From contig NZ_OBEA01000002.1 in NCBI RefSeq assembly GCF_900215355.1, forward strand, positions 496,001 through 560,000: a stretch of 64,000 bases of DNA. The letters run 5' to 3'. The notes under the pieces are model-generated. The model was not told where the DNA came from and searched no databases. It saw only the letters and a list, made by a program, of their open reading frames with translations. Made by a program: the position numbers and the translations under genes. The DNA comes from Pseudooceanicola antarcticus. GTDB taxonomy: Bacteria; Pseudomonadota; Alphaproteobacteria; Rhodobacterales; Rhodobacteraceae. The first letter of the stretch is position 1; every line of letters begins with the position of its first letter. Positions 1-64,000 of the stretch are shown here, piece after piece.

Positions 1-461
1 GTGATGTAGCCCGCCGCCAGCGCCTCGGGATCGGCGGAGTGATCGGCCAGGATCGCCTCGGCCAGGGGCTCCAGCCCGTTCTCGCGGGCGATCATCGCCT
101 TGGTGCGGCGCTTGGGCTTGTAGGGCAGGTAGATGTCTTCCAGCTGGGCCTTGGTCTCGGCGCCCGCGATGGACTTGGCCAGCTCGGGCGTCAGCTTGTC
201 CTGGCTGTCGATGGACTTCAGGATCGCCCCCCGGCGGTCTTCCAGTTCGCGCAGGTAACCCAGCCGTTCGGCGAGGTTGCGCAGCTGCGTGTCGTCCAGC
301 CCGCCGGTGACCTCCTTCCGGTATCGCGCCACGAAGGGCACCGTGGCGCCCTCGTCCAGCAGGGTCACGGCGGCGGTGACCTGCTCGGGCCGGGCACCGA
401 TCTCGGTGGCGATCAGGCGGGCGATACGGGGGGCGGCGTCGGTCGGGGCGGTGGTCGTCAC
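1..461 (-). CDS. tex: Tex-family transcription accessory protein (N-terminal part)
   Basis: This is the first ~153 residues of a Tex/YhgF-type RNA-binding protein; the gene runs off the left edge of the window. The start is a GTG at 461, with AGAGG about 8 nt upstream. The frame reads MTTTAPTDAAPRIARL, then a Tex N-terminal region with PFVARYRKE and a LEDIYLPYKPKRRTKA segment, both typical of the family. The catalytically dead YqgF-like, HhH and S1 domains would lie outside the window. Family members bind nucleic acid and influence transcription; the exact role here is not visible. It is divergent from the transglutaminase cluster. The 208-nt gap (462-669) should hold both promoters, but I see no clear motif in it. 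Confidence 0.88.
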   Translation of the reverse strand, partial: MTTTAPTDAAPRIARLIATEIGARPEQVTAAVTLLDEGATVPFVARYRKEVTGGLDDTQLRNLAERLGYLRELEDRRGAILKSIDSQDKLTPELAKSIAGAETKAQLEDIYLPYKPKRRTKAMIARENGLEPLAEAILADHSADPEALAAGYI

Positions 462-669
462 GAGAAACCTCTTCTGCTCGGGAGGTTCTTCTTAGCCCCG
501 CCGGCCCGCCCCGCCAAGTGCCGCCCGCCGCCCCGGCGGAGCTGTGCTGAGCCTTCAGGCAGATCGCACACAGGGAGCCCGGCGCGGCTTCCCCTGCGGC
601 ACAAATATTTGCATGGTCGGGGCAAAGCGTGAAAGCGTGGGGCAATAGCAATTTCCAGAAGGCGGACAG

Positions 670-3600
670 ATGTCGATCAAGGCCGCGATCCATCACCTGA
701 CCCATTACAAATACGACCGTCCGGTCATGCTGGGGCCACAGATCATCCGGCTACGACCCGCGCCACATTCGCGGACACGGGTGATCTCCCATTCCCTGAA
801 AGTCTCGCCTTCCAAGCACTTCGTGAACCACCAGCAGGATGCCTACGGCAACTGGCTGGCCCGTTTCGTCTTCCCCGAGCCGGTGCGCGAGTTCAAGATC
901 GAGGTCGACCTGGTGGCCGACATGTCGGTCTACAACCCCTTCGATTTCTTCGTCGAGGAGGTGGCCGAGGACTATCCCTTCGACTACCCCGAGGCAGTGA
1001 AGGACGACCTGTCGATCTACATGCAGCCCGAACCGGCGGGCAAGCTGGTCGAGGCCTTCCTGAAGACCATCGACCGCAAGAAGCAGCGTACCATCGACAT
1101 GCTCGTCGGTCTCAATGCCCGGCTGGCCGAGGACATCGGCTATGTCATCCGCATGGAGCCCGGAGTGCAGACCCCGGAAGAGACGCTGGAGAAGGCCAAG
1201 GGCTCGTGCCGCGATACCTCCTGGCTGCTGATCAACCTGCTGCGGCACCTCGGGTTCGCCGCCCGCTTCGTCTCGGGCTACCTGATCCAGCTGAAGCCCG
1301 ATCTCGAGGCGCTGGATGGCCCCTCGGGCACCGACGTGGACTTCACCGACCTGCACGCCTGGTGCGAGGTCTACCTGCCGGGCGCGGGCTGGGTCGGGCT
1401 TGATCCGACCTCGGGCCTGCTGACCGGCGAAAGCCACATCCCTCTGGCCGCCACACCACATTACACAAATGCCGCGCCGATCTCGGGCGGGTTCAGCGCC
1501 GATGGCGAACCCGAGGTGGACTTCGACTTCGACATGTCGGTCAAGCGCGTGGCCGAGCATCCCCGGATCTCGAAGCCCTTCTCGGACGAGGCCTGGGATG
1601 CGCTGAACGATCTGGGCGGCAAGGTGGACGAGGCTCTGGCCGCCGCCGACATGCGCCTGACGATGGGAGGCGAGCCCACCTTCGTCTCGATCGACGATTT
1701 CGAGGCGCCCGAGTGGAACACCGCTGCCGTGGGGCCGATGAAACGCGGCTTGGCCGATGGCCTGATCCGCCGTCTGCGCGACCGTTTCGCACCCGGTGGC
1801 TTCCTGCACTACGGCCAGGGCAAGTGGTATCCGGGCGAGACCCTGCCGCGCTGGACCTTCTCCCTTTACTGGCGCCGTGACGGCAAGCCTGTCTGGAAGA
1901 ACGCCGACCTGATTGCGAAGGAAAAGGACCAGCAGGAGATCGAGCCGGAGAAGGCCGGGGAGTTCCTGACCCACATGGCCGAGGCGCTCGGGGTCAATGA
2001 AGAGTGCATCATGCCCGCCTACGAGGACCCGGCAGAGTGGATTCTCAAGGAAGCGCAGCTGCCCGACAACGTGACGCCGACGAACTCCAAGCTGAAGGAT
2101 GCCGAGGCGCGCAGCCGTATGGCGCGGGTCTTCGAGCGCGGGCTGACCAAGGCCTCGGGCTACGTGCTGCCGATTCAGCGCTGGCAGGGGCGCTCCAGCT
2201 CGGGGCGCTGGCAGACGGAGCTCTGGCAGTTCCGCCGGGGCCATCTGTTCCTGGTGCCCGGTGACAGCCCCGTGGGCTACCGGATGCCGCTGGATGCGCT
2301 GCCCTATGTGCCGCCATCGCAATATCCCTACATCAACCCTGCCGATCCCACGGTCGAGCGTGGCGAATTGCCCGACTTCGAGCGCCGCCCGCGCCACTCG
2401 GGCCATCCGTCCGGGGCCGAGGCCCGTGCCGAGGCGCGCGCTGCCGTGCAGGCGCGGCTGGAGAAGGACAAGGGCAAGTCCAGGGACCAGGCCCGCGCCA
2501 GCTTCCGCGCCGACAGCGAGGCGCAGCCTCAGCAGGAACAGAGCTTCGTCGGCGAGAGCATCGGCGGCTTCGTCCGCACCGCGCTCGCCGCCGAGCCGCG
2601 TGATGGCCGCCTTTGCGTCTTCATGCCCCCGGTGACCACCATCGAGGATTACCTCGAGCTGCTCTCTGCCGCCGAGGAGGCCGCCGAGGCCGTCGGCCTG
2701 CCGGTGCATATCGAAGGCTACGCGCCGCCCAATGATCCGCGCCTCAACGTGATCCGCGTCGCCCCCGATCCCGGTGTGATCGAGGTCAATATCCACCCGG
2801 CCGAGAGCTGGGAAGACTGCCGCGCCATCACCGAAGGGGTTTATGAAGAGGCCCGGCTGACCCGCCTTGGCGCCGACAAGTTCATGATCGACGGCAAGCA
2901 CACTGGAACGGGGGGCGGCAACCATGTCGTCGTCGGCGGGGCCAATACCAACGACAGCCCCTTCCTGCGCCGTCCGGACCTGCTGAAGTCGCTGGTGCTG
3001 CACTGGCAGCGCCACCCCTCGATGTCCTACCTCTTCTCGGGGCTCTTCATCGGCCCGACCAGCCAGGCACCGCGGGTGGACGAGGGGCGGGCGGATGCGC
3101 TCTACGAGCTGGAAATCGCCCTGAACCAGATCCCGGCACCGGGGCAGGGGCCCGCGCCGCTGCCCTGGCTTACCGACCGGCTGCTGCGCAACCTGCTGAC
3201 TGATGTCACCGGCAATACGCACCGGGCCGAGATCTGCATCGACAAGCTCTTCTCGCCGGACGGGCCGACGGGCCGCCTGGGCCTGGTCGAGTTCCGCGGC
3301 TTCGAGATGCCGCCCGATCCGCGCATGAGCCTGGCCCAGCAACTGCTGATCCGCGCCCTGCTGGTGCGCTACTGGAATGCACCCATGGGCGGCGAGTTCA
3401 CCCGCTGGGGCACCACCCTGCATGACCGCTTCATGCTGCCGCATTTCGTCTGGGAAGACTTCATGGACGTGCTGGGCGACCTGCGCCGGCATGGCTTCGA
3501 CTTCCGCCCCGACTGGTACGAGGCCCAGCAGGAATTCCGCTTCCCCTTCTGCGGCGAGGTCGAATACGAAGGCGTCCACCTGGAGCTGCGCCAGGCGCTG

Positions 3601-4089
3601 GAGCCCTGGCACGTGCTGGGCGAGACCGGCGCCATCGGCGGTACGGTGCGCTACACCGACAGCTCGACCGAGCGGCTTCAGGTCAAGCTGACCACCGCCG
3701 ATCCGGGCCGCTACGTGGTCACCTGCAATGGCCGCCGGATGCCGATGGTCAAGACTGCCACCTCGGGCACCTCGGTGGGTGGGGTGCGCTACAAGGCCTG
3801 GCAGCCGCCCGAGGCGCTGCACCCGGTGGTCGATGTCCATGCGCCGCTGACCTTCGATATCTTCGACAGCTGGTCGGGCCGCGCCCTGGGCGGCTGCACC
3901 TACCACGTCGCCCACCCCGGCGGCCGCAACTACGATACCTTCCCCGTGAACGCCAACGAGGCCGAAGCCCGCCGCCTGGCACGCTTCCAGCCCTTCGGCC
4001 ACAATCCCGGTGCCTACCTGCCGCCGCAGGAAATTTCTCATCGTGAATTCCCGATGACCCTTGATCTGCGGCGTCCGCCGGGCATTTAG
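670..4089 (+). CDS. Transglutaminase-like protein fused to DUF2126 amidoligase domain
   Basis: This 1139-residue protein has a bacterial transglutaminase N-terminal region (about 1-130) and a transglutaminase/cysteine-protease-like core (about 140-260). The triad looks intact: C180 in [10 protein letters not shown]229 in DLHAWCEVY and D245 in WVGLDPTSG. The long remainder (about 300-1130) is DUF2126, which published comparative analysis of amidoligases placed with glutamine-synthetase-like COOH-NH2 ligases. Two genes follow on the same strand (ATP-grasp/alpha-E fusion and a second transglutaminase), a layout proposed to make or modify peptide tags. I see no signal peptide, so a cytoplasmic location is inferred. 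Residues about 575-630 are charged, low-complexity and probably a linker. The substrate is unknown. The start is the ATG at 670 with weak AAGGCGG upstream. Confidence 0.9.
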
Positions 4090-4209
4090 AAGGTGCAGAG
4101 CGCCCGGCGATGAGGCTGGACGGCATGACACGGGGAGGACGGGCCAGATGACGAGGCCCCGACGACACCAACGGCGCAACTTCGGCACAGGCCGGGGAAG
4201 GGCAGAGCC

Positions 4210-6732
4210 ATGACCGGCGCCGAGAACCCGGACAAGGACCTGCCGCCCGAGGAAGCGGGCTCGCAGTCCCAATCCCAAGGCCAGTCCGAGGGCCAATCCC
4301 AGGCGCAGACGCAGGAGCCGGTGCCCGAGGGCGCCGCAGAGCCCGCCCGTGATCCGCTGGCCGAGCTGCTCAGCGGCTACGCGCCCTTCGAGGGCGTGCC
4401 GGACGAGCTGATGGACGACCAGGGCAATGTCCGCCCCGTGTGGAAGGACTTCCTGGATCGGCTCGCCGCGGCGCCGGACGAAGAGATCGACCTGGCCTGT
4501 GCGCGGGGCAGCCAGTACCTGCGCGACGCGGGCGTCTTCTTCCGCCACTACGGCCCCGACAGCCACGAAGAGCGGGACTGGCCGCTGTCGCATCTGCCCC
4601 TGCTGATCGACGAGGCCGAGTGGCAGCAGATCGCCGCGGGCCTCGTGGAACGCGCCGACCTGCTGGAGCAGGTCATGGCCGATGTCTACGGGCCGGGCCA
4701 GCTGGTCGAGGGCGGGTTGCTGCCGCCCGAGCTGATCGCCGGCAATCCCGAGTGGCTGCGTCCCATGGTCGGCGTCCCGCCGCGCTCGGGGCATTACCTG
4801 CACATGCTGGCCTTCGATATCGGCCGCGGCCCCGAGGGGCAGTGGTGGGTGCTGGGCGATCGCGCCCAGGCCCCTTCGGGTGCCGGTTTCGCGCTCGAGA
4901 CCCGCATGGCCACCGCGCGCTCCTTCCCGGCGCTGATGGCAGAGACCAACGTGGCCCGGCTGGCGGGGTTCTTCCGCGGCTTCCGGGATGCGCTGCTGGC
5001 CCTTCGCGCCGAAGAGGACAGCCGCGTGGCGATCCTGACGCCGGGGCCGATGAACGACACCTATTTTGAACACGCCTATATCGCCCGCTACCTTGGCTTC
5101 CTGCTGGTGCAGGGCGAGGACCTGGTGGTCCGCGATGGCCGGCTGATGGTGCATACCGTGGGCGGGCTGCGCCCCATCTCGGTGCTCTGGCGCCGGCTCG
5201 ATGCCGAGTGGCTCGATCCGCTGGAGCTGCGCGAGGACAGCCAGATCGGCACCGCCGGCCTGCTCTCGGCGCTGCGCTCGGGCGGGTTGACCATGGTCAA
5301 TGCGCCGGGCTCGGGCGTGCTCGAGACCCGCGCCCTGATGGCCTTCATCCCCGCCATCGCCCGCCATTTCCTGGGCCGTGACCTGGCCCTGCCCAATATC
5401 GCCACCTGGTGGTGCGGCTCGGAGGAGGCGCAGGACTACGTGCGCGAGAACGCGGGCCGCATGACCATCGACCGGGCGCTCTCGACCAGCCTGCCCTTCG
5501 ATCACTCCCCGGATGCGGTGATCGGCGGCAAGCACCTGGATGGCAGCGCATGGGACCCCGATGTGCTGGCGCGCGAGGGCGGCAGGCTGGCGGCGCAGCA
5601 GATCGTCTCGCTGTCCACAGCCCCGGCGCTGTCCGAGCGCAAGCTCGTTGCCCGCCCGGCCTCGCTGCGGGTCATCCTGACGCGCACCTCGCAGGGCTGG
5701 CAGGTCATGCCGGGCGGCTTCGCCCGCATTGGCCAGTCGGGCACCTCGGCGGATGTCTCGATGCAGCGCGGCGGCTCGGTCTGCGATGTCTGGGTGGTGG
5801 GCCAGCAACAGGCCCCCGATGACACGCTGCTGGCGGCCACCACCGACGCCCGCCCCTCGCTACCGCAGTTGGCGGCCCTGCCGACAAGGGCGGCGGACAA
5901 CCTGTTCTGGCTGGGGCGCTACTCGGACCGGGTGGAGCAGAAGATCCGCCTGCAACGGGCCTACCACCTGCGCATGGCCGAATATGGCCGCGCCGACATG
6001 CCGCTGATCGAGATGCTGGCAGGGTATCTCGACAGCATGGGGGTCGAGGCCGCGAAACCGCTGCCCGAGGGGCTGATGGCGGATCTCGAGGCGGCCATGG
6101 GCAGCGCCGGGCGCGTCCGTGACCGCTTCTCGACCGATGGCTGGAACGCACTGACCGACCTGAAGCGGACCGCAGACAAGCTGGCACCTCGGCTCAAACC
6201 CGGCGACGACGCGGCGCGGGCGCTCTCCGTGCTGCTGCGCAAGATCTCGGGCTTCTCGGGCCTGGTGCACGAGAACATGTACCACGCCACCGGCTGGCGC
6301 TTCCTGTCACTGGGCCGCGCGATAGAACGCGCCTGGACGACCTCGGGCGTGTTGGCGGCCTTCTCGGACCCCGCCGCCCCGGTCGGGGCCTACGAGATCG
6401 CCATCGAGGCCGGTGACGCGGTGATGACCCACCGTATGCGCTTCTCGGCCACCTTCACCCGCGAGACGGTGCTGGATCTGCTGCTGCTGGACGAGAACTA
6501 CCCGCGTTCGGTGTTGGCCCAGCTCGACGATATCCTGACCCACCTCGACTGGCTCGAGAAGCTCACCGCCGACTTCTCGCGCAAGCCCTCGCCGATCCGC
6601 CGCGCGGTGATGAAGCTGCAGACCGAGCTTGCCACCGCCCGCCCCGAAGAGATTCCGCCCGAGCGCCTGGTCCAGATCGCCGCCGCCTGCGCCGATCTCT
6701 CGGGGCTGCTGGCCGAGACCTACCTGAGGTAG
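4210..6732 (+). CDS. Circularly permuted ATP-grasp protein fused to alpha-E domain
   Basis: This 840-residue protein begins with a Gln/Ser-rich stretch (about residues 16-36). A circularly permuted type 2 ATP-grasp domain (DUF404/DUF407, COG2308; about 85-550) follows, with ILTPGPMNDTYFEHAYIA and RALMAFIPAIARHFLG. The alpha-E helical domain (DUF403, COG2307) occupies about 560-840 and starts at NLFWLGRYSDRVEQ near residue 563. In many genomes these are two adjacent genes; here they are one. ATP-grasp enzymes ligate carboxylates to amines through an acyl-phosphate; the alpha-E domain has no proven activity. The ATG at 4210 is preceded by GGGGAAGGG, 120 nt after the DUF2126 gene. It is almost certainly co-transcribed with the next gene, only 2 nt away. 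Confidence 0.9.
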   Translation: MTGAENPDKDLPPEEAGSQSQSQGQSEGQSQAQTQEPVPEGAAEPARDPLAELLSGYAPFEGVPDELMDDQGNVRPVWKDFLDRLAAAPDEEIDLACARGSQYLRDAGVFFRHYGPDSHEERDWPLSHLPLLIDEAEWQQIAAGLVERADLLEQVMADVYGPGQLVEGGLLPPELIAGNPEWLRPMVGVPPRSGHYLHMLAFDIGRGPEGQWWVLGDRAQAPSGAGFALETRMATARSFPALMAETNVARLAGFFRGFRDALLALRAEEDSRVAILTPGPMNDTYFEHAYIARYLGFLLVQGEDLVVRDGRLMVHTVGGLRPISVLWRRLDAEWLDPLELREDSQIGTAGLLSALRSGGLTMVNAPGSGVLETRALMAFIPAIARHFLGRDLALPNIATWWCGSEEAQDYVRENAGRMTIDRALSTSLPFDHSPDAVIGGKHLDGSAWDPDVLAREGGRLAAQQIVSLSTAPALSERKLVARPASLRVILTRTSQGWQVMPGGFARIGQSGTSADVSMQRGGSVCDVWVVGQQQAPDDTLLAATTDARPSLPQLAALPTRAADNLFWLGRYSDRVEQKIRLQRAYHLRMAEYGRADMPLIEMLAGYLDSMGVEAAKPLPEGLMADLEAAMGSAGRVRDRFSTDGWNALTDLKRTADKLAPRLKPGDDAARALSVLLRKISGFSGLVHENMYHATGWRFLSLGRAIERAWTTSGVLAAFSDPAAPVGAYEIAIEAGDAVMTHRMRFSATFTRETVLDLLLLDENYPRSVLAQLDDILTHLDWLEKLTADFSRKPSPIRRAVMKLQTELATARPEEIPPERLVQIAAACADLSGLLAETYLR

Positions 6733-6734
6733 CC

Positions 6735-7610
6735 ATGCTCTATTCGATCCGCCTGCGCATCAGCTACGATTACGACAGCCCCGCCGACGTGGGCCGCCAC
6801 CTGCTGCGCATCATGCCGGCCTCGATCCCCGGCGTGCAGGAGGTGCAGGAGGCCCGTCTGCTCTGCCGCCCGGTGCCCGCCGAACAGCTCGAACGGGTGG
6901 ATTTCTTCGGCAACACCTGCACCGAGATCGCCTATCGCACCCCGCTGGAAGAAACCGTCTTCGAGATGGAAGCCAGGGTGGAGCGGCTGCCCTCCGAGCC
7001 CGGCCTCGATGTCTCGCCGCCGCCCGAGAGGCTGGCGCAACAGATTGCCGAGGTGCCCTCGGTCGCCGGTCATGCGCCGCAGAGCTACCTGCCGGTCTCG
7101 CCCCGCGTGCGGCAGAACGCCGAGATCGCCGCCTGGGCCGCAGGGGTGGTCGAGGGGGCAGAGACGGTGCTGGCGCAGGTCATGGCGGTGACCCGCGCCC
7201 TGCACCGCGACATGGCCTTCGATGCCACGGCGACCATGGTGGACACGCCGCTGGACGAGGCCTTCGCCCTGCGCCGCGGCGTCTGCCAGGATTTCACCCA
7301 TATCCAGATCTGCGCCCTGCGCAGCCTGGGCATCCCGGCGGGTTATGTCTCGGGCTTCCTGCGCACCCTGCCGCCCGAGGGGCAGGAGCGTCTGGAGGGC
7401 GCCGATGCCATGCATGCCTGGGTCCGGGCCTGGTGCGGCAAGGACATGGGCTGGGTCGAGGTCGACCCCACCAATGACATGCCGGCAGGCACCGATCACG
7501 TGGTCATCGCCCGTGGCCGCGACTATTTCGACGTGGCGCCGGTCAAGGGGTCGATGCGGCTGGCGGGCGGGCAGCGGACCTCTCAGGCGGTCGACATGGA
7601 GGCGGTCTGA
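6735..7610 (+). CDS. Stand-alone transglutaminase-like protein
   Basis: This 291-residue protein has the transglutaminase N-terminal domain (about 1-110) and core (about 120-275). Triad residues are C184 in RRGVCQDFTH, H227 in DAMHAWV and D244 in WVEVDPTND. It starts 2 nt after the ATP-grasp/alpha-E stop, so translation is probably coupled. Members of COG1305 in this setting are predicted to cut or transfer peptide amide bonds made by the neighbouring ligases. In many genomes the next gene encodes the proteasome-like peptidase Anbu (COG3484). Here the next gene is instead a PLP decarboxylase, and Anbu is absent from the window. The substrate is unknown. Confidence 0.9.
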   Translation: MLYSIRLRISYDYDSPADVGRHLLRIMPASIPGVQEVQEARLLCRPVPAEQLERVDFFGNTCTEIAYRTPLEETVFEMEARVERLPSEPGLDVSPPPERLAQQIAEVPSVAGHAPQSYLPVSPRVRQNAEIAAWAAGVVEGAETVLAQVMAVTRALHRDMAFDATATMVDTPLDEAFALRRGVCQDFTHIQICALRSLGIPAGYVSGFLRTLPPEGQERLEGADAMHAWVRAWCGKDMGWVEVDPTNDMPAGTDHVVIARGRDYFDVAPVKGSMRLAGGQRTSQAVDMEAV

Positions 7611-7683
7611 CGCGGGCACCGGACCGCAGGGGCGGTTGCGGAAAGCGCTTCTCAGGTGCCGGGGGATCGGTTACCGATTGCCC

Positions 7684-9093
7684 ATGGACATGAACGACTT
7701 TGAAGACTGGTCGGCCCGCGCCGCGAAATGGGGCGCCGCCTACCGCAAGAGCCTGCGCGACCTGCCGGTCCGCCCCCGTACCGCCCCCGGAGAGATCCTG
7801 CGCCGGATTCCCGAAGCTCCGCCCGAGGCGGGTGAGGGGATGGAGGCGATCTTTGCCGATTTCGAGCAGATCATCGCGCCGGGCATGACCCATTGGCAGC
7901 ACCCCCGCTTTTTCGCCTATTTCCCGGCCAATGCGGCGCCGGTCTCGGTGGTGGCGGAATACCTGGTCTCGGCCATGGCGGCGCAATGCATGCTCTGGCA
8001 GACCTCTCCGGCGGCGACCGAGCTCGAAACCCGCATGATGTCCTGGCTGCGCGCCGCGCTTGGCCTGCCCGAGGGCTTCACCGGGGTGATCCAGGACAGC
8101 GCCTCGACCGCGACACTGGCCGCGGTGCTGGTGATGCGTGAACGCGCCACCGCCTTCGGGGCCAACCACAAGGGCCTTCGGGCCTTCCCGCAACTCAGGA
8201 TCTATGCCTCGGAAGAGGTGCATAGCTCGATCGACCGGGCGGTCTGGATTTCCGGCATCGGGGTCGAGAACCTGGTGAAGATCCCCTCTGCCGGGCCACG
8301 TCACGCCATGGACGCGCAGGCCCTGCGCGCCGCCATCGAGGCCGACATCGCCGCCGGGCACCAGCCCGCGGGCGTCATCGGCTGCGTCGGCGGCACTTCA
8401 ATCGGCGGCTGCGATGACCTGGCGCAGGTGATCGCCGTTGCGAAGGAGTTCGACCTCTACACCCATGTGGACGCCGCCTGGGCGGGCTCCGCGATGATCT
8501 GCCCCGAGTTCCGGCATTTCTGGGCCGGGGTCGAGGGGGCCGATTCGGTGGTCTTCAACCCGCACAAGTGGCTGGGTGCGCAATTCGACTGCTCGGCTCA
8601 TTTCGTCAAGGATCCCGAGGCGCTGGTGCGGACGCTGGCCGCCAAGCCCGAGTACCTGAAGACGCCGGGCGCCGAGGATATCGTCAATTACTCGGAATGG
8701 TCCGTGCCGCTTGGCCGCCGCTTCCGGGCGCTGAAACTCTGGTTCCTGCTGCGCTTCCACGGGCTAGAGGGGCTGCGCGGGATCATCCGCAACCATGTCA
8801 CCTGGGCCGAAGGGCTGTGCGAGCGCCTGCGCGCCGAGCCGGGCTTCGAGATCGTGACAGAGCCCTTCCTGTCGCTCTTCTCGTTCCGCCCCGTGGCGCC
8901 CGAGGGCGTGGACCCGGACGCCCATACCCTGGCGTTGCTCGAGGCGATCAATGCGGACGGGCGGATCTACCTGACCCAGACCCGCGTCGCGGGGGATCTG
9001 GTGATCCGCTTCCAGGCGGGCAGCTTCGAGATGACCGAAGCCGATGCCGAGACCGCCTTCGAGGTGATCGCCGAATTGGCGAGAGGGCTCTAG
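7684..9093 (+). CDS. PLP-dependent decarboxylase (aromatic/group II amino acid family)
   Basis: This 469-residue fold-type I PLP enzyme belongs to the DDC/tyrosine/tryptophan decarboxylase group. The Schiff-base lysine is K295 in NPHKWLG and the pyridine-nitrogen aspartate is D263 in HVDAAWAGSA. The N-terminal THWQHPRFFAYFP and QDSASTATL segments are also typical. I chose ATG 7684; another ATG lies two codons on at 7690. The 73-nt gap after the transglutaminase gene shows no terminator, so read-through from that cluster is possible. It may decarboxylate an aromatic amino acid, but substrate cannot be told from sequence. It converges with the TlpA-like gene, with only 6 nt between stop codons. 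Confidence 0.88.
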   Translation: MDMNDFEDWSARAAKWGAAYRKSLRDLPVRPRTAPGEILRRIPEAPPEAGEGMEAIFADFEQIIAPGMTHWQHPRFFAYFPANAAPVSVVAEYLVSAMAAQCMLWQTSPAATELETRMMSWLRAALGLPEGFTGVIQDSASTATLAAVLVMRERATAFGANHKGLRAFPQLRIYASEEVHSSIDRAVWISGIGVENLVKIPSAGPRHAMDAQALRAAIEADIAAGHQPAGVIGCVGGTSIGGCDDLAQVIAVAKEFDLYTHVDAAWAGSAMICPEFRHFWAGVEGADSVVFNPHKWLGAQFDCSAHFVKDPEALVRTLAAKPEYLKTPGAEDIVNYSEWSVPLGRRFRALKLWFLLRFHGLEGLRGIIRNHVTWAEGLCERLRAEPGFEIVTEPFLSLFSFRPVAPEGVDPDAHTLALLEAINADGRIYLTQTRVAGDLVIRFQAGSFEMTEADAETAFEVIAELARGL

Positions 9094-9099
9094 GAGCCC

Positions 9100-9663
9100 T
9101 CACCCATGAAGCATGAAGGCGTCATAGACCGCGTGGGCCTCGGGTGAGTTCCAGTCGGCGCCGCCGATCAGCCGCGCGACCTCGCGGCCCTCGGGGTCGA
9201 CCAGCAGGGTCACGGGCAGGCCAAAGACGGCAGAGGCGCGGGCCTGGGCGCTCTTCGGGTCGCGGAAGTGGGGAAGGGCGGCAGCACCCTCCTCTTCCAG
9301 GAACTGGGCCACCTTCTCGGGGGCATTGGGGCCGGAGGCCAGGGTGATGACGGCGAAATCCTCTCCCTCGCGGGCCTCCTGAAGGGCGGCAAGGGTCGGC
9401 ATCTCTTCCCGGCAGGGGGCGCACCAGACGGCCCAGTAGTTCAGCACCACCCATTTGCCTGTGTAATCGCCCAGGCTGACCGTCGCGCCGGTGTCGTCCC
9501 AGGAGATCGTCGTATCCAGCGGTTTCGGCGCCTCGAGCACCTGCAGCTTGCGCATCTCGCCGGTCAGCAGTTCCTCGATCCCCTCGGGGGCGGCCTGAAC
9601 GGGACCAGAGATTGCGCCCAGCAGGGCTGCGGTATAAACCAGCGCGGACAGTAATTTCTTCAT
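9100..9663 (-). CDS. tlpA: TlpA/ResA-like periplasmic thioredoxin
   Basis: This 187-residue protein has an N-terminal Sec signal or anchor ([10 protein letters not shown] to about residue 24, AQA-like cut) and a thioredoxin fold with a WCAPC redox site at residues 80-84 and a cis-proline GLPVTLLVD segment. TlpA/ResA proteins reduce disulfides in the periplasm, for example in cytochrome c or cytochrome oxidase maturation. The ATG at 9663 has a strong GGAGGAAAG ahead of it. It is divergent from argH with only 19 nt between the starts, so each promoter must overlap the other gene. The gene symbol is by family resemblance, not proven orthology. Confidence 0.86.
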
Positions 9664-9682
9664 CTTTCCTCCGAGGGTCCCG

Positions 9683-11074
9683 ATGACCGATAGCCAAGCG
9701 AACCAGATGTGGGGCGGCCGTTTCGCCGAAGGCCCCGATGCGATCATGGAGGCGATCAATGCCTCGATCGGTTTCGACAAACGCCTGGCCCGACAGGACA
9801 TCGAGGGCTCGCGCGCCCATGCCGCCATGCTGGCCGCACAGGGCATCATCTCGGATAAAGACTCCAGGGCCATCCGTGAAGGCCTTCTCACCGTTTTGTC
9901 AGAGATCGAAAGCGGCACGTTCAATTTCTCGACCGCGCTGGAAGACATCCACATGAACGTGGAAGCGCGCCTGAAAGAGGTGATCGGAGAGCCCGCGGGC
10001 CGTCTGCACACCGGGAGAAGTCGCAATGACCAGGTGGCGACCGACTTCCGCCTCTGGGTGCGCGACCAGGCCGATGCGGCCATCGGCGGCCTTCAGGCGC
10101 TGATCAAGGCGCTGCTGGTGCAGGCCGAAGAGGGGGCCGAGTGGGTCATGCCCGGCTTCACCCATCTGCAGACCGCCCAGCCCGTGACCTGGGGCCACCA
10201 CATGATGGCCTATGTCGAGATGTTCTCGCGCGATCTTGGCCGCTTCACCGATGCCCGTGCACGGATGAACGAATCCCCCCTGGGCGCGGCCGCGCTGGCC
10301 GGCACCTCCTTCCCGCTGGACCGCGAGATGACCGCCAAGGCGCTTGGCTTCGACCGGCCCATGGCCAACTCGCTGGATGCGGTGTCGGACCGTGATTTCG
10401 CGCTGGAATTCCTCGGCGCTTCGTCGATCTGCGCCATGCACCTGAGCCGCTTCGCCGAAGAGCTGGTGATCTGGTCCTCGGCGCAGTTCCGCTTCGTGGT
10501 GCTGAGCGACCGTTTCAGCACCGGCTCGTCGATCATGCCGCAGAAGAAGAACCCCGATGCGGCAGAGCTGATCCGCGCCAAGATCGGCCGGATCTTCGGC
10601 GCCAATGTCGCCCTGATGACCGTGATGAAGGGCCTGCCGCTGGCCTATTCCAAGGACATGCAGGAAGACAAGGAACAGGTCTTCGACGCCGCCGACAACC
10701 TGATGCTGGCGCTGGCCGCGATGACCGGCATGGTCTCGGACATGAAGGCCAATGTCCCCGCGCTGGAAGCCGCCGCCGGTGCCGGTTTCTCGACCGCCAC
10801 CGATCTGGCCGACTGGCTGGTGCGGGTGCTGGGCATGCCCTTCCGCGACGCCCACCACGTCACCGGCTCGCTGGTGGCGCTGGCCGAGAGCAAGGGCTGC
10901 GACCTGCAGGACCTGTCCATGGACGAGATGCATTCGGTCGAACCGCGCATCAACCAGGAGGTCTATTCGGTTCTGGGGGTGCATAACTCCGTGGCCTCCC
11001 GTATGTCTTTCGGGGGCACCGCGCCCGAACAGGTACGCAAGCAGGTGGCGGCATGGAAAGCACGTCTGGACTGA
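9683..11074 (+). CDS. argH: Argininosuccinate lyase
   Basis: This 463-residue protein splits argininosuccinate into arginine and fumarate, the last step of arginine synthesis. It carries the fumarase/aspartase signature [12 protein letters not shown] at about residues 281-292, with the catalytic serine in this flexible loop. The N-terminal MWGGRF and [13 protein letters not shown] motifs are typical of ArgH. The ATG at 9683 follows GAGGGTCCC. Its 3' end overlaps the small lipoprotein gene by 22 nt, and a DUF2834 gene and lysA follow on the same strand, so arginine and lysine steps may be co-transcribed. Confidence 0.97.
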
Positions 11075-11250
11075 AACGGCTGGCGGCCGCAGGGCTTCTG
11101 GCCCTGCTGGCGGGCTGCGGCGTCGATGGCGCTCCGCAACCCCCCGGTGACGCCGCATGGCCCGGCCCCGGCCTTGACCGCTCGGGCGCCGAGACCACCG
11201 GCATCGGTGTCTCGGGCGAAACGCTCTATGGCTCCCAGGCCGAGGCTTGA
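11053..11250 (+). CDS. Small lipoprotein, LptM/LppL-like (LPAM_2 type)
   Basis: This 65-residue protein has a short N-region (ESTSGLKR), a hydrophobic stretch and a lipobox LLAGC with Cys at residue 21. Right after the cysteine it reads [10 protein letters not shown], resembling the conserved CGxxGxxxxP segment of the LPAM_2 family, which includes LptM (YifL) and LppL. Those are encoded next to dapF or lysA in gammaproteobacteria, and lysA lies just downstream here. LptM helps LptD/E mature in the outer membrane; a similar role here is an inference. The rest is a Pro/Gly-rich tail. It overlaps argH by 22 nt in another frame. Confidence 0.8.
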
Positions 11251-11254
11251 TCGC

Positions 11255-11569
11255 ATGACTCCGCTCCGCATTCTCTTCCTTGCCCTGGCGGTCTGGGGCA
11301 GCCTGCATCCGCTGGCGCTGATCTTCCTCTGGTTTGCCGAGAACGGCATCAGCCTGACCGGGCTGATCGCCGCCTGGCGGTCCGGCTGGGCCAGCGCGGC
11401 GCTGTTCTGGGATCTGGTGATTTCTGCCATTGCGCTGACCGCCTGGATCCTGGCCGAATGCCTGCCCCGCCGCGATCGCATCGGCCTTCTGGCCATTCCG
11501 GCCACCTTCTGCATCGGCGTCAGCTGCGGCCTGCCGCTCTATCTTTTCCTGCGCTCGCGCAGGGTGTAA
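11255..11569 (+). CDS. DUF2834-type small membrane protein
   Basis: This 104-residue protein begins at ATG 11255, 4 nt after the lipoprotein stop; upstream in-frame starts would overlap that gene. It has about three transmembrane segments: residues 3-24, 41-63 and 73-96. A conserved polar ENGIS motif lies between the first two. It matches the DUF2834 layout, a family with no known function. Position between the lipoprotein and lysA suggests co-expression with argH-lysA. Confidence 0.75.
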   Translation: MTPLRILFLALAVWGSLHPLALIFLWFAENGISLTGLIAAWRSGWASAALFWDLVISAIALTAWILAECLPRRDRIGLLAIPATFCIGVSCGLPLYLFLRSRRV

Positions 11570-11619
11570 GGCCGATCCCGGCGTGGCCGCGCCGCTGAAC
11601 CCGACCCAAGGAGGGACCC

Positions 11620-12885
11620 ATGGATCACTTTCTCTACCGTGACGGCATGCTGCATGCCGAAGATGTCCCCCTGAGCGAAATCGCGGCTGAGGTCGGCACA
11701 CCCTGCTACGTCTACTCCACGGCCACGCTGACCCGGCATTTCCGTCTCTTCGACGAGGCGCTTGCGGGCATGGACCACCTGGTCTGCTACGCCATGAAGG
11801 CGGCCTCGAACCAGGCGATCCTGAAGCTGATGGCCAGCCTCGGGGCGGGCATGGACGTGGTCTCGGGCGGGGAATATGCCCGCGCCATCGCCGCCGGCGT
11901 GCCGGGCGAGAGGATCGTCTTCTCGGGCGTCGGCAAGACCCGCGAAGAGATGACGGCGGCGCTGAAAGGCGGCGTGCGCCAGTTCAACCTGGAAAGCGAA
12001 CCCGAGATGGAGGCGCTGAACGAGGTCGCCCTGTCGCTGGGTGTGGTGGCCCCCGTCACGGTGCGGGTGAACCCCGACGTAGACGCGAAAACCCACGCCA
12101 AGATCGCCACCGGCAAGAGCGAGAACAAGTTCGGCATCCCGATTGCTCGCGCCCCCGAGGTCTATGGCCGCATCGCCCAGCTGAAGGGCCTGAAGGCGGT
12201 CGGCATCGATGTGCACATCGGCTCTCAGCTGACCGATCTGGAACCCTACCGCCTGGCCTTCACCAAGGTGAAGGAGCTGACCCAGCTGCTACGCGACCAG
12301 GGCCACGACATCATTCGTCTGGACCTGGGCGGCGGTCTCGGCATTCCCTACGACCGTGGCAACTCTGCCCCGCCGCTGCCGGTGGAATACGGCGCGCTGG
12401 TGAAAGAGGTGCTGGGCGAGACCGGCTGCGAGATCGAGATCGAACCGGGCCGGCTGATTGCCGGCAATGCCGGGATCATGCTGTCCAAGGTGATCTACGT
12501 GAAAGAGGGCGAGGGCCGGAACTTCCTGATCCTCGACGGGGCGATGAACGACCTGATCCGCCCGGCCATGTACGAGGCGCACCACGATATCGTGCCCGTC
12601 GTCGAACCCGCGCCCGGCGCCGAGCAGAGCCCCTATGACATCGTCGGCCCCGTCTGCGAGACCGGAGACACCTTCGCCAAGGCGCGCAACATGCCGCATC
12701 TGGGCGCGGACGACCTGGTCGCCTTCCGCTCTGCCGGAGCCTATGGCGCCGTGATGGCCAGCGAATACAACACCCGCCCCCTCATTCCCGAGGTGCTGGT
12801 CAACGGGGATCAATTCGCCGTCATTCGCTCCAGACCCTCCTATGAGGAGATCATTAACCGCGATACGATACCCGAGTGGATGTAG
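11620..12885 (+). CDS. lysA: Diaminopimelate decarboxylase
   Basis: This 421-residue fold-type III (alanine racemase-like) PLP enzyme converts meso-diaminopimelate to L-lysine. PLP lysine is K60 in YAMKAASNQ. The family motifs VNPDVDAKTHAKIATGK, HIGSQ, LGGGLGIPY, EPGRLI and CETGDTFA are all present. The ATG at 11620 follows GGAGGGACCC. It ends the argH-lipoprotein-DUF2834-lysA run; the TIGR02302 gene starts 33 nt later without an obvious terminator. Confidence 0.97.
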   Translation: MDHFLYRDGMLHAEDVPLSEIAAEVGTPCYVYSTATLTRHFRLFDEALAGMDHLVCYAMKAASNQAILKLMASLGAGMDVVSGGEYARAIAAGVPGERIVFSGVGKTREEMTAALKGGVRQFNLESEPEMEALNEVALSLGVVAPVTVRVNPDVDAKTHAKIATGKSENKFGIPIARAPEVYGRIAQLKGLKAVGIDVHIGSQLTDLEPYRLAFTKVKELTQLLRDQGHDIIRLDLGGGLGIPYDRGNSAPPLPVEYGALVKEVLGETGCEIEIEPGRLIAGNAGIMLSKVIYVKEGEGRNFLILDGAMNDLIRPAMYEAHHDIVPVVEPAPGAEQSPYDIVGPVCETGDTFAKARNMPHLGADDLVAFRSAGAYGAVMASEYNTRPLIPEVLVNGDQFAVIRSRPSYEEIINRDTIPEWM

Positions 12886-12918
12886 CGCGACCCCCGCGCT
12901 GCACGCACGGGACGGAGC

Positions 12919-15534
12919 ATGGCTGACCAGACGCGATACACCGAGACGATGCGCCGCCTTCGCTGGCCGCTGATCCTGACCTGGGCCGGGATGCTCTCGG
13001 AACGTGTGGCGCGGGCCTTCTGGCCGCTCTGGACCCTGCTGTTGCTCTGCGCCGCCGGGCTGATGCTGGGGCTGGGGCAGATCCTTTCGACAGATGTGCT
13101 CTGGGCGCTTGCGGCCCTCTCGGGCCTGGCGGCGCTGGTGCTGCTGGCGCGCGGGCTCTGGCGGCTGCGCATTCCGCGCCGGGAAGAGGCCTTCCGCAGG
13201 CTGGACGGAACGCTGAAAGGTCAGCCATTACAAACACTTCGTGACGACCAGGTGATGGGCCAGAACGACGCTGGTTCGGCCGCGCTCTGGGCGGCGCACC
13301 GCGACCGGATGGCCCGACAGGCGGCCTCGGCGCGGGCCGTTGAGCCGGATCTGAAGCTCTCGACCCGCGATGTCTTCGGCCTGCGCTACGTGGCCCTGAT
13401 GCTGCTGCTGGCGGGGCTGCTCTTCGGGTCGATCTGGCGTCTGGGCGACATCGGTGGCGCGTTGCCGGGCTCGGCCCAGGCCGCCGTCGGTCCCTCGTGG
13501 GAGGGCTGGATGGAGCCTCCGCTGCATACCGGCCTGCCGACGGTCTACCTTGGCGATATCGACGGCGAGGTGCTGCATGCGCCGCAGGGCGCGTTGGTCA
13601 CCTTGCGATTCTATGGCCCCGAGGGGCGGCTGGAACTGGCCGAAACGGTCTCGGGCCGGGTGGGTGAGCTGCCTTCCGCCAGTGCCCCTGCACAGGATTT
13701 CACCATCCGCCAGGCCGGGCAACTGGCCGTTGAGGGCCCCGGCGGGCGCGAATGGCGCGTGGCGCTGATCCCCGACCGTGCCCCCTCTGTCAGCATCGAA
13801 GGGCCCGGCGAGGCTGATGTGGAGGGGCTGTTCTCCATGCCCTTCTCGGCCCGTGACGATTATGGCGTGGCGGCGGGCAAGGCGCTGATCTCGCTCGATC
13901 TGGCGGCCATCGACCGGCGCTATGGCCTGGCACTTGAGCCCGAGCCGCGCGCGCCGCTTGAGATCGTGCTGCCGATGCCTCTCACCGGCTCGCGTGCCGA
14001 TTTCACGGCCGCCCTGGTCGAGGATTTCTCGCAGCACCCCTGGGCCAACCTGCCGGTGACGGTCTCCCTCACGGTCGAGGATGCCCTGGGCCAGTCTGGC
14101 CGGAGCGAGGGCTACGACATGCTGCTCGACGCGCGCCGGTTCTTCGATCCGCTGGCGGCAACCCTGATCGAGATGCGCCGCGACCTGTTGTGGAACCGCG
14201 AGAACGCGCAGCGGGTGACCCAGGTCCTGCGCGCGGTGCGCTGGTACGGCGAGGGGCTATTCCCCAATGAAACCATTGCGATGCGGCTGGACAGGCTGAT
14301 CGGCAAGATCGAGACGATCCAGCGCTTCCGCCCCCTCTCGGACGATCAGGTTGCGCGGGTGACGCAGGCGCTTTGGGATATGGCCATCGAAATCGAAGAG
14401 GGCGACCTGGCCGATGCCCGCGACCGGATGGAGCGCGCCAGGCAGAGGCTGGAAGAGGCGATGCGCAACGGTGCCTCTGACCAGGAGATCGCCCGCCTGA
14501 TGCAGGAGCTGCGCGACGCCACCCAGGACTACATGCGTCAGCTGGCGCAGCAGCAGGCCCGCGAGCAGGGGCAACAGCAAGGCCAGCAACAGGGTCAGCA
14601 GGACATGGAAAACGCCATGCGCATGACCCAGGACGACATCCAGCGCATGATGGATCGCATCCAGGAGCTGATGGAAGAGGGCCGCATGGCCGAGGCGCAG
14701 CAGGCGCTGGAAGAGCTTCAGCAGATGCTCGAGAACATGCAGATGACCGAAGGCCAGGGCGGCGAGGGCCAGCAGAGCCCCGGCGAACAGGCCATGGAGG
14801 GCCTCGGGGAAACCCTGCGCAACCAGCAGGAGCTTTCGGACGAATCCTTCCGTGACCTGCAGGACCAGTTCAACCCCAATGGCCGCTCCGGCGAGCGCAA
14901 CCAGGGCGAGCCGGGCGAGGGCCAGGAGCAGGGTCAACAGCAACAGGGCGGCCAGGGCCAGCAGCAGGGCGAAGAGCCCGGCCAGCAACAGGGCCAGGGT
15001 GGCCAGCCGGGGCAGGGCGGCGACCAGGGCTCTGCCGATGCAGAGGGGCTGGCCGAGCGCCAGCGTGCCCTGCGCGACGAGCTTGAACGCCAGCGCGGCA
15101 ATCTGCCGGGCGCGGGCACCGAGGCCGGGCGCGCGGCCCGCGAGGCGCTGGAGGAAGCCGACCGTGCCATGCGCGGCGCCGAGGACGCCCTGCGAGAGGG
15201 TGACCTGGCCGAGGCCATAGACGAGCAATCCCGCGCCATGGATGCGCTGCGCGAAGGCATGCGCAACCTGGGCGATGCCATGGCGCAGCAGGACCGCGAA
15301 ATGGCCGGGCAGCAAGGCGAGGCCGAGGGCGACAATCCCGGCCAGCGCAACGATCCGCTGGGCCGCAACGCGGGCACCAACGGCGCGCTTGGCAACGAAC
15401 GCGAGATGCTCAGCGATGAAGAGGTGCGCCGCCGGGCCCAGGACCTTCTGGACGAGATCCGCCGCCGCTCGGGCGAGAACGCCCGCACGGCAGAGGAACG
15501 CGACTACCTGCGTCGCCTGCTGGATCGGTTCTGA
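12919..15534 (+). CDS. TIGR02302/DUF4175 large membrane protein with Q-rich tail
   Basis: This 871-residue protein has three transmembrane segments near its start (about 31-53, 60-78 and 155-172), a soluble middle region and a long helical, Gln/Glu-rich half (about 490-720). The tail has many short GQ repeats and likely coiled coil. The layout fits the alphaproteobacterial TIGR02302/DUF4175 family, of unknown function. The C-terminus (LLDEIRRRSGENARTAEERD) is charged and helical. It follows lysA by 33 nt. The repeats in the DNA are codon-biased runs of CAG/CAA, which could slip; length may vary between strains. Confidence 0.85.
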   Translation: MADQTRYTETMRRLRWPLILTWAGMLSERVARAFWPLWTLLLLCAAGLMLGLGQILSTDVLWALAALSGLAALVLLARGLWRLRIPRREEAFRRLDGTLKGQPLQTLRDDQVMGQNDAGSAALWAAHRDRMARQAASARAVEPDLKLSTRDVFGLRYVALMLLLAGLLFGSIWRLGDIGGALPGSAQAAVGPSWEGWMEPPLHTGLPTVYLGDIDGEVLHAPQGALVTLRFYGPEGRLELAETVSGRVGELPSASAPAQDFTIRQAGQLAVEGPGGREWRVALIPDRAPSVSIEGPGEADVEGLFSMPFSARDDYGVAAGKALISLDLAAIDRRYGLALEPEPRAPLEIVLPMPLTGSRADFTAALVEDFSQHPWANLPVTVSLTVEDALGQSGRSEGYDMLLDARRFFDPLAATLIEMRRDLLWNRENAQRVTQVLRAVRWYGEGLFPNETIAMRLDRLIGKIETIQRFRPLSDDQVARVTQALWDMAIEIEEGDLADARDRMERARQRLEEAMRNGASDQEIARLMQELRDATQDYMRQLAQQQAREQGQQQGQQQGQQDMENAMRMTQDDIQRMMDRIQELMEEGRMAEAQQALEELQQMLENMQMTEGQGGEGQQSPGEQAMEGLGETLRNQQELSDESFRDLQDQFNPNGRSGERNQGEPGEGQEQGQQQQGGQGQQQGEEPGQQQGQGGQPGQGGDQGSADAEGLAERQRALRDELERQRGNLPGAGTEAGRAAREALEEADRAMRGAEDALREGDLAEAIDEQSRAMDALREGMRNLGDAMAQQDREMAGQQGEAEGDNPGQRNDPLGRNAGTNGALGNEREMLSDEEVRRRAQDLLDEIRRRSGENARTAEERDYLRRLLDRF

Positions 15535-15784
15535 GAGGCCCGCGGGACGGGGCGGCCAGCTTTCGCTGACTTGGCAGTGCCGCTGGCCTTGGGGCTTCCG
15601 TCGGACAAGCGATCAGGACGAACAGGTCATGCGTCGGGACGGTCGCTGAACGAGCTGCGGGCCCTGCGGCGCTGAGGCACGGGTCGCGCTCCCAGCGTGG
15701 CCCGCACGCGATATCTTACAGACAGCAAATGCGACTGATCGCGGGTGTTCCCCGATGCCGGCCTCACGGCGCATCCTCCGGCGC

Positions 15785-16726
15785 TCAGGCCTCGGAGCCG
15801 GTCTTTTCCTCGATCCAGACGATCAGCCGGCGGACGTTCACGTCCAGCCAGACCCGGCCCTCATCCACGGTGCCGACGTAGCTGCGCATGGCCGGTTCGG
15901 CCTGGGGAAAGCGCTCGGCGATGCGGGGCGCATTGAGGTAGAGCAGCACGCTGATGGCGCCGAGGAAGATCGGCAGGGTGAAGCCACGGCGGAAACTGCG
16001 CCGCGCCACGGGATCGGGGGCCTCGAAGACATCTTCCTCTTCGACCTTGTGACCACGGCTGCGGAGCGAGGAGTTGATCTCTTCGATATCCGGCAGGAGG
16101 TCGCGGCGCGAGGTCTGGCCGCCGTCTTCCGCCGGGGCCGTGGCACCACCGCGCAGGCGGGCCATGCGGGCGCGGGCCTCCCGCTCGCGGCGGTCGCTTT
16201 CGCTTTCGGGATCGGCCAGGCCCAGCTCGGGCTGGCTCTCCAGCGCGCCGCTTTCGCGCGCCCGGACACGGGCCTCATGCTCGGCTTCCTGCCGCAGGAC
16301 GTCGCGGATCGAAGGGTCCAGCTCGCGGCGGCGCGGAGCAGGGGCGGCGGTGGCAGGGGCGTCGTCTTCGCCGTCGTCCGGATCGTCGAAACTCTCTTCG
16401 GCCGAAGTGGCCTGGGTCTCCGCAGCTTCCGGCACCTCGAAGGCCGGTGGCTCTGCGAACTCATCGGCCAGGACCGAAAGGTCGGGCTCTTCGCTGGCCG
16501 CCTCGGTCGCGGGCGGGGTTTCGGGCTCGGTGCGGGGGGGCGTCTCGGGGGCGCGCGGCGGACGGCGGGGTGTCACCCGCGCTGCGCCCGAGGCCTCTTC
16601 CGCGCCGGGATGGGCCTGGAACCAGGTGTCGCCGCAGTTCGAGCATTGCACATCGCGGCCCGCCTGCGGGATCACCGCATCGGGCACCTCGTATTGAGCT
16701 CCGCAATTCGGGCAGGTTAGTCGCAT
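15785..16726 (-). CDS. MJ0042-type zinc-ribbon membrane protein
   Basis: This 313-residue protein begins MRLTCPNCGAQYEVPD and has a second CSNC pair, forming a four-cysteine zinc ribbon (about residues 5-31) of the MJ0042 type. A long acidic, Pro/Ala-rich disordered region follows. One transmembrane segment lies near residues 247-266 (FTLPIFLGAISVLLYL), with a short C-terminal domain beyond it. I chose ATG 16726 because the zinc ribbon starts there; earlier in-frame starts add no recognisable sequence. It is divergent from ftsE. Related proteins sit next to ftsEX in other Rhodobacterales, but their role is unknown. The 250 nt downstream (15535-15784) hold nothing I can support. Confidence 0.82.
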   Translation of the reverse strand: MRLTCPNCGAQYEVPDAVIPQAGRDVQCSNCGDTWFQAHPGAEEASGAARVTPRRPPRAPETPPRTEPETPPATEAASEEPDLSVLADEFAEPPAFEVPEAAETQATSAEESFDDPDDGEDDAPATAAPAPRRRELDPSIRDVLRQEAEHEARVRARESGALESQPELGLADPESESDRREREARARMARLRGGATAPAEDGGQTSRRDLLPDIEEINSSLRSRGHKVEEEDVFEAPDPVARRSFRRGFTLPIFLGAISVLLYLNAPRIAERFPQAEPAMRSYVGTVDEGRVWLDVNVRRLIVWIEEKTGSEA

Positions 16727-16897
16727 CTGGCCCCATCCCAGTGACGAGCCGGAACACCCGTCTGGCACCGGCCCCTTGGTTCTGGCCGCTACCATATGTG
16801 GATCGGAGGAAGCGGAAAAGTGCTATTTCCGCCCTGTGCCGCGATTGCATCGGCGGGTGCGATCCTGCAAAAGGATAAGGCAGTCGAGGGGGCCTAC

Positions 16898-17575
16898 GTG
16901 ATCGAACTGGACAATCTCGCCTATTCCTATGGCGGGGGAGAGTTGCTGAGCGACATCTCCCTGCGGCTGACGCCGGGTTCCTTTCATTTCCTGACCGGAC
17001 CGTCTGGGGCCGGCAAGACCACCTTCCTGAAGCTCTGCTACGGTGCGCTGGTGCCGACCGCCGGACATGCGCTGCTGTTCGGCAAGGACGTGCGCCAGAT
17101 GACCCGTGACGAGATCGCGGAAATCCGCCGAAGGGTGGGGGTGGTGCACCAGGATTGCCAGTTCCTGGATCACCTGACCGTGTCCGAGAATATCGCCCTG
17201 CCGCTGATGGTCTCGGGGCGGGATGTCTCGTCCGAGGCGCATAACCTGAAAGAGCTGATCGCCTGGTGCGGTCTCACCCACAGGGCCGATGCCCGCCCGC
17301 CCGAGCTTTCGGGCGGCGAGCGCCAGCGTGCGGCACTGGCCCGCGCGGTGATCATGTCGCCCGATATCATCCTGGCCGACGAACCCACGGGCAACGTGGA
17401 CTGGGAGATGTCCGAGCGCCTGCTGTCGCTTCTGGTCGAGCTCAACCGCATGGGCAAGACGGTGATGATCGCCACCCATGACCTGGCCCTGATCCGCGCC
17501 GCCAAGAGCCGCGTGCAGGCGCGGGTGCTGCGCATCGCCAAGCGGCGGTTGCAGCTGGCGGGGGCGGACCTGTGA
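16898..17575 (+). CDS. ftsE: Cell-division ABC transporter ATPase FtsE
   Basis: This 225-residue ABC ATPase has Walker A GPSGAGKTT at about 34-42, signature LSGGERQ from residue 137 and Walker B ILADEP with D161/E162. FtsE works with FtsX at the inner membrane to control peptidoglycan hydrolases at the division site. I chose the GTG at 16898 (VIELDNLAYSYGG), preceded by GAGGGGG. An upstream ATG at 16796 would add 34 residues with no family match. It overlaps ftsX by 4 nt. Confidence 0.92.
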   Translation: MIELDNLAYSYGGGELLSDISLRLTPGSFHFLTGPSGAGKTTFLKLCYGALVPTAGHALLFGKDVRQMTRDEIAEIRRRVGVVHQDCQFLDHLTVSENIALPLMVSGRDVSSEAHNLKELIAWCGLTHRADARPPELSGGERQRAALARAVIMSPDIILADEPTGNVDWEMSERLLSLLVELNRMGKTVMIATHDLALIRAAKSRVQARVLRIAKRRLQLAGADL

Positions 17576-18471
17576 GCTTCCTTCAGCTTTCGACCCTGCT
17601 GCGTGGCGAACCGCAGGCGGACCGCGTGGTCCCGCCCACCGGGTTCACGGCCCGGCTGACCCTTTTCGCTGCCGCCGCCATGGCCTTCCTGGCGGTCTTC
17701 GCCCTGGCGCTGTCGCTGGCCACCGGCCGGCTGGCCTCGAACTGGAGCGAGGAGCTGGCGCGCAGCTCGACCCTGCGCATCTCCGCCCCGGCGGAACAGG
17801 TGGCGGCGCAGACCGAGGCGGCGCTGCAGGTGCTGGCCACGACCTCGGGCGTGGCGCGGGCGCGGGCGCTTTCGCGCGAAGAGCAACAGGCGCTGCTGGA
17901 GCCCTGGTTCGGCCCCGACCTGCCGGTCGACAGCCTGCCCATTCCCCAGCTCATCGAGATCATTGAGGATGGCGAGGGCTACGACCCCGACGGGCTGCGC
18001 CTGCGGCTTGCGGCAGAGGTGCCCGGAGCGGTGCTGGACGACCACGGGCGCTGGCGGCGACCGCTGGTCAAGGCGGCGGGGCGCATCCGGGCGCTCGGCC
18101 TGCTTTCGCTCCTGCTGATCGGAGGCGTCACGGCGGCGATGATCACCCTGGCGGCCAACTCGGCCCTGGCGGCCAATGCCCAGGTCATCGCGGTGCTGCG
18201 CCTGGTTGGCGCGCGGGATGACTTCATCGCCCGCGCCTTCGTCCGCCGCTTCACCTTCCGCGCCTTCTGGGGCGCCTCGCTTGGCATGGCTCTGGGCCTG
18301 GCCGCGCTGTTGGCGCTGCCCGAGGCGCAGGCCGAGGGCGGCTTCCTGACGGGCCTGGGCCTGCGCGGCTGGCACTGGGTCTGGCCGCTTGTCCTGCCCT
18401 TCGTGGCGGCATTCGTTTCCTTCCTGGCCACCGGCGGCGCAGCCCGCCGCATGTTGCGGAGACTGGCATGA
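17572..18471 (+). CDS. ftsX: Cell-division permease-like protein FtsX
   Basis: This 299-residue protein starts with GTG at 17572, overlapping ftsE (GTGA). It has the FtsX layout: cytoplasmic N-terminus, first membrane segment at about 28-49, a periplasmic domain to about 165, then three membrane segments (about 175-200, 225-250 and 265-290). LRLVGARDDFIARAFVRRF between the second and third segments is the conserved coupling helix for FtsE. Its periplasmic loop normally binds an amidase activator. It is followed by plsC with a 4-nt overlap. Confidence 0.92.
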   Translation: MSFLQLSTLLRGEPQADRVVPPTGFTARLTLFAAAAMAFLAVFALALSLATGRLASNWSEELARSSTLRISAPAEQVAAQTEAALQVLATTSGVARARALSREEQQALLEPWFGPDLPVDSLPIPQLIEIIEDGEGYDPDGLRLRLAAEVPGAVLDDHGRWRRPLVKAAGRIRALGLLSLLLIGGVTAAMITLAANSALAANAQVIAVLRLVGARDDFIARAFVRRFTFRAFWGASLGMALGLAALLALPEAQAEGGFLTGLGLRGWHWVWPLVLPFVAAFVSFLATGGAARRMLRRLA

Positions 18472-19196
18472 GCCTTGCCTGGCAATATTTCAGATCGGTG
18501 ATCTTCGTCATCCAGATGTACCTGGCCATGGCGCTCTACGGGCTGGTCTTCCTGCCCTGGACGCTCTTTGACCGCCGTGGCGCCTATGTCGGCGCCCGCA
18601 ATTACTGCCACTACGTGCGCTTCACCCTGCGCCTGATCTGCGGCACCCGCACCGAGGTGCGCGGAGAAATCCCCCAGGGCGAGATCCTGATCGCCTCGAA
18701 GCACCAGAGCTTCCTCGACATCATCCTGATCGTCTCGGTGGTGTCGCATCCGAAGTTCATCATGAAGGACAGCCTGCGCTATGCGCCGGTGCTGGGCTTC
18801 TACGCGCAGCGTTTGGGCTGCGTGCCGGTGAAACGGGGCCGCCGCTCGGATGCGATCCGCGACATGATGGGCCGGGTGACCTCGGGCGATGCGCCGGCCG
18901 GGCAGCTGATCATCTATCCCCAGGGCACCCGCGTGGCGCCGGGGGTCGAGGCCGAATACAAGGTCGGTGTCGCCGCGATCTACGAGCAGACCGGCCAGAG
19001 CTGCGTGCCTGCCGCCACCAACGTGGGCCTCTTCTGGCCGCGCCAGGGCGTGCTGCGCAAGCCGGGCCTCGCGGTGGTCGAGTTCCTGCCCGCCCTGCCG
19101 CCCGGCCTGCCGCGGGAAGAGTTCCGCAACACCCTGCGCGAGGTGATCGAGGCGCGCTCGAATGCCCTGATGGCCGAAGGGGGGATGACCCGGTGA
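18468..19196 (+). CDS. plsC: 1-acyl-glycerol-3-phosphate acyltransferase (PlsC family)
   Basis: This 242-residue protein has an N-terminal membrane segment (about 8-32) and the acyltransferase HX4D motif as HQSFLD at about residue 76. A VPVKRG segment and the IYPQGTR motif (EGTR equivalent) follow. It should acylate lysophosphatidic acid to phosphatidic acid at the inner membrane. It overlaps ftsX and the next gene by 4 nt each, so the four genes form one translationally coupled run. Genomes of this group usually have more than one plsC paralogue, so which acyl donor it uses is unclear. Confidence 0.88.
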   Translation: MSLAWQYFRSVIFVIQMYLAMALYGLVFLPWTLFDRRGAYVGARNYCHYVRFTLRLICGTRTEVRGEIPQGEILIASKHQSFLDIILIVSVVSHPKFIMKDSLRYAPVLGFYAQRLGCVPVKRGRRSDAIRDMMGRVTSGDAPAGQLIIYPQGTRVAPGVEAEYKVGVAAIYEQTGQSCVPAATNVGLFWPRQGVLRKPGLAVVEFLPALPPGLPREEFRNTLREVIEARSNALMAEGGMTR

Positions 19197-19798
19197 AGTT
19201 CATCGAAACACCAGAAGAGCTGTCGCAGGTCTACGGCACGCCCGCAGCCGCCGCGACGCGGAAGGTGGCCCGGCAGATGACGCCGGATTACCGCACATGG
19301 ATCGAGCGGGCGCGCTTCTGCGTGGTCTCGACCGTTGGCCCCGAGGGGGCCGATGGCAGCCCGCGCGGCGATGATGGCCCCGTGGTCCGCGAGCTCGACC
19401 CCGGCACCCTGGCGCTGCCCGACTGGCACGGCAACAACCGGGTCGATACGCTCCGCAATATCGTCCGCGATCCACGCATGGCGCTGATGTTCATGGTGCC
19501 CGGCTCGAACAACGTGGTGCGGGTGAATGGCCGGGGGCGGGTGACCACCGACGCCGATCTCTGCGCCAGTTTCGCGCGTGGCGGCAAGCAGCCGCGCAGC
19601 GTGGTGGTCATGCAGATCGACGAGATCTATTTCCAATGCGCCCGCGCCGTGATGCGCGCCGGCCTCTGGGCCGGTCGGGATGAAAGCGAGGGCCTGCCCA
19701 GCCCCGGCCAGATCCTGGCCGGCATGACCGAGGGCAAGGTCGGCGGCGAGCGCTATGACCGCGAGTGGCCAGAACGCGCCGCCAAGACCCTGTGGTGA
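19193..19798 (+). CDS. PPOX-type FMN flavoprotein (MSMEG_1061-like)
   Basis: This 201-residue split-barrel protein of the pyridoxamine 5'-phosphate oxidase superfamily has CVVSTVGPEGADGSPRGD, LPDWHGNNRVDTLRNI and MFMVPGSNNVVRVNG, the usual FMN-binding segments. It resembles the MSMEG_1061 subgroup of FMN-dependent oxidoreductases, whose substrates are mostly unknown. Start overlaps the plsC stop (ATGA-type overlap). Its TGA stop abuts the TCA of the convergent glycosyltransferase gene with no base between. Confidence 0.82.
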   Translation: MKFIETPEELSQVYGTPAAAATRKVARQMTPDYRTWIERARFCVVSTVGPEGADGSPRGDDGPVVRELDPGTLALPDWHGNNRVDTLRNIVRDPRMALMFMVPGSNNVVRVNGRGRVTTDADLCASFARGGKQPRSVVVMQIDEIYFQCARAVMRAGLWAGRDESEGLPSPGQILAGMTEGKVGGERYDREWPERAAKTLW

Positions 19799-20623
19799 TC
19801 AGCGCCGCGCGGGCTCTGCCCGTGCAAGGCGTTCTGCAATGAAGCCGTAGAAGCTCTGACCGGGCCGGGCCTCGCGGCCATAGGCGGTGTTGAGCCGTGC
19901 CTTGGCACGGAAGACCTCTGCGCAGGGCGCGCGCATCGCCTCGGGCAGATCGCCGGCGCCTGCCAGTATCTCGGAAACATGGCAGGCATAGGCCCGCGCG
20001 ACCCTGTCCGAGAAATCCGTCTCTGCGGTGACCGAGCTTTCACTGAGCCTCAGCTGGTAGGCCACCGGGGCCAGGGGCGCGCTGCCCCCCAGCCGGGCCA
20101 GAAGCTCGGCGGCGTGGCGGACATCCTGCGAGGGATGAGAGGTGAAGGGGCGGGCCTGCGCACGGGCCAGCAGTGGGTGGAAGCTGCCGCCGTAGTGGCC
20201 CAGATCCTGCAGCCGAAGCCTGTCGGCCCCTTGCGGCATCCGCAGGATCTGCTGCCCCGCGTCCAGCACCGAGGTCTGCCCGAAGGCCGCGCCGTGGCGG
20301 CGTGCCAGTGGCAGCAGGGCGGCGAGGTAGCCGGGCTCCCAGCTATCATCGGCATCGAGGAAGGCGTAGAAACGCCCCTGCGCCTGGGCCAGCGCCCGGT
20401 TGCGGGCGGCGCCGGGGCCGGTGCGGACGGGGCCCAAGGGCGTGGCCGAAACCCTCAGGCCATCGGGGGCCAGCTCGCGGTAGTCGGTGCCGTCATCCGA
20501 GGCCAGCACGACCTCGACTTGATCAGGCGGCATGCCAGAGGCCATGACCGAGGCCAGCGCGCGGGGCAGGGTGACCTCTGCCCGGTAGACCGGGATGATG
20601 ACCGAGATCTCTGGCCGTTCCAT
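19799..20623 (-). CDS. Family 2 glycosyltransferase
   Basis: This 274-residue GT-A enzyme has the family 2 start ISVIIPVYRAEVTLPRALAS, an LASDDGTD segment and the metal-binding FLDADDSWEPGYL motif. The rest is variable and helical. I chose ATG 20623, with GAGGCGG upstream. A longer frame back to 20752 would run through the lpdA terminator hairpin. The acceptor and sugar cannot be told. It lies downstream of lpdA on the same strand but beyond a strong terminator, so it probably has its own promoter in 20624-20696. Confidence 0.85.
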   Translation of the reverse strand: MERPEISVIIPVYRAEVTLPRALASVMASGMPPDQVEVVLASDDGTDYRELAPDGLRVSATPLGPVRTGPGAARNRALAQAQGRFYAFLDADDSWEPGYLAALLPLARRHGAAFGQTSVLDAGQQILRMPQGADRLRLQDLGHYGGSFHPLLARAQARPFTSHPSQDVRHAAELLARLGGSAPLAPVAYQLRLSESSVTAETDFSDRVARAYACHVSEILAGAGDLPEAMRAPCAEVFRAKARLNTAYGREARPGQSFYGFIAERLARAEPARR

Positions 20624-20696
20624 ATCCGCCTCAGCTTGCCTGGCCACAGCATAGAGCCTGCCGCGCGCGAGGAAAGCGTGGCGTCCCGGCAAAGGC

Positions 20697-20726
20697 AAAA
20701 CGCCCGCCCCCTTTCGGGGACGGGCG
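20697..20726 (-). terminator. Rho-independent terminator after lpdA
   Basis: On the minus strand CGCCCGTCCCCG and its complement close a GAAAG loop and are followed by TTTT. It lies 23 nt past the lpdA stop and should end the suc operon transcript. Confidence 0.85.
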
Positions 20727-20748
20727 CCTTGAGACCGGGTAACCGGGA

Positions 20749-22143
20749 TCACATGTGGATCGGGCCGTCGCCGCAGGCCAGGGCCGCTTCACGCACCGCT
20801 TCCGAGAAGGTCGGGTGGGCGTGGCAGGTCAGGGCCAGGTCCTCGGCGGAGCCGCCGTATTCCATGGTCACGCAGACCTCGTGGATCAGGTCGCCGGCTG
20901 CCGGGCCGATGATATGGGCGCCCAGCACGCGGTCGGTCTCCTTGTCGACGATCAGCTTGACGAAGCCGTCGCCGGCGAAGACCGCCTTGGCACGGGCGTT
21001 GCCCATGAAGGAGAACTTGCCGACCTTGTAGGCGCGGCCCTCTTCCTTCAGCTGCTCTTCGGTCTTGCCGACCGAGGCGACCTCGGGGTGGGTGTAGATG
21101 ACACCGGGGATCACGTCGTAGTTCACGTGACCGGCCTTGCCGGCGATGACCTCGGCGACGGCCATGCCCTCGTCCTCGGCCTTGTGGGCCAGCATGGGAC
21201 CGGCGACCGCGTCACCGATGGCATAGACGCCCTTGACCGAGGTGGCCCAGTGGGCGTCGGTCTTGACGACGCCGCGCTCGGTCATCTCGACGCCCAGCTC
21301 CTTCAGGCCCAGCCCGTCGGTGAAGGCGCGGCGGCCGGTGGCGACCAGCACCACGTCGGCATCCAGCTGATGCTCGCTGTCGTCCTTCTTCAGCTTGTAG
21401 GTCAGCTTGGCCTTGGTCTTGGTGGCCTCGGCGCCCTGGACGGCGGCGCCCAGGATGAAGTTCATGCCCTGCTTCTTCAGCAGCTTCTGCAGGTTCTTCT
21501 GCACTTCGCCGTCCATGCCGGGGGTGATCTTGTCGAGGAATTCGACCACCGTCACCTCGGCGCCGAGACGCGCGTAGACAGAGCCCATCTCCAGGCCGAT
21601 CACGCCGGCGCCGACGACGATCATCTTCTTCGGCACCTTGGGCAGATCCAGCGCGCCGGTGCTGTCGACGATGACGCCCGCGTCGTTGTCGATCTCGAGG
21701 CCGGGCAGCGAAGAGGGCACGGAGCCCGAGGCGACGATGATGTTCTTGGCCTCATGGACCTCGTCACCGACCTTGACCTTGCCGGCCTCGGGGATCGAGC
21801 CCCAGCCCTTGAGCCAGTCGATCTTGTTCTTCTTGAACAGGAACTCGATGCCCTTGGTGTTGCCGTCGACAACGTCCTGCTTGTAGGCCTTCATCTGGTT
21901 CCAGTCGACGGAAGGCGACTTGCCCTTCAGGCCCATGGTGGCGAAGTTGTGCTCTGCCTCGTGCAGCTGGTGCGTGGCGTGCAGCAGCGCCTTCGAGGGG
22001 ATGCAGCCCACGTTCAGGCAGGTGCCGCCGAGGGTCTCGCGGCCTTCGACACAGGCGGTCTTGAGGCCAAGCTGTGCGCAGCGGATGGCGGCGACATAGC
22101 CACCGGGGCCTGCACCGATGACGATCACGTCGTATTGGGCCAT
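20749..22143 (-). CDS. lpdA: Dihydrolipoyl dehydrogenase (E3)
   Basis: This 464-residue FAD enzyme reoxidises the dihydrolipoyl groups of 2-oxoacid dehydrogenase E2 with NAD. It has N-terminal [11 protein letters not shown], the redox disulfide [14 protein letters not shown], the NAD-binding [14 protein letters not shown] motif and the C-terminal HAHPTFSEA with the catalytic His-Glu pair. It is the last gene of the suc run and sits apart from sucB by one nucleotidyltransferase and two MAPEG genes. It likely serves SucAB; other complexes may share it or have their own E3. Confidence 0.97.
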
Positions 22144-22209
22144 GGGGATCTCCTTCTAGCGTATGGCGCATCGGGCGCCGGGAGTTTTGTCGTTTCGGGC
22201 CGGGGGTGA

Positions 22210-22250
22210 GGGCTCTGCCCCCGCCGCTGTCGCGGCTCCCCCCAGTAATT
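22210..22250 (+). repeat. Intergenic structured repeat, degenerate copy (F)
   Basis: This stretch upstream of lpdA has the architecture of the repeat family described at 44498: GGGCTCTGCCC hairpin, a second hairpin GCCGC..GCGGC, then CTCCCCCCAGTAATT in place of the usual CGGAGTATTTT. It sits between the MAPEG gene and lpdA, which are probably co-transcribed, so it would be inside the operon. Confidence 0.55.
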
Positions 22251-22279
22251 AGGGCGCAGTATTCAGGGTCGCCGGATGA

Positions 22280-22699
22280 TCAGAAGAGCGTGGCGAGGAT
22301 CATCAGCGCGGATGCGATAAGTCCCGTCAGCCACAGCAGCGAGCGCCAGGGCACCCAGCCGAAGGCATAGGCGGGGACATAGAGAATGCGGGCGCCGAGA
22401 TAGATCCAGGCGCAGGTCGCGGTGAGCGGAGAGGAGGCCTGCCCGAGGGTCACCACCGCCACGGCTATGGTGAAGAGGATCAGCGCCTCGAAGTGGTTGT
22501 CCATGGCGCGGAAGATGCGCCCGGTGCGGGCGCTGACCTGCTCGACCAGCGGTTTGCCGAGGCGGCCGGGATCGCGCGGTCCAAGGGTCTTGCTCTTGTC
22601 CAGCTCCAGGTTCGCGGTCACCGACATCAGGCCGATCTGGCAGACCTGCAAGAGGCCGGCGAGGGCGAGGACGGTGACTTCGGTGGGAAGGGTGCTCAT
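22280..22699 (-). CDS. MAPEG-family membrane protein
   Basis: This 139-residue integral membrane protein has four predicted membrane helices. FRAMDNHFEAL near residue 65 and the C-terminal YLGARILYVPAYAFGW are typical of bacterial MAPEG (membrane-associated eicosanoid/glutathione metabolism) proteins. Family members bind or use glutathione; the role of bacterial copies is mostly unproven. It is next to a paralogue (22709-23098), 9 nt apart, both in the suc run. Confidence 0.85.
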   Translation of the reverse strand: MSTLPTEVTVLALAGLLQVCQIGLMSVTANLELDKSKTLGPRDPGRLGKPLVEQVSARTGRIFRAMDNHFEALILFTIAVAVVTLGQASSPLTATCAWIYLGARILYVPAYAFGWVPWRSLLWLTGLIASALMILATLF

Positions 22700-22708
22700 C
22701 TCAGGGCC

Positions 22709-23098
22709 TCAGAAAAATGCGGCGACATACATGGTGATCGTGGCGATGAGCCCGACCATGTAGATGACGGACCGCCAGGGCGCCCAGCCGAAGGCATAGG
22801 CAGGGATATAGAGCGCGCGGGCACCGGCATAGGTCAGCGCGGCCACGGCGGTGATGGTCGAGGCGCTGTCCGACAGCAGAACCAGCACCACGGCGCCGAT
22901 GAAGAAGGGGAAATTCTCGGTATGGTTGTCCAGCGCCCGGCGCAGGCGGCCGGTCTGCCTGGACAGCGGCGGCAGGTCGTCGCGCGGGCTGGCATTGGCA
23001 TCCGAGCCGACATCGCGGGTCAGCAGTGTCTGTGACCACATGACGAGGACGAGATGTTCCAGGGCGACGAGGGCGAGGGCGATGAGTTCTGGGGTCAT
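22709..23098 (-). CDS. MAPEG-family membrane protein (paralogue)
   Basis: This 129-residue protein is a tandem paralogue of the previous gene. Both share RALDNHTENFPF/FRAMDNHFEAL and an almost identical YAGARALYIPAYAFGWAPWRS segment, while the N-terminal parts differ. It has four membrane helices. Its ATG overlaps the stop of the upstream nucleotidyltransferase gene by 4 nt. The pair probably arose by duplication; its function in a TCA operon is unknown. Confidence 0.85.
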   Translation of the reverse strand: MTPELIALALVALEHLVLVMWSQTLLTRDVGSDANASPRDDLPPLSRQTGRLRRALDNHTENFPFFIGAVVLVLLSDSASTITAVAALTYAGARALYIPAYAFGWAPWRSVIYMVGLIATITMYVAAFF

Positions 23099-23424
23099 GG
23101 AGCTGGTTCCCTTTGGAAAATCAAAATTCCATCACGTTGAACACCAGGTTTGACGAATTCGTCATCGTCCAGCGCGACCTGCAAGTCTAAAGGCGCAAAC
23201 CCATCTAGAAGTAGTCGCAAGCCTTCACGCCAAGCTTCTGCGTTATCAATCCAGTGCATTGATGCGATCTCAGAGTCATCTCCAAGTTCGATTGCAATAT
23301 CCAGATCGCTTTCGTCGCGCGCCTCATTTCTTGCTCTAGACCCGTAGATCCAGGTTCTGGTCACGACCGAAGTTTGCTCACTCCAGTGTCGAAGTTTCGC
23401 AACTACCTCGGTCGTGACCTGCAT
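23095..23424 (-). CDS. MNT-type minimal nucleotidyltransferase
   Basis: This 109-residue protein carries the DNA-polymerase-beta-like nucleotidyltransferase motif: YGSRAR near residue 27 followed by the catalytic pair in DLDIAIEL near residue 41, and a later aspartate in LDLQVALDD. Minimal nucleotidyltransferases often pair with a HEPN protein as toxin-antitoxin systems, where MNT can AMPylate HEPN. No HEPN gene is visible here. The DNA is clearly less GC-rich than its neighbours and uses codons such as AGA, CTA and TTA, suggesting transfer. It starts 1 nt after the sucB stop (TAAGATG) and overlaps the MAPEG start, so it is cleanly spliced into the operon. Confidence 0.82.
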   Translation of the reverse strand: MQVTTEVVAKLRHWSEQTSVVTRTWIYGSRARNEARDESDLDIAIELGDDSEIASMHWIDNAEAWREGLRLLLDGFAPLDLQVALDDDEFVKPGVQRDGILIFQREPAP

Positions 23425-23425
23425 C

Positions 23426-24934
23426 TTACAGATCCATCAGCAGGCGGCGGGGATCTTCCAGCGCTTCCTTGACGCGCACGAGGAAGGTCACGGCGCCCTT
23501 GCCGTCGACGATGCGGTGATCGTAGCTGAGGGCCAGGTACATCATCGGGCGGATCTTGATCTCGCCGTTGATGACCATCGGACGGTCCTGGATCTTGTGC
23601 ATGCCGAGGATACCCGACTGCGGGGGGTTCAGGATCGGCGAGGACATCAGCGAGCCGTAGACACCACCGTTGGAGATGGTGAAGGTGCCGCCCTGCATTT
23701 CCGCCATCGACAGCTTGCCGTCACGGGCGCGGGCGCCCTTGTCGGCGATGGCCTTCTCGATATCGGCGAAGGACATCTGGTCGGCGTCGCGGATCACCGG
23801 AACCACCAGGCCCGTGGGCGTGCCGGCGGCAATGCCCATGTGGACGTAGTTCTTGTAGACCACGTCGGTGCCGTCGATCTCGGCGTTGACGTCGGGCACT
23901 TCCTTCAGCGCGTGGACGCAGGCCTTGGTGAAGAAGGACATGAAGCCAAGCTTCACGCCGTGCTTCTTCAGGAACAGGTCCTTGTACTCGTTGCGCAGGG
24001 CCATCACCTCGGTCATGTCCACCTCGTTGTAGGTGGTCAGCATGGCGGCGGTGTTCTGGCTTTCCTTCAGGCGGCGGGCGATGGTCTGGCGCAGGCGGGT
24101 CATCTTGACCCGCTCTTCGCGGGCAGCGTCATCGGCAGCCACCGGCGCGCGGGGCGCGGAGGCCGGTGCGGCGGGCGCGGACTTGGCTGCGGACAGGGCC
24201 TTGGCCACGTCTTCCTTCATGATGCGGCCATCCTTGCCGGTGCCGGTGACCTGGTCGGGCGACAGACCCGCTTCGGCCATGGCCTTCTTGGCAGAGGGCG
24301 CGTCCTCGACATCCTTGCCACCCGAGGCGGCAGGGGCCGCGGCGGTCGCGGCCTCGGACTTCGGAGCGGCGGCTGCGCCACCCTTGCCCGAGGTCATCTC
24401 GGCCAGCTGGCCGCCGGCCTCGACGGTTTCGCCTTCCTTGGCCAGGATCTTGGTCAGGGTGCCGGCGGCAGGCGCGGGGACCTCGACCGAGACCTTGTCG
24501 GTTTCCAGCTCGCAGAGCATCTCGTCTGCCTCGAAGCTTTCGCCTTCCTTCTTGAACCAGGTGGCCACGGTGGCCTCGGTCACGGATTCACCCAGGGTGG
24601 GGACCATGACCGGAAGGGTCTCGCCGCCGGATGCGGCGGGCTCTTCGGAGGGGGCGTCGACGTGGCGCGGCGCGGGCTCTTCCGGGCCTGCGTTGCCCTC
24701 TTCGGCGATGTAGCCCAGCAGGGCGTCGACGCCGACGGTTTCGCCTTCCTTGGCGACGATGTCACCCAGCACGCCAGAGGCGGTGGCGGGGACTTCGACT
24801 GTCACCTTGTCGGTTTCCAGCTCGCAGAGCATCTCGTCGACGGCGACCGCATCGCCGGGCTTCTTGAACCAGGTGGCGACGGTGGCTTCGGTAACGGATT
24901 CCCCAAGCGTGGGGACGCGGATCTCGGTGCTCAT
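23426..24934 (-). CDS. sucB: 2-oxoglutarate dehydrogenase E2, dihydrolipoyl succinyltransferase
   Basis: This 502-residue E2 core has two lipoyl domains, at about 3-77 and 108-180, each with the lipoylated lysine in an ETDKV motif. A peripheral subunit-binding domain lies at about 215-250. The catalytic acyltransferase domain occupies about 270-502, with the active-site [10 protein letters not shown] near residue 475. It transfers succinyl groups from the E1-bound intermediate to CoA. Two lipoyl domains instead of the single one in E. coli SucB is a difference worth noting. It follows sucA by 5 nt. Confidence 0.96.
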
Positions 24935-24939
24935 GGGAC

Positions 24940-27900
24940 TTAGTTTCCTTCGATGGTCAGCGCTTCGTCGACAAGCGACTCTTGCTGGGCTTTGTGCTGT
25001 TTGGCCAGGCCGGTTGCGGGCGAGGCAGAGGCGACGCGGCCCACGTAACGCGGGCGTTCATGGGTGGCGCCGATACGCTGCAGGCACCACTCGACGTTGG
25101 GTTCGATGAAGGACCAGGCGCCCTGGTTCTTCGGCTCTTCCTGGCACCAGAGCATCTCTGCCCCCTTGAAGCGCTCGAGCTCCTTGACCAGCGAGATCGC
25201 CGGGAAGGGATAGAACTGCTCGATCCGCATCAGGTAGACATCGTCGATGCCGCGGGCGTCACGCTCTTCCAGCAGGTCGTAGTAGACCTTGCCCGAGCAC
25301 ATGACGACGCGCTTGATCTTGTCGTCCGCCACCAGCTTGGTGTCCGAATTGCCCATCTCGGCATCGTCCCACAGGACGCGGTGGAAGCTGGAGCCGGTGG
25401 TGAATTCGCTGGCCTTGCTGACCGCCAGCTTGTGGCGCAGCAGGGACTTCGGCGTCATCATCACCAGCGGCTTGCGGAAGCTGCGGTGCAGCTGGCGGCG
25501 CAGGATGTGGAAGTAGTTGGCAGGCGTCGTGCAGTTGGCAACGATCCAGTTGTCCTGGCCGCACATCTGCAGGAAGCGCTCGAGGCGTGCCGAGGAGTGC
25601 TCGGGGCCCTGGCCCTCGTAGCCGTGCGGCAGCAGCATGACGAGGCCCGACATCCGCAGCCACTTGGATTCACCCGAGCTGATGAACTGGTCGAACATGA
25701 TCTGCGCGCCGTTGGCGAAGTCGCCGAACTGGGCTTCCCACATCACCAGGGCATTCGGTTCGGCCAGCGAGTAGCCGTACTCGAAGCCCAGCACCGCGTA
25801 TTCCGACAGCATCGAGTCGATGACCTCGTAGCGGGCCTGGCCGGGCTTGATGTTGTTCAGCGGGTAGTAGCGCTCTTCGGTCTCCTGGTTGATCAGGGCC
25901 GAATGGCGCTGCGAGAAGGTGCCGCGGGTGGAATCCTGGCCCGCCAGGCGCACCGGGTAGCCCTCGGCCAGCAGCGAGCCGAAGGCCAGGGCCTCGCCCG
26001 TCGCCCAGTCGAAGCCTTCGCCGGTCTCGAACATCTTGGACTTGGCGTCCAGCAGGCGGCCGACGGTCTTGTGCATCGGGAAGCCATCGGGGGCGCTGGT
26101 CAGCGACTTGCCGACCTCTGCCATCAGCTCTTCGCTGATCGCGGTCTCGCCGCGCTGGTAGTCTTCCTTTTCGCGCTCGAGACCCGACCACTTGCCGTCC
26201 AGCCAGTCGGCCTTGTTGGGCTTGTATTCCTTGCCGGCCTCGAACTCTTCGTTGAGGTGGGCCTGGAAGGCGGCCTTCATGTCCTCGATCTCGCCCTCGG
26301 GGATGAGACCGTCCTTGACCAGGCGATCAGTGTACAGGCTCAGGGTCGTGCGGTGACCCTTGATGTTCTTGTACATGATCGGGTTGGTGAACATCGGCTC
26401 GTCGCCTTCGTTGTGACCGAAGCGACGGTAGCAGAAGATGTCGATCACCACGTCCTTGTGGAACTTCTGGCGGAACTCGGTGGCCACCTTGGCGGCATGC
26501 ACCACGGCCTCGGGGTCGTCGCCGTTGACGTGGAAGATCGGCGCCTCGACCATCAGCGCGATATCCGTCGGATAGGGGCTGGAGCGCGAGAAATGCGGCG
26601 CGGTGGTGAAGCCGATCTGGTTGTTGACGACGATATGGATGGTGCCGCCGGTGCGGTGGCCCACCAGGCCCGAGAGGCCAAAGCACTCGGCCACGACGCC
26701 CTGGCCCGCGAAGGCCGCGTCACCGTGCAGCAGCACGGGAATGACCGAGGTGCGGTCGGCGTCGTTGTTCTGGAACTGCTTGGCGCGGGCCTTGCCCAGC
26801 ACCACCGGGTTCACGGCTTCCAGGTGCGAGGGGTTGGCGGTCAGCGACAGGTGCACGGTGTTGCCGTCGAACTCGCGGTCCGAGGAGGCACCGAGGTGGT
26901 ACTTCACATCGCCCGAGCCATCGACGTCCTCGGGCTTGAAGCTGCCGCCCTGGAATTCGTTGAAGATGGCGCGGTAGGGCTTGCCCATCACGTTGGCCAG
27001 CACCGAGAGGCGGCCGCGGTGCGGCATGCCGATGACCACGTCGCGGGCGCCCAGGTTGCCGCCGCGCTTGATGATCTGCTCCATCGCGGGGATCAGCGCT
27101 TCGCCACCGTCGAGGCCGAAACGCTTGGTGCCCATGTACTTGACGTGCAGGAACTTCTCGAAGCCCTCGGCCTCGACCAGCTTGTTCAGGATGGCGCGGC
27201 GGCCCTCACGGGTGAAGGTGATCTCCTTGCCGTAGCCCTCGATGCGCTCCTTCAGCCAGGCGCTTTCCTCGGGGTTCGAGATATGCATGTACTGCAGCGC
27301 GAAGGTGCCGCAGTAGGTGCGGCGCACGATGTCCACGATCTGGCGCATCGAGGCGATCTGCAGGCCCAGCACGTTGTCGATGAAGATCGGGCGATCCATG
27401 TCGGCATCGGTGAAGCCATAGGACTTCGGATCGAGCTCGGGATGGGCGACCGGGTCCTTCATGCCCAGCGGATCGAGATCGGCGGCCAGGTGGCCACGGA
27501 TCCGGTAGGCGCGGATCAGCATGATGGCGCGGATCGAATCCAGCACCGCGCGCTTGATCGCCTCGTCCGAGACCTCGACGCCCTTGGCGGCGGCCTTGTC
27601 CTTGATCTTCTTGCCCGCGTCCTTGGCCTCGGCCGGGGCCGGCCACATGCCGTCCAGCGCTGCCGTCAGCTCGTCGTTCGGGGCCGGCGGCCAGTCGGCG
27701 CGCTTCCACGAGGGGCCAGCGGCCTCTGCCTTGGCGTCGCTCTCGCTGTCGCCCAGGCTGCCGAAGAACTCGGCCCAGGCGTCATCGACCGCAGAGGGGT
27801 CATTGGCCCAGCGGGCATAGAGCTGCTCGAGATAGGCAGCATTGTGCCCCTGCATGAAGCTGGAGGCGTGGAAAAGGTCGTTCGGGCTCTGATCGTTCAT
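24940..27900 (-). CDS. sucA: 2-oxoglutarate dehydrogenase E1
   Basis: This 986-residue thiamine diphosphate enzyme decarboxylates 2-oxoglutarate and passes the succinyl group to SucB. It has an N-terminal E2-binding segment, the core with [14 protein letters not shown], the [19 protein letters not shown] region, the ThDP/Mg site GDDPEAV..NINGDD-like [11 protein letters not shown], and a C-terminal transketolase-like half. Length and order match the family. A DUF805 gene lies between it and sucD. A 103-nt gap ahead (27901-28003) shows no clear promoter. Confidence 0.97.
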
Positions 27901-28003
27901 CTGGTCACCTGAAGGGCGGAAACGGGGGGCAACTTGTCGAAGGCGGCGGGGTGGTGGCGGCGCCCTGGCGGCGCGGCAGAGGGCGGAGAATATCCTTCGG
28001 GGA

Positions 28004-28480
28004 TCATGCGGCGGCCCTCCTGGTGGGGACGGGGCCCCAGTGGTTGGAGGCCGGCTGCGTCGGGCGGGTCAGCCAGAAGATCACGATGAGGGGCGAGAGG
28101 GCGCAGACCAGCACCGCGAGGGCCAGGATCAGGCCCGCGAGCCCGTCGAACTGGTCCGCAAGCCCGTCTGCCATCATCGTGTCGAAGCTGAGCCCGCCGA
28201 TGAAGGCGGCGTAGCTCATCGTGCCCAGCACGGCGATGATCGGATAAAGCAGGTAAAGTCCGCTGCGGCCCGTGTCATGCATGCGCCGCCAGCCCGCGGA
28301 AAGCGTCGGCAGGAAGAGCGCCAGCGAAAAGAGCGAGGACAGCGCATCGGAGATCGCGCCCAGGACAAGGCCGCCCAGAAAACCGAAGAGGATGAAATAC
28401 CAGTACTCGGGCCGCGAGGCACGTCCCGAGAAGGTGACGTACTTGCGGAAACAGGCGCGGACAGCGTCGGAGAAGCTCAT
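28004..28480 (-). CDS. DUF805 membrane protein
   Basis: This 158-residue protein has the DUF805 pattern: an amphipathic start (FSDAVRACFRKYVTFSGRASRPEYW) followed by about four membrane helices, with the conserved RRMHDTGRSGLY loop. I chose ATG 28480, 8 nt after AGGAG; longer versions start inside the ribosome-binding region. The function is unknown. It lies between sucD and sucA on the same strand. Confidence 0.82.
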   Translation of the reverse strand: MSFSDAVRACFRKYVTFSGRASRPEYWYFILFGFLGGLVLGAISDALSSLFSLALFLPTLSAGWRRMHDTGRSGLYLLYPIIAVLGTMSYAAFIGGLSFDTMMADGLADQFDGLAGLILALAVLVCALSPLIVIFWLTRPTQPASNHWGPVPTRRAAA

Positions 28481-28578
28481 TGGCATGGCTCCTCTGGCGG
28501 GCACGGTTCCGGCAATGCTTGCGCGCGTGGCATTTTTCTCGCTTCCCCTCATGAGGGGGGCCTCTGATGGGGTGGCAA

Positions 28579-28609
28579 GGGCCGCACCGCGGATCTAGCG
28601 GTGCGGCCC
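28579..28609 (-). terminator. Strong hairpin between sucD and the DUF805 gene
   Basis: GGGCCGCACCGC and its exact complement pair around a 7-nt loop. No U-run follows on the minus strand, so it may attenuate, or protect the sucCD message, rather than fully terminate. A full stop here would separate sucCD from sucAB transcription. Confidence 0.5.
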
Positions 28610-28654
28610 ACGCCGATTACGTGGTGGCCCGGGCTTGCGCCCTGGCCCTTGGCA

Positions 28655-29536
28655 TCAGCCGATGGCCTTCAGCACGGCCTCACCGAGACCGGCGGGGCTG
28701 TCGGCGACAACGATACCGGCCGACTTCATGGCCTCGATCTTGTCTTCGGCACCGCCCTTGCCACCGGCGACGATGGCACCGGCGTGGCCCATGCGGCGGC
28801 CCGGAGGGGCGGTACGGCCGGCGATGAAACCGGCGGTCGGCTTCCAGCGGCCCTTCTTCTTCTCGTCGGCCAGGAACTGCGCGGCTTCCTCTTCGGCCGA
28901 GCCACCGATCTCGCCGATCATGATGATCGACTCGGTTTCCGGGTCCTTGAGGAACATTTCCAGCACTTCCAGGTGCTCGGTGCCCTTGATCGGGTCGCCG
29001 CCGATGCCGACAGCCGAGGACTGGCCGAGGCCCGCGTCGGTGGTCTGCTTCACGGCTTCATAGGTCAGGGTGCCCGAACGCGAGACGACGCCCACGGAGC
29101 CACGCTTGTGGATGTGGCCGGGCATGATGCCGATCTTGCAGGCGCCGGGGGTGATGACACCGGGGCAGTTCGGGCCGATCAGGCGGGACTGGCTGTTCCG
29201 CAGCGCGGCCTTCACCTTCATCATGTCCAGAACCGGGATGCCTTCGGTGATGCAGACGATCAGCGGGATCTCTGCGTCGATGGCTTCCAGGATCGAGTCG
29301 GCCGCGAAGGGCGGCGGCACGTAGATCACGGAGGCATTGGCGCCGGTGCGCTCGACCGCTTCGGCCACGCCGTCGAAGACGGGCAGGCCGAGGTGCTCGG
29401 AACCACCCTTGCCGGGGGTCACGCCGCCGACCATCTTGGTGCCGTAGGCGATCGCCTGTTCAGAGTGGAAGGTGCCCTGCGAGCCGGTGAAGCCCTGACA
29501 GATGACCTTGGTGTTTTCGTCAACGAGAACTGCCAT
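28655..29536 (-). CDS. sucD: Succinyl-CoA synthetase alpha subunit
   Basis: This 293-residue protein forms the CoA-binding half of the enzyme that makes ATP or GTP from succinyl-CoA. It has the N-terminal CoA-binding [15 protein letters not shown] and [11 protein letters not shown] segments, and the phosphohistidine loop GRMGHAGAI-type ([13 protein letters not shown], near residue 246). It is 4 nt downstream of sucC. Confidence 0.97.
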
Positions 29537-29540
29537 TGTC

Positions 29541-30734
29541 TTAGCCCTTCACTGCTTTCACGATTTTCTCGGCGCCGTCGGACAGGTTGTCTGCCGCGAT
29601 GACGTTCAGGCCGGAGGAGGCGATGATCTCCTTGCCCTTTTCGACGTTGGTGCCTTCCAGGCGCACGACCAGCGGAACCTCGAGGCCCACTTCCTTCACC
29701 GCGGCGATCACGCCCTCGGCGATGACGTCGCAGCGCATGATGCCGCCGAAGATGTTCACCAGGATGCCCTTAACGTTGGGGTCGGAGGTGATGATCTTGA
29801 AGGCCTCGGTCACTTTCTCCTTGGTGGCGCCGCCACCGACGTCGAGGAAGTTCGCGGGCTCGGCACCGTAGAGCTTGATGATGTCCATCGTTGCCATGGC
29901 CAGGCCTGCGCCGTTCACCATGCAGCCGATCTCACCATCCAGCGCGATGTAGTTCAGGTCGTACTTGGAGGCCGCCAGTTCTTTGGCGTCTTCCTCGGTC
30001 TCGTCGCGCAGGGCGGCGATGTCCGCGTGGCGGTAGACCGCGTTGCCGTCGAAGCCGACCTTGGCGTCCAGGACCTTCAGGTTGCCATCGGGCATGACGA
30101 TCAGCGGGTTGATCTCCAGCTGTTCCATGTCCTTCTCCATGAAGGCACGGTAGAGATCGCCGATCAGCTTGACGCACTGCTTCATCGCGGCGCCCTTCAG
30201 GCCCAGCGAGAAGGCGACCTTGCGGCCGTGGAACGGCGCGTAGCCGGTGGCCGGGTCGATGGAGAAGCTGAGGATCTTCTCGGGGGTGGCAGCTGCCACT
30301 TCCTCGATGTCCATGCCGCCCTCGGTGGAGCAGACCACGGAGACCGAAGAGGTCTGACGGTCGACCAGCAGAGCCAGGTACAGCTCGCGTTCGATGTCGG
30401 AACCGGCTTCGATGTAGATGCGGTTGACCTGCTTGCCGGCGGGGCCGGTCTGGTGGGTCACCAGGGTCTTGCCAAGCATCTTCTTGGCTTCTTCTTCGGC
30501 TTCCTCGACGGATTTCGCCAGGCGGACACCGCCTTTTTCACCGGCGCTTTCCTCGACGAACTTGCCCTTGCCGCGGCCGCCTGCGTGGATCTGAGCCTTG
30601 ACCACCCAGAGCGGGCCGTCCAGCTCGCCCGCGGCGGTCTTGGCCTCATCGGCCTTCAGGACCGCGCGGCCGTCCGAGACCGGCGCGCCATATTCGCGAA
30701 GGATCGCCTTCGCCTGATATTCATGGATGTTCAT
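29541..30734 (-). CDS. sucC: Succinyl-CoA synthetase beta subunit
   Basis: This 397-residue ATP-grasp subunit starts [12 protein letters not shown], the usual SucC start. The ATG at 30734 is preceded by GAGGG at 9 nt; a TTG three codons earlier is less likely. ATP-grasp and nucleotide-binding segments include [16 protein letters not shown], and the C-terminal [14 protein letters not shown] binds SucD. It is the first gene of the suc operon. Paired palindromes lie about 110 nt upstream. Confidence 0.97.
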
Positions 30735-30844
30735 GAATTCCAACCCTCGTTTGCTACGATTGTCATCGGTAGTGGCACAGTCTTACCTGCCGATGAACCT
30801 ATTTTTGCAGGCCCCGGACAAATTCCGCCGATTTTCTTGAGTTT

Positions 30845-30873
30845 GTGATCACGCGCGGAATTCGTGTGATCAC
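30845..30873 (-). promoter_or_regulatory. Candidate operator upstream of sucC: two GTGATCAC palindromes
   Basis: GTGATCAC occurs at 30845-30852 and again at 30866-30873, start-to-start 21 bp, about two helical turns. The outer flanks are TTT and AAA, so the whole block is itself nearly palindromic. The same arrangement is found upstream of sdhC. It lies 111 bp or more upstream of the sucC ATG, in the 298-nt gap between sucC and a plus-strand glycosyltransferase (30735-31032). The regulator is not identified. Confidence 0.7.
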
Positions 30874-31032
30874 AAAGCTGCGCCGCCTGCATTTCCAGCT
30901 CCCTTTCGGCCTCGTCCGGGATTCGGTCTGCCACCATCTTGTAATGAACTGCCCCGAAATCTAAGACCTTTTGAAACCCGAATGGCGCCCCTGTTCCGCA
31001 GGGGCAGGCAAGAGCTGACGTCGAGACCCCGC

Positions 31033-31866
31033 ATGCATGTCATAAGCCTGTCTTCGATCCCGCCGCGCTTCGGCGCGCTAGCGGAACAGCTGCAGGCCCT
31101 GCTTGCGCAGCGGCGGCCAGCCGAGGAGATCCGGCTCTATATCCCCAGGCGCTACCGCCGCTTTCCCGACTGGGACGGGCGGCTGCCCGAGGTACCGCGG
31201 GGCATCCGCATCTGCCGCGCGGAAGAGGACCTGGGCCCGGCGACAAAGGTGCTCTTCGCCGCTGAGGAGTTGCGGGGGCAGGACCTGGGGCTGCTCTATT
31301 GCGACGACGACAGGACCTATGCGCCGGAATGGAGCCACCGCTTGCTGCGCGCCTGGCGCCGCCGCCCGCAGGCGACGATCGCCAGCTGCGGCTGGGACCT
31401 GGACCACCTGGGCCTGCCGCTGCCCGAGGCGGACCCGCAGCCGCGGTTCGGCTTGCAGGTGCGGCGCATGGATCCCGAATACCGCTACCTGCGGACCCGG
31501 CAGCGGATCGGGCGGCTCTTCGGCAGGGCGAAGGGGCCGAAACCGCAGCGCAACCTGATCGGCCGCTCGGGCCATTGCCACGTGGCCGAGGGCTTTGGCG
31601 GTGTGCTGATCCGTCCCGACTGGCTGCCGCAAGAGGCCTGGCAGATTCCGCCGGTGCTCTGGGCCGTCGATGATGTCTGGCTTTCGGGGCATCTGACCCG
31701 CACGGGCCATGCCCCCTGGCTGCCGGCGCGGGCGCACCGGCTGCGCACGGGCGGGGTCTCGGACGTGGCGGCGCTGGCGGATGCAACGCTCGATGGCGCG
31801 GGCAGGGCCGAGGCCAACCTGCGCTGCGCCAGGCACTTCATCGAGACCTACGGCATCTGGAAATGA
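31033..31866 (+). CDS. Putative GT-A glycosyltransferase-like protein
   Basis: This 277-residue protein starts MHVISLSSIPPRF at ATG 31033; earlier in-frame starts add an unrelated leader. The pattern resembles small GT-A glycosyltransferases: a nucleotide-binding-like start, LLYCDDDRTYAPEW as a likely DXD metal site near residue 96, and a GGVLIRPDWL segment. Specific family assignment is not possible by eye. It lies alone on the plus strand between mdh and sucC, breaking up the TCA block. Confidence 0.65.
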   Translation: MHVISLSSIPPRFGALAEQLQALLAQRRPAEEIRLYIPRRYRRFPDWDGRLPEVPRGIRICRAEEDLGPATKVLFAAEELRGQDLGLLYCDDDRTYAPEWSHRLLRAWRRRPQATIASCGWDLDHLGLPLPEADPQPRFGLQVRRMDPEYRYLRTRQRIGRLFGRAKGPKPQRNLIGRSGHCHVAEGFGGVLIRPDWLPQEAWQIPPVLWAVDDVWLSGHLTRTGHAPWLPARAHRLRTGGVSDVAALADATLDGAGRAEANLRCARHFIETYGIWK

Positions 31867-31868
31867 AA

Positions 31869-31894
31869 AGGGCCGCCCCGAGGGCGGCCCTTTC
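31869..31894. terminator. Bidirectional terminator between glycosyltransferase gene and mdh
   Basis: AGGGCCGCC and GGCGGCCCT form a stem around a short loop, with AAAA on the left and TTT on the right. It lies between convergent stops (31866 and 31915), so it can serve both genes. Confidence 0.82.
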
Positions 31895-31914
31895 CGTCAG
31901 AACTGTGCTGTGGC

Positions 31915-33232
<1,318 letters not shown>

Positions 33233-33640
33233 TCAGGCGTCCTGGTCGTCGCCCGGCAGGGCCTCGAACAGCGACTCGAAGGCCTGCCCGCTGGCGATCA
33301 GGCAGGTGATCCCCTGCGGCGAGGTCATGGTGATGGTCCAGGTGCCGCTGTCATCCGAGGCGAAGACCTCGACCATGGCGTTGTTGGAGCCGATGCCGAT
33401 CGAGCGGCGCGTCTCGCCGTAGCCTTCGGCAAGGCGGTTCACCACCACCTCGCGCGGGGCACAGGCCTGGCGGCTGCCCTGGGCGCTGGCCGAGAGCGGC
33501 AGCAGTGCCGACATCACGGACAGCAGCAAGGCGATAGCGGCGGATGGGGCAGAGCATGGGGCCAATCTCGGGCCCGGCATCCGGGCAGGAGCGGAGCGGA
33601 CGGCCTGGCGCAGCAGGCGGCTGGTGTCGGACAATTTCAT
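33233..33640 (-). CDS. Conserved secreted hypothetical protein
   Basis: This 135-residue protein has a Sec signal whose hydrophobic core (AIALLLSVMSALLPLSASA) ends near residue 53, leaving a mature domain of about 80 residues. The mature part begins around CAPREVVVNRLAEGYGE and has a second cysteine in GITCLIASGQ, so a disulfide is likely in the periplasm. The ATG at 33640 has AAAGGGA 8 nt ahead; an internal ATG about 20 codons on would give a more normal signal length. I do not recognise a named family. Confidence 0.7.
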   Translation of the reverse strand: MKLSDTSRLLRQAVRSAPARMPGPRLAPCSAPSAAIALLLSVMSALLPLSASAQGSRQACAPREVVVNRLAEGYGETRRSIGIGSNNAMVEVFASDDSGTWTITMTSPQGITCLIASGQAFESLFEALPGDDQDA

Positions 33641-33945
33641 CCGAAATCCCTTTCTGGCTGGGTCCGGCCCGGAGGAAGGGCAGGATGGACCGTTGCGATC
33701 TGGGCGGTCTCTGCGCCCGGCTCGACAATCCCCGATGCCTGCGCGGACCTGTCCCGGCCCTGCGCCCCCTCACCATGAGCGACAACCTCCTGCCTTTCGG
33801 TTAACATCCCGGTCCAGGCCCGTGCCTTTCCCCGATTTCGCCGCGTCGCAGCAGAAAATTCGGGCCGGGAGCTGAATTCCCCTTGAATTAATCCGTTGAA
33901 AAATGCCATCCCTGCGCAAGAATATTACTCGCTTGAGGTTTCGCC
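33641..33945. other. Divergent promoter region before mcl2
   Basis: These 305 nt separate the secreted hypothetical gene from mcl2 and hold both promoters. GCTGAATTCCCCTTGAA at 33871-33887 is one of three similar sequences in the window and ends 58 nt before the mcl2 ATG. I see no gene here. Confidence 0.5.
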
Positions 33946-34794
33946 ATGACATCGACCACGCGCCCCTTCCGCTCGCTGCTCTATATTCCGGGCTCCAAGG
34001 AGCGTGCGCTCGACAAGGCGCGCGCGCTGCCGGTGGATGCCATCCTCTTCGACCTGGAAGACGCCGTGATGCCCGAGGCCAAGGTCGAGGCACGCGCCAC
34101 GCTGCTCGCCGCCCTCGGCGAAGGCGGCTACGGCAAGCGGGCGAAGATCGTGCGGATCAACGCGCTAGATACCGAATGGGGCGAAGGCGATGTGGCGGCG
34201 CTGAAGGGGGCCGATATCGACGCGATCCTGCTGCCCAAGGTCAATTCCGCCAAGGACATCGACCGGCTGGCGGCGCTTTGCGACGTGCCGATCTGGGCCA
34301 TGATGGAGACCCCGCTGGCCATCTTCAACGCGCTCGAGATCGCGGCGCACCCCCGGATCGAAGGTTTCGTGGCGGGCACCAATGACCTGGCCAAGGAGCT
34401 CAACTGCCGCACCCGCCCGGACCGGCTGCCGATGCAGATGGCGCTGCAGACCATGCTGATGGCGGCCCGTGCCCATGGGGTGGTGGCGACCGATGGCGTC
34501 TACAACCAGTTCAAGGACGAGGCCGGGCTTGAGGCCGAATGCGAGCAGGGCCGGGACCTGGGCTTTGACGGCAAGACCCTGATCCACCCGGCCCAGGTCG
34601 AGATCGCCAACCGCGTCTTCGCCCCCTCCGAGGCCGAGATCGACCTGGCCCGCCGCCAGATCGAGGCCTTCGAGGCGGTGCTGGCCTCGGGGCAGGGGGT
34701 TGCCGTGGTCGATGGCAAGATCGTCGAGAACCTGCACGTGGAAACCGCGAAAAAGACCCTGGCCCAGGCCGAAGCCATTGCGGAGGCCGGTTGA
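33946..34794 (+). CDS. mcl2: (3S)-malyl-CoA thioesterase (HpcH/HpaI fold)
   Basis: This 282-residue TIM-barrel protein of the citrate lyase beta family has PFRSLLYIPGSKERAL, the metal-binding FDLEDAV segment, WAMMETPLAIFNA with the metal-binding glutamate and FDGKTLIHPAQV. From memory it closely resembles Rhodobacter sphaeroides Mcl2, shown to hydrolyse (3S)-malyl-CoA to malate; Mcl1, the lyase, has a different N-terminus. mch, next step neighbour of the ethylmalonyl-CoA pathway, lies two genes downstream, which supports the call. A lyase of the same fold acting on another CoA ester is the alternative. Confidence 0.85.
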   Translation: MTSTTRPFRSLLYIPGSKERALDKARALPVDAILFDLEDAVMPEAKVEARATLLAALGEGGYGKRAKIVRINALDTEWGEGDVAALKGADIDAILLPKVNSAKDIDRLAALCDVPIWAMMETPLAIFNALEIAAHPRIEGFVAGTNDLAKELNCRTRPDRLPMQMALQTMLMAARAHGVVATDGVYNQFKDEAGLEAECEQGRDLGFDGKTLIHPAQVEIANRVFAPSEAEIDLARRQIEAFEAVLASGQGVAVVDGKIVENLHVETAKKTLAQAEAIAEAG

Positions 34795-34837
34795 GAGGCC
34801 CAGTCTGGCGGCGATTCACTTAGGCAAAGGCACCCCC

Positions 34838-35389
34838 ATGGCACTTATCCTGCTCGGCCTCATCCTCTGGACCTGGCCCCACCTGATGAAGGAATACACC
34901 CCCGGCCTGCGCGGGGGGCTCGGAGAGAGCACCGCCAAGCCGATCGTCGCGGTCGCGGCGCTGCTGGCCATCGTGCTGATGGTGCTGGGCTATCGCTCGG
35001 CCGACTATATCCACATCTACACGCCGCCCGCCTGGGGCCAGCATCTGAACAACCTGCTGATGCTCTTCTCTGTGGCGCTCTTCGGCGGTGCCCATTCCAA
35101 GGGGCGCATCAAGCAGGTCGTCCGTCACCCGATGTTCGCGGGCACCATCCTCTGGGCGGTGGCGCACCTGCTGGTGCGCGGCGATGCGGCCTCGGTGCTG
35201 CTCTGGGGCGGGATGATCGTCTGGGCCGTCGCCGGCTGGGTGGTGACCAACCGTCGCCAGCCCGGATATGTCCGACCCACGGGCGGGACGCTGAAGGGGG
35301 ATCTGATCCTCGCGGCGATCACCATTGTGGTCTACATCGTCATCGTGCTGATCCACTCGCTGGTCGGCCCCAATCCACTTCCGATGTGA
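34838..35389 (+). CDS. NnrU-family membrane protein
   Basis: This 183-residue protein has about six membrane segments and the NnrU pattern: LWTWPHLMKEYTPGLR at the start, HPMFAGTILWAVAHLL in the middle and RRQPGYV near the end. NnrU was first linked to nitric oxide/denitrification genes; related membrane methyltransferase-like folds share the HPxxxGxxLW motif. There are no denitrification genes here. ATG 34838 follows AAAGG. It sits between mcl2 and mch. Confidence 0.82.
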   Translation: MALILLGLILWTWPHLMKEYTPGLRGGLGESTAKPIVAVAALLAIVLMVLGYRSADYIHIYTPPAWGQHLNNLLMLFSVALFGGAHSKGRIKQVVRHPMFAGTILWAVAHLLVRGDAASVLLWGGMIVWAVAGWVVTNRRQPGYVRPTGGTLKGDLILAAITIVVYIVIVLIHSLVGPNPLPM

Positions 35390-35396
35390 GGACCCG

Positions 35397-35600
35397 ATGA
35401 AACTCTACCGTTTGCTGACCGAAGACGACACCTCGGCCTTCTGCCACAAGGTGACCAAGGCGCTGAATGCCGGCTGGGAGCTGCATGGCTCGCCCACCTA
35501 CGCCTTCGATGCCGCCAATGGCACCATGCGCTGCGGCCAGGCCGTGGTGAAGGAGGTCGAGGGCACCTACACCCCCGACACCAAGCTTGGAGAGCACTGA
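35397..35600 (+). CDS. DUF1737 small protein
   Basis: This 67-residue protein matches the DUF1737 pattern: MKLYRLLTEDDTSAFCHKVT, then GWELHGSPTYAFD and QAVVKEV. It is small and probably a folded cytoplasmic domain of unknown function. It is directly followed by mch, with adjacent stop and start, and so is probably in the mcl2-mch operon. Confidence 0.82.
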   Translation: MKLYRLLTEDDTSAFCHKVTKALNAGWELHGSPTYAFDAANGTMRCGQAVVKEVEGTYTPDTKLGEH

Positions 35601-36629
35601 ATGAAGACCAATCCGGGCCGTTTCTTCGAGGACTACAAGCTGGGAGAGGTGATCTCCCATGCCGTGCCGCGGACCGTTTCGGGCGGGGAGCGGGCGCTGT
35701 ACCATGCGCTCTATCCCGCGCGGGGTGCGCTCTATTCCTCGGATGAATTCGCCCGGAGCTGCGGTCTTCCGCAAGCGCCGCTGGATGATCTGGCGGCCTT
35801 CCACCTGGTCTTCGGCAAGACGGTGCCCGATATCTCGCTGAACGCCGTGGCCAACCTGGGCTATGCCGAGGGCCGCTGGCTGGCGCCGGTCTATCCCGGA
35901 GACACGCTTGCGGCGCGGTCCACGGTGATCGGGCTGAAGCAGAATTCCAACGGCAAGTCCGGCGTGGTCTGGGTGAAGACCGAGGGGGTGAACCAGCGCG
36001 GCGAAGTGGTGCTGAGCTATGTCCGCTGGGTCATGGTGCGCAAGCGTGACCTCGATGCCGAGGCGCCGATGACCACCATCCCCGACCTGGCCCCCGCCGT
36101 TCCGGCCTCTGACCTCGTGGTGCCCGAGGGGCTCGACTTCACCGGCTATGATTTCACCCTGGCGGGCGAGCCGCATCGCTGGGGCGACTACGAGCCGGGC
36201 GAGCGGATCGACCATGTGGATGGCGTCACCGTGGAAGAGGCCGAGCACATGCTGGCCACGCGTCTCTGGCAGAACACCGCCAAGGTGCATTTCGACGCCA
36301 CCTTCCGGCCCGACGGGCAGCGGCTGATCTATGGCGGCCACGTGATCTCGATGGCGCGGGCGCTGTCCTTCAACGGGCTGGCCAATGCGCAGATGGTGGT
36401 GGCGCTGAACGGTGGCGCCCATGCCAACCCCTGTTTCTCGGGCACCACGGTGAAGGCCTGGAGCGAGGTCCTGGACCGGGCCGAGACCGCGGCCCCCGGT
36501 GTCGGTGCGCTGCGGCTGCGGCTGGTGGCGACCTCGGGCGGAGAGCCCTTCACCCTGAAGGGCGAGGGCGGCAAGTATCTGCCGCATGTGCTTCTGGATC
36601 TGGACTACTGGGTGCTGGTGCCGCGCTAG
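35601..36629 (+). CDS. mch: Mesaconyl-CoA hydratase
   Basis: This 342-residue protein is a double hot-dog MaoC-type hydratase. It adds water to mesaconyl-C1-CoA to give beta-methylmalyl-CoA in the ethylmalonyl-CoA pathway. The first hot-dog contains the active region RTVSGGERALYHALYPARGALYSSD; the second, with ERIDHVDGVTVEEAEHMLATRLWQNTAKVHFD, is typical of Mch. It directly follows the DUF1737 gene and precedes the sdh promoter region. Confidence 0.92.
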   Translation: MKTNPGRFFEDYKLGEVISHAVPRTVSGGERALYHALYPARGALYSSDEFARSCGLPQAPLDDLAAFHLVFGKTVPDISLNAVANLGYAEGRWLAPVYPGDTLAARSTVIGLKQNSNGKSGVVWVKTEGVNQRGEVVLSYVRWVMVRKRDLDAEAPMTTIPDLAPAVPASDLVVPEGLDFTGYDFTLAGEPHRWGDYEPGERIDHVDGVTVEEAEHMLATRLWQNTAKVHFDATFRPDGQRLIYGGHVISMARALSFNGLANAQMVVALNGGAHANPCFSGTTVKAWSEVLDRAETAAPGVGALRLRLVATSGGEPFTLKGEGGKYLPHVLLDLDYWVLVPR

Positions 36630-36836
36630 GGGCCGGTCCGAAGGCGCAGGCCCGAGCGCCCCGCACCCCGTTCCGGGGCGGCGGAAAGGGGCACGCGCCG
36701 GGTGGCAGATCCTTCTGCGTCAAGCGGTTGCAAGCGATCCCGGCCGTGCCGCCAGGCGCGTCCCTTCGGGCGCGAGGGGCGCAGAATCAAGGCGAAAAAC
36801 CAAGCAAATCAGTCGGATTTTGTATCCGCGCAAAAC

Positions 36837-36865
36837 GTGATCACAGCGCGAAAATCCGTGATCAC
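36837..36865 (+). promoter_or_regulatory. Candidate operator upstream of sdhC: two GTGATCAC palindromes
   Basis: GTGATCAC occurs at 36837-36844 and 36858-36865, start-to-start 21 bp, the same spacing as upstream of sucC. It ends 121 nt before the sdhC ATG. It lies in a 357-nt gap (36630-36986) that is locally AT-rich around 36790-36900 and otherwise holds a weak GC hairpin near 36659 after mch. The shared architecture suggests one regulator for both TCA operons. Confidence 0.7.
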
Positions 36866-36986
36866 ATTGGTCAAAAGATATCATTGGTTTTGTCAAATTC
36901 TTGGGGGTGCGACCCCGGAGAAGGATGACAAGCCCCCCTGATCTGGTAGAAGCTGGGTCCAAGGGAAATCCGGAAAGGACATGCCG

Positions 36987-37376
36987 ATGGCCGATGTGAA
37001 CCGGGGCAACCGCCCGCTCTCTCCATTCATGCTGGGCAAGCACTACAGGTTCCAGCTGAACTCTGTCACCTCGATCCTGACGCGGATCACCGGCAACGCG
37101 ATGATCGTCGCCGCCATCCTCGTCGCCTGGTGGCTGCTGGCGGCCTCCTCCGGCCCCGACTACTTCGCCACGGCGGATTACGTCCTGACCTCCTTCATCG
37201 GTGACGTCGTGATGACGCTCTCGGCCCTGGGCCTGTGGTATCACACCCTGGCCGGTGTCCGTCACCTGCTCTGGGACAACGGCTACTGCCTGGACGTTGC
37301 CACCTCCGACAAGCTCGGCTGGGGTATCCTGGGCGGCTCTGTCGTCCTGACCCTGCTGACCATCATCATCGTCTGA
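36987..37376 (+). CDS. sdhC: Succinate dehydrogenase cytochrome b556 subunit
   Basis: This 129-residue membrane anchor subunit has three helices (about 30-50, 60-82 and 105-127). It has SVTSILTRITG at the quinone site and the heme-ligand region WYHTLAGVRHLLWD. I chose ATG 36987 (MADVNRGNRPLSP), 7 nt after AAAGGA; an ATG two codons earlier is too close to it. It is the first gene of the sdh operon. Confidence 0.93.
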   Translation: MADVNRGNRPLSPFMLGKHYRFQLNSVTSILTRITGNAMIVAAILVAWWLLAASSGPDYFATADYVLTSFIGDVVMTLSALGLWYHTLAGVRHLLWDNGYCLDVATSDKLGWGILGGSVVLTLLTIIIV

Positions 37377-37390
37377 GAGGAATGCCAGCC

Positions 37391-37795
37391 ATGCGTTACC
37401 TGACCGACCGCAAGCGCGCCGTGGGCATGGGTGCCTCGAAGACCGGCACCGAACACCATTGGTTCATGCAGGTTACCTCCTTTGCCCTGCTGCCGCTCGT
37501 CGTTCTCTTCGTCTTCACCTTCGGCTGTGCCCTGGGTGGAACCTACGAAGAGGTCGTCGCCTATTATTCCCGTCCCTTCCCGGCGATCATCGCCCTGCTG
37601 ACCCTCTGGGTCGGCATGATGCACTTCAAGTCCGGCGCCCAGATGGCGATCGAGGACTACGTGCACGGCCTGAAGGGCCGCCTGACCATCATCGCCGTGA
37701 CCTGCCTGTCCTATGCCGTGGCGGCCACCGGTACCTATGCCCTGATCAAGCTCGCGCTCTCCGGCGCCGGAGTGATGATCGAGATCGACGTCTGA
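37391..37795 (+). CDS. sdhD: Succinate dehydrogenase membrane anchor subunit
   Basis: This 134-residue protein has three membrane helices and, in the second, [21 protein letters not shown], with conserved histidine and aspartate at the heme/quinone site. ATG 37391 follows GAGAGGA. It is 14 nt after sdhC. Confidence 0.92.
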
Positions 37796-37811
37796 GACCC
37801 GAGGTTCCCCA

Positions 37812-39617
37812 ATGGCTGCTTACGAATACGAAACGCATGAATACGATGTGGTCGTGGTCGGCGCCGGTGGCGCGGGTCTGCGCGCCACCCTCGGCATGGC
37901 CGAGCAAGGCCTGCGCACCGCCTGCGTGACCAAGGTCTTCCCGACCCGCTCGCACACCGTCGCCGCACAGGGTGGCATCGCCGCCTCGCTGTCCAACATG
38001 GGCCCCGACAACTGGCAGTGGCACATGTATGACACCGTCAAGGGCTCCGACTGGCTGGGTGACACCGACGCCATGGAATACCTGGCGCGTTCCGCCCCCA
38101 AGGCCGTCTACGAGCTTGAGCACTACGGCGTGCCCTTCTCGCGCACCGAGGAGGGCAAGATCTACCAGCGTCCCTTCGGCGGCCACACCACCGAATTCGG
38201 CGAAGGCCCCGCCGTGCAGCGGACCTGTGCTGCCGCCGACCGGACCGGCCACGCCATCCTGCACACGCTCTACGGCCAGTCGCTGAAGAACAACGCGGAA
38301 TTCTACATCGAGTACTTCGCCATCGACCTCATCATGAGCGACGACGGCGTCTGCACCGGCGTCGTCTGCTGGAAGCTCGATGACGGCACGATGCATGTCT
38401 TCAACGCCAAGATGGTCGTGCTGGCCACTGGCGGCTACGGCCGGGCCTACTTCTCGGCCACCTCGGCCCATACCTGCACCGGCGACGGTGGCGGCATGGT
38501 GGCCCGTGCGGGCCTGGCGCTGCAGGACATGGAGTTCGTGCAGTTCCACCCGACCGGCATCTACGGCTCGGGCTGCCTGATCACCGAGGGCGCGCGCGGC
38601 GAAGGTGGTTACCTGACCAACTCTGAAGGCGAACGCTTCATGGAGCGCTATGCGCCCCAGTACAAGGACCTCGCCCCCCGCGACTACGTCTCGCGCTCCA
38701 TGACCATGGAGATCCGCGAAGGCCGCGGTGTGGGTGAGCATGGTGACCACATCCACCTGAACCTCAGCCACCTGCCCGCCGAGGCCCTGGCCGAGCGTCT
38801 GCCCGGTATTTCCGAGTCGGCGAAGATCTTCGCTGGCGTGGATGTCACCAAGGAGCCGATCCCGGTCCTGCCGACGGTGCACTACAACATGGGCGGCATT
38901 CCCACCAACTACCATGGTGAGGTGCTGAACCCTACCGCCGACAACCCGACCGCCGTGGTCCCCGGCCTGATGGCCGTGGGCGAGGCGGGCTGTGCCTCGG
39001 TGCATGGCGCCAACCGGCTTGGGTCCAACTCGCTGATCGACCTCGTGGTCTTCGGCCGCGCCGCCGCCCTGCGCGCCGGCGAGGTGGTCGACCGCGAAGC
39101 CTCGATCCCGTCGACCAACAAGGCCTCCGTCGAGAAGGCCTTCGACCGCTTCGACTACTTCCGCAACGCCAAGGGCTCGATCCCGACCGCCGAGCTGCGC
39201 CTCGAGATGCAGCGCACCATGCAGTCCGACGCCGCGGTCTTCCGCGCCTCGGACACGCTGAAGGACGGTGTCGAGAAGATGACCGAGATCGCCGGCAAGC
39301 TGCCCGACGTCCATGTCACCGACCGCAGCCTGGTCTGGAACAGCGACTTGATGGAAACGCTGGAACTGACCAACCTGATGCCGAACGCCATGGCCACCAT
39401 CGTCGGCGCCGAAGCCCGCCACGAAAGCCGCGGTGCCCACGCGCACGAGGATTACGCCGAGCGTGACGACGAGAACTGGCGCGTCCACTCCATCACCCGC
39501 GTCGACGGTCCGAAGGTCGAGCTCAGCTACCGCCCGATCATCACCGATCCGCTGACGACCGAGGACGAGGGCGGCATCAGCCTGAAGAAGATCGCGCCCA
39601 AGGCACGGACGTTCTGA
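37812..39617 (+). CDS. sdhA: Succinate dehydrogenase flavoprotein subunit
   Basis: This 601-residue catalytic subunit oxidises succinate to fumarate. It has the FAD-binding [18 protein letters not shown], covalent-FAD H48 in [11 protein letters not shown], the substrate-site [21 protein letters not shown] and [12 protein letters not shown]. Length matches the family. It overlaps the DUF3052 start by 1 nt. Confidence 0.97.
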
Positions 39618-40060
39618 TGGCCGCAGAGGCAGGATATTCCGGCACCCCTCTGGCCCGCAAACTGGGCCTGAAGGACGGACAGCGCGCGGTCTTCGTCGCG
39701 CTGCCCGCGACGCTGGAAGACCTTGCCTCGGCCCGCGCCTTTTCCGAGGTGGCGCAGACCGCCACCCCGGAAGAGATCTCGGGCGAGGGATGGGACCTGA
39801 TCCATCTCTTCACCCGCGAGGCCCGGCAGCTGGATCAGCTGCCCCGGCTGCGCAGCCTGATCGCGCCCGATGGGATGATCTGGGTCTCCTGGCCCAAGAA
39901 GGCCTCGAAAGTGGCAACTGATGTGACCGAGGACGTGATCCGCGCCCGCGCTCTGGCCGACATCCTGGTGGACGTGAAGGTCTGCGCCGTGGATGCGATC
40001 TGGTCCGGTCTGAAACTCGTGATCCGGAAAGAGCACCGGGCCACACAGGCACATGCATAG
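39617..40060 (+). CDS. DUF3052-like protein between sdhA and sdhB
   Basis: This 147-residue protein matches the DUF3052 pattern: [20 protein letters not shown] at the start, then [21 protein letters not shown] and [20 protein letters not shown]. No catalytic residue is evident. It overlaps the sdhA stop (TGATG) and ends 11 nt before sdhB, so it must be made with the complex. Function unknown; a link to the sdh complex is suggested only by position. Confidence 0.78.
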
Positions 40061-40071
40061 AGGATAGAGAG

Positions 40072-40851
40072 ATGGTTCAGCTTACTCTGCCCAAGAACTC
40101 CCGGATGACCACGGGCAAGACCTGGCCGAAGCCCGAGGGTGCCACGAACGTCCGCAAGTTCAAGATCTACCGCTGGTCGCCCGAAGAGGGCGGCAACCCC
40201 CGTGTCGACACCTACTTCCTCGACATGGACAAATGCGGTCCGATGGTCCTGGACGCGCTGATCAAGATCAAGAACGAGATCGACCCCACGCTGACCTTCC
40301 GCCGCTCCTGCCGCGAAGGCATCTGTGGCTCCTGCGCGATGAACATCGACGGGCAGAACACCCTGGCCTGTATCTTCGGCCTCGACGAGGTGAAGGGCGA
40401 CGTGACGATCTACCCGCTGCCGCATATGCCGGTGGTGCGTGACCTGATCCCCGACCTGACCCACTTCTACGCCCAGCATGCCTCGATCATGCCCTGGCTG
40501 GAAACCAAGACCAACCGCCCGGCGAAAGAGTGGAAGCAGTCCATCGAGGACCGCAAGAAGCTCGACGGTCTCTATGAATGCGTCATGTGCGCCTCCTGCT
40601 CGACGTCCTGCCCCAGCTACTGGTGGAACGGCGACCGCTACCTTGGACCGGCCGCGCTGCTGCACGCCTACCGCTGGATCATCGACAGCCGCGACGAGGC
40701 CACCGGCGAGCGTCTGGATCAGCTGGAAGACCCCTTCAAGCTCTACCGCTGCCACACGATCATGAACTGCGCCAAGACCTGCCCCAAGGGCCTGAACCCG
40801 GCCGCAGCCATCTCGCACATCAAGCAGATGATGGTCGAACGCACGGTGTAA
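40072..40851 (+). CDS. sdhB: Succinate dehydrogenase iron-sulfur subunit
   Basis: This 259-residue subunit carries electrons from SdhA to quinone. [2Fe-2S] cysteines are C80, C85, C88 and C100; the other two clusters use C170/C173/C176 with C237, and C180 with C227 and C233. Spacing is canonical. A terminator follows 25 nt after the stop. Confidence 0.97.
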
Positions 40852-40876
40852 GCACCGCCTGCCTGGACATCGCAAG

Positions 40877-40905
40877 GCCCCGGATCGCAAGGTCCGGGGC
40901 TTTTT
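40877..40905 (+). terminator. Rho-independent terminator after sdhB
   Basis: GCCCCGGA pairs with TCCGGGGC around an 8-nt loop and is followed by TTTTT. It ends the sdh operon. Confidence 0.9.
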
Positions 40906-40916
40906 GCTGCCGGGGC

Positions 40917-41342
40917 TCAGGCCTCGCGCCACTCCGGCAGCGGGAAGAGCTTGTCGTAGAGCCAGTTAAAGCCAAGCGCATAGACCATGTAGAAGGCGGC
41001 GAAGGACAGGTCCATGACCAGCGCTTGCCAGAGCGTGACGCCAAGATACCAGGCGATGAAAGGCATCAGCACCATCAGCAGGCCGATCTCGAAGAGGACC
41101 GCGTGCAGCACGCGCTGCGCGGGCGTTTTCGCCGTGGTGCCCTGAAGGTGCTTCATCACCCTGTCGAAGCCATGGTTGAAAAGCATGTTCCAGATCGTGG
41201 CGAGCGTCGCGCTGACAAGGGCCACGACGCCCATGTGCTGCATGGGCATGTGGAACGCCAGTGCCCCCAGGGGCACGACAAGGAAAAACGCCAGGATCTC
41301 GAAGAGCAGGGCGTGGCGCAGGCGGTCAAGGGGGGTGCGCAT
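40917..41342 (-). CDS. PACE-family efflux transporter (paired BTP domains)
   Basis: This 141-residue protein has four membrane helices in two similar halves. Each begins RLRHALLFEILAFF or RVLHAVLFEIGLLM, the BTP (bacterial transmembrane pair) repeat with a membrane glutamate. This is the pattern of AceI-like chlorhexidine exporters. I chose ATG 41342 with GGAGG 5 nt upstream, giving the AceI length (~144). Proteins of this family export biocides or possibly polyamines; the decarboxylase gene nearby is a loose link only. Confidence 0.85.
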   Translation of the reverse strand: MRTPLDRLRHALLFEILAFFLVVPLGALAFHMPMQHMGVVALVSATLATIWNMLFNHGFDRVMKHLQGTTAKTPAQRVLHAVLFEIGLLMVLMPFIAWYLGVTLWQALVMDLSFAAFYMVYALGFNWLYDKLFPLPEWREA

Positions 41343-41523
41343 GGGGACCTCCGTGGTCATGCCGGGTCGTCCCGGCTGTTGTCCGTCCTGGGGAGGTCGT
41401 CCTCGCTTGCCGATATCTTGCACCCCCGGGGGCGGCTTTCAAGGGGCGGGTCCGCGTCTGCTCATCCGATCTTAATCCTGCCCTGCAAGGATGCCGGCGA
41501 CCGAACGCGTAGGACCTTCGCGC

Positions 41524-42288
41524 ATGTGCTGGTGGCAGAAGCCCCTGATCCTTCTCGTCTTGCCGCTCCTTCTGCCGGTGCAGGGGGTGCAGGCCTATTC
41601 CCTGTTGCCCGAAGGGGGCTCGGCGGTCCGGCCTGATCCAAGGCTCAGTGCGGATCACCAGCGCCGCCAGGCCGCGGCCCTGCTGCCGCCGGGGGAGGGC
41701 GCGCAGGGCGGCCCCTCGCTGTTCCTTGGCCGCAAGGGCAGCTCCTTCTTCCGTCCCATGCCGCCCCGCGTGCGCGCGGCCCCGGCACGTCCCGTGCCGC
41801 GCGGTGGCAGCCTGACAGAGCGTCTTCGCCACCTGATCGCCAGCGTCGAGGCCGACCCGGACAGGGGCTATGACTCGGTGCAGTTCCAGGCGGTCATCAA
41901 GCCGCCGAAACCGCCCACCCGGATGACCCTGGACGAGATATTCGCCTGGATCAAAGCCACCCCCGGACAGCAGCATGCCATCGGGCGCTACCAGATCGTG
42001 CCGAAGACCCTGCGCGGCCTGATGCACCGCATGGCTCTGCCCGGCAGCACCCGCTTCACCCCGGCCCTGCAGGATGCCATGGCCGATCAGCTGCTCGAGG
42101 ACGCGGGCTATGCGGCCTTCCTGGATGGCCGGCTCGATCGGACGGGCTTCATGAACAACCTCGCGCGGATCTGGGCTGCCCTGCCCAATTCCTCGGGCAA
42201 GTCGCATTACCACGGCATCGCCGGCAATCGCGCCGCGCTGAGTTGGGCGCGCTTCGACGGGCAGATGCAGGCGATCTTCGCCCGCTAG
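41524..42288 (+). CDS. Secreted muramidase-like protein (lambda R-like fold)
   Basis: This 254-residue protein has an N-terminal Sec signal (about 1-25, LLVLPLLLPVQGVQA) and a Pro/Arg-rich linker. The C-terminal domain (about 95-250) resembles the phage lambda R-type lytic transglycosylase: a glutamate in IASVEADPDRGYDS that could be catalytic, AIGRYQIVPKTL, FTPALQDAMADQLL and NLARIWAALPNSSGKS. Such enzymes cut peptidoglycan. I chose ATG 41524 with TAGGACC upstream; 41491 has no room for a ribosome site. There is no phage context, so a cell-wall role in its own host is likely. Confidence 0.7.
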   Translation: MCWWQKPLILLVLPLLLPVQGVQAYSLLPEGGSAVRPDPRLSADHQRRQAAALLPPGEGAQGGPSLFLGRKGSSFFRPMPPRVRAAPARPVPRGGSLTERLRHLIASVEADPDRGYDSVQFQAVIKPPKPPTRMTLDEIFAWIKATPGQQHAIGRYQIVPKTLRGLMHRMALPGSTRFTPALQDAMADQLLEDAGYAAFLDGRLDRTGFMNNLARIWAALPNSSGKSHYHGIAGNRAALSWARFDGQMQAIFAR

Positions 42289-42438
42289 CGCTGCTACTCC
42301 CGCATCGGACCGGACGCGCCGCTACGTCACCTTTGCACGTGCAGCATAGCGAGATTTCCCACTTGCCTCATCTCACCGGCGCCCGGCCATGCCATATAGA
42401 CCAGCAGGGAGGGGCGACAGACAGATAAGGCCAAGCCG

Positions 42439-42597
42439 ATGACCACCACGACCCCCAAGACCGAAGATCTGCGCCGCGCCCAGGCTGCGCTGGACGCATT
42501 GAACGCCGCATATGAATATTTCACCCCGCTGCCCCGCCTGGTCTCCGAGACCCGCGAGACCCAGCAGGACTACGCCCCCTACACCGCCGCCGCCTGA
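42439..42597 (+). CDS. Small hypothetical protein (52 aa)
   Basis: A 52-codon frame starts at ATG 42439 with AAGG 7 nt ahead. It reads MTTTTPKTEDLRRAQAALDA, then ALNAAYEYFTPLPRLV and ends QQDYAPYTAAA. Composition (helical N-half, aromatic C-end, third-position GC) looks coding. I do not recognise a family. It lies between the muramidase gene and a small membrane protein, all on the plus strand. Confidence 0.6.
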   Translation: MTTTTPKTEDLRRAQAALDALNAAYEYFTPLPRLVSETRETQQDYAPYTAAA

Positions 42598-42720
42598 ATG
42601 GGCCGCGACATGGTGAGATGAAAGCGCGCGGTGCCTCCCTCGGGCCGCGCGCTTGTCATTTCCGGGCCGCACCTGCCGCGCCCCCTTGCCTTTCCCGCCG
42701 CCGGAAGACAGACCCCTCTC

Positions 42721-42945
42721 ATGGTTCTTCTCATCCCCATCGGCATCGCCATCTTCCTGATCTACATGTGGATCTATGGCCCTTCGCCCACCAAGGGCTG
42801 CCGCTGGCGCATGGACCGCAGCCGCGACCGCGACGGCAAGAGCTTCTACCAATGCCCCCTCTGCGGCATGGAAACCTATACCGCCGACGGCAAACCTCCG
42901 CGCATCTGCGGCGCGCGTCCGACACAGGGCTCGAAGCGGGGCTGA
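42721..42945 (+). CDS. Small membrane protein with CPLCG motif
   Basis: This 74-residue protein has one N-terminal membrane helix (MVLLIPIGIAIFLIYMWIYG) and a short cytoplasmic tail with cysteines at GCRWRMD, CPLCGME and ICGARP, which could form a zinc-ribbon-like site. I chose ATG 42721 because the helix begins there. No family is recognised. Confidence 0.6.
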   Translation: MVLLIPIGIAIFLIYMWIYGPSPTKGCRWRMDRSRDRDGKSFYQCPLCGMETYTADGKPPRICGARPTQGSKRG

Positions 42946-42970
42946 GGCAAAAAATCGAGCCACGTCAGAA

Positions 42971-42997
42971 CCTTGAAAATTTGCTCAAATTTCAAGG
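42971..42997. promoter_or_regulatory. AT-rich inverted repeat between small protein gene and decarboxylase
   Basis: CCTTGAAAATTTG (42971-42983) and CAAATTTCAAGG (42986-42997) form a near-perfect inverted repeat with a 2-nt centre. No U-run follows, so it looks more like a protein-binding site than a terminator. The right arm runs on into GGATTCAGC, the reverse of the motif found upstream of mcl2. Confidence 0.5.
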
Positions 42998-43051
42998 GGA
43001 TTCAGCGGAAATCCGGCTCGGAAAAAATCTGCCCAGGCCGAAAAATTACCC

Positions 43052-43080
43052 CTTGAACGAATCTTTGTTTCGCCCGATAT
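43052..43080 (+). promoter_or_regulatory. Candidate sigma-32-type promoter for the decarboxylase
   Basis: CTTGAA at 43052-43057 and CCCGATAT at 43073-43080 are separated by 15 nt. This fits the RpoH (sigma-32) consensus of CTTGAA and CCCCATNT with 13-15 nt between. Transcription would start near 43087, about 160 nt ahead of the gene. Confidence 0.45.
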
Positions 43081-43086
43081 GCGCGG

Positions 43087-43245
43087 CCAAGACGCCAACG
43101 CACGCGCCTCTGGCGAAAGGGCAGCCTCTGGGTCGAACGGTCTGCGGACCGCGAACCTAGGCGAAACCTCTACGGTTATGTAGCGACGGTAACGTCTCCC
43201 TTGGAACTGAGCGGTCATATATGGCCGGGTCTATTGGAGATGACC
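43087..43245 (+). promoter_or_regulatory. Long leader of the decarboxylase gene, candidate speF-type RNA
   Basis: The 300-nt gap 42946-43245 holds no gene. Its last ~160 nt are unusually structured, with hairpin GGTCATATATGGCC at 43213-43226 just before the ribosome site. An RNA motif called speF is known upstream of ornithine decarboxylase genes in alphaproteobacteria, and the position and gene match. I cannot verify the covariance structure by eye. Confidence 0.4.
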
Positions 43246-44424
43246 ATGAACGCTTTTGTTGCCGATTTCTCGGCCCGCGCCTCCGTGCGCACTCAAAACC
43301 GTGTCGAAGCTTTCATTCGGCAGAACGACTTCGAGCGCCCGACGCTGGTGCTGGACATTGCCCGCGTGCAATCCCAATACCACGCCCTGGCAGAGGGCCT
43401 GGGCCGTGCGCGCATCCACTACGCGGTGAAAGCCAACCCCCAGCGTGAGATCATCGAGCGCCTGGTCTCGCTGGGATCGGGCTTCGACGCGGCCTCCCGT
43501 GCCGAGATCGAGCTCTGCCTGTCGCTGGGGGCCCACCCCGACCACATCTCCTTCGGCAATACCGTCAAGAAGCCGCGCGACATTGCCTTCGCCTGGCAGG
43601 CCGGTGTCACCCTCTTCGCCGCCGATGCGCCCGAAGAGCTCGAGAAGATCGCCGAGCATGCGCCCGGTGCGCAGGTCTACATCCGCCTGATCGTCGATGC
43701 CTCCCAGGCCGACTGGCCGCTGTCGCGCAAGTTCGGCATCGCCCGCGAAGGCGCCATCAGCCTGATGGACCGTGCGGTCGAGCTGGGCCTCGAGCCGGTC
43801 GGCATCTCCTTCCACGTGGGCTCGCAGACCCGCCGCGCCGAGATGTGGACCGCCACGCTCGACCAGGTGGCCGCCGTCTGGCATGCCGCCCGCGAGGCCG
43901 GTCACGACCTGACCCTGCTCAACATCGGCGGTGGCTTCCCGGCCTTCTACGGTGAAGAGATCCAGGGCCCGACCGCCTATGCCGCCCGCGTGATGGAGCT
44001 GATCGGCGAGCGCTTCGGCGACGTGCCCCACGTGATGGCAGAGCCGGGCCGCGGCCTGGTGGCCGAGGCCGGTGCCATCGCCGCCGAGGTGCTGCTGGTC
44101 TCGCGCAAGTCGGAAAACGACCTGCACCGCTGGGTCTACCTGGACATCGGCAAGTTCTCGGGCCTGGCCGAAACCATGGACGAGGCGATCCGCTACCAGT
44201 TCCTGACCGAGCGCGATCACGAGGGCCACGGCCCCTGCATCCTGGCAGGCCCCTCCTGCGACTCTGCCGACGTGCTCTACGAAAAGCGCCCGGTCGACCT
44301 GCCGCTCGGCCTGCGCTCGGGCGACAAGTTCATCATCCGTAACTGCGGTGCCTATACCTCGACCTATGCCTCCATCGGTTTCAACGGCTTCCCGCCGCTG
44401 GACGTGGTGGTGCTGGGCGACTGA
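43246..44424 (+). CDS. Ornithine/lysine decarboxylase (alanine-racemase fold)
   Basis: This 392-residue fold-type III PLP enzyme has PLP lysine K62 in YAVKANPQ, HVGSQ, the phosphate-binding LNIGGGFP loop, and catalytic C338 in CDSADVLYE; the C-terminal CGAYTSTYAS is also typical. It resembles eukaryote-like ornithine decarboxylases, some of which in alphaproteobacteria act on both ornithine and lysine. It makes putrescine or cadaverine. ATG 43246 follows GGAG at 7 nt. A terminator follows the gene. Confidence 0.9.
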   Translation: MNAFVADFSARASVRTQNRVEAFIRQNDFERPTLVLDIARVQSQYHALAEGLGRARIHYAVKANPQREIIERLVSLGSGFDAASRAEIELCLSLGAHPDHISFGNTVKKPRDIAFAWQAGVTLFAADAPEELEKIAEHAPGAQVYIRLIVDASQADWPLSRKFGIAREGAISLMDRAVELGLEPVGISFHVGSQTRRAEMWTATLDQVAAVWHAAREAGHDLTLLNIGGGFPAFYGEEIQGPTAYAARVMELIGERFGDVPHVMAEPGRGLVAEAGAIAAEVLLVSRKSENDLHRWVYLDIGKFSGLAETMDEAIRYQFLTERDHEGHGPCILAGPSCDSADVLYEKRPVDLPLGLRSGDKFIIRNCGAYTSTYASIGFNGFPPLDVVVLGD

Positions 44425-44451
44425 TCCCGGCCCGACAGGGTTGTGACTGCG

Positions 44452-44484
44452 AGGGGCGCTCTTCGGGGCGCCCCTTCCTTTTTG
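44452..44484 (+). terminator. Rho-independent terminator after the decarboxylase
   Basis: AGGGGCGC pairs with GCGCCCCT around an 8-nt loop and is followed by TCCTTTTT. It lies 27 nt past the stop. Confidence 0.88.
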
Positions 44485-44497
44485 TGCCGGCAGGGTG

Positions 44498-44692
44498 GGG
44501 GGCTCTGCCCCCGTCTCCTGCGGAGACTCCCCCGGAGTATTTTCAGCCTGGTGATGATGCGGGACGGTGCCGGAAAGGCGGCCTACTTATGCCTCCGGGA
44601 GCGTGCACGCTCTCCATGGCGAAAGTCCGCCGCTTCCTATGGCCCTGTCCCGCATCATCACCAGGCTGAAAATACTCCCGCCGGAGGCTGCC
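44498..44692. repeat. Structured repeat pair (copies A and D) forming a 32-bp inverted repeat
   Basis: Copy A (44498-44565, plus) has a GGGGG/CCCCC hairpin with CTCTG loop, a second hairpin GTCTCC/GGAGAC, then CCCCCGGAGTATTTTCAG and a tail. Copy D (44647-44692, minus) repeats the tail only. The segments 44534-44565 and 44647-44678 are perfect 32-nt inverted repeats around an 81-nt spacer. The spacer carries its own palindrome, GAGCGTGCACGCTC, near 44600. The gap 44425-44774 holds no gene. Confidence 0.85.
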
Positions 44693-44774
44693 GCCCGGCA
44701 CGGGCAAAATCCGGGGCGGCTCCCCTTGCAAAACCGGGCCGGGGCGGGTTCCTTGCCCTGAAAGGAGATCTCCC

Positions 44775-45617
44775 ATGACCATACCCCCCGACGCCGAGGC
44801 CCGCCGTGCCGTGAAGCCGGTGATCTGCTATCCGAACGAGACACTGCCGATGCCTGACCTGGCCCTCTACGCGGCGGCGCTGGAAGGGGCAAAGGTGACC
44901 GGCACGGTGATCGCACCGCCGCGCGAGGCCGGGGTCTTCGAGGTGCCGGCCGGGCATTTCTTCCGCATCCGGTCGGTCGAGGGGCCGCAGGTCGGCGATC
45001 TCAACCTCTGGAACGCCCAGGACATCTCCGAGCGCTTCTATTCCGGCAAGACCCGCGCCCTGCATGGCACCCATGTGACGACGGGCGAGCGGCTCTGGTC
45101 CTCTTTCCCGAACCTGCGCCCCATGGCGACCATCGTCGAGGATAGCCTCGGCTGGTACGGGATCGACCAATATGGCGGCTCGGTCCATGACGTGATCGGC
45201 ACCCGCTGCGATCCCTATACCGGCAACCTGCTGGCGGGCAGCCAGTACCACCACTGCTGCCATTCCAACCTGACCCGCGCGCTGGCGCAGCACCTGGGCG
45301 TTTCGGCCGAGGCGGCAGAGCCGCATGTGCATGATGTGCTGAATGTCTTCATGTGCACGGGCTTCACCCGTGACACCGGCCAGTACTTCATGAAGGCCAG
45401 CCCCGTGCGCCCCGGCGACCACCTGACCTTCTTTGCCGAGATCGACCTTCTGGGCGCGCTTTCGGCCTGTCCCGGCGGCGATTGCTCTTCCGAGCACAGC
45501 TCGGACGAGGCGGCCTGCTATCCCATGGAGATCGAGATCCTGGCGCCCGAGCCCGGCGCGCTGGATGGCTGGCAGAGCCCGCAGCGGTCGGGATACGACC
45601 GAAGCCACGGGCTCTGA
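44775..45617 (+). CDS. DUF1989 (urea carboxylase-associated) family protein
   Basis: This 280-residue protein belongs to DUF1989: PAGHFFRIRSVEGPQVGDLN, NAQDISERF, GSQYHHCCHSNLTRAL and the C-terminal LSACPGGDC are typical. The His/Cys-rich HHCCH segment is a likely metal site. Family members include the two subunits of carboxyguanidine deiminase in guanidine degradation; this single copy has no carboxylase gene near it, so its substrate is open. ATG 44775 follows AAAGGAGA. Confidence 0.82.
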   Translation: MTIPPDAEARRAVKPVICYPNETLPMPDLALYAAALEGAKVTGTVIAPPREAGVFEVPAGHFFRIRSVEGPQVGDLNLWNAQDISERFYSGKTRALHGTHVTTGERLWSSFPNLRPMATIVEDSLGWYGIDQYGGSVHDVIGTRCDPYTGNLLAGSQYHHCCHSNLTRALAQHLGVSAEAAEPHVHDVLNVFMCTGFTRDTGQYFMKASPVRPGDHLTFFAEIDLLGALSACPGGDCSSEHSSDEAACYPMEIEILAPEPGALDGWQSPQRSGYDRSHGL

Positions 45618-45621
45618 CCCT

Positions 45622-46614
45622 TCAGCAGTAGCGTTCCACGGCGACCATCTGCTTGTCGCCGTAGCGATCGCCCCAGGCCCAGCCCGCGGGCAGGATCGCC
45701 TCGATCTCGGCCAGCGTCGCCGCGTCCATCTCGATCTTCTGCGCATCCAGCCATTCGTTCAGATGGGCGGCGGTGCGGGTGCCGGGGATCGGGATGACGT
45801 GATCGCCCTGGGCCATGACCCAGGCCAGTGCCGCGCCCGCGACCGAGACGCCACGGCCATGGGCCCATTGGCGGAACTCCTCCACCTTGGCCAGGTTGTG
45901 GCTGTAGTTCGGCTCGGTGAAGCGCGGGTTCGAGAGGCGGAAGTCCCCCTCGCGCATGTCGGCGCGATCGACGGAGGTTTCGCCGAACATGCCGCGCGCC
46001 ACGGGCGAGAAGGCGACGAAGCTGACGCCCAGCTCGGCGCAGCTGCGGATCAGGCCGAGCTCGGGCAGGCGGGTCCAGAGCGAATATTCGTTCTGCACCG
46101 CCGTCACCGGGCGCACCGCATGGGCGCGGCTCAGCGTGTAGGGCGCGACCTCGGAAAGGCCGTAGCCCTTGATCAGACCCTCGTCGATCAGGCGGCCCAT
46201 GGTCTCGGCCACCTCCTCGATGGGGGTCTCGGGGTCGTGACGGTGGGCGTAGAAGAGCTCGACCGAGCTCAGGCCCAGCTTCTCGAGCGAACCTTCCAGC
46301 TCGCTGCGCAGGTAATCATAGCTGTTGTCGATCCGCCGCGGCGGGCCGGGGATGATCGAGGCCTTGGTGGCAATGGTGATCCCTTCGGGCTTCTTCGCCG
46401 CCAGGTAGTGGCCCAGCACGGTTTCCGAAACCCCCATGCCGTAGATATTGGCGGTGTCCCAGAAGGTGATGCCCGCCTCGATGGCGGCATCGAGACAGGC
46501 GTGGCTGGTCTCTTCATCGGTGGGGCCGAACATGCCGCCGAAGGACATGGCGCCGAAGGCCAGCTGCGGCACCATGATGCCGGTGCGGCCCAGTTCTACT
46601 TGCTTGAAACTCAT
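45622..46614 (-). CDS. Aldo/keto reductase
   Basis: This 330-residue TIM-barrel NADPH reductase has the aldo/keto reductase catalytic pattern: D-TANIYGMG with the tyrosine, ATKASI with the lysine and [10 protein letters not shown] with the histidine. C-terminal [14 protein letters not shown] binds NADP. The substrate is unknown. Its start overlaps the deoD stop by 4 nt, so the two are coupled. Confidence 0.88.
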
Positions 46615-47315
46615 GCGAAGGCTGCCTCGAGCGCGATTTCCACCATGTCACCGAAGCTCTTTTCACGGTCTTCCGAGGGCAGGGCCTCGCCGGTCTGCAG
46701 GTGGTCGGACACCGTCAGGATGGCCAGCGCGCGGCAGCCGTAGCGATGCGCGAGGTTGTAGAGCTCCGCGGCCTCCATCTCGACACCCAGGATGCCATGG
46801 CGGGTCATCTGCTCGTTCAGGTCGGGGCGCTCGTCGTAGAAGACATCCGAGGAATAGATGCCGCCCGCATGGGTCGGCGTGCCCTTGGCGGTGGCCGCCG
46901 CATGGGCCGCGGCAAGCAGCCCGAAATCGGCGCAGGGGGCGAAGTTCAGCTCCTTGAAGATGCCGGCCGAGGGGGTCGAGAGCGACGAGGCGGTCATCGC
47001 CAGGATCACGTCGCGGATCTTCACCTTCTCCTGCATGCCGCCGCAGGAGCCGATGCGGATCAGGGTCTTGGCGCCGTAATCCTTGATCAGCTCGTTGGCG
47101 TAGATCGACAGCGAGGGCATGCCCATGCCCGAACCGTGGATCGTCACGCGGTTGCCCTTCCAGGTGCCGGTGAAGCCCAGCATGCCGCGCACCTCGTTCA
47201 CCAGCTCGACATCCTGCAGGTAGGTCTCGGCGGCCCAGCGGGCGCGATAGGGGTCACCGGGCATCAGCACGGTTTCGGCGATCTGGCCGGGGGCGGCTCC
47301 GATATGAACGGTCAT
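46611..47315 (-). CDS. deoD: Purine-nucleoside phosphorylase (DeoD type)
   Basis: This 234-residue enzyme releases purine bases from nucleosides with phosphate. It has the N-terminal [28 protein letters not shown] and [13 protein letters not shown] motifs of the hexameric class. It precedes the aldo/keto reductase gene. A BMP-type importer starts at the far end of the window, and such importers often carry nucleosides. Confidence 0.93.
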
Positions 47316-47453
47316 GTCTCTGTCCTTCGATGGGCCGCGCGGGTGCCCGCGCGGGGTCGGCGACAGAGTAATGTCTTCGCGCCTGAGGGCAAGACGCGCC
47401 TCGGGTCACTGGGCGGGCGGCCGACCCGGGGCCTCCCCTCCGGGGGGGCCGGC

Positions 47454-49433
47454 TCAGGCGGCGACCTCGTCGGGCGCGGCCAGGGTGATCACATCGGACA
47501 TGATGCGGTTCAGCGCGAAGTCCTTGGGCGTGTAGATCCGCGCCACGCCCATCGAAAGCAGCGCCTTGGCATCGGCATCGGGGATGATGCCGCCGAGGAT
47601 CAGCGGCACATGCGCCATGCCGGCATCCTTCATGCGGCGCAGCACCTCTTCGACCAATGGCATATGGCTGCCCGAAAGCACCGAGAGGCCCAGCACGTGG
47701 ACGCCCTCGTCGCGGGCGCGGTTGACGATCTCTTCCGGGGTCAGGCGGATGCCCTCGTAGTGGATCTGCATGCCGCAGTCGCGGGCCCGGCAGGCGATCT
47801 GCTCGGCGCCGTTGGAATGGCCGTCGAGGCCGGGCTTGCCGATCATGAAGGACAGGCGCCGCCCGAGACGGGCAGAGACCGCATCCACCGCGCCGCGCAG
47901 CTCTTCCAGCCCCTCGGCGCGATTCGAGATGCCGGCGGCGACGCCTGTTGGGCCACGGTACTGGCCATGGACCTCGCGCATGCATTCGGCCCATTCGCCG
48001 GTGGTGACACCCGCCTTCGCCGCGACGATGGAGGCCGGCATGATGTTCGCCCCGGCGCGGGCCGCTTCGCGCAGCCCATCGAGGGCCGCGCGAACCGCGT
48101 CATCGTCGCGCGCCGAACGCCAGGCATCGAGGCGCGACACCTGGTCCGCTTCGACCGCAGGGTCGACACGCATGATGCCACCGTCCTCGCCCAAGAGGGG
48201 CGAGGGCTCGGCTTCGGTCCAGCGGTTGACGCCGACGACCACGGTTTCCTCGCGCTCGATCCGGCCAAGGCGCGCGGCATTGCTCTCGACCAGGCGGGAC
48301 TTCATGTAGGAGATCGCGCCGATGGCCCCGCCCATGCCGTCCAGCTGCTTCAGCTCGTCGCGCGCGCCTGCCTTCAGCGCCTCGACCTTCGCGGCCACCG
48401 CCGGGTTGCCGTCAAACAGGTCACCGTATTCCAGCAGGTCGGTCTCATAGGCCAGGATCTGCTGCATCCTGAGGGACCACTGCTGATCCCAGGGGCGGGG
48501 CAGACCCAGGGCCTCGTTCCAGGCCGGCAGCTGGACGGCGCGGGCGCGGGCCTTCTTCGACAGCGTCACCGCCAGCATCTCGATCAGGATGCGGTAGACG
48601 TTGTTTTCCGGCTGCTGCTCGGTCAACCCGAGCGAGTTCACCTGAACGCCATAGCGGAAGCGTCGGTATTTCTCTTCTTCTACCCCGTAGCGCTCACGGC
48701 AGATCTCGTCCCAGAGATCGGTGAAGGCGCGCATCTTGCACATCTCGGTGACGAAGCGGATGCCCGCGTTGACGAAGAAGCTGATCCGCCCGACCAGCGC
48801 CGGGAAATCGGCCTCGGCCACGCGGGGGCGCAGCGCATCCAGCACCGCGATGCCGGTGGCCAGGGCATAGGCCAGCTCCTGCTCGGGCGTCGCGCCGGCT
48901 TCCTGCAGGTGGTAGGAGCAGACGTTCATCGGGTTCCACTTCGGCACCTCGCGGTAGCAATACTCGGCCACGTCCGCGATCATCCGCAGGCTGGGCTCGG
49001 GCGGGCAGATATAGGTGCCCCGGCTGAGGTATTCCTTGATCAGGTCGTTCTGCACCGTGCCCTGCAGGGTGGCGGGATCGGCCCCCTGTTCCTCGGCCAC
49101 GGCGATATAGAGCGACAGCAGCCAGGGCGCGGTGGCGTTGATCGTCATCGAGGTGTTCATCTCGGCCAGGGGGATCTGGTCGAAGAGCGCCCGCATGTCG
49201 CCCAGGTGGCAGACTGGCACGCCGACCTTGCCGACCTCGCCCCGCGCCAGCAGGTGATCGCTGTCGTAGCCGGTCTGGGTCGGCAGGTCGAAAGCCACCG
49301 AAAGCCCCGTCTGCCCCTTGGCGAGATTGGCGCGGTAGAGCGCATTCGAGGCCGCCGCCGTCGAATGACCCGAATAGGTACGGAAGAGCCAGGGCCGGTC
49401 CTTGGCCGGGGGCGTCTCGGTCTGTCGGGTCAT
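47454..49433 (-). CDS. ecm: Ethylmalonyl-CoA mutase
   Basis: This 659-residue coenzyme-B12 enzyme rearranges ethylmalonyl-CoA to methylsuccinyl-CoA. The mutase barrel (about 15-500) has FRTYSGHSTAAASNALYR and FDLPTQTGYDSD. The C-terminal B12 domain has the base-off motif DGHSNG near residue 536. Unlike methylmalonyl-CoA mutase alpha subunits it lacks the long N-terminal extension, and divergent neighbour ccr makes its substrate. The 138 nt downstream (47316-47453) contain a GC hairpin near 47425-47452. Confidence 0.93.
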   Translation of the reverse strand: MTRQTETPPAKDRPWLFRTYSGHSTAAASNALYRANLAKGQTGLSVAFDLPTQTGYDSDHLLARGEVGKVGVPVCHLGDMRALFDQIPLAEMNTSMTINATAPWLLSLYIAVAEEQGADPATLQGTVQNDLIKEYLSRGTYICPPEPSLRMIADVAEYCYREVPKWNPMNVCSYHLQEAGATPEQELAYALATGIAVLDALRPRVAEADFPALVGRISFFVNAGIRFVTEMCKMRAFTDLWDEICRERYGVEEEKYRRFRYGVQVNSLGLTEQQPENNVYRILIEMLAVTLSKKARARAVQLPAWNEALGLPRPWDQQWSLRMQQILAYETDLLEYGDLFDGNPAVAAKVEALKAGARDELKQLDGMGGAIGAISYMKSRLVESNAARLGRIEREETVVVGVNRWTEAEPSPLLGEDGGIMRVDPAVEADQVSRLDAWRSARDDDAVRAALDGLREAARAGANIMPASIVAAKAGVTTGEWAECMREVHGQYRGPTGVAAGISNRAEGLEELRGAVDAVSARLGRRLSFMIGKPGLDGHSNGAEQIACRARDCGMQIHYEGIRLTPEEIVNRARDEGVHVLGLSVLSGSHMPLVEEVLRRMKDAGMAHVPLILGGIIPDADAKALLSMGVARIYTPKDFALNRIMSDVITLAAPDEVAA

Positions 49434-49466
49434 CTTGGCTCTCCTCCTCGCTGCATGCGACGCATG

Positions 49467-49481
49467 GGTAATTTAATTACC
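49467..49481 (-). promoter_or_regulatory. Perfect palindrome upstream of ecm
   Basis: GGTAATTTAATTACC is a perfect inverted repeat, 34-48 nt upstream of the ecm ATG, in otherwise GC-rich sequence. It would overlap the promoter or leader and looks like a repressor operator. Confidence 0.55.
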
Positions 49482-49687
49482 TGGGGCTGTAGATATGGGA
49501 AAGAATGTGGCGTTGTCAATTCGCCGCATCGCGGCGTCCCGCTCAGAGGCCGGGAAACCGGCGGCGTGGGCCGGGGCGGGGGGGCTCTCGCACGGCGGGC
49601 CCTCTGCATGCCTAGTGTTTCTTAGTCGGCTCGCACCGCAAAAAGTTTCCAGAGCGACATAAAATTACAAAATGACGATCAAATGGA

Positions 49688-49698
49688 TTGCAAAGTTA
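49688..49698. promoter_or_regulatory. RamB/ScfR-like motif upstream of ccr
   Basis: TTGCAAAGTTA lies 73-83 nt upstream of the ccr ATG. It fits the reverse of the RamB-type consensus AACTTTGCAA with one mismatch. RamB/ScfR regulators control acetate and propionate genes in actinobacteria and Rhodobacter. The ecm-ccr gap (49434-49770, 337 nt) is AT-rich around 49640-49700 and holds no gene. Confidence 0.4.
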
Positions 49699-49770
49699 CG
49701 CGCTGAAATGTATCCCTCCGTCATGCCCCGCGATTCTGCGTCGCGGCGAAACGGGTTGGAGGAGGCCAAA

Positions 49771-51066
49771 ATGGCACTGGATACGGAGACAGGGATCGCC
49801 CCCTACACGGCACCGGAGAAAGAGCTTTACGAGATCGGTGAGATGCCGCCGCTCGGCTATGTGCCGGCGAAGATGTACGCCTGGGCGATCCGCCGCGAGC
49901 GTCACGGCGAACCCGAGCAGAGCTTCCAGGTCGAAGTGGTCGAGACGCCGAAGCTGGACAGCCACGAGGTGCTGGTTCTCGTCATGGCGGCGGGGGTCAA
50001 CTACAACGGCATCTGGGCCGGTCTCGGTCAGCCGATCTCTCCCTTCGATGGCCATGGCGCGCCCTATCATATCGCCGGTTCCGATGCCTCGGGCGTGGTC
50101 TGGGCCGTGGGCTCCAGCGTGAAGAACTGGAAAGTGGGCGATGAGGTCGTGATCCACTGCAACCAGGACGATGGCGACGACGAGGAATGCAACGGCGGCG
50201 ATCCGATGTATTCCCCCAGCCAGCGGATCTGGGGCTACGAGACCCCCGACGGTTCCTTCGCGCAGTTCACCCGCGTGCAGGCGCAGCAGCTGCTGCCCCG
50301 TCCCAGGCATCTCAGCTGGGAGGAATCCGCCTGCTACACTCTGACCCTGGCCACCGCCTACCGCATGCTCTTCGGCCATCATCCGCATGAGCTGAAGCCG
50401 GGCCAGAACGTCCTGGTCTGGGGCGCGTCGGGGGGTCTCGGCTCCTTCGCCATCCAGCTGATCAACGCGGCGGGGGGCAATGCCATCGGGGTGATCTCGG
50501 GCGAGGACAAGCGCGAGTTTGTCATGAGCCTGGGCGCCAAGGGCGTGATCAACCGCAAGGAATTCGACTGCTGGGGCCAGCTGCCCACCGTGAACACGCC
50601 GGAATATGCCGCCTGGTTCAAGGAGGTGCGCAAGTTCGGCAAGGCGATCTGGGACATCACCGGCAAGGGCAACAATGTCGATATCGTCTTCGAGCATCCG
50701 GGCGAGGCGACCTTCCCGGTCTCGACCTTCGTCTGCAAGAAGGGCGGCATGGTGGTGATCTGCGCCGGCACCTCGGGGTTCAACTGCACCTTCGACGTGC
50801 GCTATCTCTGGATGCACCAGAAGCGCGTGCAGGGCAGCCACTTCGCCCATCTCAAGCAGGCCTCGGCGGCGAACAAGCTGATGATCGAACGCCGGATCGA
50901 CCCCTGCATGTCAGAGGTCTTCCCCTGGGAAGAGATCCCGCGCGCCCATACCAAGATGCTGCGCAACGAGCACAAGCCCGGCAACATGGCGGTGCTGGTG
51001 CAGGCCCCGCGCACCGGGTTGCGGACGGTCGAGGACGTGCTGGAAGCGGGCGGGAGCGCCAGCTGA
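49771..51066 (+). CDS. ccr: Crotonyl-CoA carboxylase/reductase
   Basis: This 431-residue medium-chain dehydrogenase-type enzyme reductively carboxylates crotonyl-CoA to ethylmalonyl-CoA with NADPH. It has MPPLGYVPAKMYAWAIR, the CNQDDGDDEECNGGDPMYSP segment, NADPH-binding VWGASGGLGSFAIQ and IFEHPGEATFPVSTF, all typical of Ccr. I chose ATG 49771, 7 nt after GGAGGAGG; an upstream frame adds 33 residues without homology. It is the key enzyme of the ethylmalonyl-CoA pathway. Confidence 0.96.
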   Translation: MALDTETGIAPYTAPEKELYEIGEMPPLGYVPAKMYAWAIRRERHGEPEQSFQVEVVETPKLDSHEVLVLVMAAGVNYNGIWAGLGQPISPFDGHGAPYHIAGSDASGVVWAVGSSVKNWKVGDEVVIHCNQDDGDDEECNGGDPMYSPSQRIWGYETPDGSFAQFTRVQAQQLLPRPRHLSWEESACYTLTLATAYRMLFGHHPHELKPGQNVLVWGASGGLGSFAIQLINAAGGNAIGVISGEDKREFVMSLGAKGVINRKEFDCWGQLPTVNTPEYAAWFKEVRKFGKAIWDITGKGNNVDIVFEHPGEATFPVSTFVCKKGGMVVICAGTSGFNCTFDVRYLWMHQKRVQGSHFAHLKQASAANKLMIERRIDPCMSEVFPWEEIPRAHTKMLRNEHKPGNMAVLVQAPRTGLRTVEDVLEAGGSAS

Positions 51067-51173
51067 TCTTTACCGCTTCTTAGGGTGTCGTCCCCAGAAT
51101 GGCAGGCGAGTCTCCGGACTTGCCTGCCTTGTCTTTGCGGGGCGGCACCGGGCAGAGCATGCGGGAGATCGAG

Positions 51174-51452
51174 ATGCGACAAGAGGGTCAGGGAAGGTCC
51201 GGCCGGGCCAGCGATGCGGCGGCTGCCGATGCGATGCTGTCGAAGCTCAGCGCGGACCAATGGATCATCGACGTGCTGGCCGACCTGCAGGAAGCCGCGC
51301 GGGACCGGGAGCTCTACACCTCTTCCGAGAAGCTCGCCCAGGTCAGCCGTGTCGTGCAGGATGAGATCACGCGCAAGCGGATCGACCGGATGCGCTCGGC
51401 CTTCCAGACCTCCTACGAGCAGGGCAAGATGCCCTCCCTGCGCGAGCACTAG
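51174..51452 (+). CDS. Small conserved-looking hypothetical protein
   Basis: This 92-residue protein is predicted helical: LSKLSADQWIIDVLADLQEA, SEKLAQVSRVVQDEITRKR and SYEQGKMPSLREH. I chose ATG 51174 after GGGAG; ATGs at 51099 and 51159 give longer forms. No family is recognised. A small hairpin lies downstream. Confidence 0.6.
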   Translation: MRQEGQGRSGRASDAAAADAMLSKLSADQWIIDVLADLQEAARDRELYTSSEKLAQVSRVVQDEITRKRIDRMRSAFQTSYEQGKMPSLREH

Positions 51453-51491
51453 GGCCGGGCAGTAGGGCCCGGCGGTAAGGGCACGGGGTAG

Positions 51492-51511
51492 GGTGGATGC
51501 TGATCCACCTT
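51492..51511 (+). terminator. Hairpin after the 92-residue gene
   Basis: GGTGGAT pairs with ATCCACC around GCTG, followed by TTT. It resembles two other hairpins in the window (54026 and 56283). Confidence 0.5.
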
Positions 51512-51538
51512 TGCAGAGGGCCGGACCAGCGCAGGTTG

Positions 51539-51628
51539 GGCAAGCCGGGGCAGTCGGACAAGCCGGGGGAGGCCGACAAGCTGGGGAAGTCGGGCAAGCC
51601 GGGGAAGTCGGGCACCCCGGGGAAGATG
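51539..51628 (+). repeat. Five tandem 18-bp repeats
   Basis: Five degenerate units of the type GGCAAGCCGGGGAAGTCG run end to end between the small gene and the helicase. One plus frame reads collagen-like GKPG/DKPG/GKSG triplets, but no start with a good ribosome site leads into it. The gap 51453-51758 holds this repeat, one hairpin and no supported gene. Confidence 0.85.
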
Positions 51629-51758
51629 GCTTGGCACCCGCCCCACGCCTGCGGCCGCTGTCGCCTTTCGAGCTGCCTCCGGAAATTCTGTCGCCGGGGT
51701 CTTCTCTCGGCCTCTCGGGCTCTGGCGCTCTGCCACGCCTCGGGATAGCGTCTCGCCC

Positions 51759-53300
51759 ATGACTGTCCCCGCGCTTACATTTTCCGACGACCAGGCCGAG
51801 GCCTGGGACCGTATCTCCGAGACCCTGAAGGGCGCCGGGATCGACCTGCTTGAGGGCACCACCGTGCCGGCCATCGAAGGCCGCCAGCGCTCGCTCGCGG
51901 TGCTGGGCAAGGCGGGCTCCGGCAAGACCATGCTGCTGGCCCAGCTCTACAAGGCCTGCGAGGCCTCGGGAGTCTCCATCGTCTCGGGCGATTACGAGCC
52001 CAAGCGAGCCAAGGACGCCCGGACGCTTGCCATCCTCGCGCCCACCAACAAGGCCGCCTCGGTGCTGCGCCTGCGCGGGGTGCCGGCGACGACCATCCAT
52101 CGCATCCTCTACAAGCCCGTCTACGATCCGATCTACGAGGCCATCGCCGAATGGCTCGAGGGCCAGGGCGAGAAGCCCGAGATCGAGGGCACCACGCCCG
52201 AGATGCTCGACCGCGCCAAGGCCAGCTACGAGATCAACAAATCGATCCCCGCCGCCCTGGCCGTCGCCGGGCTGCGCGGCTCTGACTTCATCACCGGCTG
52301 GAAACGCCGCGACGATCCGCTGGACGTGGGCTTCATCGACGAGGCCTCGATGCTGGACGAACGCCAGTACGACGACCTGCGCGAGATCTTCCCCAACCTC
52401 GTCCTCTTCGGCGATCCGGCGCAGCTCGCCCCCGTCGGCCAGTCCGGCAAGATGGTCTTCGAGGCGCTGCCCGAACCCGCCCTGCTGACCCTCGCCCGTA
52501 TCCATCGCCAGGATGCCGACAACCCGATCCTCGACCTGGCCCATGCCCTGGCCGACCCGATGGTCGATTTCTACGCCTTCGAGCGCATGGTCGAAGAGAA
52601 GTCCCGCGCCGACGAGCGGGTCGTCTTCGCCGGCCGGGTCGAGGCCGGGCTGATGGCGCGCTCGCCCGTGCTGGTCTGGCGCAATGCCACCCGCATCCGC
52701 CTGATCAATGCCTTCCGCCGGGTCCATGACGCCCCCGAGGACGCCCTGCTGCCCGGCGAGCCGCTGATCTGCGACGGGATCGAACTGCCGATGAAGCACC
52801 GCAAGAAGCGCCTCGACCTCGAGGCGCGCGGGCTGATCAAGGGCGCCCAGGTGATCTACCTCGGACCGGGCAAGCGCGGCGGGTTCTCCCGGCTGCACGT
52901 GGTCGGGGCCGAGAACCCCCAGGTCTCCGCCGCCTCCATCGTCAAGATCGAGAAACCGGACGAGGAGGAGCCCTTCATCCCCTATGCCGCGCGCATGGGC
53001 GCCACCTTCCTGCATGGCGCGGCGGTGACGATCCACAAGGCGCAAGGGTCCCAGTGGCGCGACGTGCAGGTCTTCGCCCCGGATATCGAGGTCGCCTCGC
53101 GCATGGGCCGGATCGAGGCCGGCCAGCCGCTGTGGAAACGCCTCGCCTATGTGGCCATCACCCGCGCCGAAGAGCGCCTGCTCTGGGTCACCCGCAACCG
53201 GCTGTCGAAGCCGACCGAGCCGCTCTCGGTCGACGACCTGCGCGTCGCCGCCGCGCCGACGCTGACCCTGCAGGCCCAGACCGAGGGGGACTTCGCATGA
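51759..53300 (+). CDS. RecD-like SF1 ATP-dependent helicase
   Basis: This 513-residue protein has Walker A GKAGSGKTM (about residues 50-58), ILAPTNKAA (motif Ia), FIDEASMLD (Walker B), FGDPAQLAPV (motif III), and near the C-end the UvrD-C-like HKAQGSQW and AITRAEERLLW. The layout resembles Dda/RecD2-type 5'-3' helicases, and it is small, without N-terminal extension. It could act in repair or restart; no partner gene is visible. It overlaps the SDR start by 4 nt. Confidence 0.85.
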   Translation: MTVPALTFSDDQAEAWDRISETLKGAGIDLLEGTTVPAIEGRQRSLAVLGKAGSGKTMLLAQLYKACEASGVSIVSGDYEPKRAKDARTLAILAPTNKAASVLRLRGVPATTIHRILYKPVYDPIYEAIAEWLEGQGEKPEIEGTTPEMLDRAKASYEINKSIPAALAVAGLRGSDFITGWKRRDDPLDVGFIDEASMLDERQYDDLREIFPNLVLFGDPAQLAPVGQSGKMVFEALPEPALLTLARIHRQDADNPILDLAHALADPMVDFYAFERMVEEKSRADERVVFAGRVEAGLMARSPVLVWRNATRIRLINAFRRVHDAPEDALLPGEPLICDGIELPMKHRKKRLDLEARGLIKGAQVIYLGPGKRGGFSRLHVVGAENPQVSAASIVKIEKPDEEEPFIPYAARMGATFLHGAAVTIHKAQGSQWRDVQVFAPDIEVASRMGRIEAGQPLWKRLAYVAITRAEERLLWVTRNRLSKPTEPLSVDDLRVAAAPTLTLQAQTEGDFA

Positions 53301-54016
53301 GCACCATCCTGATCACCGGCGCCAGCGCCGGGATCGGCGCCGCCACCGCGCGCCACTTCCTGGACAGGGGCTGGACCGTCGGGCTGCTGGCTCGCAGCGA
53401 GGACAGGCTGCAGGCCCTGGCCGAGGGGCAGCCCCGTGCCCATGTGCTGCCCGCCGATGTGACAGACGAGGCCCAGGTCGAGGCGGCCTTCGCCAGTTTC
53501 ACCGACCGCGCCGGGCGGCTCGACGTGCTGTTCAACAATGCCGGCATGTTCGGCACCCAGGCCCCGATCGACGAGATCCCGGTGGCCGAGTGGCGGCGGA
53601 TCGTCGATGTGAACCTCACCGGCATGTTCCTCTGCGCCCGCGCTGCCTTTGCGCAGATGCGGCGCCAGGCGCCGCAGGGCGGGCGGATCATCAACAACGG
53701 CTCGATCTCGGCCCATGTCCCGCGCGAGGGCTCGGTCAGCTACACCGCGACCAAACATGCCATCACCGGGCTGACGAAATCCCTTTCCCTGGATGGCCGC
53801 CCCTTCGACATCGCCTGCGGCCAGATCGACATCGGCAATGCGCGGACAGAGCTTCTGGACGGGATCATCGCCCGCACCCCCGACAACCCGCCCCCGGTGA
53901 TGGAGGTCGAGGAAGTCGCCGGGGCGGTGCTGCACATGGCCGAGCTTCCGCTTTCGGCCAATGTGCAGTTCATGACCCTGATGGCGACCAAGATGCCCTA
54001 TATCGGCAGGGGCTGA
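53297..54016 (+). CDS. Short-chain dehydrogenase/reductase
   Basis: This 239-residue protein has TGASAGIG (about 7-14), NNAG, a catalytic serine in NGSISAH, and Y149/K153 in SYTATK. NADP preference is suggested by ARSEDRL. The substrate is unknown. The ATG at 53297 overlaps the helicase stop; a longer frame from 53054 lies inside the helicase and is not likely. Confidence 0.88.
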   Translation: MSTILITGASAGIGAATARHFLDRGWTVGLLARSEDRLQALAEGQPRAHVLPADVTDEAQVEAAFASFTDRAGRLDVLFNNAGMFGTQAPIDEIPVAEWRRIVDVNLTGMFLCARAAFAQMRRQAPQGGRIINNGSISAHVPREGSVSYTATKHAITGLTKSLSLDGRPFDIACGQIDIGNARTELLDGIIARTPDNPPPVMEVEEVAGAVLHMAELPLSANVQFMTLMATKMPYIGRG

Positions 54017-54025
54017 GGCCCGTGG

Positions 54026-54043
54026 GGCGGGGTTCACCCCGCC
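54026..54043. terminator. Hairpin between convergent SDR and hbd
   Basis: GGCGGGG and CCCCGCC pair around TTCA, with no U-run. It sits between convergent stops at 54016 and 54075. Confidence 0.4.
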
Positions 54044-54074
54044 GTCCCGGCCCCCTGAACCAATGCCCTGCTGC

Positions 54075-54950
54075 TCAGCGCGTCGGCACCGGCTCCTCGC
54101 CGCGGTAGTCGTAGAAGCCGCGGCCGGTCTTGCGGCCCAGCCAGCCGGCTTCGACATATTTGGTCAGCAGGGGGCAGGGGCGGTACTTGGTATCGGCCAG
54201 CCCGTCATGCAGCACGTTCATGATCGCCAGGCAGGTGTCCAGCCCGATGAAATCGGCCAGCTCCAGCGGGCCCATCGGATGGTTCGCCCCCAGGCGCATC
54301 GCCCCGTCGATGGACTTCACGTTGCCGACGCCTTCATAGAGCGTGTAGACCGCCTCGTTGATCATCGGCATCAGGATGCGGTTGACGATGAAGGCCGGGA
54401 AATCCTCGGCCGAAGAGGCGGTCTTGCCCAGCCGTTCCACGACCTTCAGGCAGGCCTCGTAGGTCTCTGAATCGGTGGCTATGCCGCGGATCAGCTCGAC
54501 CAGCTGCATCACGGGCACCGGGTTCATGAAGTGGAACCCCATGAATTTCTCGGGCCGGTCGGTGCGCGAGGCCAGCCGGGTGATCGAGATCGAAGAGGTG
54601 TTCGAGGTCAGGATCGTGGTGGGCTTCAGATGCGGCAGCAGGTCGGCAAAGATCGCCTCCTTGACGTGCTCCTTCTCGGTGGCGGCCTCGATCACCAGAT
54701 CGGTGGGGCCCAGGTCGGCCAGCACCATGGTGGTCGAGATCCGCGCCATGGCGGCGTCTTTCTCGGCCTGGGTGATCTTCTCGCGGCTGACCTGCCGGTC
54801 GAGGTTCTTGTTGATCGTCGCCAGCGCCCGGTCCAGTGCCTCCTGGCTGATATCGTTCAGCAGAACGTCGTACCCCGAAAGCGCGCAGACATGGGCAATC
54901 CCGTTGCCCATCTGGCCTGCGCCGATCACTCCTACAGAACGGATCTCCAC
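54075..54950 (-). CDS. hbd: 3-hydroxybutyryl-CoA dehydrogenase
   Basis: This 291-residue enzyme interconverts (S)-3-hydroxybutyryl-CoA and acetoacetyl-CoA with NAD(P). It has GAGQMG at about 10-15, [12 protein letters not shown], and [14 protein letters not shown] with the catalytic His. The start is GTG 54950 ([10 protein letters not shown]) after GGAGGG; an upstream ATG at 54963 would also work. It could feed crotonyl-CoA formation or degrade fatty acids. Confidence 0.92.
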
Positions 54951-55099
54951 GGGACCCTCCATCGCTGAATTCGTCGCGGGCAATGTGGACCGGGGCGGGC
55001 GCCGCCGCAAGCCCTGCCAGGGTCGCTGACCGGGCTTAGGCCTTTGGCAAGCTTTCACGGGCAGGATGTGCGGTGGGTGAGACATGCGTGGTGGGTACA

Positions 55100-55936
55100 A
55101 TGACCTTTGATCAACTGGGCCGGGGTGGCCTTGACTATTTTCCGTGCCGTTACGGGCAGTCGAAGACCTTGTTCCGCGGGCCGAAGCGGCGCATCGACGG
55201 GCCCTTCACCGCCTTCCTCGGCGGGGCAGAGACCTACGGCAAGTTCATCGCCCATCCCTATCCGGCGATCCTGGAAGAGCGCCTGGGGGTCGCCTCGGTC
55301 AATCTCGGTTGGCCCAATGCCGGGGTGGATGCCTTCCTCTGCGATCCCGACCTGCTGCAGGTGGTGGCCAGGGCCCGTGCCGTGGTACTGCGCATTCCGG
55401 GGGCGCAGAACATGTCGAACCGCTTCTACAGCGTGCATCCGCGTCGCAACGACCGTTTCCTGCAGGCCTCCAGCCTGCTGCAGACGGTGTTCCGCGATGT
55501 CGACTTCACCGAGTTCCACTTCACCCGCCACCTGCTGACCAGCCTGAGGGACACGTCGGCCGAGCGTTTCGCCATGCTGCGCGAAGAGCTGCAACAGGCC
55601 TGGGTGGCGCGCATGGGGCAATTGCTGACCCATATCCCGGTGCCGGTGCTGCTCCTGTGGTTTGCCGACCACGAACCCGCCGCCGCCGAAGATGACGCGG
55701 CGCTGGACCGCGACCCGCTCTTCATCACGCCCCAGATGATCGACGCGCTGCGTGACAGGGTGAACGGGGTGATCACCTGCGTGCCTAGTGCGTCGGCCCG
55801 TGCCGAGGGCACGGCAGGCATGATCTTCAGCGCCATGGAAGCCCCGGCTGCCGCCGAACAGCTCTCCTCCGCAGCCCATGGCGAGGTGGCCGAGGCCCTG
55901 GCCGGCCCGCTCGAAGGCCTGCTCGCTCCCCACTGA
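55100..55936 (+). CDS. DUF6473-like protein
   Basis: This 278-residue protein starts [19 protein letters not shown] and has [25 protein letters not shown] (in two parts, around residues 23-50), [13 protein letters not shown] and [20 protein letters not shown]. These fit the DUF6473 pattern seen in Rhodobacteraceae. No catalytic assignment is known. It may be a sugar- or polysaccharide-related enzyme, but nothing here proves that. I chose ATG 55100; 55073 would add nine residues. Confidence 0.72.
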
Positions 55937-55996
55937 CGCGGCCCCGCTCCCCCCGGTCAAAAATCAATAGTCCCGGCCTCGGGTTGGAACAGGGTC

Positions 55997-56065
55997 TCTC
56001 TTCCCATCCGAGGGCCGAAAATACTGCGGGGGAGCCTCCGTCATGGAGGCGGGGGCAGCGCCCCC
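55997..56065 (-). repeat. Structured intergenic repeat, copy C
   Basis: On the minus strand: hairpin GGGGGCGCTGCCCCC, then hairpin GCCTCC/GGAGGC, then TCCCCCGCAGTATTTTCGG and a tail. It is the same family as 44498. It lies between the DUF6473 gene and etfA (gap 55937-56312), which hold no gene. Confidence 0.8.
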
Positions 56066-56159
56066 ACTGCGCCCACCCCAAGGGCGCTGCCGTTGCAGCT
56101 GAGGACTTGTGGCCGTCAAACGGGGGCATTCCGGTTCCGCCCGGCGGCACCGGCCCTCC

Positions 56160-56221
56160 CTCATATCCGATGGCCGAAAATACTGCGGGGGGAGCGCGAA
56201 GGCGCGGGGGGCAGAGCCCCC
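56160..56221 (-). repeat. Structured intergenic repeat, copy B
   Basis: On the minus strand: GGGGGCTCTGCCCCC, then GCGCCTTCGCGC, then TCCCCCCGCAGTATTTTCGG. Copies B and C lie in tandem, same orientation, 94 nt apart. Confidence 0.8.
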
Positions 56222-56240
56222 GACCCCCTGCCTCAAAAGC

Positions 56241-56266
56241 AAAAGGCCCGCCATGTCTGACGGGCC
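56241..56266 (-). terminator. Rho-independent terminator after etfA
   Basis: On the minus strand GGCCCG pairs with CGGGCC, followed by TTTTGCTTTT. It ends the etfBA transcript. A second hairpin (GGTGG/CCACC) lies at 56283-56300, nearer the gene. Confidence 0.85.
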
Positions 56267-56312
56267 TTCGCAAGTTCCGTAGGGTGGGGTTTACTCCACC
56301 ACCCGTCGCGGC

Positions 56313-57239
56313 TCAGAGCTTCTCGATCAGCTCGGGCACGGCCTCGAAGAGGTCGGCAACCAGGCCGTAATCGGCAACCTGGAAGATCGGCGCCTCTTCG
56401 TCCTTGTTGATCGCCACGATGACCTTGGAGTCCTTCATCCCCGCGAGGTGCTGGATCGCACCCGAGATGCCGACGGCCACGTAGAGCTCAGGCGCCACGA
56501 CCTTGCCGGTCTGACCCACCTGCCAGTCGTTGGGCGCAAAGCCCGAATCGACGGCGGCACGCGAGGCACCAACGGCGGCGCCCAGCTTGTCGGCCAGCTT
56601 CTCGATCAGCGCGAAGTCCTCTTCAGAGCCCACGCCACGGCCACCAGAGACGACGATGCCGGCCGAGGTCAGCTCGGGGCGGTCGCTCTCGGCCATCTTG
56701 TCCTCGACCCATTCCGACAGGGCGGGGTCTTCGGCAGTGGCGGTGGCTTCGACGGCGGCAGAGCCACCCTCGCCTGCGGCATCGAAGGTCGAGGTCCGGA
56801 AAGTGATGACCTTCTTCGGATCCAGCGACTTGACGGTCTGGATGGCGTTGCCGGCGTAGATCGGGCGCTCGAAGGTATCGGCGTCGATGACGGCGGTGAC
56901 GTCGGTCAGGATCATCACGTCCAGCAGGGCGGCGACGCGCGGCAGGATGTTCTTGGCGTCGGTGGTGGCCGGCGCGACGATGTGGTCGAAGTCGGCCCCC
57001 AGCTTGGCAACCAGAACCGAGACCGGCTCGGCCAGGCGGTGGCCGTAAAGCGCATCCTCGGCGACCAGCACCTTGGAGACGCCGGCGATCTTGGCGGCCT
57101 CTTCGGCAGCACCCTGGGCGCTTTCGCCGACGCAGAGCACGGTCACATCGCCCAGTTTGCCGGCAGCCGAGACAGCCTTGGCGGTGGCATCCAGCGCCAG
57201 CGCGCCGTCGGAGATTTCAGCAAGCAGAAGAACGGCCAT
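56313..57239 (-). CDS. etfA: Electron transfer flavoprotein alpha subunit
   Basis: This 308-residue subunit carries the redox FAD. The C-terminal FAD signature [18 protein letters not shown] and [17 protein letters not shown] are present, as is [11 protein letters not shown]. It passes electrons from acyl-CoA and N-methyl-amine dehydrogenases to ETF:quinone oxidoreductase. It shares one base with the etfB stop. Confidence 0.97.
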
Positions 57240-57997
57240 TACACGATCCCCTTCTCTTTCAGTTTCGCCACCAGCTCATCGACGGAGCCCACGATCTCGC
57301 CTGCCTGACGGGTCTCGGGCTCGGCGGTCTTGACGACCTGCAGACGCGGGGTCACGTCGATGCCGTAGTCTTCCGGGGTCTTGGTCTCGAGCGGCTTCTT
57401 CTTCGCCTTCATGATGTTGGGCAGCGAAGCGTAGCGCGGCTCGTTGAGGCGCAGGTCGGTGGTGACGATGGCGGGCAGCTTCACCTTGATCGACTGCAGG
57501 CCGCCGTCGACCTCGCGGGTGACCAGGGCGGCGCCGTCCTCGATCTTCACCTCGTTGGCGAAGGTCGCCTGGGACCAGCCCAGCAGGGCCGCCAGCATCT
57601 GGCCGGTGGCGTTCATGTCGTTGTCGATCGCCTGCTTGCCGGCGATGACCAGCTCGGGTGCTTCCTCGTCGATCACGCTCTTCAGCAGCTTGGCCACGGA
57701 GAGCGGCTCGATGTCGGTATGCACGTCATCGGCGGCGGTGATCAGGATGGCGCGGTCGGCACCCATGGCCAGCGCGGTGCGCAGGGTTTCCTGCGCCTTG
57801 GCGACGCCGATGGAAACCACGACGACCTCAGAGGCCGTGCCAGCTTCCTTCAGGCGGATCGCCTCTTCGACGGCAATCTCGTCGAAGGGGTTCATCGACA
57901 TTTTCACATTGTCCAGATCGACACCCGATCCGTCCGCTTTGACGCGAACTTTCACGTTATAGTCGATCACGCGTTTGACAGGCACCAGCACCTTCAT
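57239..57997 (-). CDS. etfB: Electron transfer flavoprotein beta subunit
   Basis: This 252-residue subunit has the N-terminal [13 protein letters not shown] and the [20 protein letters not shown] signature (split about residues 118-137). It forms a heterodimer with EtfA; AMP-binding residues are in this subunit. It is the first gene of etfBA. Confidence 0.97.
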
Positions 57998-58376
57998 CTG
58001 CGGTCACTCCCTTTCTGTCTCTGGACCCTGGCGGATTCGTGCAGGGTCTTCCTTCTCTTGGAAGTTGATATAGGTGCAAGGCTGTTGGTGACAGGTCAAA
58101 AGGGACATTCCCCTGCGCTTCAACGTCACGTTTTTTTCCGCATCGCGGCGGAATTTCTGCAGTGCGGAATGTTTATGCGCCCCTACGGCAAGATCATTCG
58201 ACCGACTCATAGGCGTTTGATCTTCTCATCATATCACCATCCGGCCGGAAAAGCGCCGCCATCTGCACAGAGGTCGCATTCGGGCGATTCTGCGTCGGCT
58301 GGACCCATCTCGAAATGGCGCACCTGATAAAGCTGTCCGAAACGCCCAAGCGGCTCGCATCAGGGAAAGGTCGCCT
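57998..58376. other. Divergent promoter region between etfB and the FAD/GcvT gene
   Basis: These 379 nt hold no supported gene. They are less GC-rich than the flanks (T-run near 58131) and must contain promoters for both operons. I see no clear repeated operator. Confidence 0.5.
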
Positions 58377-60869
58377 ATGAAAACCCAGGTCAAAGCTCTC
58401 GTGGTCGGCGGCGGTGCCGTCGGCACCTCCATCGCCTATCACCTTGCGAAAGCAGGATGGAATGACGTGATGCTGCTGGAAAGGGACGAGCTGACCTCGG
58501 GCTCGACCTGGCATGCCGCGGGCCTCCTGCCGCTCTTCAACATGAGCTTCGCAACCACCCATATCCACAAGTACTCGGTCGACTTCTACAAGACGCTCGA
58601 GGCCGAAACCGGCCTCAACGCCGGCTTCTCGGTCGTCGGCAACCTGCGCATGGCCCAGACCAAGGCGCGGATGGACGAATACATGGTCTATGCGACCACC
58701 GCCGAGACCTGCGGCGTGCCCTATGAATGGATGACGCCTGCGCAGATCAAGGAGCGCTGGCCGCTGGTCAATGTCGAGGGGCTGGAAGGCGCGATCTTCC
58801 ACCCCACCGATGGCTACATCAACCCGGCTGACGTCACCATGGCCATGGCCAAGGGCGCCCGCCAGCGTGGCGTGATGATCGAACGCAAGTGGCAGGTCGA
58901 CGGCTACCACTGGACCGGCGAGGCCTGGGAAGTCACCTGCACCAAGATGGCCGAAAAGGGCGGCAACCTGGTGCCGACCGAAGAGCAGATCGTGATCACC
59001 GCCGAACATGTCGTCACCGCCACCGGCAACCACGCGCAGCGCACCGCCAAGCTCCTGGGCATCAAGACCCCGGCGATCCCGGTCGAACACCAGTTCATCG
59101 TCACCGAGCCCGACCCCGAGCTGGTCGCCTACCGCAACGCCGGTGGCGCCGAGCACCCGGTGCTGCGCGATGCCGATGCCAAGTGGTACGTCCGCGAGGA
59201 ACGCGGCGGCTGGATCCTGGGCCCCTATGAGCTGAACGCGCCCGCGCGCTTCCGCTTCGGCGTGCCCGACAGCTTCCGCGCCGACCTCTTCCCGCTCGAT
59301 CTGGAACGGATCGAGGAAGAGTACATGTCGATGATCCACCGTCTGCCCAGCTCGGAAACCGTTGGTCTGAAAGACGATTTCAACGGCCCGATCTGCTACA
59401 CGCCCGACGGCAACCCGCTGGTGGGTCCCGCGCCGGGCCTCAGGAACATGTGGCTGGCCGAGGGCTTCTCCTTCGGGATCACCGCCGCCGGCGGCACCGG
59501 CTATTACCTGGCCCAGATGATGGTCGAGGGCGAGGCCGAGATCGACATGGCCTCCCTCGATCCCAAGCGCTACGGCGACTGGCAGAGCAACGATTGGGCC
59601 GTGGCCAAGAACGAAGAGGCCTATGAGCACGTCTTCATCCTGCACCACCCCGACGAGGAACGCGAAGCGGCCCGCCCCCTGCGCACCTCGCCCGCCTATG
59701 ACCGCCAGAAGGCCGCGGGCGCGCAGTTTGGCTCGGTCAATGGGTGGGAACGCCCCAACTACTACGCGCCGGTCGGCTTCGACGACCATGCCTCGCGCAG
59801 CTTCCGTCGCGGCGGCTGGTGGCAATACGCGGTGGAAGAGGCCAAGGCCGTGCGCGAAGGCGTCGGCCTGATCGACGCCACCGCCTTCACCAAGCACCTG
59901 CTGAAGGGGCCGGGCGCTACCGCCTTCCTCGACTGGTTCACCTGCAACAAGCTGCCCAAGGTCGGGCGCATCAACCTGACCTATGCGCTGACCTCCGCGG
60001 GCACCACGCGCACCGAATACACCATCGTGCGCCTGGCCGAGGATACCTATTACCTGGTCTCCGCGGGCGCCTGGCAGGCCTATGACAGCGACTTCCTGAT
60101 GAAGGCCATCGAGGACAAGATGCCTGAGTTCGGCTGGATGTCCTGCACCGATGTCACCACCCAGTGGGGCGTCTTTGCCCTCGCCGGGCCGAAGTCGCGC
60201 GACCTGCTGAAGACCCTGATCCGCGATGCCGATCCGGACAGCGCGCTGTCCAACAAGCGCTTCCCCTGGCTTTCGGCCCGCCAGATCGAGCTGGGCATGG
60301 TGCCCGTGAACGCCATCCGCGTCGCCTATACCGGCGAGCTGGGCTGGGAGCTGCATCACCCGATCGAGATGCAGAACCACCTCTGGGATGCGCTGATGAA
60401 GGCGGGTGAGCCCTTCGGTCTGAAGCTGGTCGGCGGGCGCGCCCAGAACTGGCTGCGCCAGGAAAAGAGCTACCGCGCCTTCGGCAACGAGCTGGGCCGC
60501 GATGCGACCCCGCTGGAAGCCGATCTGCCGCGCTTCATCGACCTCTCCAAGGACTTCGCCGGCAAGGCGGCCCTGGAAGCCAAGGGGGTGCGCTCGAAGT
60601 GCGTCACCCTGCTGATCGACGGGCCCGAGGATGCCGATCCCTGGGGCCGCGAGGCACTGTATGATGGCGCGACCCGCGTCGGGCGTCTGACCTCGGGCGG
60701 CTACTCGGTGGCCTTCGGCAAGTCCATCGGCATGGGCTATGTCGCGCCCGAGACCGCCGTGGTGGGCAAGACGCTGCAGGTGAAGATGTTCGACAAGCTC
60801 TGGGAGGCCGTCATCGTCGAGGACAGCCCCTATGATCCGAAGAACGAGAAGATCCGCATCGACGGCTGA
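58377..60869 (+). CDS. FAD dehydrogenase fused to GcvT domain (dimethylglycine/sarcosine dehydrogenase-like)
   Basis: This 830-residue protein has an N-terminal FAD/DAO domain (about 5-390: VVGGGAVGTSIAYH, and H46 in STWHAAG, the site of covalent FAD in dimethylglycine dehydrogenase). A short linker domain and a C-terminal GcvT/aminomethyltransferase half (about 430-830: YTGELGWELH, QEKSYRAFGNELG) follow. Such enzymes demethylate N-methyl amines, pass electrons to ETF and the formaldehyde unit to tetrahydrofolate. etfBA is divergent next door, which fits. The exact substrate (dimethylglycine, sarcosine or other) cannot be told. Confidence 0.85.
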   Translation: MKTQVKALVVGGGAVGTSIAYHLAKAGWNDVMLLERDELTSGSTWHAAGLLPLFNMSFATTHIHKYSVDFYKTLEAETGLNAGFSVVGNLRMAQTKARMDEYMVYATTAETCGVPYEWMTPAQIKERWPLVNVEGLEGAIFHPTDGYINPADVTMAMAKGARQRGVMIERKWQVDGYHWTGEAWEVTCTKMAEKGGNLVPTEEQIVITAEHVVTATGNHAQRTAKLLGIKTPAIPVEHQFIVTEPDPELVAYRNAGGAEHPVLRDADAKWYVREERGGWILGPYELNAPARFRFGVPDSFRADLFPLDLERIEEEYMSMIHRLPSSETVGLKDDFNGPICYTPDGNPLVGPAPGLRNMWLAEGFSFGITAAGGTGYYLAQMMVEGEAEIDMASLDPKRYGDWQSNDWAVAKNEEAYEHVFILHHPDEEREAARPLRTSPAYDRQKAAGAQFGSVNGWERPNYYAPVGFDDHASRSFRRGGWWQYAVEEAKAVREGVGLIDATAFTKHLLKGPGATAFLDWFTCNKLPKVGRINLTYALTSAGTTRTEYTIVRLAEDTYYLVSAGAWQAYDSDFLMKAIEDKMPEFGWMSCTDVTTQWGVFALAGPKSRDLLKTLIRDADPDSALSNKRFPWLSARQIELGMVPVNAIRVAYTGELGWELHHPIEMQNHLWDALMKAGEPFGLKLVGGRAQNWLRQEKSYRAFGNELGRDATPLEADLPRFIDLSKDFAGKAALEAKGVRSKCVTLLIDGPEDADPWGREALYDGATRVGRLTSGGYSVAFGKSIGMGYVAPETAVVGKTLQVKMFDKLWEAVIVEDSPYDPKNEKIRIDG

Positions 60870-60892
60870 TCGCTGCGGAAAGGCGGTAAAGG

Positions 60893-60920
60893 GGCCGGGC
60901 CTTCGGGGTCCGGCCCTTTT
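60893..60920 (+). terminator. Rho-independent terminator after the FAD/GcvT gene
   Basis: GGGCCGG pairs with CCGGCCC and is followed by TTTT. It lies 24 nt past the stop. Confidence 0.85.
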
Positions 60921-60947
60921 CCTTGCCGGGCGCCTGGCCGACCTGTC

Positions 60948-60986
60948 GGAGGCCTCCGGCGGGAGTATTTTCAGCCTGGTGATGAT
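60948..60986 (+). repeat. Structured intergenic repeat, copy E
   Basis: GGAGGCCTCC, then GGCGGGAGTATTTTCAG and the tail GCCTGGTGATGAT, matching the tail of copies A and D. It lacks the first GGGGG hairpin. Confidence 0.8.
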
Positions 60987-61028
60987 AGGGGCCGCGCGCT
61001 CCGTTAACCGGGCCTGGTGCGGTGGAAC

Positions 61029-61072
61029 ATACCGACGTGATACCGACGTTGTGCCGACGCGATGCCGACAGG
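61029..61072 (+). repeat. Four tandem 11-bp repeats
   Basis: ATACCGACGTG, ATACCGACGTT, GTGCCGACGCG and ATGCCGACAGG are consecutive, one helical turn each. It lies in the gap between convergent genes (60870-61156), which hold no gene. Confidence 0.75.
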
Positions 61073-61156
61073 GCATTTCGGGGGCCAAGCGCCTGTTAAC
61101 CCGGAGTTTTGCCGGGTGATTCGAGACTGGCGCGGGGTGGGGGGCCGAACGGTCCC

Positions 61157-62233
61157 TTAACCAAATCGGGCCGGCGAGAGCGCGGTGACCACCTCGTCGG
61201 GCAGCTCGGGCGTGCGGCCCAGGGCCAGGTCGGCGGCAAGGTGCGCGGCGGCGGGTGCGGTCTGGAAGCCGTAGCCGCCCTGACCGGCCAGCCAGAGGAA
61301 ATCGGGATTCGCGGGGGCGCGCCCGATGACCAGCGCATGGTCCGGGGCGAAGCTGCGCAGCCCGGCCCAGGAATGTTCAAGGCGGGTGACCTCCATGGTC
61401 ACCATCTCTTCAAAGCGGGCCAGGCCCTCGGCCAGCACCATGTCGTCGGCCCAGGCGTCCATCGGCGGCATCGGGTCGGCCTCCGAGGGCGAGACCAGCA
61501 GCTTGCCGGCCTGCGCCTTGGCGTACCAGCGCTCGCCCGCCGCATCCACGAAGGCCCAGCCGGACGTGTCCAGCCCCTCGGGCAGGGGCAGCACCGCCAT
61601 CGAGCGGCGGTAGGGCTGGATGCCCAGGGGCGCGATCCCGGCCAGCCTTGCGATGTCATCGGCCCAGGCCCCGGCGGCATTGACCAGGGTCTTGGCAATG
61701 AACGATTTTTCGCCTGCGCTGACCTGCCAGCTGCCGTCGTGCTGCAGGGCCGTGACCTCGGCGCCGGTCACGATCCGCACGCCGCCGGTCAGGGCCGCCT
61801 TGCGGGCGTTCTGCACCATCAGGTCGGTGTCCATGGCGTAGGTGTCATGGCGCATGGCGGTGCGGGTGATCACCGATGTGTCGAGCAGGGGAAAGTAGGG
61901 CTGCGCCTCGGAGACCGGCACCCGTGCGAGGCCGAGGCCCGCGGCTTCATCGTCGAAGCCGGCCTCGTCCTCGGCGCGGCCCAGCATCAGCATGGGACGG
62001 GGGGTGAGGATGCCGCCTGCATCGTGGCTGGCTTCGCTGGCGTGGTTGAGGGCGCGCACGATCCGGTTGCCGTAGTCGCCGATATACATCGCCGCCGAGC
62101 GGCCCGAGGCGTGGTAGGCCAGGTGCGGCTCGCGCTCCAGCAGGCAGACCGAGGCATGGGGGGCAAGCTCTGCGGCAAGCGAGAGCCCCGCGATGCCGCC
62201 GCCGATGATCAGGATGTCGAAACTGTCGCTCAT
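61157..62233 (-). CDS. FAD-dependent oxidoreductase (DAO family)
   Basis: This 358-residue protein has the Rossmann FAD motif ILIIGGGIAGLSLAAELA, ASGRSAAMYIGDYG, a mid-domain VNAAGAWAD and the C-terminal LWLAGQGGYGFQTAPAAA. It fits D-amino-acid oxidase-like deaminases/dehydrogenases. The substrate is unknown. I chose ATG 62233 (MSDSFDILIIGG); its ribosome site is weak. A pair of TTTGCAAA palindromes lies about 80-110 nt upstream. Confidence 0.85.
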   Translation of the reverse strand: MSDSFDILIIGGGIAGLSLAAELAPHASVCLLEREPHLAYHASGRSAAMYIGDYGNRIVRALNHASEASHDAGGILTPRPMLMLGRAEDEAGFDDEAAGLGLARVPVSEAQPYFPLLDTSVITRTAMRHDTYAMDTDLMVQNARKAALTGGVRIVTGAEVTALQHDGSWQVSAGEKSFIAKTLVNAAGAWADDIARLAGIAPLGIQPYRRSMAVLPLPEGLDTSGWAFVDAAGERWYAKAQAGKLLVSPSEADPMPPMDAWADDMVLAEGLARFEEMVTMEVTRLEHSWAGLRSFAPDHALVIGRAPANPDFLWLAGQGGYGFQTAPAAAHLAADLALGRTPELPDEVVTALSPARFG

Positions 62234-62315
62234 GCGGTCAGTCTGACACGGGGCAGGGGGCTGTACCAGCCCGGTCCACCGTGGAAGTTGCACAGGGTTT
62301 CAAGGGCTTGCCGGG

Positions 62316-62345
62316 TTTGCAAACCAAGGCTTGCTGTTTTGCAAA
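62316..62345 (-). promoter_or_regulatory. Paired TTTGCAAA palindromes upstream of the FAD oxidoreductase
   Basis: TTTGCAAA occurs at 62316-62323 and 62338-62345, start-to-start 22 bp. The pair lies 83-112 nt upstream of the oxidoreductase start. RamB/ScfR-family regulators bind TTTGCAAA-like sequences, so one of these is a candidate. Confidence 0.5.
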
Positions 62346-62347
62346 TG

Positions 62348-62380
62348 AAAACGCCCCGGCAGGGCGGACCTGCCGGGGCG
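62348..62380 (-). terminator. Rho-independent terminator after the BMP-family gene
   Basis: On the minus strand CGCCCCGGCAG pairs with CTGCCGGGGCG, followed by TTTT. It lies 37 nt past the stop and just ahead of the TTTGCAAA pair. Confidence 0.88.
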
Positions 62381-62416
62381 CGATCTTCAAAGCCAGACGG
62401 CTTACTGGGGCACGGC

Positions 62417-63511
62417 TTACTGGGGCACGGAGCCTTCGATGCCTTCGACGTAGAACATCATGCCGGCCAGGGTGCCGTCATCTGCCACTTCGCCTTCGGC
62501 CAGCCAGGGGGTGCCGTCCTGCTTGTTGATCGGGCCGGTGAAGGGGTGGTACTCACCCGCGGCGATGGCGTCCTTGATGGCCAGGGCCTCTGCCTTCACG
62601 TCCTCGGGGACCACGTCCGAGATCTCGCCGATGCCGACCATGCCGGTGTCGATGCCTTCCCAGACCGAATGGCTTTCCCAGGTGCCGTCCATGACCGCTT
62701 CGACGCGGGAGGTGTAGTAGGGCTCCCAGTTGTCGATGATCGAGGAGACGCGCGGCGAGGGGCCGTATTCGGCCATGTCGCCTGCCTGGCCGAAGCCGAT
62801 GACGCCGCCGGCTTCCTTGGCGGCTGCCAGGGGCGCGGTGGAGTCGGTGTGCTGCAGGATCACGTCCGCGCCCTGGTCGATCAGGGTCTTGGCCGCGTCA
62901 GCTTCCTTGGCCGGGTCCATCCAGGTGTAGAGCCAGATGATCTTGAACTCGACGTCCGGGTTCACCTTCTTGGCGTGCAGGTAGGCCGAGTTGATGCCGC
63001 GCACGACTTCCGGGATCGGAACCGAGGCGATGTAGCCGATGATGTTCGACTTGGTCATGTGACCGGCGATGGTGCCCTGCACGGCGCGGCCTTCGTAGAA
63101 GCGGGCCGAGTAGGCGGACATGTTGTCGGCGGTCTTGTAGCCGGTGGCGTGCTCGAACTTCACGTCCGGGAACTTGCCCGCGACGTTCAGGGTCGGGTCC
63201 ATGTAGCCGAAGGAGGTCGAGAAGATGATGTCGGCACCCTGCAGGGCCATCTGGGTCATCGCGCGTTCGCTGTCGGGACCTTCGGGCACGTTCTCCTGGT
63301 AGACCAGCTCGACCTTGTCCTCGCCGATGGCCTCGACCATCTTCAGCGCGGATTCATGGTGGTGCTGGGTCCAGCCGCCATCGTTGATCGGGCCGACGTA
63401 GACGAAGCCGACCTTGGTCTTGTCCTGCGCCAGGGCGGCACCGGTGCTGAGCGCGGTCAGCGCGGCGACGGTTGCGGCGCCTGCCAGGAAAGTCCGTTTT
63501 TTCAGAAGCAT
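62417..63511 (-). CDS. BMP-family ABC transporter substrate-binding protein
   Basis: This 364-residue periplasmic protein has a Sec signal (about 1-28, ending ALAQ) and no lipobox cysteine. The BMP/PnrA-type fold is shown by KVGFVYVGPINDGGWTQHH, GADIIFSTSFGY, IIGYIASVPIPEVVRGINS and GADVILQHTDST. Family members bind nucleosides or purines; substrate here is not proven. A 15-bp tandem duplication spans its stop codon. It precedes the terminator and follows the permease gene. Confidence 0.9.
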   Translation of the reverse strand: MLLKKRTFLAGAATVAALTALSTGAALAQDKTKVGFVYVGPINDGGWTQHHHESALKMVEAIGEDKVELVYQENVPEGPDSERAMTQMALQGADIIFSTSFGYMDPTLNVAGKFPDVKFEHATGYKTADNMSAYSARFYEGRAVQGTIAGHMTKSNIIGYIASVPIPEVVRGINSAYLHAKKVNPDVEFKIIWLYTWMDPAKEADAAKTLIDQGADVILQHTDSTAPLAAAKEAGGVIGFGQAGDMAEYGPSPRVSSIIDNWEPYYTSRVEAVMDGTWESHSVWEGIDTGMVGIGEISDVVPEDVKAEALAIKDAIAAGEYHPFTGPINKQDGTPWLAEGEVADDGTLAGMMFYVEGIEGSVPQ

Positions 63512-63565
63512 ATCAATCTCCCATTGACTTGGTTTTGCCCCTTGGGGGCGTGATGTTGCCAGGCC

Positions 63566-64000
63566 TCACTGCGAGGCATGGAAGGTGCGACCCAGCGAGG
63601 CGGGCGCCCCGCTGCGATCGAAGGACATGATGACCAGCACGAGGATGGTGATCAGATAGGGCGACATTGAAAGATACTCGGCCGGGATGGCAATCCCTGC
63701 GGCCTGCAGGTTCAGCTGCAGCACGGTGACGCCGCCGAACAGCCAGGCGCCAAGCAGCACCCGCCAGGGTTTCCAGCTGGCGAAGACCACCAGCGCCAGC
63801 GCGATCCAGCCCACGCCGCCGGTCATGCCCTCGGTCCATTGCGGCACCCGGATCAGGCTGATGTAGGCGCCGCCAAGGCCCGCGCAGGCACCGCCGAACA
63901 TGATCGCCATGATGCGGATGCGGATGACCTTGTAGCCAAGCGCATGGGCCGCGTCGTGGTTCTCGCCCACGGCCTTCAGGATCAGGCCCGCGCGCGAGTA
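63566..64000 (-). CDS. ABC transporter permease, C-terminal part
   Basis: The last ~145 residues of a permease of the branched-chain/simple-sugar type, cut by the window edge. It begins in-frame at the edge, with AVGENHDAAHALGYKV (the ATPase-coupling EAA-like loop) followed by membrane helices. It ends 54 nt before the BMP protein gene and should be the second permease of that importer (YufQ-like). The rest, and the ATPase, lie outside. Confidence 0.85.
   Translation of the reverse strand, partial: YSRAGLILKAVGENHDAAHALGYKVIRIRIMAIMFGGACAGLGGAYISLIRVPQWTEGMTGGVGWIALALVVFASWKPWRVLLGAWLFGGVTVLQLNLQAAGIAIPAEYLSMSPYLITILVLVIMSFDRSGAPASLGRTFHASQ

Follow-up and report, generated by a model that had tools for sequence, protein, structure and literature searches.

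Paired Octamers Upstream of sucC and sdhC

The octamer GTGATCAC occurs twice upstream of sucC and twice upstream of sdhC in Pseudooceanicola antarcticus, which raises the question of what regulator binds there and how it acts on these two TCA operons. The window analyzed is a stretch of 64,000 nucleotides (contig NZ_OBEA01000002.1, positions 496,001 to 560,000). The first-pass annotation had described two octamers with a 21-bp pitch before each operon, about 110-120 bp from the first gene, and both descriptions proved accurate (Table 1). The gap from the pair to the start codon is 110 bp for sucC and 115 or 121 bp for the two candidate starts of sdhC.

Table 1. Octamers, genes, and predicted promoter elements discussed in this work (window positions unless another contig is given).
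Feature	Position	Strand	Remarks
suc-pair octamer GTGATCAC, sucC-proximal	30845..30852		
suc-pair octamer GTGATCAC, sucC-distal	30866..30873		21 bp away
sdh-pair octamer GTGATCAC, upstream site	36837..36844		
sdh-pair octamer GTGATCAC, downstream site	36858..36865		21 bp away
sucC, succinyl-CoA synthetase beta subunit	29541..30734	-	First gene after suc pair; NCBIfam NF001913, 579 bits; ATG at 30734
sucA, 2-oxoglutarate dehydrogenase E1	24940..27900	-	Downstream, same direction; NCBIfam NF006914, 1384.5 bits
sdhC, succinate dehydrogenase cytochrome b556 subunit	36981..37376	+	NCBIfam TIGR02970, 99.5 bits; start may be 36987
Predicted sdhC -35 element ATGACA	36925..36930	+	Prediction only
Predicted sdhC -10 element TAGAAG	36947..36952	+	Prediction only; 16-bp spacer
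AkgR candidate, GntR + FCD domains	G000:C5:778393-779037	-	Outside the window, another contig

Each pair forms a 29-bp element, GTGATCAC-N13-GTGATCAC, with two copies in the 4,232,532-base assembly (G000), both in the window. In total, the window contains eight octamers compared with 0.87 expected, a count that none of 100 shuffles reached. The four unpaired copies are within ORFs and read in frame as GTG-ATC-ACC (Val-Ile-Thr), and therefore resemble coding coincidences. The whole assembly (4.23 Mb) has 206 occurrences, such that a lone octamer has little meaning. These observations, together with two of the 92 inspected family pairs that lie within an ORF (folC-like), could be taken to indicate that the pairs are also chance or coding repeats, Val-Ile-Thr codons making the octamer common. 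However, random placement of 206 octamers (2000 runs) produced a mean of 0.007 and at most one pitch-21 pair, whereas the assembly has two, both of which are intergenic and precede related operons. Chance is also refuted by the conservation of the pair (see below), and we consider this explanation to have a negligible probability.

The claim that all other octamers are single and inside genes holds within the window, but beyond it single sites (TGTGATCACA) were also found upstream of a GntR gene and a fumC-like gene of the same genome. A scan for the bare octamer listed approximately the first 50 of the 206 places and was of limited help. The longer form TGTGATCACR has eight distinct places in the genome, namely, the four paired octamers, akgR, fumC, and two that are unexplained. 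The fumC-like gene, which was identified by visual inspection rather than by a family search (as were the folC-like, ureE-like, and TonB-receptor-like genes), has TTTGTGATCACAAG 117 bp upstream. Among 34 genomes searched, four yielded no locus, and in the 30 loci read the octamer was within 400 bp upstream of fumC only in P. antarcticus itself. Membership of fumC in the regulon was therefore rejected as a family feature.

In support of the predicted sdhC -35 element, TGAC is located 58-61 bp past the pair in 34 of 40 sdhC loci, while the best 4-bp window in 500 shuffled sets had a mean of 2.9 and a maximum of 6. For sucC, a simple -35/-10 search scored no better than shuffled sequence and yielded no consensus core promoter.

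Conservation and Geometry among Relatives

Among 390 sampled genomes of the order, which all belong to one family, 380 have the exact pair, compared with two of 380 genomes outside the family. Outside-family genomes were chosen as the control because the reversed pattern contains CTAG, a tetramer that may be scarce for unrelated reasons. We inspected 94 pairs, these being the first listed rather than a random draw, with each triple array counted as two pairs; six three-pair genomes (G032, G086, G155, G171, G175, and G252) and the two listed pairs of G025 were left out. For 90 of the 92 inspected family pairs, the genes that follow are suc or sdh. The first-pass annotation, which proposed a dedicated regulator with a shared paired operator, had conceded that absence of the pair upstream of orthologous operons, or equal frequency at random intergenic sites, would speak against it. 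Neither was observed, given this conservation and the lack of any other pair in the G000 assembly, and the proposal looks real.

The two-site arrangement is strikingly rigid across almost the entire family. Among 75 listed pairs (counted by eye), the pitch is 21 bp in 59, 20 bp in nine, 22 bp in none, and another value in seven. Before sucC, two genomes from a single genus carry an array of three octamers, again in 21-bp steps. In G008 and G142 (genus g9), the suc pair is kept and sdhC has no octamer in the 260 bp upstream, even with one mismatch allowed.

AkgR as the Candidate Regulator

Published work on Rhodobacter sphaeroides provides a name for the regulator. AkgR, an activator of the GntR family, has GTGATCAC reported as a motif among its binding sites (PMC6365646), and the GntR-family protein RSP_0981 is predicted to control RSP_0967-6 (succinyl-CoA synthetase), RSP_0974-6 (sdh), and RSP_0965-62 (2-oxoglutarate dehydrogenase) (PMC4344238). 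As far as the tag numbers given there indicate, RSP_0981 is close to sdh. In P. antarcticus, the reported motif lies upstream of both suc and sdh, and a GntR-family candidate is encoded (Table 1). Taken with the published motif and predicted targets, this is therefore not an unknown system, and only its strict geometry may be new; the earlier statement that the regulator could not be named no longer applies. We take AkgR of R. sphaeroides to be RSP_0981, and its regulon was reportedly described by Imam et al. in 2015. The P. antarcticus candidate is presumably the ortholog of RSP_0981.

The candidate has a predicted structure with a pLDDT of 89.5, and one octamer is located directly before its own gene. 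This genome has 21 FCD-domain matches. Reading 1.5 kb to either side of each domain showed an octamer upstream of the gene only at the AkgR candidate; two further loci have one inside the gene and far downstream, respectively. Among relatives, 25 of 30 loci in one set and 76 of 80 in another have the octamer near the start of akgR (absent from five and four, respectively); no record named R. sphaeroides was among the 80 named loci kept. TTGAC is located exactly 18 bp ahead of the octamer in 68 of the 76 octamer-bearing loci. The akgR octamer lies downstream of a presumed -35 box and ahead of the start codon, overlapping the presumed core promoter. Separately, an AkgR paralog (L028; 39% identity) could share the sites.

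The distribution of the regulator follows that of the pairs. Among 67 genomes, 61 have both an ortholog (at least 64% identity) and a pair at a pitch of 8-38 bp, four have neither, one has the ortholog only, and one has pairs only. The four genomes that have neither a pair nor a near-pair at sucC have no clear AkgR ortholog. G023 has two pairs and no AkgR match, while in G231 (ortholog with 79% identity) the sucC pair is found only with one mismatch and no octamer is present in the 260 bp before akgR. In 28 of 46 genomes, by hand count, an AkgR ortholog and a listed pair are no more than 25 kb apart; P. antarcticus is not among these. When up to 10 kb of flanking sequence on either side of akgR was read in the 80 best named relatives, sdhC, sucC, and sucA were all absent from 79, and sucA was present in one.

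The sites may instead belong to another GntR/FCD paralog or an unknown regulator, with AkgR merely sharing the motif. The many FCD-domain matches leave room for this, the same octamer has been proposed for PS417_07240, a GntR protein of the Pseudomonas simiae deoxyribonate cluster that is 32% identical to AkgR (PMC6365646), and in G535, outside the family, a pair directly precedes the gene of a distant FCD regulator (27% identity to AkgR). However, the AkgR candidate alone has the upstream octamer among the 21 FCD loci, and both its co-occurrence with the pairs and its linkage to them point to AkgR. We regard a different regulator as very unlikely.

Proposed Mode of Action

We consider it highly probable (roughly 0.86) that both pairs serve as operators for the AkgR ortholog, which would bind as two dimers in phase and activate sdh and suc. 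Each palindrome would hold one dimer. With a pitch of 21 bp, or of 20 bp as in a minority of relatives, both dimers would be on the same DNA face, two helical turns apart, where they may bind cooperatively. The sites are approximately 97 and 118 bp upstream of the predicted sdhC transcription start, and AkgR would act on both operons from upstream of the promoter. With joint activation of sdh and suc, the enzymes for the steps from 2-oxoglutarate to fumarate would therefore be made in step. AkgR probably represses its own gene, as the position of the single octamer there suggests, and it may have a ligand.

Alternatively, the pairs may be repressor operators, with AkgR still the regulator but holding sdh and suc down until released by a ligand. 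Many FCD regulators are repressors, and the overlap of the akgR octamer with the presumed core promoter is consistent with such a role. However, the sdhC pair usually ends approximately 58 bp ahead of the -35-like box, which is too far for simple occlusion, and AkgR is termed an activator in PMC6365646; we consider repression of sdh and suc unlikely. For activation by AkgR, the sign is carried over from the R. sphaeroides papers.

More tentatively, and with somewhat less than even confidence, the sites may represent an undescribed, family-wide two-dimer AkgR enhancer. Phased tandem (sometimes three) sites, upstream of sdh and suc by an almost constant distance, would activate, while one site in a fixed position over the -10 region would repress a probably leaderless akgR, with site number and position leading to opposite outcomes. 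These results assign two main TCA operons, in P. antarcticus and nearly every sampled family member, to one named regulator with exact sites. The near-invariant layout of two sites at suc and sdh and one at akgR also provides a clean, testable case in which the number and placement of sites may determine whether a GntR-family regulator activates or represses.

Comparison with Known Systems

CRP/FNR-type sites have spaced half-sites (TGTGA-N6-TCACA or TTGAT-N4-ATCAA), whereas the half-sites of GTGATCAC have no spacer, and this identity was rejected. NanR of E. coli (6wfq), an FCD regulator that represses sialic acid genes, binds several adjacent repeats of another motif; it is a weak fold match to the AkgR candidate and may serve as a model for how AkgR dimers line up. 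Sequence profile and fold both point to McbR/YncC of E. coli (4p9f) as the closest solved structure, but the identity in the fold alignment is 25% and its targets differ from those of AkgR. Like the akgR locus, the PS417_07240 cluster has the identical octamer close to where a GntR gene begins; unlike the TCA operons, it is a sugar-acid cluster, described as having one site per cluster (PMC6365646).

The CceR site, [AGT]GTT-N6-8-AAC[ACT] (PMC4344238), does not fit the octamer, and no CceR motif was found between the pair and sdhC in P. antarcticus. Among relatives, the strict motif is present in 4 of 39 sdhC leaders (shuffles: mean 1.6, max 6) and 2 of 47 sucC leaders (shuffles: 2.3), which is not a clear enrichment. 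Genes for sdh, 2-oxoglutarate dehydrogenase, and fumarase are in the CceR regulon of R. sphaeroides but not in that of Paracoccus denitrificans (PMC11323563). CceR may therefore also act on these operons without explaining the octamer. A GntR protein that regulates denitrification in Paracoccus was also discounted, as the available portion of its description showed no link to GTGATCAC (PMC6686037).

Compared with the AkgR regulon of R. sphaeroides, the system described here differs in that akgR is on another contig in the P. antarcticus genome, and may also differ in the 21-bp tandem pair and single akgR site, which the available portions of the R. sphaeroides descriptions do not mention. The pair is likewise not described among the literature matches listed, which is not proof of its being unpublished; the strict 21-bp tandem geometry of AkgR sites may be unreported so far. 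Proximity of the regulator gene to sdh/suc varies, being seen in 28 of the 46 relatives for which positions were listed and not in P. antarcticus. The two systems share the motif, a GntR-family regulator, and the suc, sdh, and 2-oxoglutarate dehydrogenase targets.

Conservation of the Paired Octamer

Paired copies of the 8-base palindrome GTGATCAC precede two tricarboxylic acid cycle operons, suc and sdh (first genes sucC and sdhC), in Pseudooceanicola antarcticus. Among the eight octamers in the window, the four that do not belong to these pairs are in-frame Val-Ile-Thr codons. Across the full 4.23-Mb assembly, the exact pair (pitch of 21 bp, N13 spacer) was found at the suc and sdh sites only; the single octamer occurs in 206 copies, and that many octamers scattered at random yield a mean of 0.007 such pairs. 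Between mdh and sucC lies a 294-residue open reading frame (ORF); in several relatives, mdh and sucC share one orientation, with mdh a short distance upstream.

Octamer sites and neighboring features of the window, the assembly (contigs C5, C10, and C11), and genome G535 (another family of the class); L numbers are loci read
Feature	Position	Layout	Setting
suc pair	30845/30866	21-bp pitch	leader region of sucC (sucC on minus strand)
sdh pair	36837/36858	21-bp pitch	leader region of sdhC (sdhC on plus strand)
294-residue ORF	30982-31866		opposite strand; without NCBIfam match
akgR candidate gene	C5:778393-779037, minus strand		
fumC site	C10:425988-425997 (L105, 1501-1510)	lone TTTGTGATCACAAG	117 bp before fumC-like gene
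TGTGATCACA site	C10:293586 (L104)		outside suc, sdh, akgR, and fumC
TGTGATCACA site	C11:548726 (L106)		not at suc, sdh, akgR, or fumC; upstream of a ureE-like ORF (by eye)
G535 pair	L107, 960-1020	GTGATCAC, 21-bp pitch	between TonB-receptor-like ORF (by eye) and FCD GntR gene

The exact pair is present, usually twice per genome, in 380 of 390 genomes taken from the order of P. antarcticus (its own assembly counted; all bear its family label), representing 134 of the 139 genera; any pair at a pitch of 8–38 bp is found in 385/390. In a class-wide draw, the exact pair occurred in 4/5 family members vs. 2/380 genomes outside the family. Surroundings were read for 94 pairs, the first among the matches listed: 49 precede sucC (one at 477 bp from the gene), 40 precede sdhC, one precedes sucA, and four precede none of these, namely, two outside the family and two within a coding region that resembles folC by eye. 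Among the matches listed, 90/92 family pairs are thus at suc or sdh genes. The third codon of sucC lies 103–120 bp from the pair in 44/49, and sdhC lies 101–185 bp away in the 40 pairs listed. The spacer sequence is variable, and the sucC flanks favor TTT ahead of the first octamer and AAA past the second.

By eye count among 75 pairs listed, the pitch was 21 bp in 59, 20 bp in nine, 22 bp in none, and another value in seven (18 three times, 27, 19, 15, and 13). For ten genomes with a single exact pair, we examined 20-kb stretches for the partner operator, which was a 20-bp pair in five and, in one, a pair at 21-bp pitch whose octamers each carry one mismatch. It fell outside the stretch in two, and an octamer before sdhC was sought and absent in the stretches of the other two (G008 and G142). 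In two genomes of one genus (G046, L163; G253, L166), three GTGATCAC octamers stand in tandem at 21-bp pitch before sucC, which is a natural extension of the pair. The 20–21 bp pitch is a requirement for adjacent dimers to bind the same DNA face.

Candidate Regulator

The first-pass annotation had left the regulator of this paired operator unnamed; the candidate is AkgR, a GntR-family activator of Rhodobacter sphaeroides whose binding sites are reported to include this motif (PMC6365646, citing Imam et al. 2015). The assembly has 21 FCD-domain matches, one of which, the akgR candidate, carries TTTGTGATCACAAG immediately ahead of its ATG. At the other 20 loci, an octamer was found once inside the gene and once far downstream, and the remaining loci have none in the stretch read around each. 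The candidate protein has GntR and FCD domains, its predicted fold is nearest to McbR, and its closest named species are Pseudooceanicola (92% in P. spongiae; 97% in a metagenome bin). We take RSP_0981 of R. sphaeroides to be AkgR, and passages in papers are consistent with this. In PMC4344238, RSP_0981 (GntR family) is predicted to control the genes of succinyl-CoA synthetase, sdh, and 2-oxoglutarate dehydrogenase.

We searched 67 genomes, a set purposely enriched for those without the exact pair. AkgR orthologs (≥64% identity) occur in 62, an ortholog together with a pair (pitch of 8–38 bp) in 61, and neither in four (G110, G141, G227, and G232). These four have no octamer within 220 bp before sucC with one mismatch allowed, and G110 and G227, which belong to the same genus, have a GntR protein at 46–47% identity to the candidate. 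G023 has pairs and no AkgR match; in G231, the ortholog is accompanied by a sucC pair with one mismatch.

By hand count, 28 of 46 relatives with listed pair positions have the ortholog and a pair no more than 25 kb apart on one contig, which is in keeping with the closeness of RSP_0981 to RSP_0974-6 by tag number. Counter to such linkage, however, the candidate and the pairs are on different contigs in P. antarcticus, and among the candidate's 80 best named relatives, 79 have no sdhC, sucC, or sucA in the flanks of up to 10 kb examined on each side.

Promoter Layout

A (G/A)TGAC(A/T)-like box begins 57–60 bp past the pair in most sdhC loci. TGAC is found at an offset of 58–61 in 34/40 sdhC loci, and the best 4-bp window in 500 shuffled sets held at most six. 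Given a predicted −10 box 16 bp beyond this −35-like box, we infer that the sdhC octamers would be centered near −97 and −118. No comparable −35-like box emerged at sucC in the same promoter search. A hexamer picked post hoc, CGCTAA/TTAGCG, occurs in 17/39 sdhC leaders of relatives vs. 2.2 in shuffles, often 14–25 bp past the pair, and is absent from the sdhC leader of P. antarcticus; it is possibly a half-site for a second regulator.

An octamer lies near the akgR start in 25/30 loci of a first set and in 76/80 loci of a second set (the best 80 of 571 confirmed matches, in which species overlap with the first is possible). TTGAC begins exactly 18 bp ahead of the octamer in 68 of these 76 loci, and by eye count an ATG follows the octamer by 9–10 bases in 17 of the 25 in the first set. 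Should TTGAC serve as the −35 box, the octamer would extend over the spacer end into the −10 region, and the transcription start would fall at about the ATG. This arrangement of predicted elements suggests that AkgR may repress its own gene and that the akgR message may be leaderless. One akgR promoter (L081, G147) has two octamers 13 bp apart rather than one.

The lone site before the fumC-like gene is absent from 29 further loci examined for this gene, and fumarase may be a lineage-specific addition to the AkgR regulon in P. antarcticus. In G535, an extra one-mismatch copy lies about 20 bp further up from the pair, and the adjacent FCD GntR has 27% identity to AkgR; this is the same site logic next to a distant regulator.

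Proposed Mechanism and Comparison With Known Systems

Two AkgR dimers may bind upstream of sdh and suc and aid RNA polymerase, with cooperative binding expected from the two-turn spacing, whereas at the akgR promoter one bound dimer would limit AkgR. The regulator, motif, and targets are already known or predicted in R. sphaeroides. Among the listings and passages that the literature search covered, no published description was found of the near-invariant tandem layout or the fixed akgR geometry, and the tandem layout may be undescribed.
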